Source: Acidobacteriaceae bacterium (GTDB lineage: Bacteria > Acidobacteriota > Terriglobia > Terriglobales > Acidobacteriaceae). From it: a stretch of 37,561 nucleotides of DNA. Below, piece by piece: positions 1-37,561 of the stretch; the stretch's first letter is position 1, and each line of letters starts with the position of its first letter. The position numbers and the translations under genes were made by a program. Location: NCBI GenBank assembly GCA_027365415.1, contig DAHXNK010000014.1:1-37561 (forward strand). The letters run 5' to 3'. Under the pieces are notes generated by a model. That model was not told where the DNA came from. It made no database searches and saw nothing but the letters and a program-made list of their open reading frames with translations.

Positions 1-65
1 TCAGCTCGCAACTGCTGCTCCTTGCCCAGAAGGTCATTGAGCCACCGGAAGCAGGTAAAAAATGA
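1..65 (+). CDS. 3' end of probable YfiR-family (DUF4154) protein, partial
   Basis: Only the last 20 codons are in the window, reading SSQLLLLAQKV and ending at a TGA that overlaps the kinase ATG (ATGA, 62-65). The piece resembles the usual C-terminus of YfiR/DUF4154 periplasmic proteins, where an S-x-L-L-x-L-A segment closes the domain. In Pseudomonas and related systems YfiR is a periplasmic repressor of the membrane sensor YfiN. The 4-base overlap with a downstream membrane sensor with a CHASE8-like input domain fits that pairing. With so few residues the family call rests mostly on context; the existence of a coupled upstream gene is well supported. Confidence 0.5.
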   Translation, partial: SSQLLLLAQKVIEPPEAGKK

Positions 66-2827
66 CGATTAAAAATCTTCCGATTCGTCGCAAGCTCGCG
101 TTGCTTCTTCTTTCCTCGACCGTGATGGCGCTCGCTCTGGCATGTGCAGGTTTCACGATTTATGAGCGCGCTGATTTTCGCGCCACCGCTGCCAGCGAAC
201 TTGCCACGCTAGCGGACACGCTGGGTGCAAATACCGCAGCCTCCCTCGCCTTTGAAGACCAGAAAACAGCCGAGCAGATGCTGGGAGCGCTCAAAGCCGA
301 GCATGACGTTGTGGCAGCCTGCCTTTACGATGAGCAGGGCCACATCTTTGCGGTGTACCGCAGAGCCGATGTTCGCTCGTCTGTAAAACTGCCCGCGCTG
401 GGTTCCGAGGGTGCTCACTTTAGCCAGCATTCGCTTACGCTGTTCCGCAGCGTGTCTCTAAATGGAGAAAAAACAGGAACCATTGGTATCGTTTCCGATC
501 TTGGTGGATTTCGTTTGAAGCTGCGGCAGTACGCGAAAATCGCAGTTCTTGTTCTGATTGTTTCCATAATCATCACCTATCTTGCGACGGTTGAGATGGT
601 ACGTCTCGTCAGCGCTCCGCTCGTGCAGCTTGCTTTACTGGCAGAGCAGGTCTCCATGCACGAAGACTATTCGCTGCGCGCCCCTGTACTGAGCCAGGAT
701 GAGGTTGGAACGCTGGTGACCTCTTTCAACCAGATGCTGGAGCAGATTCAACAGCGCGATTTCCTGCTACAGGAAACGAACAATGGGCTGGAGGTACGCG
801 TTCAACAGCGCACGGCTGAGCTTCAATCTGAGATTGCGGAACGTCAGCGAATCGAGGCGGAGTTACGATGGCAGGCAGCCTTTCTGGAGGCACAAGGCAA
901 CGCAACCATCGAAGGCGTTATGGTACGCAATAGCCAGCGTGAAATGATCTTCCAGAATGAGCCTTTTTGCCGCATGTGGAAGATTCCCTACGATAAAGAA
1001 CAGGGAGAGTTGTACGATCCCGGACTGAACTTCTTCGCCAATCTCACCACCGACCCCGCTGCGTTTCTTGAACGATCTGCGTGCCTAGATACACATCCTA
1101 ATGAAATTCAAAGAAATGAAGTGTACATGAAGGATGGTACGGTTCTCGACCGATATTCGGCTCCCGTTCTAGGGAAAACTGGCGAGTACTATGGCAGAAT
1201 CTGGACCTTCCGAGATGTGACGGAGCAGCGACGCAATGAGAATGCGCTGCGTCACGCCAAAGAAGTCGCCGAAGTGGCCAGTCAGGCAAAGAGCGAGTTC
1301 CTAGCCAATATGAGCCACGAAATTCGCACGCCGCTGAATGGTGTCGTCGGCATGACGGAACTAGCGCTGGATACAAGTCTGACTGCGGAGCAACGGGATT
1401 ACATGGAGACGGTAAAACTTTCTGCAGACTTGCTTCTTGGCGTAATTAACGACGTTCTCGATTTCTCCAAGATTGAAGCGGGGAAAATGGAACTGGAAAT
1501 GGTTGACTTTCGGATACGCGAGTGTCTGGAAGATACTCTGAAAACTCTCGCATTCCGCGCGGACGAAAAAGGGCTGGAACTGCTCTGCGATATTGCCGCA
1601 GATGTGCCGGAGATCGTGCAAGGAGACACTGGACGTCTTCGGCAGATCGTCGTCAACCTTGTGGGCAACGCCATCAAGTTCACACACGCGGGAGAAGTAT
1701 CCATCCACGTTGAAAAAGAGGAAGTGCGCGATGACGCTTGCGTTCTCCACTTTACGGTCTCCGATACCGGAATTGGTATCTCCCCTGAAAAGCAGGCCGT
1801 TATCTTCAGCCCCTTTGCGCAGGCCGATTCCTCCACCACTCGAGAGTATGGCGGAACAGGACTAGGCCTGACGATTTCATCGCGACTCGTATCCATGATG
1901 GGCGGCAGAATATGGCTGGAGAGCCAGTTGGGGAAAGGAACACAGTTCCACTTCACGACTCAATTCTTAACCGCTCAGGCCGCCGTTGCTCCGCATGCTA
2001 TACCGACAGAGAGCTTTAAGAATTTGAAGGTGCTGATTGTCGATGACAACCAGACCAATCGCAGAATTTTATCCGAGATGCTGCGCCAGGTTCAGGCAAA
2101 GCCCTACGATGTTGAGAGCGGCGATCTGGCATTATCCAAGCTGCTGGAAGCGCATGCAATGGGGGATCCTTTCCACCTCATCCTGACAGACATGCACATG
2201 CCGCACATGGATGGGTTTATGCTGGTCGAGCGCATCCATCAGAATGCGGAACTGACAGCCCCGGAAGTTATGATGCTAACATCTGCGGGATATGGTGGAC
2301 ATGTTGAGCGCTGCAAGCAGCTTGGCATCACAGCTTACATCCTTAAGCCTATCCGCAGATCCGATCTACTCTTTGCCATCGCTACCGCATTGAAGCAGAA
2401 GCACACTTCTCTGGAGAGCGCGCCTCAGATACAAAACCAGAAGGATGGCACAGAAAGTCTTCGCATTCTCCTGGCTGAAGACAATCGCATCAACCAGAGA
2501 CTCGCAGTGCGCACATTGGAGAAGATGGGCCACACGGTGACCGTTGCCAATGATGGCATAGAAGCATTGTCGTTGCTGGAAGCTGGGATCTTCGATCTGG
2601 TATTCATGGACATCCAAATGCCACTTTTGGATGGAATCGCAGCAACCAGAGAAATCCGCGAAAGAGAGAAGCAGACTCACCGCCACATTCCCATCATCGC
2701 GATGACGGCACATGCGATGAAAGGAGATCGGGAGAAGTGCCTGGAATGTGGCATGGATGGGTACGTCTCGAAGCCAATCCTCCGCACTCAGATTGAAGAA
2801 GCGATTGCCCTTGCATCTGCGAGCTAG
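62..2827 (+). CDS. Hybrid sensor histidine kinase (CHASE8-like, HAMP, PAS, HisKA, HATPase, two receivers)
   Basis: This 921-residue inner-membrane signalling kinase has TM1 at about 12-34, a periplasmic domain at 35-157 resembling the CHASE8 input domain of YfiN, TM2 at 158-178 and HAMP at 180-232. A coiled coil follows, then a PAS domain at about 272-390. The HisKA motif [12 protein letters not shown] puts the phospho-accepting histidine at H419. The ATPase N box ([11 protein letters not shown]) and the G boxes (DTGIGI, GGTGLGL) are intact. Two receiver domains follow, with phospho-acceptor aspartates D710 (LTDMHMP) and D850 (FMDIQMP) and conserved lysines in ILKPI and VSKPI. No HPt domain is present, so a separate phosphotransfer protein is expected if the receivers relay. 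Coupling to a probable YfiR suggests periplasmic repression of the sensor. The stop codon lies 5 bp from a transposon end, so anything originally downstream has been displaced. Confidence 0.93.
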
Positions 2828-2832
2828 ACAAA

Positions 2833-2857
2833 GGCAATAATTACCTTGACTCCACCA
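2833..2857 (+). repeat. Left terminal inverted repeat of the IS1595-type element
   Basis: These 25 bases are the exact reverse complement of 5140-5164. The match ends at 2857/5140, where the next bases differ (A versus G read inward). The repeat contains TTGACT at 2846-2851, usable as a -35 box reading into the element. Confidence 0.95.
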
Positions 2858-2874
2858 AGGGGATAGCAGAGAAT
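2846..2874 (+). promoter_or_regulatory. Putative cargo promoter with its -35 inside the inverted repeat
   Basis: TTGACT (2846-2851) lies inside the left inverted repeat. A 17-bp spacer separates it from GAGAAT (2869-2874), which matches TATAAT at four positions. It would start transcription near 2881 and read the three cargo genes. The same TTGACT in the right repeat faces the transposase with the same spacing. Confidence 0.5.
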
Positions 2875-2942
2875 GGTGGTGGGCGATGATTTTCGTGCGT
2901 GATCTCGCATCCCTGTTTTTTAGGAAAAAGTCGGGAGTCGTA

Positions 2943-3716
2943 ATGCTTCTTGCAGTTTACGCGGATGATAGTGCCGATGCCCGTCACGAAACCATATTCA
3001 CTGTTGGGGGATTTTTGGGATACCCTCACATGTTTACAAAAGCTGAACTTAAATGGGATGCGTACCTACGAAGCAAGAAACTTGATTACTTTAAGGCAAG
3101 TGAGATTGAAAGGCTTGATGGAGAATTTGATCCGCTCAAGTTAATGATGACTCCCTATGCCGCTCGCGCTTTTGCTGAAAGCGTCCGTTATGATCTCGGC
3201 AAAATCATCGCTGAAGAGAATCTAGGTGGAATATCACTGAGTCTCGACGTTAAGGCTTTCCGTAAGGTGCTCTCCGAACATAGTGATTTTTCCAATTACT
3301 TTGAAACTAAAGATTGCAGCGTCTACATGTTTAGGCATTTCATCATTCATTGCGTTGGTTTAATGATTCGAGATATGCCTAAATTTCATCCTGAAATCGC
3401 CTTTGTTTTTGACGATCATTCCAAATGGAAAGAGGCTGAAGAGTCTTATCGATTATTAAAAATTAATTCCCCCTTTTCATCCAGAATTGCATCCATAACT
3501 CATGCTGACGACAAAAAGGTTTGCGCTTTGCAAATGGCCGACCTATGTGCTTACGAGGGGAGGTGCCACACCTTGAACATAATGGGACAACGCGACGAAC
3601 GGATTGAATTTAAGAGCATGGCCAAAAATCATTCATGGTACTCTTTTTCGATGTTTCGTGAGGAACAACTTTTACAGCATTTAATGGAGGCCCGAAATGG
3701 AAAATTGTTCGTATAA
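2943..3716 (+). CDS. DUF3800 domain protein (transposon cargo)
   Basis: This 257-residue protein has DUF3800 hallmarks: an N-terminal strand with acidic residues (AVYADDSAD, D8/D9), then FTVGGFLG, a central FVFDD (D157/D158) and a C-terminal LQMADLCAYE (D200). Such spaced aspartates fit the RNase H-like fold proposed for DUF3800, but catalysis is unproven and the biological role is unknown. The ATG at 2943 was chosen because GGGAG lies 5 nt upstream at 2933-2937 and because the family begins with this strand; an in-frame ATG at 2886 would add 19 atypical residues. It is the first gene of the cargo operon and overlaps the next gene by 20 bp. Codon use is more AT-rich than the host genes around it. 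It could be a nuclease-like accessory or defence factor; that is inference. Confidence 0.8.
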   Translation: MLLAVYADDSADARHETIFTVGGFLGYPHMFTKAELKWDAYLRSKKLDYFKASEIERLDGEFDPLKLMMTPYAARAFAESVRYDLGKIIAEENLGGISLSLDVKAFRKVLSEHSDFSNYFETKDCSVYMFRHFIIHCVGLMIRDMPKFHPEIAFVFDDHSKWKEAEESYRLLKINSPFSSRIASITHADDKKVCALQMADLCAYEGRCHTLNIMGQRDERIEFKSMAKNHSWYSFSMFREEQLLQHLMEARNGKLFV

Positions 3717-3879
3717 CAGCGAACTCGAAAAATTCAACACCGTTCTCCGTAAAGTTATTTCAGTGCCGCGTGCGGAACTACTGAAGCGCGAAAAGGAATG
3801 GAAGCGCAAGCAGAAACGGAAAAAGCAACAACGCAAAAGGAGATATTCAAATGATGTATCAACAAAAACGAATGCTTGA
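3697..3879 (+). CDS. Small Lys/Arg-rich protein (transposon cargo)
   Basis: This 60-residue protein is not recognised as a known family. The N-terminal half (ELEKFNTVLRKVISVPRAELLKRE) looks helical and resembles a short pairing segment. The C-terminal half is strongly basic (KEWKRKQKRKKQQRKRR) and could bind nucleic acid. The start is supported by GGAGG at 3686-3690, 6 nt before the ATG. It overlaps the 3' end of the DUF3800 gene and the 5' end of the zinc-ribbon-like gene, which indicates translational coupling. The position suggests it works with the DUF3800 protein; no function is established. Confidence 0.65.
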   Translation: MENCSYNSELEKFNTVLRKVISVPRAELLKREKEWKRKQKRKKQQRKRRYSNDVSTKTNA

Positions 3880-4147
3880 GCTTTCAGACCTCATTTCTTT
3901 TTGCTTTACATGCAAAGGGTGTGGTATCTCTTTGTCAATTCCAGCATCGGCAAATTTGAAAAGCGGAAGGCTTGAAAAATGCCCTTCTTGCGATGATGTA
4001 TGGATGACTCCCGTAACTGGTTCAGTAAGAAAGTTCTTGGATTTTAAGCAAGCATTCAATTCCCTCACATCATCCTTTGAAGGCGGGAAAGTTGATGGCT
4101 TCACTCTCACTTTAGAGATTGCTTCCGACCCCGTTTCAACCGCTTAG
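3851..4147 (+). CDS. Small protein with CxxC...CxxC zinc-ribbon-like motif (transposon cargo)
   Basis: This 98-residue protein has two cysteine pairs, CKGC near residues 22-25 and CPSC near 44-47, spaced like a zinc ribbon. A polar C-terminal part without a recognised domain follows. AAGGAGA sits about 7 nt upstream of the ATG at 3851; a second ATG follows immediately at 3854. It overlaps the preceding basic small gene by 29 bp in another frame and stops 2 bp before the convergent transposase stop. Gene packing and good ribosome sites argue that it is real. Likely a nucleic-acid- or protein-binding partner of the cargo module; function unknown. Confidence 0.65.
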   Translation: MMYQQKRMLELSDLISFCFTCKGCGISLSIPASANLKSGRLEKCPSCDDVWMTPVTGSVRKFLDFKQAFNSLTSSFEGGKVDGFTLTLEIASDPVSTA

Positions 4148-4149
4148 AG

Positions 4150-5103
4150 TTAGCAGGTCGCTGTTTCTAATCCCTTCCCTGTGAGTTCGGCGAAGGTCAA
4201 CCACTTGCCGACAATCTGAGACAGTACGCGATTGAATCGGCCAGCATCATTCATATCCTTGCGGTTGTTGTACCGGAAGGTTTGCTCATCGAGGTAACGA
4301 AACAGATGGAATGGCTCGACACTCACGTAGGTTCCGTTGATGCCACGCTTCAACAGGCCCCAGAAGTTTTCGAGTCCGTTGGTATGGATGCGACCGTTGA
4401 CGTATTCAACAGCATGGTCAACAACCTTGTGCGCGTAGTCGGTAGCCCAACCCTCCTAGGAAAGCAGCGCGTCGGTGTAGAGCGCCGCGCCAGCTTCGAC
4501 ATGCTTTTTGACTTCCGCTTGCAGTACAGCTTTCTTGCGATTCGAGACAACGATGGTGCGAACCATGCCGCCGTGCTCAAGGATGCCCATGACGGCAGTC
4601 TTGTCTTTGGTTCCTGTGCCAGTGATACGACGGGCTTTGACGCTCAGGTGCATGTTGCGAGCTTTACCGCCGATAAAAGTCTCATCGGCTTCGACTTTTC
4701 CGCCCAGCTTACTACCAAAGGAATCGTCCTGCATGGCGAGCCGAATACGATGCAACATGAACCATGCCGCCTTTTGGGAAACATTGATATCCCGCGCAAT
4801 CTCATAGCTGCTGATGCCATTCTTGCAATTGGTGAGGAGCCAGATTGCAGTGAGCCACTTGTCCAGCCCAATCGGCGAATCTTCCATCATGGTTCCAACC
4901 TTGATAGAAAACTCCCGCTTGGCGTGATGGCTGGAGCAAGTCCAGGTGCGGCGATGCGCCCGGTAGTTGACTTTATCATTGCCACATGTAGGGCACTTCA
5001 CAACTCCATCGGGCCAACGCTGCGCCACAAGATGAGCAATACAGCTATCGGGGTTCGAGAAATATACGATGGCTTCTTGAAGGCTCTTAGGTTCAGTGTT
5101 CAT
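4150..5103 (-). pseudogene. IS1595-family (ISXO2-like) transposase interrupted by an in-frame amber codon
   Basis: The gene reads in one frame from ATG 5103 (GAGGG about 6 nt upstream) to a stop at 4150, but TAG occurs at codon 216 (4456-4458). The N-terminus has a zinc ribbon (CPTC at 37-40, then C56 and HH59-60) and a helix-turn-helix-like segment (ISSYEIARDINVSQKAAW). The ISXO2-like domain supplies D140 (VEADETFIGG) and D211 (LYTDALL). The third catalytic region, HTNGLENFW (E245), and the typical KRGINGTY...RYLDEQTFRYNNR tail lie after the stop. The flanking sequence LLS-stop-EGW suggests a TAC or similar codon mutated to TAG. The 215-residue product would lack the third acidic residue, so the element is probably immobile unless helped in trans or read through. 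Confidence 0.9.
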
Positions 5104-5122
5104 AACATCCCTCACTGTCTAA

Positions 5123-5151
5123 ACTTTAGCAAAAAACACTGGTGGAGTCAA
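5123..5151 (-). promoter_or_regulatory. Putative transposase promoter with its -35 inside the inverted repeat
   Basis: On the minus strand TTGACT (5146-5151) lies within the right inverted repeat. A 17-bp spacer separates it from TAAAGT (5123-5128), a four-of-six match to TATAAT. The predicted start is only about 13 nt upstream of the transposase ATG at 5103. The arrangement mirrors the left end. Confidence 0.55.
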
Positions 5152-5164
5152 GGTAATTATTGCC
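5140..5164 (-). repeat. Right terminal inverted repeat of the IS1595-type element
   Basis: Perfect 25-bp reverse complement of the left end (2833-2857). It is immediately followed by the truncated integrase reading frame at 5165. Confidence 0.95.
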
Positions 5165-5354
5165 AAATTTTGGGCATGAACATGTGCTCACCACCTTCAC
5201 GAGCTACGGCAAGGTCGCAGTAGACCGGCAAGGGGAAATTATCCGGGGAATCGGTACGCCCAAGCAATCAACCCAGCCCGCTATGGAAGACCTTGCGGAA
5301 GCCGTGGTCAAAAGACTGCGGGATGCAGGCGCAAGCCTTCCAGCGGGGCAGTAA
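5165..5354 (+). pseudogene. C-terminal remnant of a tyrosine recombinase/integrase
   Basis: The open frame begins at the transposon edge and gives about 63 residues starting NFGHEHVLTTFTSYG. This is the Box II-type G-H-E...T...Y signature of phage/ICE integrases: the histidine is a catalytic residue and the tyrosine of TSYG is the likely nucleophile. A tail (VDRQGEIIRGI...) follows to a TAA at 5352. All N-terminal and central catalytic parts are missing, and nothing matching them lies to the left of the transposon. It is therefore a severed fragment, unlike the intact P4-type integrase that converges on it 10 bp downstream. It is probably not expressed as a functional protein. Confidence 0.7.
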
Positions 5355-5363
5355 CTCGTTGCG

Positions 5364-6569
5364 CTATGCAGCAGAGCCACGGAAGGGCAGCACCTTGCCG
5401 CCGCGCTGTGTCTGTTCGAGAAAATTCGCCCAGTCCTGCATCATTTTGGCGCGTGGCTCCAGATACAGCGCATGGTTATAGGCGGCGCTGACGGCGTTGC
5501 GGGGGGCGTGGGCAAGCTGCAATTCAATGTGCTCATGCACGTAGCCCTGCTCATGGAGGATCGTGGAAGCGAGTCCACGAAAACCGTGTCCGGTCATCTG
5601 GCCTTTGTATCCCATGCGCTCCAGCCCTTTCAGTATGGTGTTGTTACTCATGGGTTTCTTGGCGTTGCGGTCTCCAGGGAAAAGCCACTTGCCTTCGCCG
5701 TTCAGCGTTCGCAGCATATTGAGCACATCCAATGTCTGTTTGGCTAAGGGAACAATATGGGGAGTCCGCATCTTCATACGCTCGGCAGGAATGTTCCAGC
5801 GTGCCGCCTCGATGTCGAACTCTTCCCACTTGGCCCCAATCAATTCGCTGGTGCGGACAAACGCAAGAGCCATCAGCTTCATGGCCAGCCGCGTGACGTG
5901 AGTTCCTGGATAGACTTCGATAGACCGTAGCAAGCCGGGCAGTTCCTTGGCATCAATGCGGGCATAGTTGGTTTTGCGCGTGGATTTCAAAATGTCGGCA
6001 GGGCGGATTTCGCTCGCTGGGTTTCGCTTCGCATATCCGTGGGCAATGGCGTAGCGGAATATCTGCCCCGTGGTCTCCAAAGCACGCTTGGCAATGTCTC
6101 GCGCCCCGCGCTTTTCAATGGCCTTGGTCATCGCCACCAGCTCCGGCGCTTCAATTTCAGCAATGGGCCTCGCGCCAAGAATGGGCAGAATATCGGCTTC
6201 TATGCGCCGCTTCACATAGTCCGCATGGCGGGGACTCTTCCCCTGCCTCCAATGTTCCAGCCAAAGCAGTGAGACGCTTTGAAAGGAATTTTCCGCTGCC
6301 GACTTCTCGGCCTTGCGCTGCACCATTGGGTTTACGCCAGAAGCCAGCAGCTTGCGTGCCTCTGCGTGGCGATCTCTAGCCAGCGACAAAGACACATCTG
6401 GATAGCTGCCGAAAGACATGAGCTTTTGTTTGCCTTCATGTCTGTATGTCCAACGCCAAATTTTCCCACCAGAGGGTGTTACCCAGAGAAAGAGACCTCC
6501 ACCATCACTGACCTTGTGGGGTTTCGACCCCCGCTTTATGCGCTTGATCTGGATGTCCGTCAACTTCAT
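5364..6569 (-). CDS. P4-type tyrosine recombinase (integrase)
   Basis: This 401-residue site-specific recombinase begins with the DUF4102-type N-terminal arm-binding domain (KVSDGGGLFLWVTPSG...FGSYPDVSLSLAR), followed by a core-binding domain at about 100-200 and the catalytic domain. Candidate catalytic residues are R239 (FVRTSEL), a lysine near 266-268, H328 and R331 (HGFRGLAS), H354 (LAHAPRN) and nucleophile Y364 (AAYNHALY). The start at 6569 was chosen because MKLTDIQIK is the usual beginning and AGAGG precedes it by about 8 nt; 40 upstream codons are open but non-homologous and cross the repeat region. The gene lies just beyond the 3' end of tRNA-Ser(UGA), the usual integration position for this family, so it probably mobilised the element to its left. 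The element's distal attachment copy is not seen in the window. Confidence 0.93.
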   Translation of the reverse strand: MKLTDIQIKRIKRGSKPHKVSDGGGLFLWVTPSGGKIWRWTYRHEGKQKLMSFGSYPDVSLSLARDRHAEARKLLASGVNPMVQRKAEKSAAENSFQSVSLLWLEHWRQGKSPRHADYVKRRIEADILPILGARPIAEIEAPELVAMTKAIEKRGARDIAKRALETTGQIFRYAIAHGYAKRNPASEIRPADILKSTRKTNYARIDAKELPGLLRSIEVYPGTHVTRLAMKLMALAFVRTSELIGAKWEEFDIEAARWNIPAERMKMRTPHIVPLAKQTLDVLNMLRTLNGEGKWLFPGDRNAKKPMSNNTILKGLERMGYKGQMTGHGFRGLASTILHEQGYVHEHIELQLAHAPRNAVSAAYNHALYLEPRAKMMQDWANFLEQTQRGGKVLPFRGSAA

Positions 6570-6588
6570 CAGAACGCCTCTTTTCCAA

Positions 6589-6629
6589 TGTACCCACAGG
6601 CAGAATTGAATATACCCACAAATGTACCC
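6589..6629. repeat. Three TRTACCC repeats upstream of the integrase
   Basis: TGTACCC (6589-6595), TATACCC (6611-6617) and TGTACCC (6623-6629) lie in direct orientation between the integrase start and the tRNA 3' end. On the integrase strand they read GGGTACA/GGGTATA. Their position fits arm-type integrase binding sites or an autoregulatory region; this is inferred from placement. A short inverted repeat (AACCCC...GGGGTT) also lies at about 6678-6705. Confidence 0.45.
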
Positions 6630-6745
6630 CCAGTAGCTTATGGCTTCAATAGTACAGCTTTGGACGTAAAAAGACGAACCCCCCAGCATTTACCGGGGTT
6701 TTCCTGTGATGTTTGGATTTTCCTGGATGTCCTAAAACAAGTTCT

Positions 6746-6835
6746 TGGCGGAGGGAGAGGGATTCGAACCCCCGTTACCCGCAAGGGTAAAGCGGTTTTC
6801 AAGACCGCCTGTTTCAACCACTCACACATCCCTCC
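6746..6835 (-). tRNA. tRNA-Ser(UGA)
   Basis: On the minus strand the acceptor GGAGGGA pairs with TCCCTCC, followed by discriminator G and encoded CCA (6748-6746). The anticodon stem GCGGT/ACCGC encloses loop CTTGAAA, giving anticodon TGA. A long variable arm (TTACCCTTGCGGGTAA) confirms the serine type, and GGTTCGAATCC forms the T loop. Its 3' end is the probable attB of the adjacent P4-type integrase element; the tRNA itself is intact. Confidence 0.97.
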
Positions 6836-7126
6836 GCAAGGTGCCACGCCGCGCTGCGCCGCGCGGACGACCCTTCGGCCTGCTACCAGAGTAAAACAAG
6901 CCCACTCCCTATGGGGAAAAGAGTGCCGGAAGGGTATGCTAGCTAGAGAGACAAATCCTCCGTCGGCAGAGATTTTCTGTCCGTCGAGAAGGCGATGCGT
7001 CGCGGCCCAGAATGGAGTTGCGTCGCTGCGCAGTTGGCTTGCATCCAAAGGGTTCTAATGGTTCCAACGGTTCACACGCACAATCCGGTCACGTTTGCCC
7101 GCACGCTGGCCAGCGCAAAAAAAACA
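6836..7126. other. Intergenic region between tRNA-Ser and ABC permease
   Basis: About 290 bp with no convincing gene. It must contain the tRNA-Ser promoter (minus) and the permease leader (plus). A GC-rich self-complementary stretch lies near 6847-6870. Open frames here are overlaps of the tRNA or extensions of the permease. Confidence 0.5.
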
Positions 7127-8329
7127 ATGGTGATCAGCGAGATCATCCACTTGGCACTGGACAGCTTTCGCGCCAACAAAGTTCGCTTTGCGCTGACGGC
7201 GCTGGGCATGGTGATGGGGTCGGCTTCCGTGATTCTGGTAGTCACCATCGGGCTGACGGGCAAGCAATATGCCATCAACCTGATCCAGGGGATCGGTGCC
7301 AACATGATCGTGGCGGACTACCAGGGCGGAAGCATGGCCGCCGCCGACGGCGATCCAGATTATCTGACCAAAGACGATTTGAGCGCTGTACTCCAGCAGG
7401 TTCCCGACATCGTCGCCTCCTCGCCCATGCTGGAAATGCACGATCGGATCAGCTTTGGTGGTGGACATGTCAAAGACATCCTGATCCTTGGCGTCTCGCC
7501 GGAATATCGAGATGTGCGCAATCTTATGCTTCTGTCGGGGCGTTTTTTTGACGATCAGGATGAACTCAGCCATGCCAAAGTAGCTGTCGTTACCGAGGCG
7601 TTTGCGAAGAATATGTTTGGCAGCGATGCCGCCGCCATCAACAAGAACTTTTCCATCGACGGCATCCCTTTTACCATCATTGGCACCTTCAAGGAGCGGG
7701 TCTACACGTTCGGCATGTCGGAAGTGGCCGATCAAACAATCCTGATCCCCGACCCAGTGGCGCGCTATTTTACCGGCACGGATACGGTAAAGCAGTTGTT
7801 CTTCTCCGTGGGAGATTACAACGATATCCGAAGAACGCGCGATGCGATTGCCAAGGTGATTCAATCTCGACATCGCGCCAATTCCACCTATGACGTGAAC
7901 GAATATACGGCGCTGGTCACCACAGCCGCGCAGATCGCAGACATTCTCACCTTGGTTCTGCTGCTGGTCTCTGCCGTTACGCTGGCCGTCAGCGGCGTGG
8001 GCATTATGAACATCATGCTGGCTACGGTACGGTCGCGCATCCGCGAGATCGGGATTCGCAAAGCCGTCGGTGCCACGTACCGCGAGATTCAGTTGCAATT
8101 TCTGACCGAAGCGATTCTCATCTCGCTGAGCGGCGGATTGGTGGGAACCTTTGTTGGACTGGCGTTGCCGTTTTCCATCGGAGTATTCACGGACTATCGC
8201 ATCCCAGTTTCCTGGTGGTCGGTTGTTATTGCCTTGGGAACGGCAGTTCTGGTGGGCGTGTTGTTTGGCACGCTACCGGCCACGCGGGCCGCGCAGATGG
8301 ATCCGGTGGAAGCGTTAAAGTACGAATGA
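7127..8329 (+). CDS. ABC transporter permease, MacB/FtsX family
   Basis: This 400-residue membrane protein has the MacB layout: TM1 in LTALGMVMGSASVILVVTIG near residues 20-40, a large periplasmic core domain at about 45-270, then three C-terminal TM helices (IADILTLVLLLVSAVTLAV, ILISLSGGLVGTFVGLALP, VVIALGTAVLVGVLFGTLP). The cytoplasmic VRSRIREIGIRKAVGA coupling segment and the final PATRAAQMDPVEALKYE are characteristic. The start at 7127 gives the usual short lead before the first helix. An in-frame ATG at 7058, with AAAGGG about 5 nt upstream, is a serious alternative that adds 23 residues. No ATPase or membrane-fusion partner is adjacent, so the substrate is unknown and the partner must be encoded elsewhere. 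Confidence 0.88.
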   Translation: MVISEIIHLALDSFRANKVRFALTALGMVMGSASVILVVTIGLTGKQYAINLIQGIGANMIVADYQGGSMAAADGDPDYLTKDDLSAVLQQVPDIVASSPMLEMHDRISFGGGHVKDILILGVSPEYRDVRNLMLLSGRFFDDQDELSHAKVAVVTEAFAKNMFGSDAAAINKNFSIDGIPFTIIGTFKERVYTFGMSEVADQTILIPDPVARYFTGTDTVKQLFFSVGDYNDIRRTRDAIAKVIQSRHRANSTYDVNEYTALVTTAAQIADILTLVLLLVSAVTLAVSGVGIMNIMLATVRSRIREIGIRKAVGATYREIQLQFLTEAILISLSGGLVGTFVGLALPFSIGVFTDYRIPVSWWSVVIALGTAVLVGVLFGTLPATRAAQMDPVEALKYE

Positions 8330-8380
8330 CGGGTTCCATTGCTGGGTGTGTGCGACGCATCGACTTTCCGATGTGCCCAA

Positions 8381-9646
8381 TCAATCTCTCGACTGCATGA
8401 ATTCTGGGGCGACGGGATTTTCGTACAGGGAATAATCTCGCGTGACCACGGTGATGCCAGAGGGAGAGACAAAGTAGTTTTTCTTGTCCTCGTTGATGTC
8501 GTAGCCGATAACGGTTCCCTCTGAAATATGCACGTCGCGGTCAATAATGGCGCGACGGATGCGGCAGTGGCGGCCAATGTTGACATGGGTGAAGATGATG
8601 CTGGAGTCGATCTCAGCGTAAGAGTTAATGCGCACATCCTGTGACAGAACGCTGTTGCGCACCGTGGCACCGGAGATGATGCAGCCGCCAGAGATGACGG
8701 AGTTGATGGCCATGCCCGTGCGCCCCGGTTCGCCGAAAACGAACTTCGCGGGTGGATACTGGCGGACGCGTGTGCGCATGGGCCAGCTTTTGTCATAGAG
8801 ATTGAAGATCGGCGAGACCGAGGCCACGTCCATGTTGGCGTCATAGTAGGCATCGAGCGTGCCCACATCGCGCCAGTACAGCGCCTGCTGCTTGTTTTCA
8901 TCGACAAAATTGAAGGCCGCCATTTTGTAGTTGCCCAGCAGCGCGGGCAGAATGTTGTGGCCAAAGTCGTGTTTGGAGTTGGGGTCTTCGGCATCGCGCA
9001 TCAGAGCGGGCAACAGGACATCTGTATTGAAAACGTAAATACCCATCGAAGCATCCACCATCTCTGGACTGAACGGAGAGCGTATTTTCGTTTGCTGGGG
9101 CTTCTCCTGAAAGCCAATGATCTCGCCGTTCTTGGCGACCTCGACGACCCCAAAGCGGGAGACCTCCGATGGATCAATAGCCAGCGTGGCCAGCGTGACA
9201 TCGGCCCCGGAATCGACATGCTGCTGCATCATGCGGCCATAATTCATCTTGTAGATGTGATCGCCGGAGAGGATGAGCACGTACTTGGGCTGCTCCGCGC
9301 CGATAGAATAAATGTTCTGATAGACGGCATCGGCGGTGCCCATATACCAGTTGGCGCTGACGCGCTGCATGGGCGGAAGAATTTCGATGAACTCGCCCAG
9401 TTCCGTGGCGACAGCCGATCCCCAGCCCTCGCGGATATGCCGATTGAGCGAGAGCGCTTTGTACTGCGTCAAAATGTAGACGCGGCGCAAGCCGGAGTTG
9501 ATGCAGTTGGAGAGCGTGATGTCAATGATGCGATACTGGCCGCCAAAGGGAACGGCTGGCTTGGCTCGGTCGCGCGTCAAGGGGAAGAGGCGCTCACCCG
9601 CGCCACCAGCCAACAGAACACCTAATGTGTCTTTCATCTCCAACAT
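8381..9646 (-). CDS. glgC: Glucose-1-phosphate adenylyltransferase
   Basis: Makes ADP-glucose from ATP and glucose-1-phosphate, the committed step of bacterial glycogen synthesis. The 421-residue length is typical. The nucleotidyltransferase signature LLAGGAGERLFPLT is at about residues 11-24, followed by PAVPFGGQYRIID, the SGDHIYKMNY substrate loop, and a C-terminal left-handed beta-helix (repeats around SGATVRNSVLSQDVRINSYAEIDSS and VNIGRHCRIRRAIIDRDVHI). The start may be ATG 9646 or ATG 9637; the Shine-Dalgarno is weak for both, and GGAG is only one base from the second ATG. It converges on the ABC permease with about 50 bp between. No other glycogen gene is in the window. Confidence 0.95.
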   Translation of the reverse strand: MLEMKDTLGVLLAGGAGERLFPLTRDRAKPAVPFGGQYRIIDITLSNCINSGLRRVYILTQYKALSLNRHIREGWGSAVATELGEFIEILPPMQRVSANWYMGTADAVYQNIYSIGAEQPKYVLILSGDHIYKMNYGRMMQQHVDSGADVTLATLAIDPSEVSRFGVVEVAKNGEIIGFQEKPQQTKIRSPFSPEMVDASMGIYVFNTDVLLPALMRDAEDPNSKHDFGHNILPALLGNYKMAAFNFVDENKQQALYWRDVGTLDAYYDANMDVASVSPIFNLYDKSWPMRTRVRQYPPAKFVFGEPGRTGMAINSVISGGCIISGATVRNSVLSQDVRINSYAEIDSSIIFTHVNIGRHCRIRRAIIDRDVHISEGTVIGYDINEDKKNYFVSPSGITVVTRDYSLYENPVAPEFMQSRD

Positions 9647-9727
9647 AGCTCTGAACCATGCTCCCGATCTGAAAATTTACGGTCAGTGCAAAGATAAAGC
9701 AAAAATTCCACTGCGCGGGGACAAAGC

Positions 9728-10075
9728 CTACGTGTCGGCCTCATGTCCGCTGGGATGGATGCCATCAGGATCTGTGCCATCGGGATCCGTATCCATGCGA
9801 ATTCGCAGCGATTGCAAAAAGTGAAGATCCTGCGGGGTAAATGGCCCACTTCCCTGCCCAGACGGGCCAACGGATGGGTCAGCCTGCGTTGCCGTAGGCT
9901 CGGTGTCTGGCGAGTCCACCTCGTTGAGTCCAATGGTGGCCTCCAGCATCAGGAGGACATCAAAGCCTTCGGCGCGAATGTTGCGTACGACGCCCGCAAT
10001 ATGCTCCGAATCCGCGACCGTTTCCTGAATCGCCTCGCCCAATTGCTGAATCAGGCCGCGCAATTTGGAATTCAA
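9728..10075 (-). CDS. Conserved-looking hypothetical protein, TTG start
   Basis: A 115-residue cytoplasmic protein with no family I recognise. Residues 1-50 (SKLRGLIQQLGEAIQETVADSEHIAGVVRNIRAEGFDVLLMLEATIGL) look like two or three amphipathic helices. The rest is acidic and rich in Pro, Gly and Asp, with a duplicated DTDPDGTDPDG segment near the end, probably disordered. The TTG start at 10073-10075 is supported by GGGGAGGC about 7 nt upstream. It is divergent from the small membrane protein at 10194 and upstream of glgC on the same strand (80 bp gap). Function unknown. Confidence 0.65.
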   Translation of the reverse strand: MNSKLRGLIQQLGEAIQETVADSEHIAGVVRNIRAEGFDVLLMLEATIGLNEVDSPDTEPTATQADPSVGPSGQGSGPFTPQDLHFLQSLRIRMDTDPDGTDPDGIHPSGHEADT

Positions 10076-10193
10076 AATCCGCCTCCCCGCGACATGGAAT
10101 CTGGCCGTCGTTTTCCAGCCGCGTTTCTCCTACCTTACTGCCGTTTTCTGGCTACGGCAAATCCAAAAGCGGAGGCTGCTACACTTTTCTGTC

Positions 10194-10583
10194 ATGCGAT
10201 ATGTCACTTTGGGTCGCAAGTTGGGGCGCGGAACACGGCTGGCGGCGGACCGTCTCCGCGAGCAGGCGCGCGCGGCTGCCCAGCAGAAAGCTCCTGTATA
10301 TCTGGCGCAGAGCCGCAGCGTGGCCGCAAAAGGGAGACACGCCAGCCAGTCCTTTTGGAAGCGGCTGGCCCATGCCGGACGCACGTTGTGGCATGAGGTA
10401 ACGGGTGTCTTTTTCGCGCTCTTCGCGCTGTTTTTTGCCCAGGGAGTGTGGCGCGCCCACGCAGACTGGCATCAGGGCGCGGAGCATCGGCATTTTCTGC
10501 TGTACCTAGCGATGACGGGCCTGTTTGCCTACTTTTCGATCAGTTCGTTTGTGCGGTCGCGGCGCAAGCCCCACGGCCGGTGA
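10194..10583 (+). CDS. Small membrane protein, hypothetical
   Basis: About 129 residues with a basic, Ala/Arg-rich N-terminal half (RKLGRGTRLAADRLREQARAAAQQ) and two hydrophobic segments, GVFFALFALFFAQGVW and HFLLYLAMTGLFAYFSISSFV, ending in a basic tail. It is predicted to be an inner-membrane protein with two helices. The start at 10194 avoids overlap with the divergent gene's leader; GGAGG upstream is about 18 nt away, so the start is uncertain. Upstream in-frame codons to 10065 do not look like protein. No function can be assigned. Confidence 0.6.
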   Translation: MRYVTLGRKLGRGTRLAADRLREQARAAAQQKAPVYLAQSRSVAAKGRHASQSFWKRLAHAGRTLWHEVTGVFFALFALFFAQGVWRAHADWHQGAEHRHFLLYLAMTGLFAYFSISSFVRSRRKPHGR

Positions 10584-10662
10584 GTCCGATTCGCATCCCT
10601 GGTGAATCGTAGGAGACGGTGGTGGTATGGCTGGAAAGCTAGCGAAGTGTGGAGGAAGCGGG

Positions 10663-10992
10663 ATGAAGATGGAACAAGTCCCATCGAAGGTCATTGCATG
10701 GGAGAGTCTGCCCGTCACCGTAATGCCTGGCGCAACCGGGAGCGCACAGGTGTGGACATCACAGAGCGGGGAAGTGGCCTTGCGCAGGATTGAATTCAGT
10801 GCGGGCTATCGTGCGGATCATTGGTGCGCGAAGGGTCATCTTGCTTTGGTACTGGCGGGTTCGTTGATCATTGAGTTTCAGGACGGACGAAGTTTCGATG
10901 TAGCCGCCGGTTCCAGCTTTCAAATTGGCGATGGGGATGGACTGCACCGGGCGTATACCGATGATGGCGCAACGATTTTTAGTGTGGATTAG
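10663..10992 (+). CDS. Cupin-fold protein
   Basis: A 109-residue single-domain cupin. Motif 1 appears as DHWCAKGHLALVLAGSLIIEF and motif 2 as FDVAAGSSFQIGDGDGLHRAYTDDGATIF. The His/Asp set (D-H-W-C-x-K-G-H and the later H-R) could bind a metal. It resembles the small stand-alone cupins annotated by a D-H-C/W motif, whose substrate is unknown. ATG 10663 is preferred because GGAGGAAG lies about 7 nt upstream (10651-10658); an in-frame ATG at 10627 lacks such support. It stands alone between a hypothetical gene and the toxin-antitoxin pair. Confidence 0.82.
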   Translation: MKMEQVPSKVIAWESLPVTVMPGATGSAQVWTSQSGEVALRRIEFSAGYRADHWCAKGHLALVLAGSLIIEFQDGRSFDVAAGSSFQIGDGDGLHRAYTDDGATIFSVD

Positions 10993-11041
10993 GTTTTCCT
11001 GGAATTTGCCTTGTTCTCATGATTTCCAGTACAAATTTTCA

Positions 11042-11074
11042 TGGCAGTTTCTGCCAATATATGTCAGGATACAT
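11042..11074 (+). promoter_or_regulatory. Inverted repeats before parD, candidate autoregulatory operator
   Basis: TGGCAG-TTT-CTGCCA (11042-11056) is a perfect 6-bp inverted repeat. ATGT-CAGGAT-ACAT (11061-11074) is a second, overlapping the Shine-Dalgarno AGGA. ParD-type ribbon-helix-helix antitoxins usually repress their own promoter by binding such sites. Confidence 0.5.
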
Positions 11075-11076
11075 TT

Positions 11077-11373
11077 ATGGCGAAACCATCCATGCAGACT
11101 TCGATGAACGTCTCCCTGCCATCCACGCTGAAGAAATATGTAGAAAAGCGGGTGAAGGAGAACGGCTATTCGACTCCAAGCGAATATATGCGGGAACTCA
11201 TTCGCATTGACCAGCGCGCCAGCGAACAAAAAGATAAATTGGAGGAGTTGCTGCGCGAGGGACTAGTCGGCCCGCGCACGGAGGTTACTCCGAAGTTCTG
11301 GGATGATATTCGCAAGGATGCCCCTGCGCGTTTGGAGAGGCGCAAAACCACAGGAAGAAAACGGACAGCATGA
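11077..11373 (+). CDS. parD: ParD-type antitoxin (ribbon-helix-helix)
   Basis: A 98-residue antitoxin. The N-terminal ribbon strand MNVSLPSTLKKYVEKRVKENGYSTPSEYMRELIR is the ParD/CopG DNA-binding fold. The C-terminal part (LEELLREGLVGPRTEVTPKFWDDIR) matches the toxin-wrapping tail seen in ParD proteins. The start at 11077 is supported by AGGA about 8 nt upstream; a further ATG at 11041 falls inside the inverted repeat. The stop codon overlaps the toxin start (ATGA), giving coupled translation with antitoxin first. Confidence 0.88.
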   Translation: MAKPSMQTSMNVSLPSTLKKYVEKRVKENGYSTPSEYMRELIRIDQRASEQKDKLEELLREGLVGPRTEVTPKFWDDIRKDAPARLERRKTTGRKRTA

Positions 11374-11699
11374 CGGAGAAAGCCCGTTCGGTCATCCTTG
11401 GCCGTGCGGCAGCGACGGACATTTCTTCCATATTTCTTTATCTGGCGATGGAAGCGAGTCTCGAAGTTGCCGATGGATTTCTTCAGTCGCTTGCGACAGC
11501 ATACAAATATCCGCAAAGATTTCCAGAAAGCGAAGTAGAACTTTCCGAGTGCAGCCCGGATATTCAAAAGATGCGCCGTTGGCCTGTTCCAAGATTTGCG
11601 AATTATCTGGTGTACTACCGCATGTATGAAGGGAATGTTGATATCGTTCGCATTTTGCACGGTGCCCGTGACGTTCGCGTGTTGCTGGAGAATTTTTAA
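11370..11699 (+). CDS. parE: ParE-type toxin (RelE/ParE superfamily)
   Basis: A 109-residue toxin with the ParE pattern: an N-terminal AATDISSIFLYLAMEA helix, a central FPESEVELSECSPDIQKMRRWPVPRFANYLVYYRMYEG and the C-terminal strand VDIVRILHGARDVRVLLE. ParE proteins poison DNA gyrase; whether this member does so is inferred from the family. It overlaps parD by 4 bp and ends 74 bp upstream of the glycine cleavage operon, to which it has no evident functional link. Confidence 0.88.
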   Translation: MTEKARSVILGRAAATDISSIFLYLAMEASLEVADGFLQSLATAYKYPQRFPESEVELSECSPDIQKMRRWPVPRFANYLVYYRMYEGNVDIVRILHGARDVRVLLENF

Positions 11700-11773
11700 C
11701 TACGGTTTGACCCGGTAAAAATGGCGGTGCTACCGTTGAAGAGTTCCTCCCAGCATTCAGAAGGACTCTTTCC

Positions 11774-12934
11774 GTGTCTGCGACAACGCCAGCAACTTCG
11801 ACTCATCCCATTGTTCCGCAAGAAGCCCTGCGCAAGACTGCACTGAACGTAGTCCACCGCCAGCATCGCGCCAAGATGGTGGATTTTGGCGGCTGGGATA
11901 TGCCCGTCGAATACAGTGGCCTGATTGCCGAGCATATCGCCGTGCGCACGCGGGTGGGCCTGTTCGACGTGAGCCACATGGGCGAGATTCAACTGCGCGG
12001 ACCAGAGGCGCTGGACGCGGTGCAGCTTTTCTCCATGAATGATGCCTCAAGGCTGGCCGAAGGGCAGGCGCAATACTCCGCGCTGCTGACACCGCAGGGA
12101 ACCTTCATCGACGACATTCTGGTGCATAAGCTGAGTGCCAACGATTATCTGCTGGTGGTGAACGCAGGCACCTGCGAGAAGGATTTTGCCTGGATCAAGC
12201 AGCAGAGTCAGCGCTTCCACTGCCATGCAAACGACTACAGCAGCTACTACTCGCAACTGGCGATTCAGGGGCCGCAGGCGTTGGCCGTGCTGCGCAAGCT
12301 GACCAGCGTCAATTTGGAAGCGATCAAAAACTACTGGTTTGCTTGGGGCACGGTCTGCGGCGTGGCAAATGTGCTGATCTCGCGGACAGGCTACACCGGC
12401 GAAGATGGCTTTGAGATTTACATTCCCGCTGACGAGGCGACCAGCGCGCGGGTGTGGCAGGAAGTTCTGGAAGCTGGGCGTGAGTTCGAGATTCTGCCCT
12501 GCGGGCTGGGCGCGCGCAACACCCTGCGACTGGAGGCGGCCATGCCGCTCTACGGCCATGAGATTGACGACCAGACCAATGTTCTTGAGGCAGGACTGGA
12601 GCGCTTCTGCAAATTCGACAAGCCGGATTTCATCGGCAGGCAGGCGCTGGTTGGTATTCGCGATGGTGGCGGCCCACAGCGCAAGCTGGTCGGGCTGGAG
12701 ATGATGGAGCGCGGTATTGGACGCGATGGCTATCGCGTGCTGAACGCGACGGGCCAGCCGATTGGCGCGGTCACGAGCGGCTCCCCGGCACCGTTTTTGA
12801 AGAAAAATATTGCGATGGCCTATGTGCCCGTTGCAAACAGCGCCGTGGAAACGGAGTTGGCCGTTGAGGTGCGCGGCCAGCCAGTGAAGGCAAAGGTGGT
12901 GCCGCTGCCCTTTTATCGTCGTCCGAAGAAGTAA
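11774..12934 (+). CDS. gcvT: Aminomethyltransferase, glycine cleavage T protein
   Basis: Transfers the methylene group from aminomethyl-lipoyl GcvH to tetrahydrofolate, releasing ammonia. The 386-residue length is normal with a short N-terminal extension. Family features include [25 protein letters not shown], the folate-site region around [20 protein letters not shown] and the C-terminal [12 protein letters not shown]. The start is GTG at 11774 with AGAAGGA about 8 nt upstream. First gene of gcvT-gcvH-gcvPA-gcvPB. I looked for a glycine riboswitch in the 74-bp leader and saw none. Confidence 0.96.
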
Positions 12935-13012
12935 TCCAAATACGTCCACGTTTTCCACTGGCAAGGGGGAGCTTACGCAACCCCGACATACAATAGAAAG
13001 AGAGCGCACAAC

Positions 13013-13414
13013 ATGGCCTATCCCACCCGGTACCGCTATACCCGCGAACATGAATGGATTCAGATTGACGGCCCAATCGGCAGACAGATTGGCACGATCG
13101 GCATCACAGACTACGCCCAGAACTCGCTCGGCGACATTGTGTTTGTCGATGCGCCCAAAGTTGGCGCATCGGTAGAGGCTGGCAAGACCTTTGGCAGCGT
13201 GGAGTCGGTGAAGGCGGTCTCGGATTTGTTTTCTCCGGTGAGCGGCACGGTGACGGCGGTGAATGAAGCACTGAACAGCGCGCCAGAAACCATCAACACT
13301 GCCGCGCATGAGAGCTGGATTATCAAAGTGCAGTTGGCTAAACCTGGAGAGGTAGACGCGCTGCTCTCTGCCGCCGATTACGAAAAATTTATTTCTGAAG
13401 AGACCGCGCACTAA
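13013..13414 (+). CDS. gcvH: Glycine cleavage system H protein
   Basis: A 133-residue lipoyl carrier shuttling intermediates between the P, T and L proteins. The lipoylated lysine is K67 in [18 protein letters not shown]. The YTREHEWIQ start and the [12 protein letters not shown] strand are typical. It lies 78 bp after gcvT and 34 bp before gcvPA. The Shine-Dalgarno (AAGAGAG) is modest. The L protein (dihydrolipoyl dehydrogenase) is not in the window. Confidence 0.97.
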
Positions 13415-13448
13415 CGTTCATTCCCAAAAGATTGGCATTCCATTTACG

Positions 13449-14807
13449 ATGCGCTATTTGCCCAAATCTCCCGCTGACCGAGCCGCCATGTTGCAGGCGA
13501 TCGGACTTGGCTCGATTGATGAATTATTTTCGACGATTCCCGCTGAGTATCGCCTCGAACACGATCTGAAGATTCCGTGCGCGATGAGCGAGCAGGAAAT
13601 CCTTGCCCACTTCCACGCCGCCGCCGATCGAAACGCCAATGGTTATGCCAGCTTTCTTGGCGCGGGTGTCTATCGACACTATCGCCCCGTGGTGATTGAT
13701 GCGATGGTGCAGCGCGGCGAGTTTCTCACCAGCTATACACCGTATCAGGCAGAAATTACGCAGGGCACGTTGCAGGCGATCTTCGAGTTCCAGACGATGA
13801 TCTGCGAGCTGACCGGCATGGATATCGCGAATGCGTCGATGTATGACGGCTCGACCGGCGCGGCTGAGGCCATGATGATGGCCGTGCGCGTGACCGGACG
13901 CGATCATGTATTGGTGGCGAAGACGGTGCACCCAGAGTATCGCGAGGTGATGGCCACCTACGCGCAGCATCAGGGGCTGACGAAACAAGTCGTGGGCTAT
14001 GGCGAAGATGGCCGCATCGACCGCCAGAAACTTGAAGCTGCCATCACCGAGCAGACGGCGTGTGTGCTGATCCAATTGCCGAATTTTTTCGGAACCATCG
14101 AAGATGTGGAAGCCATCGCCGCGCTGGCCCACGCCAAGGGCGCGTTACTGATTGTCTCGATTGCTGAGGCGCTGTCGCTGGGCATTGTGAAGCCGCCCGT
14201 GGAAGCGGATATTGTTTCGCTGGAGGCGCAGTCCTTTGGCGTGGCTCCCAGCTTTGGCGGGCCGTACTGCGGCGTGATTGCTTGCAAGGAGAAATTCCTG
14301 CGCCAGATGCCAGGACGGCTTGCGGGCGCGACCAAAGATAAAGATGGCCGCCGCGGATTTGTGCTGACGCTTTCCACACGCGAGCAGCATATTCGTCGCG
14401 AGAAGGCGACCTCGAACATTTGCACCAATCAGGCGCTGGTAGCGCTGATGACCTGCATCTACATAACCATCTACGGCAAGCAGGGCTTAAAAGAATTGGC
14501 CGAGCAAAATCTTGCCAAGGCGCATTATGCCGCGCACGCGCTGGCCGTTGTTCCGGGCAGCAAGCTGCTGTTTACCGCTGCGCCGCGCTTCAACGAATTT
14601 GTTTTGCAATCGACAGAAACGCCCCATCAGATGCACCATCGGCTGCTGGGGCAGAAGATTATTGGCGGTGTGTCGCTGGCCAAGTGGTATCCAGAACTGG
14701 GCAACGCCACGTTGTGGTGCGCGACCGAGATGAACACGCGAGAGCAGATCGACGGAGCCGCGCGCGTGCTCGCGCAAAAAGAAATTCCGATGCTGACGCA
14801 TGTATAG
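13449..14807 (+). CDS. gcvPA: Glycine dehydrogenase (decarboxylating) subunit 1
   Basis: The N-terminal half of the glycine decarboxylase P protein, 452 residues, expressed separately as in many non-proteobacterial lineages. Typical features are the [15 protein letters not shown] beginning, [61 protein letters not shown] and [13 protein letters not shown]. It combines with GcvPB to bind PLP and decarboxylate glycine onto lipoyl GcvH. It is 34 bp downstream of gcvH and 36 bp upstream of gcvPB, consistent with one transcript. Confidence 0.96.
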
Positions 14808-14843
14808 CGATGGCGCTGAACGATAGAGAAGAGCAGAGAAATC

Positions 14844-16388
14844 ATGACCACGGAAAATACGCCAGTATCGACGGACAGCACTCCCTTTGTGGGCAACACG
14901 CGCAAGGTCTCCCAGCACGTCAATCAGAATGAAGGGTTGATCTTTGAGAAGTCCTCGCCAGGCAAGAAGGCCTATCGGCTGGCACCGCTGGATGTACCCG
15001 AAGTAGACGCGGCAAAGCTGCTGGGGGCCGCCGTCCGCACCGACCTTGGCGCGTTGCCCGAAGTGAGCGAGATCGAGATCATCCGCCACTTCACGCGGCT
15101 TTCGACGTGGAACTATGCGATTGATCTGGGCATGTATCCGCTGGGCAGTTGCACCATGAAGTACAACCCTCGCGTGAATGAGGCCGTGGCGCGGCTGGAG
15201 GGATTGGCGGACGCGCATCCTTATCAACCCGAAGTGCTCTCCCAGGGAGCGATGCGGATTCTGCTGCAATTGCAGCAATGCCTGACGGAGATTACCGGCA
15301 TGGATGCCATCACGCTGCAACCTGCGGCGGGCGCGCATGGCGAGTTCACCGGCATTCTGCTGGCGCGCGCGTATCACGAGTCCAAGGGCAATCCGCGTAA
15401 GAAGATTTTTATTCCCGACTCGGCGCACGGCACCAATCCAGCGACGGCGGCCATCTGCGGCTATCAGGTAGAGAATCTGAAATCGAATGCTCAGGGCATG
15501 GTGGATGTAGCGCAACTGGAGAAAATGGTCTGCGACGATACCGCTGCGCTGATGCTCACGAATCCTTCGACCATCGGCGTGTTTGAGAGCGAGATTCACA
15601 AGATCGCCAACATTCTGCACGCCAAGGGCGCGCTGCTCTACATGGATGGGGCCAACATGAACGCGCTGGTGGGCAAAACGCGGCCCGGTGATTTTGGCGT
15701 GGACGTAATGCACTTGAATCTGCACAAGACATTTTCCACGCCGCATGGCGGGGGTGGGCCAGGATCGGGGCCAGTCGTCTGCAAGAAAATTCTGGAGCCG
15801 TTTCTGCCCGTGCCCGTCGTCGTAGAAAATTCCAACGGAACGCTGCATTTTGAGTACAACCGCTCGCAGAGCGTGGGCCGTGTGCGCGCCTTCTATGGCA
15901 ACTTTGGCATGTTTGTGCGCGCGCTGGCCTACATTCTTGCCAACGGCCCGGACGGCCTGCGCCAGACCACGGAAGATGCGGTGCTCAACGCCAACTACAT
16001 CCGCAAAAATCTGGAGGATGTCTACGATCTGCCCTACACCACGCCCACGCTGCATGAGGTGGTCTTTAGTGATCGGCGGCAAGCACGCAACGGCGTCAAG
16101 ACAGGGGACATCGCCAAGCGGCTCATTGATTATGGCTTCCATCCCTATACTGTGTCGTTTCCGATGATCGTGCCCGGCGCGTTGATGATTGAGCCGACGG
16201 AGAGCGAATCGAAAGAAGAGCTGGATTTGTTCATCGACGCGATGCGACAAATTGCGCGCGAGGCGGAGGAAAATCCATCGTTGATTTTGAATGCGCCACA
16301 CTCCACGCGCATCTCGCGGCTGGATGAAGTGGGCGCGGCGCGCAGGCCGGTGCTGCGGTGGAAACCCGAAGCCCTGGAGATGGCATGA
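14844..16388 (+). CDS. gcvPB: Glycine dehydrogenase (decarboxylating) subunit 2
   Basis: The 514-residue C-terminal half of the P protein. The PLP-binding lysine is K295 in MHLNLHKTFSTPHGGGGPG. Conserved MYPLGSCTMKYNPRVNE and PDSAHGTNPATAA are present. The first 30 residues form a polar extension (TTENTPVSTDSTPFVGNTRKVS) before the usual LIFEKSSPGKKAY. Last gene of the operon, followed by a hairpin terminator candidate at 16411. Confidence 0.96.
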   Translation: MTTENTPVSTDSTPFVGNTRKVSQHVNQNEGLIFEKSSPGKKAYRLAPLDVPEVDAAKLLGAAVRTDLGALPEVSEIEIIRHFTRLSTWNYAIDLGMYPLGSCTMKYNPRVNEAVARLEGLADAHPYQPEVLSQGAMRILLQLQQCLTEITGMDAITLQPAAGAHGEFTGILLARAYHESKGNPRKKIFIPDSAHGTNPATAAICGYQVENLKSNAQGMVDVAQLEKMVCDDTAALMLTNPSTIGVFESEIHKIANILHAKGALLYMDGANMNALVGKTRPGDFGVDVMHLNLHKTFSTPHGGGGPGSGPVVCKKILEPFLPVPVVVENSNGTLHFEYNRSQSVGRVRAFYGNFGMFVRALAYILANGPDGLRQTTEDAVLNANYIRKNLEDVYDLPYTTPTLHEVVFSDRRQARNGVKTGDIAKRLIDYGFHPYTVSFPMIVPGALMIEPTESESKEELDLFIDAMRQIAREAEENPSLILNAPHSTRISRLDEVGAARRPVLRWKPEALEMA

Positions 16389-16799
16389 TCTCCGTCTTTG
16401 ACAAGCAGCGAATCAATGCCACGCGCGGCATTGATTTACCAAAATTTGTGCGCTGACCGCAAGGAAGCAGCCGGAATCCCCTTCGCTGCACACATCTGGG
16501 CACAGCGCAGTAGGATACCTCTCGCGACACCGTTTCCAGTTATCTGGAACCTTTGATCAACCGAACGGGGGACTTGGCAGACCCACATGTGGAAAAATTG
16601 GAGATCGACGGGGTTGAATCACCGGAGATTTATCTCTTTCCCGTTTTGAGGATCGGTTGTCTGAACCCTAGCCAAAAGCATTGGAGAAAGAAGAGGATGC
16701 TTTCCGAATTTTGACTACTTGTCATCGAATGATTCTGGCTGGAGAAAATCAAAACCGCCCTCCATCCCCGGTCTGCACTACACTCATTTCTGAACCCAA
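16389..16799. other. Intergenic region between gcvPB and dnaG
   Basis: About 410 bp without a convincing gene. It holds the gcv terminator hairpin (16411-16436), a small CCAG-TTAT-CTGG inverted repeat near 16537-16548, and presumably the dnaG promoter. TTGACT at about 16711 is a possible -35, but I see no good -10 at the right distance. Confidence 0.5.
16411..16436 (+). terminator. Hairpin after the glycine cleavage operon
   Basis: AATCAATGCC-ACGCGC-GGCATTGATT forms a perfect 10-bp stem with a 6-nt loop, 22 bp after the gcvPB stop. Only a short T-run follows, so it may terminate weakly or stabilise the mRNA 3' end. Confidence 0.6.
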
Positions 16800-18590
16800 A
16801 TGGCAGATGGATTTGCCCAATCCGTAAAGCAGCAGGCAGACATTGTCCGCATCATTGGCGACTCCGTGCGGCTGACCAAGGCTGGCGCGCAGAGCTACAA
16901 AGGCCTGTGCCCGTTCCACAAAGAAAAATCGCCGTCTTTCAATGTTCACGCCACGCAGCAGTTCTTCCACTGCTTTGGCTGCGGGCAGTCGGGCGACGTG
17001 TTCACCTTTGTGCAGAAGATGGAGAACATCAGCTTCCCGGAGGCGGTACGCGCCGTGGCGCAGAAGTGTGGCATCCCTTTACCGAAGCAGGAGTTTTCCA
17101 GCCCCGAAGAGGCTCGCGAATCCCGTCTGCGCAAGCGTTTGATGGACGCGCACGAGACGGCCTGCCGCTACTTTGAAGAGCAACTGCAATCCCCAGAGGC
17201 GGCTGCGGCCCGCGAGTATCTAACGCGGCGCGGCGTCACGGCAGAGGCGATCAAAGAGTTCCACATCGGCTACGCGCCAGACTCCTTTTCCGCGATGCGC
17301 GACCGCATGGGCAGCGAGTTTGACGAAGAGGCGCTGCGAGCCAGCGGACTCTTCAGTTGGAAGGAGCAAGAGGACAGCCAGGGCGGCAGCAAGCCGGGGC
17401 CAATGTATGCGCGCTTCCGCAAACGCATCACCTTCCCCATTCGCAATGAGGCGGGCCGCGTGATTGCCTTTACCGCGCGCGCTCTGAAGACGGACGACAA
17501 GGCTGGCCCAAAGTATTTGAACTCGCCAGAAACACCGCTGTATACCAAAGGCAATGTGCTTTTTAATCTGGACAAGGCCAAGCAGGCGATTCGGCAATAT
17601 GAGTTTGCGCTGCTGGTGGAAGGCCAGATGGATTGCATTTCCGTCTATATGGCCGGGATTCCCAACGTGCTAGCCACCAGTGGCACGGCCTTTACTGAAG
17701 CGCAGGTACGACTGCTGACGCGCTACACCAAACAGGTGGTGCTGAACTTTGATCCCGATACCGCCGGCGCAAATGCAGCGGAAAAATCCATTGCCATGCT
17801 GGTGGAGGAGGGCTTCAGCGTTAAGGTCGTCACGCTGGAGAGCGGCCTCGATCCCGACCGCTTTGTGCGCGAGCGCGGCGTGCAGGAGTATATTGCCGTG
17901 CTGCGCGCGGCGCGTCGGCATGGGGACTACTTGATCGAGCGCGCGCGAACCTTGTTCCCGCCGATCACGCCGGATGCCAAGGCCAAGGCTATCAACTATC
18001 TGCTGCCGCACATCCAGCGCATTCCCAGCCGCATTGTCCGCGATGAGTTTGCCGCCGATGCCGCGCAGAAACTGGGCATTGACTCCGCTTTGGTACGGCA
18101 GGAGCTGCGTCAGGCCGCTGGAGCGAGACGCAATACTCTGCCCCCAAAATCTACCCCCGAAACGACCATCAGCAAGGCGGAAAAGCTGTTGCTGCGCGTG
18201 CTGGCCCAGTCGGGCAATGAGGCGGCGCGAGCGCTGGCCTGCGAGCGGCTGGCGGCAGATTCCTCGCTGCTGGATGGGTTGACGGCTTCGGCGCTGCTGG
18301 ATACGCTGCGACATGCGGTTCCCGTGGGCAATGCGCTCGACCTGATCTCCGATACGGCCAGTCGTCACCTGCTGGCAGCGTTGCTGATGGAGGACTCTCA
18401 AAGCACGCAGGAAATTTCTCCAGCGATGGTCGAAGACGCGCTGCACGCGCTGCTTCACAGCCAATTGGAGCGCCGTCAGCGCGATCTGCGTCGGGAACTG
18501 ATCGAGGCCGAGGCGCGTGGCGACACGGCCCAGGCGCAGACGCTGATGGAAGAGAAGATGGCTCTGGATCGCGCACTGCGGGAGGGGTAG
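16800..18590 (+). CDS. dnaG: DNA primase
   Basis: Synthesises RNA primers at the replication fork with DnaB helicase. The 596-residue protein has the N-terminal zinc-binding domain (C37, H40 in CPFH; C58 and C61 in CFGC), the RNA polymerase domain, and a TOPRIM core with LLVEGQMDCISVYMAG and NFDPDTAGANAA supplying the catalytic acidic residues. A C-terminal helicase-interacting region follows (from about 430). ATG 16800 gives the canonical MADGFAQSVKQQADIVRIIG beginning. It is followed by rpoD after 235 bp, the familiar primase-sigma arrangement. Confidence 0.96.
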   Translation: MADGFAQSVKQQADIVRIIGDSVRLTKAGAQSYKGLCPFHKEKSPSFNVHATQQFFHCFGCGQSGDVFTFVQKMENISFPEAVRAVAQKCGIPLPKQEFSSPEEARESRLRKRLMDAHETACRYFEEQLQSPEAAAAREYLTRRGVTAEAIKEFHIGYAPDSFSAMRDRMGSEFDEEALRASGLFSWKEQEDSQGGSKPGPMYARFRKRITFPIRNEAGRVIAFTARALKTDDKAGPKYLNSPETPLYTKGNVLFNLDKAKQAIRQYEFALLVEGQMDCISVYMAGIPNVLATSGTAFTEAQVRLLTRYTKQVVLNFDPDTAGANAAEKSIAMLVEEGFSVKVVTLESGLDPDRFVRERGVQEYIAVLRAARRHGDYLIERARTLFPPITPDAKAKAINYLLPHIQRIPSRIVRDEFAADAAQKLGIDSALVRQELRQAAGARRNTLPPKSTPETTISKAEKLLLRVLAQSGNEAARALACERLAADSSLLDGLTASALLDTLRHAVPVGNALDLISDTASRHLLAALLMEDSQSTQEISPAMVEDALHALLHSQLERRQRDLRRELIEAEARGDTAQAQTLMEEKMALDRALREG

Positions 18591-18825
18591 CTTTGGCAAC
18601 GCGGAACACGAAACGAACGCAGCAAAAACATCGTCCAATGTAGGTACGAGTGGAGACCGGGGGAGGCAACACTTTTGCGGCTTGACTTCGGATGGAACTG
18701 GCCGATACGTGCTAAACTGTGTTCGTATGGGGATGTGCGCCTCGGCACTTGACAATGTGCCTTTCATTGGCCAGCCGTCGCGGCTTTGACCGCAGGAAAC
18801 GTCCAGCCCACGGACAACAAAATTC

Positions 18826-20556
18826 ATGTATCGCATCGCGATAGACGAGGCGCACTTGGCTCTTGAAGATAAATTCGAAGAAGAGATTGACAGCTTAATC
18901 GACACCGGCAAGGAAAAGGGCTACCTGACTTACGGCGAAGTAAACGATCTGCTGCCCGGAGATGTGCATTCCCCGGATGAACTGGACGACCTGATTACCA
19001 CCATCGGAACGCAGGGCATTGACCTGCTGGAAGATGGGCCGAAGTTCGGCCCGGATAAGTTTGACGCGGAAGCTGGCGAGGAAAGCGATGACGTTGAGCT
19101 GGATCTGACGCCGGGCGCGATGGAGAACACCAAAGACCCGGTGCGTATGTATCTGCGCGAGATGGGCACGGTGCCATTGCTGACACGCGAGGGCGAGGTC
19201 GAGATCGCCAAGCGCATTGAGCGCGGCCAGATGCGCGTGATGAAGGCCATTTCGCGCTCCTCCATTGTGATTCGCGAGATTATGGCGCTGGGCGAAGATC
19301 TGAAGCGTGGCGTGCGCAATGTAAAAGAAGTGGTGATCTTCGACGAAGAGGAGCTTACCGAGGAGATCGTCCAGGTACGAGTCAAGCAGACCACCGCGCG
19401 CATTGACGCTCTGGTGAAACATCAGAAGAAGGCGCAACATCTGGCCGAAAAACTGGCCACGCTAAATCCCAAGGAAAAGGGCAAAGCCCGCGAACATCGC
19501 AAAACTCGATGGCATCTGGGTCGCGAGCGCGTTGAGGTTTCGCGCATCGTGCGGGAACTCAAGTACACCAACGGCGAGCGCAAGCGCCTGCTGGACAAGC
19601 TGAACAAGACCGTGGATGCCATGCGCACGCTGGAGCGCCAGGTCAAGACGCTCGACCAGAAGTATGAGCAATCCAAAAGCGAGGAGATGCGCAAAGAGTA
19701 TCGTCGCCAGCAAAAGAACTGCAAGACGGATTTGGAAAAGCTGGAGTTGGATGCCGGAGTCTCCATCGCCGAACTCAAGCGCACGCAGCGCGAGATGATC
19801 CAGGGCGACATGGATGCCGAGCAGGCGAAGCGGGAGTTGACGGAAGCCAATTTACGCCTGGTCGTCTCCATCGCGAAGAAGTACACCAATCGCGGGTTGC
19901 AATTTCTCGACCTGATTCAGGAAGGCAACATCGGCCTGATGAAGGCGGTGGACAAGTTTGAATATCGGCGCGGCTACAAATTCTCCACCTACGCGACTTG
20001 GTGGATACGTCAGGCGATTACACGCGCCATTGCCGATCAGGCGCGCACCATCCGCATTCCGGTACACATGATCGAAACGATCAACAAGCTGATCCGCACC
20101 TCGCGGCAACTGGTGCAGGAGCTGGGCCGCGAGGCCAGCTCCGAGGAGATCGCTAAGCGCATGGACATTCCCGTGTCCAAGGTGCGCAAGGTGCTCAAGA
20201 TCGCGCAAGAGCCAATCTCACTGGAAACTCCGATTGGCGAAGAGGAAGATTCCCATCTCGGTGACTTCATCGAAGATCGCGGAGCAGTTTCTCCCTCCGA
20301 TGCCGTGATTAGCGTGAATCTGAAAGACTACACTTCACAGGTGCTGCGCACGCTGACCCCACGCGAGGAGCGCGTCATCAAAATGCGCTTTGGCCTGGGC
20401 GATGGCTCCGAGCACACCTTGGAAGAGGTTGGCCAGAGCTTTCAGGTAACACGCGAGCGCATTCGCCAGATTGAAGCCAAGGCGCTGCGCAAGCTACGGC
20501 ATCCTTCGCGTTCGCGTAAACTGCGCGCTTTTGTTGAAGGCGTTCGCGAACAGTAA
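18826..20556 (+). CDS. rpoD: RNA polymerase primary sigma factor (sigma-70)
   Basis: The vegetative sigma factor, 576 residues. Region 1.1 is at the N-terminus ([24 protein letters not shown]), region 1.2 at [21 protein letters not shown], a charged non-conserved region at about 175-330, regions 2.1-2.4 at [16 protein letters not shown] through [14 protein letters not shown], region 3, and region 4.2 ([20 protein letters not shown]). The start at 18826 is the first in-frame ATG but has no clear Shine-Dalgarno. A TTGACA inside an imperfect palindrome near 18745-18765 may be part of its promoter region. A strong terminator follows at 20580. Confidence 0.97.
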
Positions 20557-20579
20557 ACGACACACTACGGAAGCAGAAG

Positions 20580-20607
20580 AAAGGGTCGCATGAGATGCGG
20601 CCCTTTT
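20580..20607 (+). terminator. Rho-independent terminator after rpoD
   Basis: AAAGGGTCGCAT-GAG-ATGCGGCCCTTTT forms a 12-bp stem (one T-G pair) with a 3-nt loop and ends in a T-run. It starts 24 bp after the rpoD stop. Confidence 0.88.
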
Positions 20608-20638
20608 GCATTCCCAACATCATGACGGAGGCTTGCCT

Positions 20639-21295
20639 ATGTCCCTCTTTCCGATTTTCCTGAAGCTGACCGGAAGGCATTGTCTGGTGGTAGGGGCCGG
20701 AACGGTCGCGGAATCGAAAATCTCCAGCCTGCTACGCGCCGAAGCAAAACTGACCGTCGTTGCGCCAGAGGCGTTGTCCAGCCTTGCGGAACAGGCGCAG
20801 GCAGGACACTTCCAATGGCAACAGCGCAATTTCGCTCCCAGCGATCTCGATGGGGTTTTCCTTGTCGTAGCCGCAACCTCGTCGCTAGAGGTCAATCAGC
20901 AGGTATTTCGACTGGCCACGGAACGCGGGATTCTCTGCAACGCTGTAGACGATCCACCCAACTGCGATTTTTATTTTCCTTCCATAGTGGAGCGCGGAGC
21001 CTTGCAAATTGCCATTTCCACTGCGGGGGAGAGTCCGGCACTGGCGCAACGCTTGCGCAAGGAGATCGACGCACAGCTTGCGCCGGAGATTGGCGCATGG
21101 CTGAACGAGTTGGGAGAACTGCGCCGCGAAGTCTTGCAGCAACAAGCGCCAGGCGAGGAGCGCAAGCTATTGCTGCATGAACTTGCCAGCCTCCCTTTGT
21201 GTGCGCTTTCCACCTGCCCAGCACGACAACTCGCCCATACTGTGGGAATGCCTCAGCGCAGCAATGCTAAATATCTCCGCAAAACTTCTACATAA
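20639..21295 (+). CDS. Precorrin-2 dehydrogenase / sirohydrochlorin ferrochelatase-like protein
   Basis: Oxidises precorrin-2 to sirohydrochlorin with NAD, and may insert iron, in siroheme synthesis (CysG N-terminal or Met8p type). The 218-residue protein has the Rossmann motif VVGAGTVAESK (G19-x-G21) and the conserved aspartate D104 in NAVDDPPNCDF, equivalent to the catalytic residue of CysG. FPSIVERGALQIAISTAGESPALAQRLR is typical. GGAGG lies 8 nt before ATG 20639. No methyltransferase (cobA-like) domain is fused, so that step is encoded elsewhere. Its 3' end overlaps the end of the convergent broken gene by 8 bp. Confidence 0.92.
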   Translation: MSLFPIFLKLTGRHCLVVGAGTVAESKISSLLRAEAKLTVVAPEALSSLAEQAQAGHFQWQQRNFAPSDLDGVFLVVAATSSLEVNQQVFRLATERGILCNAVDDPPNCDFYFPSIVERGALQIAISTAGESPALAQRLRKEIDAQLAPEIGAWLNELGELRREVLQQQAPGEERKLLLHELASLPLCALSTCPARQLAHTVGMPQRSNAKYLRKTST

Positions 21296-21647
21296 CGGTG
21301 AGGGTGATGGTCGTGATCTGGGGTGTTCCCGATGTTGGGGTCGCTGCGACGGTCACGGTTGTAGTCCCTGCAGGCATGACACGCACCGCCGCCGTACTCG
21401 AAGCCAAGCCAGCGCAGCCGGAGATGCCTGCCGCCAGCGTGTCGATGATGGGAGCCACAACCACGGAGCCGGATACATCTTACGCATGAGCTTGGGTCAC
21501 AGGCAGAACCAGCAACACAAAAACCGCCAGCAGCAGTGTGGGAAGATTCAAGGAACAATTACTCCCTGCAAGCCTTCTTTTGGCTTGAGTGATACGGACA
21601 ACAGATACGAGGGCGAGAATGCGCGACGCAAATGTTGGCGTGAACAT
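21288..21647 (-). pseudogene. Exported Ig-like protein gene interrupted right after the signal peptide
   Basis: ATG 21647 is preceded by GAGGGAG at good spacing. It encodes about 55 residues ending in a hydrophobic signal-like stretch (LNLPTLLLAVFVLLVLPVTQAHA), then TAA at 21480-21482. The same frame continues open for 63 codons to TAG at 21288: DVSGSVVVAPIIDTLAAGIS... ...RVMPAGTTTVTVAATPTSG...TTITLTVM. That tail resembles the end of bacterial Ig-like/BACON repeats, including the C-terminus of the NHL protein nearby. The simplest reading is a small exported protein, or the remains of a larger one, broken by one stop. A short real peptide followed by chance-open sequence is possible. Confidence 0.55.
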
Positions 21648-21919
21648 GGCGAACTCCCTCACGGAATTATGATTTGTGATGCAAACAACAACATTACCGA
21701 GAACGAACATCCGCATGCCATCGCGAGCGCGCACAGGGGAATATCCAACTCGCAGATATCCGCATCAACTCAGCTCATTCAGGAAGATTTATTACATATA
21801 TCACGCATCCATAAAAATTACCCCTAGCAATCGGCACAAGATTTATATTTGTTTTCGGGGGCGGCGAAACCTGCCACCAAGCTGGTCGAGGCAGCACAGC
21901 GCGATCATGCAGGGATGGC

Positions 21920-22504
21920 ATGGACGCAAGTAAACTGATATACGACATGGCCAAGCAATTTGATCGCATGGAATCCGCGCATCGCGAATTCATCCTGAAG
22001 CAAAAGATTTTTTTTACCGCCAGCGCCGCACCAACAGGACGCGTGAATGTCTCCCCCAAAGGACTCGACACCCTGCGCATCCTCGACGAGCGAACGGTCG
22101 CCTATCTTGACCTGACCGGAAGCGGCAATGAGACCGCCGCCCATCTGCTGCAACTGCCTCGACTCACGCTCATGTTCTGCGCGTTTGAAGACAGCCCACT
22201 GATCCTGCGTCTGTATGGAACGGGCAGAACCTGCTTGGCTGGCACCCCGGAGTACGCGAAATTGTTGCCTCGGTTTACTCCCCAGCCCGGTGCGCGACAA
22301 ATCATCGTTCTGAGCGTCGAGATCGTGCAGACCTCCTGCGGCTTCAGCGTGCCGCTCTTCCACTTTGAAGAGGATCGGACAACGATGGCGCAGTGGGTTG
22401 AAGCTAAAGGCGGCGAAGCGGGGCTTCTGGAATATCGCAAGCAGAAAAACACAAAAAGCATTGACGGATTCCAGACAGGAATGTTCCCGGAAACCGAAGC
22501 GTAG
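21920..22504 (+). CDS. Pyridoxamine 5'-phosphate oxidase family protein
   Basis: A 194-residue split-barrel flavin-binding family protein: residues 20-130 carry REFILKQKIFFTASAAPTGRVNVSPKGLDTLRILDERTVAYLDLTGSGNETAAHL and LRLYGTGRTC. Members bind FMN, F420 or heme and are often annotated only at family level, so the substrate is not predictable. Start 21920 has AGGGAT a few bases upstream; ATG 21950 (MAKQFDRM) is an alternative that matches many relatives. It is divergent from the broken exported gene and convergent with the NHL gene. Confidence 0.85.
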   Translation: MDASKLIYDMAKQFDRMESAHREFILKQKIFFTASAAPTGRVNVSPKGLDTLRILDERTVAYLDLTGSGNETAAHLLQLPRLTLMFCAFEDSPLILRLYGTGRTCLAGTPEYAKLLPRFTPQPGARQIIVLSVEIVQTSCGFSVPLFHFEEDRTTMAQWVEAKGGEAGLLEYRKQKNTKSIDGFQTGMFPETEA

Positions 22505-22539
22505 CCGCTCACGCTACAGCGCGCTTATTCGGCTGCCGC

Positions 22540-25092
22540 TTATTCGACGACCAATGTTATATGGATCGAGCGTTGGACTGTCCCACTCGTCGCTGTCACT
22601 GTAATAGTGGAGTTGACGATATGCGCACTGAAAAATCCGCCGCCCGCGCAACCGCTCAAACCAGTAGCCGCGCCTAGGCCCAACACGGCAAACAATAGCA
22701 GCGCCCAGATGCGCGGCATCCGCTGCATTCGTTTGCGCGCAGGCTTGATTGCCGCCAACGGCAGCAGAAGCAGACCCAGCGCCATCGGGGCCGGAGAATG
22801 CTCGGCTGGCCCACGCGGCAGGTTATTGCTGGCAGTCAGCGCGGGGGTCTGGATGGTCAGCACCGTTGTTGTTGCGCCGCTTCCGGATGGAATCGTCGCT
22901 GGCGCAAAGGTATAGGTTGCGCCGGATGGCAGCCCCGTCGCCGCCAATGTAATCGCGCTCGGCAGAATCGTTCCACCGACCGGGGTCACGGTAATGATAT
23001 AGACAGCCTTGCCTCCGGGCGGCACGGTCTGCGATGCGGAACTGTTGGCGGCTATGCTCAGCGCGAAGTCCGTCCATGTTTGCACTACGGGAGCCGAGGT
23101 GCTGGCGCTGAAATTCACATCCCCGGAGTACACCGCAGTAATCGAGTTCGCGCCTGCATTCAGACCGCTCGTCGTTGGCGTAAAGACCGCCTGCCCATTG
23201 GCGTTCAACGCGGAGGTTCCCAGCAGCGCGCCGCCGTTGAAGAAGTTCACCGTACCTGTCGGCGCGCCAATCGTCGTCGAGACGACCTGCACAGTAAACA
23301 CAAGTGGGTTCGTCGTAGAACCGATGATGCCGCTGCTGCTCAACGTGGTAGCCGTGCCTGCCTGCGTGACGACAAGAGAAAACGGCGCGCTGGTCGCAGC
23401 GGGATAATTGGCATCACCGCTATAGTTGGCCGTGATCTGGTATGTGCCTACGAGGAGTGAGGCCGTACTAAACGTCGCCGAATTGTTGCTCAGCGCAACG
23501 GTACGCAGCACAGTGGATCCGGATAAAAAAGTAACCGTCCCGGTTGCCGCCTGGGTTCCGCTGGTGAGCGTGGCTGTCAGCGTCCCCGTTCCATACATCG
23601 TCGTTGCCGGGCCGCTGAGTTGCAATGCGTCCACGCCCTGAGCGCCGCTGCCGCGCAGCAGCAAGGTCTGCGGCGTCAGCCCCGCGCCATTCAAGAGAAT
23701 GGATCCGGTGGCCACGCCCGTCGCCACAGGAGCAAAAGCAAGATTCACCGTACAACTGGCACCTGCGGCCAGAGTGATCGGGGCTGCGCTGCACGTTCCG
23801 CCATTGGCAAGAGCGAAGTTGCCCGTCAGATTGACCGTTTGTACTTGCATCGAAGCACTGCCAGTGTTGGAGAGCGTCACGCTTTGCGGCGCGCTGACCG
23901 AGCCGACGGGCTGGCTGGTAAAGGTGAGCACAGGAATTTCCATTGCTCGAATGCGCTGGTTCTGACTGTCGGCGATCCCTACATTTCCAAACGCATCGAA
24001 CGCGGCTGCGCGCGGCGTATTGAGCGTGGCGTTGAGCGCCGCACCATTATCCCCGCCATACCCCTGATTGCCGTTGCCTGCGATGGTGTTGATGACGCCA
24101 TTGCTCACTTGGCGGAGGACATTGTTGTCGCTGTCGGCAATGACCACATTGCCCGCCACATCGACGGCAACTCCCGTGGGCAGCGCCAGACTGGATTGCG
24201 CGGCGCTGCCGCTATCGCCGGAGTAGCCCAGCGCCCCGTTGCCTGCAATCGTGCTGATGACACCCGCCGCGTTCACCATGCGAATACGTTGATTGTGGCT
24301 GTCCGCGATATAAAGATTGCCGCTGGTATCGACGGCCACGCCGGTCGGCGTATCCAAGCCAGCAGCAGTGGCGGCTGCGCCGTCGCCGGAGTACATCTGC
24401 TCGCCATCCCCAGCCACGGTAGTGATGATGCCGCCGCTCACTTTGCGAATGCGGTAGTTGTCCGTGTCGGCGATATAAAGATTGCCGCTGGCATCCACGG
24501 CAACCGCCTCCGGCAGAAACATGCTGGCCGAAGTAGCCGCTGCGCCATCGCCGGAAAAAGCCGCCGTGCCATTACCCGCGACGGTACTGATGACACCCGC
24601 CGCGTTCACCCTGCGGATGCGCTGGTTGTGGCTATCGGCGATGTAGAGATTGCCGCTGGCATCCACGGCCACGCCCGTCGGAGTATCCAGCAGCGCGGCA
24701 GTAGCTGGGCCGTTATCGCCAGCAAAGCCTTCGATGCCGTTGCCCGCAATGGTGGTGATGATGCCAGTCGTATCGACTTTGCGAATGACGTCATTGCTAG
24801 CATCGGCAATGTAGAGATTGCCCGCAGTATCATAGGCAACTGCGGCGGGCGAGGCCAGCGTTGCGCTAGTCGCGGCAGATCCATTGCCGGAGTAGCCCAG
24901 CGTGCCATTGCCCGCCAGCGTCTGCACCGTGTTGGTCGGCTGCACAGAAAGGATGGGCCCCTGCGCCTGCGCGGGGAGAACAAGGACTTGCGCCGTCGCC
25001 ACCAGACAGAGCAACGCGGCACAGAAGCACACCGTCCGTTGTGGCCATGCGCCTCTCTGATTTCTCCCGTCGATGCTTTTTTCTTCCGACAT
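22540..25092 (-). CDS. Exported NHL-repeat protein with Ig-like domains
   Basis: About 850 residues. An N-terminal signal peptide (VCFCAALLCLVATAQVLVLPAQAQ) is followed by six or so NHL-type blade repeats at about 55-390, each with a variant of TPTGVAVDASGNLYIADSHNQRIRRV and STVAGNG...YSGDG. Then come an ASPM/Ig-like domain (TFTSQPVGSVSAPQSVTLSNTG) and two Big_3_5-like domains (GTVTFLSGSTVL...YSGDANYP and GTVNFFNGGALL...YSGDVNFS). Near the C-terminus is a hydrophobic segment (IWALLLFAVLGLGAATGLSGC). Start 25092 was chosen because upstream in-frame codons run through a palindromic repeat. Likely cell-surface or periplasmic; ligand unknown. The repeats make the DNA internally repetitive. Confidence 0.85.
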   Translation of the reverse strand: MSEEKSIDGRNQRGAWPQRTVCFCAALLCLVATAQVLVLPAQAQGPILSVQPTNTVQTLAGNGTLGYSGNGSAATSATLASPAAVAYDTAGNLYIADASNDVIRKVDTTGIITTIAGNGIEGFAGDNGPATAALLDTPTGVAVDASGNLYIADSHNQRIRRVNAAGVISTVAGNGTAAFSGDGAAATSASMFLPEAVAVDASGNLYIADTDNYRIRKVSGGIITTVAGDGEQMYSGDGAAATAAGLDTPTGVAVDTSGNLYIADSHNQRIRMVNAAGVISTIAGNGALGYSGDSGSAAQSSLALPTGVAVDVAGNVVIADSDNNVLRQVSNGVINTIAGNGNQGYGGDNGAALNATLNTPRAAAFDAFGNVGIADSQNQRIRAMEIPVLTFTSQPVGSVSAPQSVTLSNTGSASMQVQTVNLTGNFALANGGTCSAAPITLAAGASCTVNLAFAPVATGVATGSILLNGAGLTPQTLLLRGSGAQGVDALQLSGPATTMYGTGTLTATLTSGTQAATGTVTFLSGSTVLRTVALSNNSATFSTASLLVGTYQITANYSGDANYPAATSAPFSLVVTQAGTATTLSSSGIIGSTTNPLVFTVQVVSTTIGAPTGTVNFFNGGALLGTSALNANGQAVFTPTTSGLNAGANSITAVYSGDVNFSASTSAPVVQTWTDFALSIAANSSASQTVPPGGKAVYIITVTPVGGTILPSAITLAATGLPSGATYTFAPATIPSGSGATTTVLTIQTPALTASNNLPRGPAEHSPAPMALGLLLLPLAAIKPARKRMQRMPRIWALLLFAVLGLGAATGLSGCAGGGFFSAHIVNSTITVTATSGTVQRSIHITLVVE

Positions 25093-25147
25093 ACGCAAAC
25101 CTATGCTTTCTTCAAGCCTTCTTTCTACCGCTCCTGCCAACCGACGA

Positions 25148-25281
25148 GTCATTCTGAGCGCAGCGAAGAATCCAGAGAATTCTCGCGTAGAAAAAATCTT
25201 CCACGCTCCCTGTGCATCCTCTGGATTCTTCACTCGCTACGCGGAGCCTGCCCTGAGCGTAGTCGAAGGGTTCAGAATGAC
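25148..25281. repeat. Imperfect palindromic intergenic repeat with GTCATTCTGA ends
   Basis: The 134-bp unit starts GTCATTCTGA (25148-25157) and ends with its reverse complement TCAGAATGAC (25272-25281). Inside is a second perfect pair, GAAGAATCCAGAG (from about 25164) and CTCTGGATTCTTC (about 25217-25229). The unit could fold into a long hairpin. It lies between the NHL and tail-collar genes. It resembles dispersed REP/MITE-like sequences; copy number cannot be judged here. Confidence 0.75.
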
Positions 25282-25345
25282 TCTTTCTTTGGTACATACA
25301 CTGCGGTACATAACACTACTTCCGTGCGACGACTTCCGCGCGGGC

Positions 25346-25897
25346 TTAGCTGCGCGAGGGGAAGATGCCCTGCGTCGCGATGATGAAGTTGACCGTCAGG
25401 TACGGCTGAATGTTCGGGTGCGGCAGGTTCCCACCTGCGTTTGCTGTATTGAACGTGGCCATCGCCTGGCCAGCGGTTGCTGCTTTGGCATACGCCGGGG
25501 TCGGGGATGTACCCCTGCCGTCGGGAGCCAAAACAATCGCTGGAAAAGTGTTCGCCGGGCTGGTTTCCGTGGCATTTGCCGTCGAGCACGGGATGGCTGC
25601 TGTATGCAAGTGCTGCGGCATCTGGCTGGATACCAGCGTGACATCCTCCGCGCCGCCATTCTGTCCAAGCACATAGGGACTAAGGGCAATACCATTGCCC
25701 ATGTGGATCGGCACGCGACCTTGCAGGTCAGGCAGGGCAAAGGTTCGTTGTCCATCTCCGCCATAGGTGGTGCCCAGCAGCGAAAACAAAGCCGTATACT
25801 GCGCGATCGGCAGCAACTGTCCATTGCACAGCGCCCAGCCCTGCGGGGCAAAGTTGAATCCCACCATCAGGATGCTTCCAAGATAAACTTCCGGCAT
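25346..25897 (-). CDS. Phage tail collar-domain (microcystin-dependent-like) protein
   Basis: A 183-residue protein with the tail-collar signature at its N-terminus: YLGSILMVGFNFAPQGWALCNGQLLPIAQYTALFSLLGTTYGGDGQRTFALPDLQGRVPIHMG. The C-terminus has PHPNIQPYLTVNFIIATQGIFP. Such proteins are common outside phages in Acidobacteriota and cyanobacteria, often in tandem with other surface proteins, and their role is poorly known. A GGGA-containing purine stretch precedes the ATG by about 10 nt. No other phage structural gene is near, so this is not evidence of a prophage. Confidence 0.9.
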   Translation of the reverse strand: MPEVYLGSILMVGFNFAPQGWALCNGQLLPIAQYTALFSLLGTTYGGDGQRTFALPDLQGRVPIHMGNGIALSPYVLGQNGGAEDVTLVSSQMPQHLHTAAIPCSTANATETSPANTFPAIVLAPDGRGTSPTPAYAKAATAGQAMATFNTANAGGNLPHPNIQPYLTVNFIIATQGIFPSRS

Positions 25898-26006
25898 TTT
25901 TCATTTCCCTTTCTACGGTTGCACTGCGTTAGGGGAGATCGCCATCCAGGTTTACACGGAGCGACAAGTACACGTTGCAAATCGTTTTTCGCACTCGCTG
26001 CACGGC

Positions 26007-27824
26007 TTACTCGCAAACCAATCCAACATCGATTTGGTTAAACGGCGTGCCCGATGTTTGGTTGAACTCAAGACCAATTTGATCTCCCGCTGCTACAGCA
26101 AAGGTGTGTGTCGTATCCTGGCACGTACTCACATTGCCGTTTGTCTTCACGAAACAGGTCATGTTCGTTGTCGCACCGTTGTGCATTACTGTCAGCGTCG
26201 TCGTATCTGTGCCTGAGCCTCCTAAGCTGGATGCATTACTCACGCCAACAACGAGTGCTTTCATCGTGCAATTGACGGGGAAAACCGTAAACGTCCCATA
26301 CCCTCCATAGGTGCTTGAAGGGACGGCGTTGACACTCACGTTCTGTATCGGCGATTGGTAGGCTGTGCCCGCCGTTGTTGGATTTTCAAATTCCACATGC
26401 GTATCGTATGCGTTCACTCCGCTGCCATTTGCGCCTTGTGGAATTGTAAAATTCAATATCGCAGCACTGGTTGTTCCGGAATTGGTGACGCTGGCGCTAC
26501 TGCCTGCTGCCCCTGTCGTCGTCGTACCGATACTCACAGTCGCCGCTGCACCTGCTGGCCCGGTCGCTCCGGTGTTTCCCGGCACACCCTATATCCCTTG
26601 CGGGCCAGCGACACCAGCCTGCGCCAGCACCGCCCAGAAGGTCGGGCTGCTATTCGGCGTGTTCCCTACGTTCGCCGCTTGCAGAGAAATGTAGCTGGAG
26701 CCGTCGGTATAGGAAACTGCATCGCCCAACGCGTAAGTCGTCCCCGATGACCATGCGCCCTTGAAGCTGACGGGCGGCCCCGTCGCACCCGTGGCTCCCG
26801 TCGCGCCAACCGGGCCTTGTGGCCCCGTCGCACCCATGGCTCCGGTCGCGCCAACCGGGCCTTGTGGCCCTTCCGGGCCAATCGGGCCTTGTGGCCCCGT
26901 CGCGCCGATCTGCGCCAGCAGCGACCAATTGCCTCCCGATCCCGACACATCGGTTGGGGGATCAATATCCGTATTGGCTTTCAGTGCGATGTAGCTAGAG
27001 CCATCGACGGAGCAGGCGGCACAGAATACCGAATCACCAATCGCGTAGGCCGTCGTACTCGACCAGTTTCCCTTAAATGTAACGGGCGGGCCTTGTGGGC
27101 CAGTCGCTCCAATTGGGCCTTGTAGTCCGATTGGGCCTTGTGGCCCGGCTGGGCCGATTGCCCCGATTGGGCCTTGTGGCCCGACTGGGCCGATTGGCCC
27201 TTGCGGGCCAACCAATCCCTGCGGCCCCTGCGGGCCAGCCAGTGTGATATTCAGTTGCGCCGGATGTGCGGTCGCATCATTTTCCTTGGAATCCAGTACC
27301 ACCGACCCAGCGGACGAAGTGAGCGCGATACCATCATTGCTGGATGGCGTGGACACCCAGCCCTGTACCAGCGCCGTCACATCCACAGTGTAGAAGGCAT
27401 ACCCCTGCGTGGCGCCGAAGGTTCCGCTGGACGCGCCCAGTGTGGGAGCAGCGGACGAAGTGGCGCTCATCTCATTCCATGCGCTGGTAACGGCCTGCAA
27501 CGTAATGGTGCCAGGAGCATAGATACGGCTGACGTAAACACGGAGCGTCGCGCTGGCAATCTGGCTGGCCGTGGTTCCCGCTGGCAGCGAGGAAAGATTG
27601 AACTGCAACAGCGCTGTGTTGCCATTGCCCACATAGAGATTCGAGAGCGCGCCAAAGTTGCTGACCGGACGCGAGGGACTCAGAAACGTGTCGCCAATCA
27701 GTGTCGCTTCCGTCGCTCGCGCCACGCCGCTGGCGCAGAACAGCAGCGTCAACATCGCCAGCAACCCAAGCGGCAGCCGCACCGCCGAGCGCGCACAAGA
27801 ACATGCAGGAACGGAGGAAGTCAT
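26007..27824 (-). pseudogene. DNRLRE / collagen-like exported protein split by an amber codon
   Basis: One frame runs 606 codons from ATG 27824 (GGAG 6 nt upstream) to 26007, interrupted only by TAG at codon 412 (26589-26591). The signal peptide is at 1-38. A DNRLRE-type beta domain spans about 40-195 ([28 protein letters not shown]...). Collagen-like Gly-X-Y blocks lie at about 197-247 and 307-350, each followed by a repeated carbohydrate-binding-like unit ([34 protein letters not shown]). A third Gly-X-Y block is cut as GPQGI-stop-GVPGNTG, where the missing X/Y residue would normally be Gln (CAG to TAG). The C-terminal beta domain (FTVFPVNCTMKALVVGVSNAS...) continues to 26007. GTG 26585 with AAGGG upstream could restart translation, but without a signal peptide. 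Confidence 0.85.
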
Positions 27825-28004
27825 AGTTATCTCCAGCTAAAAATTTGTACTGCCGCAACCACAAGGTCGCAGAATGCCGCCAGTGGGCGACGCGATGCCG
27901 CAAGGAACATGTGATGTCCATCTGGCTTACCCGTGACGCGCATCACAATTGAAGTATTTTAGAAATTATACGGGCATTTCTTGAAAAAAGTCCATAAAAA
28001 ATGG
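27825..28004. other. Intergenic leader upstream of the collagen-like gene
   Basis: Together with the adjacent repeat this makes a 430-bp gene-free stretch (27825-28254). This part contains the minus-strand promoter and leader of the collagen-like gene and an AT-rich section (27955-28000). No gene is visible. Confidence 0.45.
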
Positions 28005-28243
28005 GTAGTGGGCAATTTGAAAGGCCTACCCTCAGGAGCTGAAGTCCGCGTTAATTTTTATGGAGTTACGGACGGGCTGAAGCCCATCCCCTTCAAGAAA
28101 TCGCTGAACAAGTCAGCGTTTTGAAGGAGCGGGACTTTAGTCCCGCCGTAAGCACCTGAGATAAGAGCGGGCTTTAGCCCCTGAGGGATAGCAGTGGAAC
28201 CTGATCAGAGCTTCCTCAAGTCAGACTCAAATTGACCCACTAC
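28005..28243. repeat. MITE-like element with terminal inverted repeats and internal hairpins
   Basis: The ends GTAGTGGGCAATTTGA (28005-28020) and TCAAATTGACCCACTAC (28227-28243) are inverted copies differing by one inserted base. Inside lie several hairpins: CGCTGA-ACAAG-TCAGCG (28102-28118), GCGGGAC-TTTA-GTCCCGC (28129-28146), and GGGCT-TTA-GCCC near 28170. The CTGAAG/TTTAG-containing stems resemble intergenic repeats I associate with acidobacterial genomes. There is no coding capacity. It ends just before the stop of the next minus-strand gene. Confidence 0.75.
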
Positions 28244-28254
28244 TGATTTTTGCC

Positions 28255-29040
28255 TTACTTGTGCGATACGGGGGAAAAGGACTTGTCGGTATCGTTCGCG
28301 GTACGAATTTTATAATCCGCATATTGAATCGTCAGAGTTGCAGTTCCCCCTAGGCGAATCATTGAAACGCTCTTGTCTTCACTGGAGAACCAGAATTCTC
28401 CGATCTTCACGTAGCTGTGCGTTAGCTCCCCGCTGGTGATCCAAAATGAAGGAGTCTTGGATGGAGATCCTTCGATACGGCAGATCGCAAAGTCCTTGTC
28501 ATTCACCCATATCCGCCCGCGATATAACAGCTTATTGGGAACGACGGGCTGAACGGAGATAACGTAGGAGCAGCCATCGCTGGCTGGCTGGTATTCGAGA
28601 TGGGTAAAGTTGTAATTTTCTCTGTTGGGAAGCAGAGCTTTTCTATTTTTTGCTTGCTGCGACTCCGCCTCCACGCTGATCACTTTCTTGAGAATGTGAT
28701 CCACCAAAAACTTTGATCCGCTCTCCGATATCATTTTGAAGTTCTTGGTGTCAGGCGCAATGTAGTCCAGATCGACCACCATTTCGGCGTGTAAGTCGCC
28801 CAAAAATCCATGATAGACAATCTTGTATGTGCGCCTGCCCTGGTATCCCTGAAGCGCGGTAAATCTTTTTACATTCTCTGTAATCAGATTGTCCACCACC
28901 TGATTGAGCGTCAGGGGCGGCGGCGGCGGCGGGCCAACCTTGGCAGGAGGGAATTGTGCCATTCCGCGACTCGGCAGAAAAAATACGCACACAAGAAAAG
29001 CTATGGCGAAATACAACCCGTAATACCCGCGAATGGACAT
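28255..29040 (-). CDS. Exported protein, LolA/MucB-like outer-membrane sorting fold (inferred)
   Basis: A 261-residue protein with a signal peptide (YFAIAFLVCVFFLPSRGMAQ), then a proline run (GPPPPPPLTL). The body, with ENVKRFTALQGYQGRRTYKIVYHGFLGDLHAEMVVDLDYIAPDTKNFKMISESGS and LLYRGRIWVNDKDFAICRIEGSPSKTPSFW, has the alternating beta pattern of LolA/MucB-like periplasmic proteins. In acidobacteria such genes are usually annotated hypothetical or outer-membrane lipoprotein-sorting-like. AAGGG lies 5 nt before the ATG. It is 14 bp downstream of the glycosyltransferase and may share its transcript. Confidence 0.7.
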   Translation of the reverse strand: MSIRGYYGLYFAIAFLVCVFFLPSRGMAQFPPAKVGPPPPPPLTLNQVVDNLITENVKRFTALQGYQGRRTYKIVYHGFLGDLHAEMVVDLDYIAPDTKNFKMISESGSKFLVDHILKKVISVEAESQQAKNRKALLPNRENYNFTHLEYQPASDGCSYVISVQPVVPNKLLYRGRIWVNDKDFAICRIEGSPSKTPSFWITSGELTHSYVKIGEFWFSSEDKSVSMIRLGGTATLTIQYADYKIRTANDTDKSFSPVSHK

Positions 29041-29054
29041 GCAACCCTTACAAA

Positions 29055-30248
29055 TTAAATTTTTTCGACAGTAGAAGCAAATGCAGCGCCATATCGATCA
29101 TAAGCGCTATATATATTTTCAAAAACGTGTTCCCAGGAATTTGATTGCGCATATTCGCGGGCGGATCCTCGCATGGAGGTCAAAACATCAGGCCGAGCCA
29201 TCATCTCCATGACAGACGCGGCAAATTCGTCAAAGGTATTCGCGACATATCCCGTAATTCCCTGCTGCACCGTAAACTTCGGCCCACCGCTTGCGGTGAC
29301 GACCGCAGGCACTCCCGATGCAAGCGCTTCCAGAACGACGAGACCAAAGGTATCTGTCTCCGAAGGGAACGCCAAAATATCCATATTGGCGTAAGCACGC
29401 GACAATTCCCTGCCAGCAAGCACGCCACAGAGTTCCACATGCAGCATGTTCTCGCGCAACCATGCTGCCTCTGCTCCCTGGCCCACCACAACAATCCGAA
29501 AATTCTGATGCCCTACCTGCAGCAAACGATCTTCCAGCCGCGCCAGCCAGCGAATGTTTTTTTCCGCGCTCAAGCGTCCAACATATCCAATAATAAATGG
29601 CCCCGCTTGCCGATCTCTATATTCTGGAGAAAATTTTTCAATATCGACACCGTGATCCATCCGCAGGCACTGCCTTCCCGTCGCTTTCGCAAGGGTATCC
29701 ATGATCTCCGGAGTGGGCGCAAACACCAGCTTGGGGATTTTGTAAAAGCGCGTAGTGATCGCAAAGCTGCCTCGCTCTGCGGAGCGCGCTGCGGCGCTCG
29801 CCACAGACCTAGGGAGAAACGAAAGCGCCTGCGCGACGCGCATTCCCGCGAACCGGGGAAGATCGGTTTGCCAGAACGCCGCCAGTGGAAGATGTAACCT
29901 ATGCGCGAGCATGGCCCCCAGAATACCGACATCGCTTGGGCCGGTAATTTGCACCACGTCGGGATGGAAATCCTGGAGCAGCGCCGCAATTTTTCGATAG
30001 TGCCGCGAGAACAACAGGTCGAAGGCATGTGCCTTGTCCAGAGGAAAGGTCAGCGAACCGCGCCGCAACTCCACCCTTGTAACCGAACCGTTCTGGACAA
30101 TCTGATCCTGCGAACCAGCGTGAACGAGTAAAAATGGAAGATCCTTTTGTTTTGCAAACGCTTCAAAATGCCGGGCATACACGGCCACTCCGTCGATCTC
30201 ATGGTATGCATCAGGAAAAAACGCGACCCGCGCGCCCCCTGCCCTCAA
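29055..30248 (-). CDS. Glycosyltransferase family 4 (GT-B fold)
   Basis: A 397-residue retaining glycosyltransferase of the GT4 type. The N-terminal acceptor half includes VAFFPDAYHEIDGVAVYARHFEAFA. The donor half has FIIGYVGRLSAEKNIRWL, a nucleotide-sugar region, and the E-x7-E motif in FPSETDTFGLVVLEALASGVPAV. It resembles mannosyl/glucosyl transferases acting on lipids or exopolysaccharide; the acceptor is unknown. The start is TTG at 30246-30248, overlapping the TGA of the PHP gene (TTGA), so translation is coupled. No in-frame ATG is near. Confidence 0.9.
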   Translation of the reverse strand: MRAGGARVAFFPDAYHEIDGVAVYARHFEAFAKQKDLPFLLVHAGSQDQIVQNGSVTRVELRRGSLTFPLDKAHAFDLLFSRHYRKIAALLQDFHPDVVQITGPSDVGILGAMLAHRLHLPLAAFWQTDLPRFAGMRVAQALSFLPRSVASAAARSAERGSFAITTRFYKIPKLVFAPTPEIMDTLAKATGRQCLRMDHGVDIEKFSPEYRDRQAGPFIIGYVGRLSAEKNIRWLARLEDRLLQVGHQNFRIVVVGQGAEAAWLRENMLHVELCGVLAGRELSRAYANMDILAFPSETDTFGLVVLEALASGVPAVVTASGGPKFTVQQGITGYVANTFDEFAASVMEMMARPDVLTSMRGSAREYAQSNSWEHVFENIYSAYDRYGAAFASTVEKI

Positions 30249-31399
30249 AGCATGACCCCGGATGCATTTTCCGGAAACATATACGCATCAATCGGATCGG
30301 CATATACGCGCTTCAACGCCCATTGCACCGTCGTATACTCCGCCAAGCGGAAAAACGAAAAGGCGCTTTTCATGTATGTCGGGGGAGCATCCCAAAGAGC
30401 GGCAAGTGGCTGGTAGCCGTTCTCTGTGCCATCTGGGTGAAACACGCGCTCGTCCCAGGAACGAGAGCCAACGGGGTGTTCCGGGTAATAGCGAATCGTG
30501 TCCAGAACGGAGCGAACGACGCGCACGCACATCGGATCCGTGTAGTGCTGCATAAACAGAACATGGCTGCGTTGCTCGACTCGGATTTCATGCACAAACT
30601 CGGCAAAGCTCCGCGCATTACTCAGATTTACATTGGCATTCGGCTCACAACCATGCCGATCCCCGCCAGAGATTAAAGGGCGCTGCCAACGATCCGCCAG
30701 TGGCACAACTTTTTTATTCTCTTCCTGCCGACGCATTCCATTGAGTTCAAACGCATGAATAAATTCGACATTCTTCTTCAGGAACGCATCCAGATGTTGT
30801 GCGTGTTGCTCCACCCCAAACCCGTACATATTCCAAAACGGGTGGTTGAAAACAATCAGTACCTCTGGAATTTCATGCAGCCTCGCAAGCAGTTCGGTAA
30901 TCGTTCGATCTGAAGATTTTTGCGTAAACGCTGCAAGATCGGCAAATATCTCCGGCACCCGGTTGCTGGGCAAATTATGGATGCCAAGATGAAAGATTGT
31001 TTCTCCGAAAGGGATGCTCCACTCAAAGGAGAAGGGCACCTCTGCCGTTTCTTCTGCGTATCGCAGCAGGCTCGGCGCCTCGATGGAGTCATGATCTGTC
31101 AGCGAGACCAAACTCGATAATCCAAGGGTATTCTCAATCTGATCGCGCTCCGCCTCAAACACCTGCTTGGGAGTCAGGGGGGGAGTCCAATAGCCACGCG
31201 AGAAATCGACGGGAATCGTGGACTTTCGACACATCCGCTCCTGGGCGCGTTGCAGCATGGGCCAGCGTTGCGTAAATGCCGGGACAAAATGCATCTTCTC
31301 TTTGGAGCACTTGGTATGACTATGGAGAGAAACACCCGTGCGATACTTTCCAACGCACGCAGCGTCCTTCCAAATGCAAGATATGTTTTTCAGTGCCAT
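30245..31399 (-). CDS. PHP-domain metal-dependent hydrolase
   Basis: About 384 residues with the four PHP metal-binding motifs: SLHSHTKCS near the N-terminus, LTDHDSIEAP, IVFNHPFW and ISGGDRHGCEPN. PHP proteins are metal-dependent phosphoesterases; the substrate is not predictable. The C-terminal third (PEHPVGSRSWDERVFHPDGTENGYQPLAALWDAPP...) has no domain I recognise and ends with hydrophobic segments. The start is ATG 31399 (GAGG about 10 nt upstream) or TTG 31405. It forms an operon with the GT4 gene by TTGA overlap, suggesting a joint role in a glycolipid or polysaccharide step. Confidence 0.85.
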   Translation of the reverse strand: MALKNISCIWKDAACVGKYRTGVSLHSHTKCSKEKMHFVPAFTQRWPMLQRAQERMCRKSTIPVDFSRGYWTPPLTPKQVFEAERDQIENTLGLSSLVSLTDHDSIEAPSLLRYAEETAEVPFSFEWSIPFGETIFHLGIHNLPSNRVPEIFADLAAFTQKSSDRTITELLARLHEIPEVLIVFNHPFWNMYGFGVEQHAQHLDAFLKKNVEFIHAFELNGMRRQEENKKVVPLADRWQRPLISGGDRHGCEPNANVNLSNARSFAEFVHEIRVEQRSHVLFMQHYTDPMCVRVVRSVLDTIRYYPEHPVGSRSWDERVFHPDGTENGYQPLAALWDAPPTYMKSAFSFFRLAEYTTVQWALKRVYADPIDAYMFPENASGVML

Positions 31400-31631
31400 A
31401 GGCAAATAACCTCAGAGGAGCCTTTGGAATCTACCAGCGTGTAATTAGAACCGAGCAGTTACGCAATTATAGACCCATTTCCGATCAATACAGATCAAAA
31501 TAGGGTAAATATCATGCCGCAGTTTCCAATAAAGATCCCTGTGCCTGTTGGACTGTCCCGCAAGCATAAAGGTAAGCGCGCCCCAGGGAGACTTTCGTAA
31601 ACCATAGAGGACTATGATGGAGGCTACTGCC

Positions 31632-32834
31632 ATGCTGAGCCAAGTTCAACTTGCGCGCGAGCGCATTCGCGACTTCATCTGCTATACGCCCTGCCAGTAT
31701 TCCGCAGACTTGTCTGGAATCACAGGACAGCAGATTTATCTAAAACTGGACAACCTGCAACGCACCGGGGCCTTCAAGGAACGCGGCGCGCTCAACAAAA
31801 TTCTTCTTCTCACCGAGGAAGAAAAGCGTCGGGGCATTGTTGCCGCCAGCGCGGGCAATCATGCGCAAGCGGTTGCCTATCATGCCACAAAGCGCAAGAT
31901 TCGCGCGCAAATTGTCATGCCTCTGATGACGCCTCTGGTCAAAGTGTCAGCCACGCGCGGCTTTGGCGCCGACGTTATCCTACATGGAGCCAATTACGAC
32001 GAGGCCTACGACGAAGCCTTGCGGCGCAGCAAAGAACAGAGCTTGACGTTTCTCCATCCCTTCAACGATCTGGCCGTGATCCACGGACAGGGAACAATTG
32101 GGCTGGAGTTGCTCGAACAGATTTCCGATTTGGAAGCCGTTGTGGTTCCCATCGGCGGCGGCGGGCTGATTAGCGGCGTGGCGGGCGCGCTCAAGGAGAG
32201 CAATCCGACCATTCGCGTCATTGGAGTGCAGACGGAGCGGCTGCCTTCCATGTTAGCGGCATGTAAGGCAGGCAAACCCGTCACGCTGCCAGCGGAAGCC
32301 ACCATCGCCGACGGCATCGCGGTTCGTCGAGCGGGCGATCTTACCCTACCCTTCGTGCAGCGCTACGTCGATGAAATGGTCACAGTCGATGAAGAAGAGA
32401 TCGCCAGTGCCATCCTGGTTCTGCTGGAGCGAGAGAAAACTTTAGCCGAGGGAGCCGGAGCCGTCGCGCTGGCGGCGCTGTTGCACAAAAAAACTTCACT
32501 AACGACGCAGCGGACGGCGGTTCTGGTCTGTGGCGGCAACATTGACGTGAGCCTGCTGGCAAGAATTATCGAACGCGGATTGGTCAAAGATGGCCGCCGC
32601 GTGCGCATCCGCGTGCATCTCTCTGACCGTCCCGGAGCACTACATCTACTGACAAAAATTCTGGCGGATCAGCAAGCAAACATCGTCGAAACACTACACA
32701 ACCGCGCCCACTATGGCGTAAATCTGGGAGATACGGTCATCGACATTACGCTGGAGGCTCGCGGCGCAGCGCACATCCAAACCATCTCCGCTGCTTTACA
32801 TGATGCGGGGTATAAATTCGAGCGCATTCCGTAG
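31632..32834 (+). CDS. ilvA: Threonine ammonia-lyase with C-terminal ACT-like domain
   Basis: PLP enzyme converting threonine to 2-oxobutanoate and ammonia, the entry to isoleucine synthesis or threonine catabolism. The PLP lysine is K49 in TGAFKERGALNK, with SAGNHAQAVAYHA, the GGGGLISG phosphate loop and GGNIDVSLL. The last 75 residues (RVRIRVHLSDRPGALHLLTKILADQQANIVE) form an ACT-like regulatory domain, so the enzyme resembles the short TdcB-plus-ACT type rather than the long biosynthetic one. Start 31632 is supported by GGAGG 8 nt upstream; ATGs at 31614 and 31617 (AGAGG 6 nt before the latter) are alternatives. It is convergent with cysE. Confidence 0.92.
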   Translation: MLSQVQLARERIRDFICYTPCQYSADLSGITGQQIYLKLDNLQRTGAFKERGALNKILLLTEEEKRRGIVAASAGNHAQAVAYHATKRKIRAQIVMPLMTPLVKVSATRGFGADVILHGANYDEAYDEALRRSKEQSLTFLHPFNDLAVIHGQGTIGLELLEQISDLEAVVVPIGGGGLISGVAGALKESNPTIRVIGVQTERLPSMLAACKAGKPVTLPAEATIADGIAVRRAGDLTLPFVQRYVDEMVTVDEEEIASAILVLLEREKTLAEGAGAVALAALLHKKTSLTTQRTAVLVCGGNIDVSLLARIIERGLVKDGRRVRIRVHLSDRPGALHLLTKILADQQANIVETLHNRAHYGVNLGDTVIDITLEARGAAHIQTISAALHDAGYKFERIP

Positions 32835-32850
32835 CAAAGGCCGGAGTGGA

Positions 32851-33615
32851 TCAGATGCCCTCGCCCATGCTCACATAGTCGGATCGCGCGAATTGCTGAC
32901 TGCGATACTGGGCGCGCTCTGCGTCCTCCGCCGCCAGCACATTGGCCGGTTCCTCTGGTCGCGTGGCCTGCTGCAACTCTCCATCCAGTCGCTCCAGACG
33001 CGCCTCCAACCGCTTCACTTCCTCGGCCAGCGCAACAATGACGTCTGAGAGTGGGTCGCTCACTTCATGCGGATCGGTAATCAACACCCGCTTGCCGCCA
33101 AGATAGACGATGTGCGCCGGAACTCCCACCACGGTTGAATCGGGCGGCACGTCGCGCAGCACCACTGACCCGGCACCCACGCGAGAGTTTTCTCCGATGG
33201 TAATGTTGCCAAGAATGTTGGCATTGTTGCCGACAAAAACGCCATCGAGCAGCGTGGGATGCCGCTTGCCCTTGTCTTTTCCGGTGCCGCCGAGAGTCAC
33301 GCCCTGGTAGAGCGTCACATCGTCGCCAATGACGGAGGTCTCGCCGATGACCACGCCGATCCCATGATCGATAAACAATCGCCGCCCGATCTGCGCTCCC
33401 GGATGGATTTCAATTCCCGTCCAGAAGCGCGTGATCTGCGAAAGCACCCGCGCCCCCAGCTTCCAGTTCCTGCGCCAGAGCCAGTGGTGCAGGCGATGCG
33501 CCCACACCGCGTGCAGCCCCGGATAGCAGAGCAGCACCATTGCCAGAGACGTGGCCGCAGGGTCGCGCTCGAAGACGGATCGTATGTCCTCGCGAATGGA
33601 TTCAACCAGATTCAT
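32851..33615 (-). CDS. cysE: Serine O-acetyltransferase
   Basis: Acetylates serine with acetyl-CoA to O-acetylserine, the substrate of the adjacent CysK. The 254-residue protein has the N-terminal helical part ([18 protein letters not shown]...[19 protein letters not shown]), the left-handed beta-helix with [41 protein letters not shown] and the catalytic His-containing loops. The C-terminal tail of about 60 residues is a coiled-coil-like and acidic extension ([21 protein letters not shown]). The ATG overlaps the cysK TGA (ATGA), giving a coupled cysK-cysE operon. Confidence 0.95.
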
Positions 33616-34583
33616 ACCGTCACAGGCGAGGTCTTGGCGTGCAGCGCTTCCTGACGCAACTCATCAAACAATATGGTGGAAAGATAGCGCTCGCCAAAGC
33701 TGGGAATGATTACAACAATCATCTTGCCCGCGCTCTCCGGGCGGTGCGCCACCTGAAGCGCGGCATGGATGGCCGCACCAGAAGAGATGCCCACCAGCAG
33801 ACCCTCTTCTTTAGGCAGACGACGCGCCATTGCAATGGCATCGTCGTTGGTGACGGGGATGATCTCGTCAATCAATTCTGTCTTGAGTACCTTGGGTACA
33901 AAGCCCGCACCGAGACCCTGGATTTTATGCGGCCCCGGCTTGTTGCCAGAGAGCACGGCGCTGTCCGCTGGTTCCACCGCAATGGCGCGAAATGTCGGCT
34001 TCTTGGCCTTGATGTACTCGCTCACTCCAGTCAGCGTGCCGCCGGTTCCGATGCCCGACACCAGAATGTCGGCCTTGCCATCGGTATCGTTCCAAATCTC
34101 CGGCCCGGTCGTCTCCAGATGAATCTTTGGATTGGCTGGATTGTTGAACTGCTGCAACATGTAGCTATTGGGAATCTCGCGGAGAAGTTCTTCCGCCTTG
34201 AGAATCGACCCCTTCACGCCATTTGGCCCCGGTGTCAGCACCAGCTCCGCTCCAAAGGCCAGCAACAGAATGCGACGCTCGATGCTCATCGTCTCCGGCA
34301 TGGTCAGAATGAGGCGATAGCCCTTTACCGCCGCCACAAAAGCCAGCCCAATACCGGTGTTTCCGCTGGTCGGCTCAATCAGCACGGTCTTTCCCGGCGT
34401 AATCTTTCCCTCGCGCTCCGCCGCTTCAATCATGGCAAACCCGATACGATCTTTCACGCTGCTCATCGGGTTGGAACTCTCCAACTTGGCCACCACGGTG
34501 GCGTTGCATCCCGCCGTCACGCGGTTCAACCGAACCAGTGGAGTTCCGCCAATTAAATCCGTTACGCTCGCTGCAATCTTCAT
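33612..34583 (-). CDS. cysK: Cysteine synthase (O-acetylserine sulfhydrylase)
   Basis: PLP enzyme joining O-acetylserine and sulfide to form cysteine. In 323 residues the PLP lysine is K44 in [11 protein letters not shown]. The substrate loop [12 protein letters not shown] and [16 protein letters not shown] are intact, as is LVGISSGAA near the end. Start 34583 was chosen because AAGGAG lies 5 nt upstream and the family begins [16 protein letters not shown]; the frame stays open far upstream but without homology. It forms an operon with cysE by a 4-bp overlap. A direct-repeat region upstream may control it. Confidence 0.96.
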
Positions 34584-34603
34584 ACCATCTCCTTCCAGAA
34601 AAC

Positions 34604-34624
34604 TGTATACCGGAAGCATACCGG
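34604..34624 (-). promoter_or_regulatory. CCGGTAT direct repeats at the cysK promoter
   Basis: On the minus strand CCGGTAT occurs twice (34618-34624, 34607-34613) with an 11-bp period. The second copy runs into TATACA (34604-34609), a good -10. The expected -35 position reads TCAAAA, which is poor, consistent with a regulated promoter. The binding factor is unknown. Confidence 0.45.
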
Positions 34625-34707
34625 ATTTTTGATTTTCGGAAGAGAAGAACACATCCATAATGACTCCACGTCTCGACGATGGCGCTCTCAACACGACGAG
34701 TCGGCTG

Positions 34708-36321
34708 CTAAAAATCCAGATGCATGCGCACGGTCTGCACATCGACGGGGCCGCGATCCTGGTTGTAGCCCGGATGCTCAATGAAGGTGTTTCCCAGCGC
34801 GTAGTAGAGTCCCTTCCACGCATGGACGTTGTAGTAGGCTTCCACAATATCCTCACGCGCATAGTTCAGCCGTCCATCGCCAAGTAGAAATCCCAGCCCG
34901 CCCAACTTGAGATAGTTCTGATGATCCTTTTTGATGGCGTTGGTGTTGAAGGACACGCCGATATTATCTGCCGGACGATGCCACGCGGTTCCCAGATAGC
35001 GTCCGCCCAGCACAAAGGTCTGATCCACCTCCGTATAGGCATAGGATTCATGCTGGCCCTCGTTCCATCCGAAACGGCCACCGAGCGCAAAATCCCGCGT
35101 GACAACCTGCTCGACATTCACGCCAAAACCATATTTCAGCGCGCCGTAATGCTCGACCGAAGTAATCTCCGGCGTCGGTGTCAGACCAGCCAGATAGTTG
35201 TTGACCGCGGTTCGATACAGCCCCATGTGGGCATTGTTGCCGTAGGCCAGCAGACGAATGCGACCATCATGGCCAGGAATCAATCCCTTGCGCAATTCAA
35301 ACTCCGCATTTTGGCCACGGGCGTTTTGCAGATCCCAACTGAGCGTAATGCCGTTGGCCACGGTCGGCATCAGCGCGATCGCATAGCGCACGGCCCAGAT
35401 GCGATCCTGATATTCCAGCGCCGTGGCATAGGTGTAGCCGCGTGTGTCAGCGGCATAATCCCATGCGCCGGTGTTATCGATGCTCCAATCCATAAATTGC
35501 AGATGACTGTCGCTCAACACAGAGTTGATGTCGAGGATATCCGGCAGCGTCATTTTTCCCACGCGAATATCCAGCCTGCGAACGGGAACCTGCGTGGCCA
35601 GCGCCAGCGGCCCTCGCGCCTGCGAAACGGTTTCGTTGGTAAATCCAATCGTCTGATGCCACTCGGCGCGCGCGGTATAGGGCAGGATGCTCAGGTTGGG
35701 ATTGCGAACCACATCCAGATTGGTGAATCCGCCCAGCCCAAGGGCCTGGCTGAGTCCGCGTCCACCGGCATTTTCCTCGTCGTAGATCAAGTCGGTTTCA
35801 TACCGTGGCGCGGGACGAAGCTGATAGGCCAGCATCAGCGTGGCCACCTCGGATGCCTTGTACTGGAACGGAGCAGTAAAGCTGTTGGTTCCCTGATAGG
35901 GCGAGTGAAAATTTGGATGCATCTGATAGATGGTGTTTTCCTGCCCGCTAATCCAGTAGCGCGTGCTGTCAGGATGCGGGAAGAAGGTGATTATCGGCGC
36001 GAACGGTGCTGCGTGAGGAGATACATCTTCGGACGGCACTTCGGTTCCATCCGCGCCGCGGCCCTGTGGGTCGTCAAACCAGCTATCCCTCATCCAGTTA
36101 TTGCTCAGCCAGCCGTAACTGCGCGGCATGTTGTAGCCGGACGCGATGTTCACAGCGATCTGCGTATCCGAAGTTTGCGGACACGGCGCAGACGGCAGCG
36201 CGGCTTGCTGCGTGACGGCAGGCGGGTACGAAGGCTGCGTGGAAGCAACGTTCTGGTCGAGCGATGTGGGCATCCCCAACAGAGGATGCAAAACTAAGAG
36301 TCCAAGCAGGCACGGGAACAT
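34708..36321 (-). CDS. OprB-like carbohydrate porin
   Basis: A 537-residue outer-membrane beta-barrel. The signal peptide is short ([16 protein letters not shown]), followed by a proline- and serine-rich lead. The body has [14 protein letters not shown], strands such as [46 protein letters not shown] and [74 protein letters not shown] typical of the OprB family, and a terminal Phe (RMHLDF) used for barrel assembly. Likely uptake of sugars; the substrate is unknown. It is upstream of cysK on the same strand with a 124-bp gap. Confidence 0.85.
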
Positions 36322-36433
36322 AAAAACTTCTCTATCCTAGGAAACGTTAACTTTGTTGCAGAGAGATGAACGCGACACGGAATCTTATGTGCCGAGTGTG
36401 CAAGTCAGAACGTGAAGATCAGGCGCGTGACGA
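36322..36433. other. Porin promoter region
   Basis: About 110 bp between the porin start and the end of the small minus-strand gene. GAGAAG near 36331-36340 (minus) can serve as the porin ribosome site. No other feature is visible. Together with 36434-36944 this is a stretch without well-recognised genes. Confidence 0.4.
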
Positions 36434-36697
36434 TTAGGCGCATCGGGAGCATTCTATCGACGCTTCGATGGAGCCTTCGCTTGGCGCGGATTCTTCCGTA
36501 TCGTTCGCCACGGCCCGCCAGAGGCAGACAACTGGGAGACGGACATCGCCAGTCGCGACCCAACGGCAGGCAAGAACCGGAATGCTGCGCTTTGCCAGTT
36601 TCAAAGGGGGCGTCAGCTTCGGATAAGGGAGACTCCGAACATTCTGGAGATATGAAAGACGACGTGGCGCAATCAGAGTCGTCGATATCAAGCGCAT
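36434..36697 (-). CDS. Unknown small protein behind a CsoR/RcnR-like operator
   Basis: An 87-residue frame starting at ATG 36697, with GGAGG 8 nt upstream and a well-formed promoter at 36745-36773. The sequence (RLISTTLIAPRRLSYLQNVRSLPYPKLTPPLKL...) shows no signal peptide or family I recognise. It is basic in its first half, acidic later (EESAPSEGSIEAS), and ends in C-S-R-C-A. A second frame on the same strand is also open without an ATG (SDCATSSFISPECSES... with several cysteines), so a frameshifted or mis-framed gene is possible. A plus-strand frame over the same bases lacks a ribosome site. The controlling sequence is the stronger evidence. Confidence 0.4.
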   Translation of the reverse strand: MRLISTTLIAPRRLSYLQNVRSLPYPKLTPPLKLAKRSIPVLACRWVATGDVRLPVVCLWRAVANDTEESAPSEGSIEASIECSRCA

Positions 36698-36744
36698 GAT
36701 TTCCCCCTCCGTTTCTGGCCGCCGGAACGCAGAGGCTCGTAGTT

Positions 36745-36773
36745 TTTATAGCATACCCCCCTTAGGTATGCAA
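36745..36773 (-). promoter_or_regulatory. Promoter with CsoR/RcnR-like operator in its spacer
   Basis: On the minus strand TTGCAT (36768-36773), a 17-bp spacer and TATAAA (36745-36750) form a near-consensus sigma-70 promoter. The 21-bp palindrome GCATACC-N7-GGTATGC (36751-36771) fills the spacer and holds a six-base G tract. Inverted AT-containing arms around a G/C tract are typical of CsoR/RcnR/FrmR-family sites that sense copper, nickel/cobalt, sulfur species or formaldehyde. No such regulator is encoded in the window. Confidence 0.6.
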
Positions 36774-36944
36774 ACTGTATCTCTCAACGGGCTGCGGCAT
36801 CTCCTGTTGCTGGTAGGGAGGGTCTTGGGCAGGATAGCGCAATGTTCTACGCAGTGGTTACACCGGGCAACAAATTTCCGATGGACGCGCAGCGCAAGGT
36901 TTGCCCCCGCTGCACTCCAGCCATTACAATCGAACTATCGCTGT

Positions 36945-37021
36945 AGGCGCGTAGCTCAGTTGGTTAGAGCGCTACCTTGACACGGTAGAGGTCAGGAGTT
37001 CGAGTCTCCTCGTGCCTACCA
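36945..37021 (+). tRNA. tRNA-Val(GAC)
   Basis: A 77-nt cloverleaf. Acceptor AGGCGCG pairs with CGTGCCT (one G-T), discriminator A, and CCA is encoded at 37019-37021. The D-arm TAGCTCAGTTGGTTAGAGC is standard, anticodon stem CTACC/GGTAG encloses TTGACAC (anticodon GAC), and the T-arm is AGGAGTTCGAGTCTCCT. Confidence 0.97.
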
Positions 37022-37447
37022 CATTCTCAATAACATGCACTCTTTTCGGTTCTCGAAAAGGGCACAGATAGGGCACAAAACCCCCAGCCCATTGTATCCA
37101 CAGTCCAGACACCGCATACGCGATTACCTTTGGTACGTCCTGTGCCGGAAAATTTGCCTATCTCATAATGTTGCAACGGGCAAATGGCGGGATCAAACAA
37201 TCCGGTGATTACCAACCCTGAACTTGCCAACGTGCCAATTCCAGTTCCCCAAAATGGACATCCAGAAAACTATCGCCACCGAAGCTAGCCGTCGCCGAGA
37301 AGAAGCCCGTCGTCTGCCTGCCGAGGCCGAAGCTGGATGGAAAGCCGCGAAACACTAGCTTGAAGAACAATTGCCGGAGCCAATGCAGCCATGATGACAA
37401 TTTTCCTAGGATTTCTGGATCGTACTGGAGAGTGTGGAATATAAAGC
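37022..37447. other. Degenerate intergenic region between two tRNAs
   Basis: About 425 bp with no intact gene. Two GGGCACA repeats (37060-37066, 37071-37077; 11-bp period) lie just past the tRNA-Val 3' end, and a small broken frame lies at 37254-37394. The pattern resembles the repeats next to the integrase at tRNA-Ser and may mark the remains of a former integration. Confidence 0.4.
37254..37394 (+). pseudogene. Short coding remnant with internal amber codon
   Basis: ATG 37254 opens a 34-codon helical, charged frame (IATEASRRREEARRLPAEAEAGWKAAKH), TAG at 37356-37358, then LEEQLPEPMQP to TGA at 37392. The heptad-like Ala/Glu/Arg pattern continues across the stop, suggesting one former helix. 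No clear Shine-Dalgarno is present. The family is not recognised, and it may be a fragment of a lost mobile-element gene. Confidence 0.3.
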
Positions 37448-37535
37448 TGGCGGAGAGAGTGGGATTCGAACCCACGTTACCTTGCGGTAAACACGCTTTC
37501 CAAGCGTGCGCCTTCAGCCACTCGGCCATCTCTCC
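37448..37535 (-). tRNA. tRNA-Ser(GGA)
   Basis: On the minus strand GGAGAGA pairs with TCTCTCC, then discriminator G and encoded CCA (37450-37448). Anticodon stem CACGC/GCGTG holds TTGGAAA, giving anticodon GGA. The long variable arm (TTACCGCAAGGTAA) and GGTTCGAATCC T loop confirm the serine type. Confidence 0.97.
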
Positions 37536-37561
37536 ATGCAGGCGGGTCAAAGTTTGAATGT

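Follow-up and report, generated by a model that had tools for sequence, protein, structure and literature searches.

A cargo-carrying IS1595 transposon with a conserved small basic peptide in an Acidobacteriaceae genome

The window analysed here, a stretch of 37,561 nucleotides of Acidobacteriaceae DNA, contains a small element that is best explained, with a probability of roughly two in three, as a cargo-carrying IS1595 transposon with a constant backbone and swappable cargo, in which a small basic peptide would act as accessory or regulator and a DUF3800 protein as defence nuclease. The clade to which the element belongs combines terminal inverted repeats (TIRs) of about 24 bp, a transposase, the small basic peptide, 8-bp target-site duplications (TSDs) and exchangeable cargo, and its cargo-carrying IS1595 elements are concentrated in Acidobacteriota. 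The original prediction had seen in three genes of this element a single functional module, possibly for defence or as a transposition accessory; the genes are real and both roles are supported as possible, while the module is judged below. The features of the element are summarized in Table 1.

Table 1. Features of the IS1595-family element in the window
Feature	Position	Strand	Basis or remark
IS1595-family element	2833-5164		in G000:C55, 2.09 Mb draft genome
Left TIR GGCAATAATTACCTTGACTCCACCA	2833..2857	+	perfect inverted match to 5140-5164; fits clade TIR consensus
DUF3800 gene, 257 aa, predicted RNase HII-like fold, exchangeable cargo	2943..3716	+	Pfam; predicted model; 24/88 elements
Basic peptide gene, 60 aa	3697..3879	+	profile match in 83/88; two-helix model; dN/dS; co-inheritance
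Cys4 zinc-ribbon-like protein, 98 aa, optional cargo accessory	3851..4147	+	relatives in 6 other elements
IS1595-family transposase frame, TAG-interrupted	4150..5115	-	PF12762 on both halves; NCBIfam IS1595 model; translation
In-frame TAG in transposase	4456..4458	-	Tyr in nearest relative L044
Right TIR	5140..5164	-	perfect match to left TIR

Inside the TIRs three forward-strand ORFs, in the order DUF3800, basic peptide and Cys4 protein, converge on the reverse-strand transposase. As originally described, successive ORFs share 20 and 29 bp, and together they fill the space up to the transposase stop, the last of them finishing 2 bp short of it, and each is preceded by a motif resembling a ribosome-binding site (GGGAG, GGAGG and AGGAG). 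The cargo is also AT-richer than its surroundings, with a GC fraction of 0.43 against 0.53 in the transposase and 0.54 in the flanks. With three passenger ORFs within its TIRs the element qualifies as a transporter IS (tIS).

The proposed assignment to the IS1595 family holds: besides the perfect 25-bp TIRs, PF12762 (DDE_Tnp_IS1595) matches both halves of the transposase (E 2.3e-16 and 1.1e-15), and NF033547 of NCBIfam is above cut-off on the N-terminal part. Owing to the in-frame TAG no full-length transposase would be made unless the codon is suppressed, and a search for a TSD of the window copy found none (1 of 8 positions matching). Target duplications get lost through later rearrangement, and for this reason the element stays in the family without one. 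With the transposase domain and the TIRs present and the transposase frame interrupted, it is a defective IS1595 member, and this copy can probably move only with help in trans.

The upstream histidine kinase gene terminates at the left TIR (window 2780-2840). In genome G305 of the same genus, where the element is absent, the orthologue is 82% identical and several codons longer, and homology to G305 breaks off at the left TIR; both observations indicate that the left flank probably underwent rearrangement once the element had inserted. No further copy of the window TIR was found elsewhere in the genome with up to 3 mismatches allowed, and the nearest relatives of the transposon are from Acidobacteriaceae MAGs. 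Rfam delivered no family in the window at gathering threshold except tRNAs, and nothing relevant to a DUF3800-associated RNA motif within the element at E up to 5.

Two neighbouring observations concern the same genome. On the right, 5160-5354 (+) resembles by eye the fragment of an integrase C-terminus, with no Pfam match, and the element is adjoined by a complete tyrosine integrase (5364-6689, -) and a tRNA-Ser (6746-6835, -); window 5160-6835 probably marks the border of an integrative island. In a second IS1595 element (L158, G000:C109, about 82.1-84.2 kb) the transposase frame is uninterrupted, a peptide gene is present and the TIRs differ from those of the window element.

Relatives of the DUF3800, peptide and Cys4 genes in other genomes repeatedly adjoined IS1595 transposases. 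An alignment of five transposases served as query for a scan of the genome collection, which fetched 80 loci by the transposase alone, so that cargo was not a selection criterion; together with eight elements found earlier the set comprises 88. Their host labels are mostly Acidobacteriota, with a few elements in Deltaproteobacteria, Binatus, Actinobacteria, Chloroflexi, Planctomycetota and others. Both TIRs lie within the fetched DNA in 72 of the 88, with the clade consensus GGCAATAATATACTTGAC, and a perfect 8-bp TSD is present in 53 of 70 elements with readable flanks, whereas random re-pairing of ends gave at least 7 TSD matches in only 4.6%. The elements are 1.7-5.9 kb long (median 2.7 kb), and cargo GC is below flank GC in all 67 of 67 elements (mean 0.50 vs 0.58).

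The basic peptide is a component of the transposon backbone and is inherited with the transposase. An iterated profile finds it in 83 of the 88 elements whatever the cargo, or in 83 of the 85 that are not cut by a contig end; L038, L080 and L111 lie on contigs ending less than about 130 bp from the transposase, and only in L069 and L096 is it seemingly absent. An independent profile built from eight seed peptides, none taken from the 80 census loci, matches 67 of these 80 at E <1e-3, compared to 2 matches in 0.54 Mb of flanks. Both flank matches adjoin TIR-like ends without a transposase, and a search for their second TIR ends found none. The gene is convergent with the transposase in 68 of the 83 elements, mostly within 75 bp of its stop, and on the transposase strand in the other 15, often near the far TIR. 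Peptide similarity tracks transposase similarity (Mantel r 0.275, 0 of 2000 permutations). Two elements of a single genome, L174 and L175, show 91% DNA identity across the 1306 bp that cover transposase and peptide, and 86% across 44 bp at the opposite end, and their cargo genes are unrelated; transposase and peptide are also common to the pairs L027/L087, L042/L047 and L085/L086. In the pairs window/L044 and L042/L047 the conserved blocks are offset by roughly one Cys4 gene length; just one element of each pair has a Cys4 gene, placed between peptide and transposase. It is this occurrence with any cargo, together with pairs sharing a backbone around unrelated cargo, that places the peptide in the backbone.

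The AlphaFold model of the peptide shows two helices forming a hairpin, the second of them long and basic (pLDDT 83); a fold search of the PDB with this model gave no match. Scanning 53 members identified no Pfam or NCBIfam family, apart from weak hits scattered over 1-2 members each, and a consensus-like peptide matched nothing in plasmids. The peptide is a second core protein of the clade and, judging by family libraries and the searched literature, apparently one not recognised so far.

That the peptide is a general IS1595 feature is not supported: in a small survey of Acidobacteriota and plasmids, IS1595 transposases of about 30-44% identity showed no matching peptide, and below about 45% it was absent bar one borderline exception. 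The exception, on a Methylocystis rosea plasmid (L195, 4373-4555), is an unannotated 60-aa ORF that overlaps the stop of an IS1595 transposase and scores E 0.0045 against the peptide HMM in a 13-locus ORF set; small downstream ORFs at L161 and L163 gave no peptide match. A divergent IS1595 element on a Roseomonas marmotae plasmid (L196, 3143-6986) has perfect inverted repeats of 27 bp, a 266-aa gene, a PIN-domain gene and, in the slot equivalent to that of the peptide, an unrelated small protein of 61 aa.

The DUF3800 protein of the window passes the PF12686 cut-off (25.4 vs 21 bits, E 2.6e-5), and this family is the commonest cargo found, present by local profile in 24 of the 88 elements and in 20 of the unbiased 80. 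The originally suggested RNase H-like fold is matched by the predicted model (pLDDT 83, pTM 0.84): the best Foldseek match is RNase HII with probability 1.00, and VIA-align gives Z 10.5 and 3.6 A over 165 residues. The fold is shared over DUF3800 residues 2-215 together with a D-[DE]-D-D acidic set, whereas sequence identity to RNase HII is just 12%. Of the acidic residues singled out beforehand, D8 never varies across 15 cargo DUF3800 proteins, position 9 is always D or E, and conservation exceeds 90% at D157 and D200; D158 is not conserved. The active site of RNase HII consists of four carboxylates, and the set D8, D/E9, D157 and D200 is consistent with it. By predicted fold and these four residues the DUF3800 protein would be an RNase HII-like nuclease. 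Searches at sequence level gave no match to PDB chains, and neither plasmids nor phages yielded a relative of this DUF3800 protein; NCBIfam holds no family for the window cargo proteins, and none of the three window proteins matches a PADLOC model at E up to 1.

The Cys4 protein, with zinc-ribbon matches below threshold in the window, is conserved elsewhere (43% identity in L025) and occurs in 7 of the 88 elements. In 5 of these 7 it accompanies DUF3800 (p 0.015), a figure from biased sampling, as four of the seven were found via the Cys4 search and one is the window itself. Co-occurrence of all three genes in other IS1595 elements, originally proposed as a check, is seen in L025, L027, L042 and L055, which with the window makes five. 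Cys4 is missing from 19 of the 24 DUF3800 elements and occurs without DUF3800 in L030 and L036; outside the clade it adjoins another gene in L031 and a divergent transposase in L026, and no relatives were found in plasmids. The gene is best regarded as an accessory that elements may have or lack.

Pfam scanning of 71 cargo proteins gave DUF3800 (10), AIPR (4) and single cases of MmeI, DNA methylases, AAA_15, GmrSD, Mrr, HEPN, SocA/Panacea, IrrE, RelA/SpoT, Clp protease and some DUFs, to which PADLOC adds AbiU, type IIG RM and PD-Lambda-5. The identified cargo is mostly of defence, RM or TA-like type (AbiU/AIPR, type IIG RM, methylases, GmrSD, OLD-like ATPase, IrrE, SocA), unlike the flanking genes. 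In a control set, 71 flanking proteins gave matches to 180 families, among the matches listed mostly metabolic, transport or regulatory, and the PADLOC matches of this set come chiefly from kinase-type and generic models. An assignment was obtained for less than half of the cargo proteins, and the defence theme is drawn from these; judged on that part, the cargo slot appears to hold mostly small defence genes.

Two cargo families recur in the set. One, mostly unassigned and of about 270-330 aa, carries an N-terminal motif like RLVSLWDML (L030, L037, L046, L047, L059, L071, L077, L082, L083, L087, L114), and the other, likewise without assignment, carries the motif LIYxGxL...HKHxIRK (L043, L084, L085, L100, L103). 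Two cargoes are unusually large: a 945-aa protein in L082 (3583-6420), which probably corresponds to the MmeI-type IIG restriction enzyme assigned by Pfam, and in L074 (5466-8172) a DNA methylase next to another gene. The type IIG and PD-Lambda-5 matches probably stem from L082 and L074. In L067, L097 and L101 the cargo frame, DUF3800 twice and a DNA adenine methylase once, continues stop-free into the peptide, and a fusion is possible. L180 (2528-4014, G084:C7) has two TIRs, a 7/8 target repeat and no transposase, and it carries DUF3800, the peptide and a membrane protein.

In the preferred reading a fixed transposase-peptide backbone between TIRs carries one or few exchangeable cargo genes, the slot of the window being occupied by DUF3800 with the optional Cys4. 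The peptide would bind nucleic acid or the transposase and assist or restrain transposition, and would not be a dedicated DUF3800 partner; the DUF3800 protein may act against foreign or hybrid nucleic acid in defence, and the platform would shuttle small defence genes. A transposition role is favoured by the nearness of the peptide gene to the transposase stop, by co-inheritance, by independence of cargo type and strand and by the basic helical shape, and is opposed by L180, which keeps peptide and DUF3800 without the transposase, and by the three run-on frames. Those same loci would suit a peptide that serves the cargo, as a generic regulator, chaperone or antitoxin-like partner keeping diverse mobile effectors tolerable, as would the frequent position of its gene just 3' of, or overlapping, a same-strand cargo gene, and the slightly greater likeness of peptides in DUF3800 elements than transposase similarity predicts (p 0.035). 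Such a role is nevertheless unlikely, as the peptide accompanies any cargo type, is encoded on the other strand from DUF3800 in 5 of 23 cases, and is conserved with the transposase whereas cargo gets replaced. The more far-reaching version of the preferred reading casts the peptide as a second protein dedicated to transposition, the elements of this large clade as compact platforms swapping single defence genes, and the unassigned cargo as home to many further defence genes; it is held tentatively, at somewhat less than even odds.

The three-gene module of the original prediction fares worse and is mostly unsupported. Overlapping genes with their own ribosome sites, five elements holding all three, and the association of Cys4 with DUF3800 in its biased sample all speak for one dedicated three-protein unit; yet the peptide is found in nearly all elements without DUF3800, and Cys4 and DUF3800 often occur apart. 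The three genes assort independently, which makes a three-gene machine very improbable. Scarcely credible is a peptide frame that encodes no protein and arises from conservation of the DNA or RNA itself, for instance of a terminator lying between the convergent genes where the frame usually sits. The peptide is under protein-level constraint where synonymous sites are near saturation, with a dN/dS of about 0.1-0.4 among pairs above 62% amino acid identity, a selection that itself lowers the ratio; the subgroup on the transposase strand, the confident two-helix model and the lack of an Rfam family within the window element also argue against it.

Among known systems, tIS of the IS1595 family such as tISCpe8 and MTnSag1 carry passenger genes and share an IS1595-type transposase and TIRs of about 25 bp around the passengers, whereas transposase clade and passengers are others here (PMC5704250, PMC9330008); the available portions of these accounts make no mention of a universal small basic protein or of exchangeable defence-type cargo. 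Tn7-like transposons likewise have a backbone with diverse cargo including defence systems, but are far larger, with an unrelated transposase and several transposition proteins (PMC8649781), in contrast to the single transposase and small peptide in 1.7-5.9 kb of the present clade. The DUF3800 proteins known from rare class 2 CRISPR loci, described as RNase H-fold nucleases and counted in favour of the preferred reading, share the Pfam family and the predicted RNase H fold (PMC10910872, PMC12669027); here DUF3800 is IS-borne, and no CRISPR genes or TPR domain were found.

An IS is commonly pictured as a single transposase flanked by two repeats. A second protein conserved almost throughout the clade would alter the annotation of such elements and opens a mechanistic question to direct testing. 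The changing cargo slot on a constant backbone offers an inventory of candidate defence genes, most of them without an assignment, and the clade represents a natural experiment on the acquisition and exchange of passengers by small transposons.
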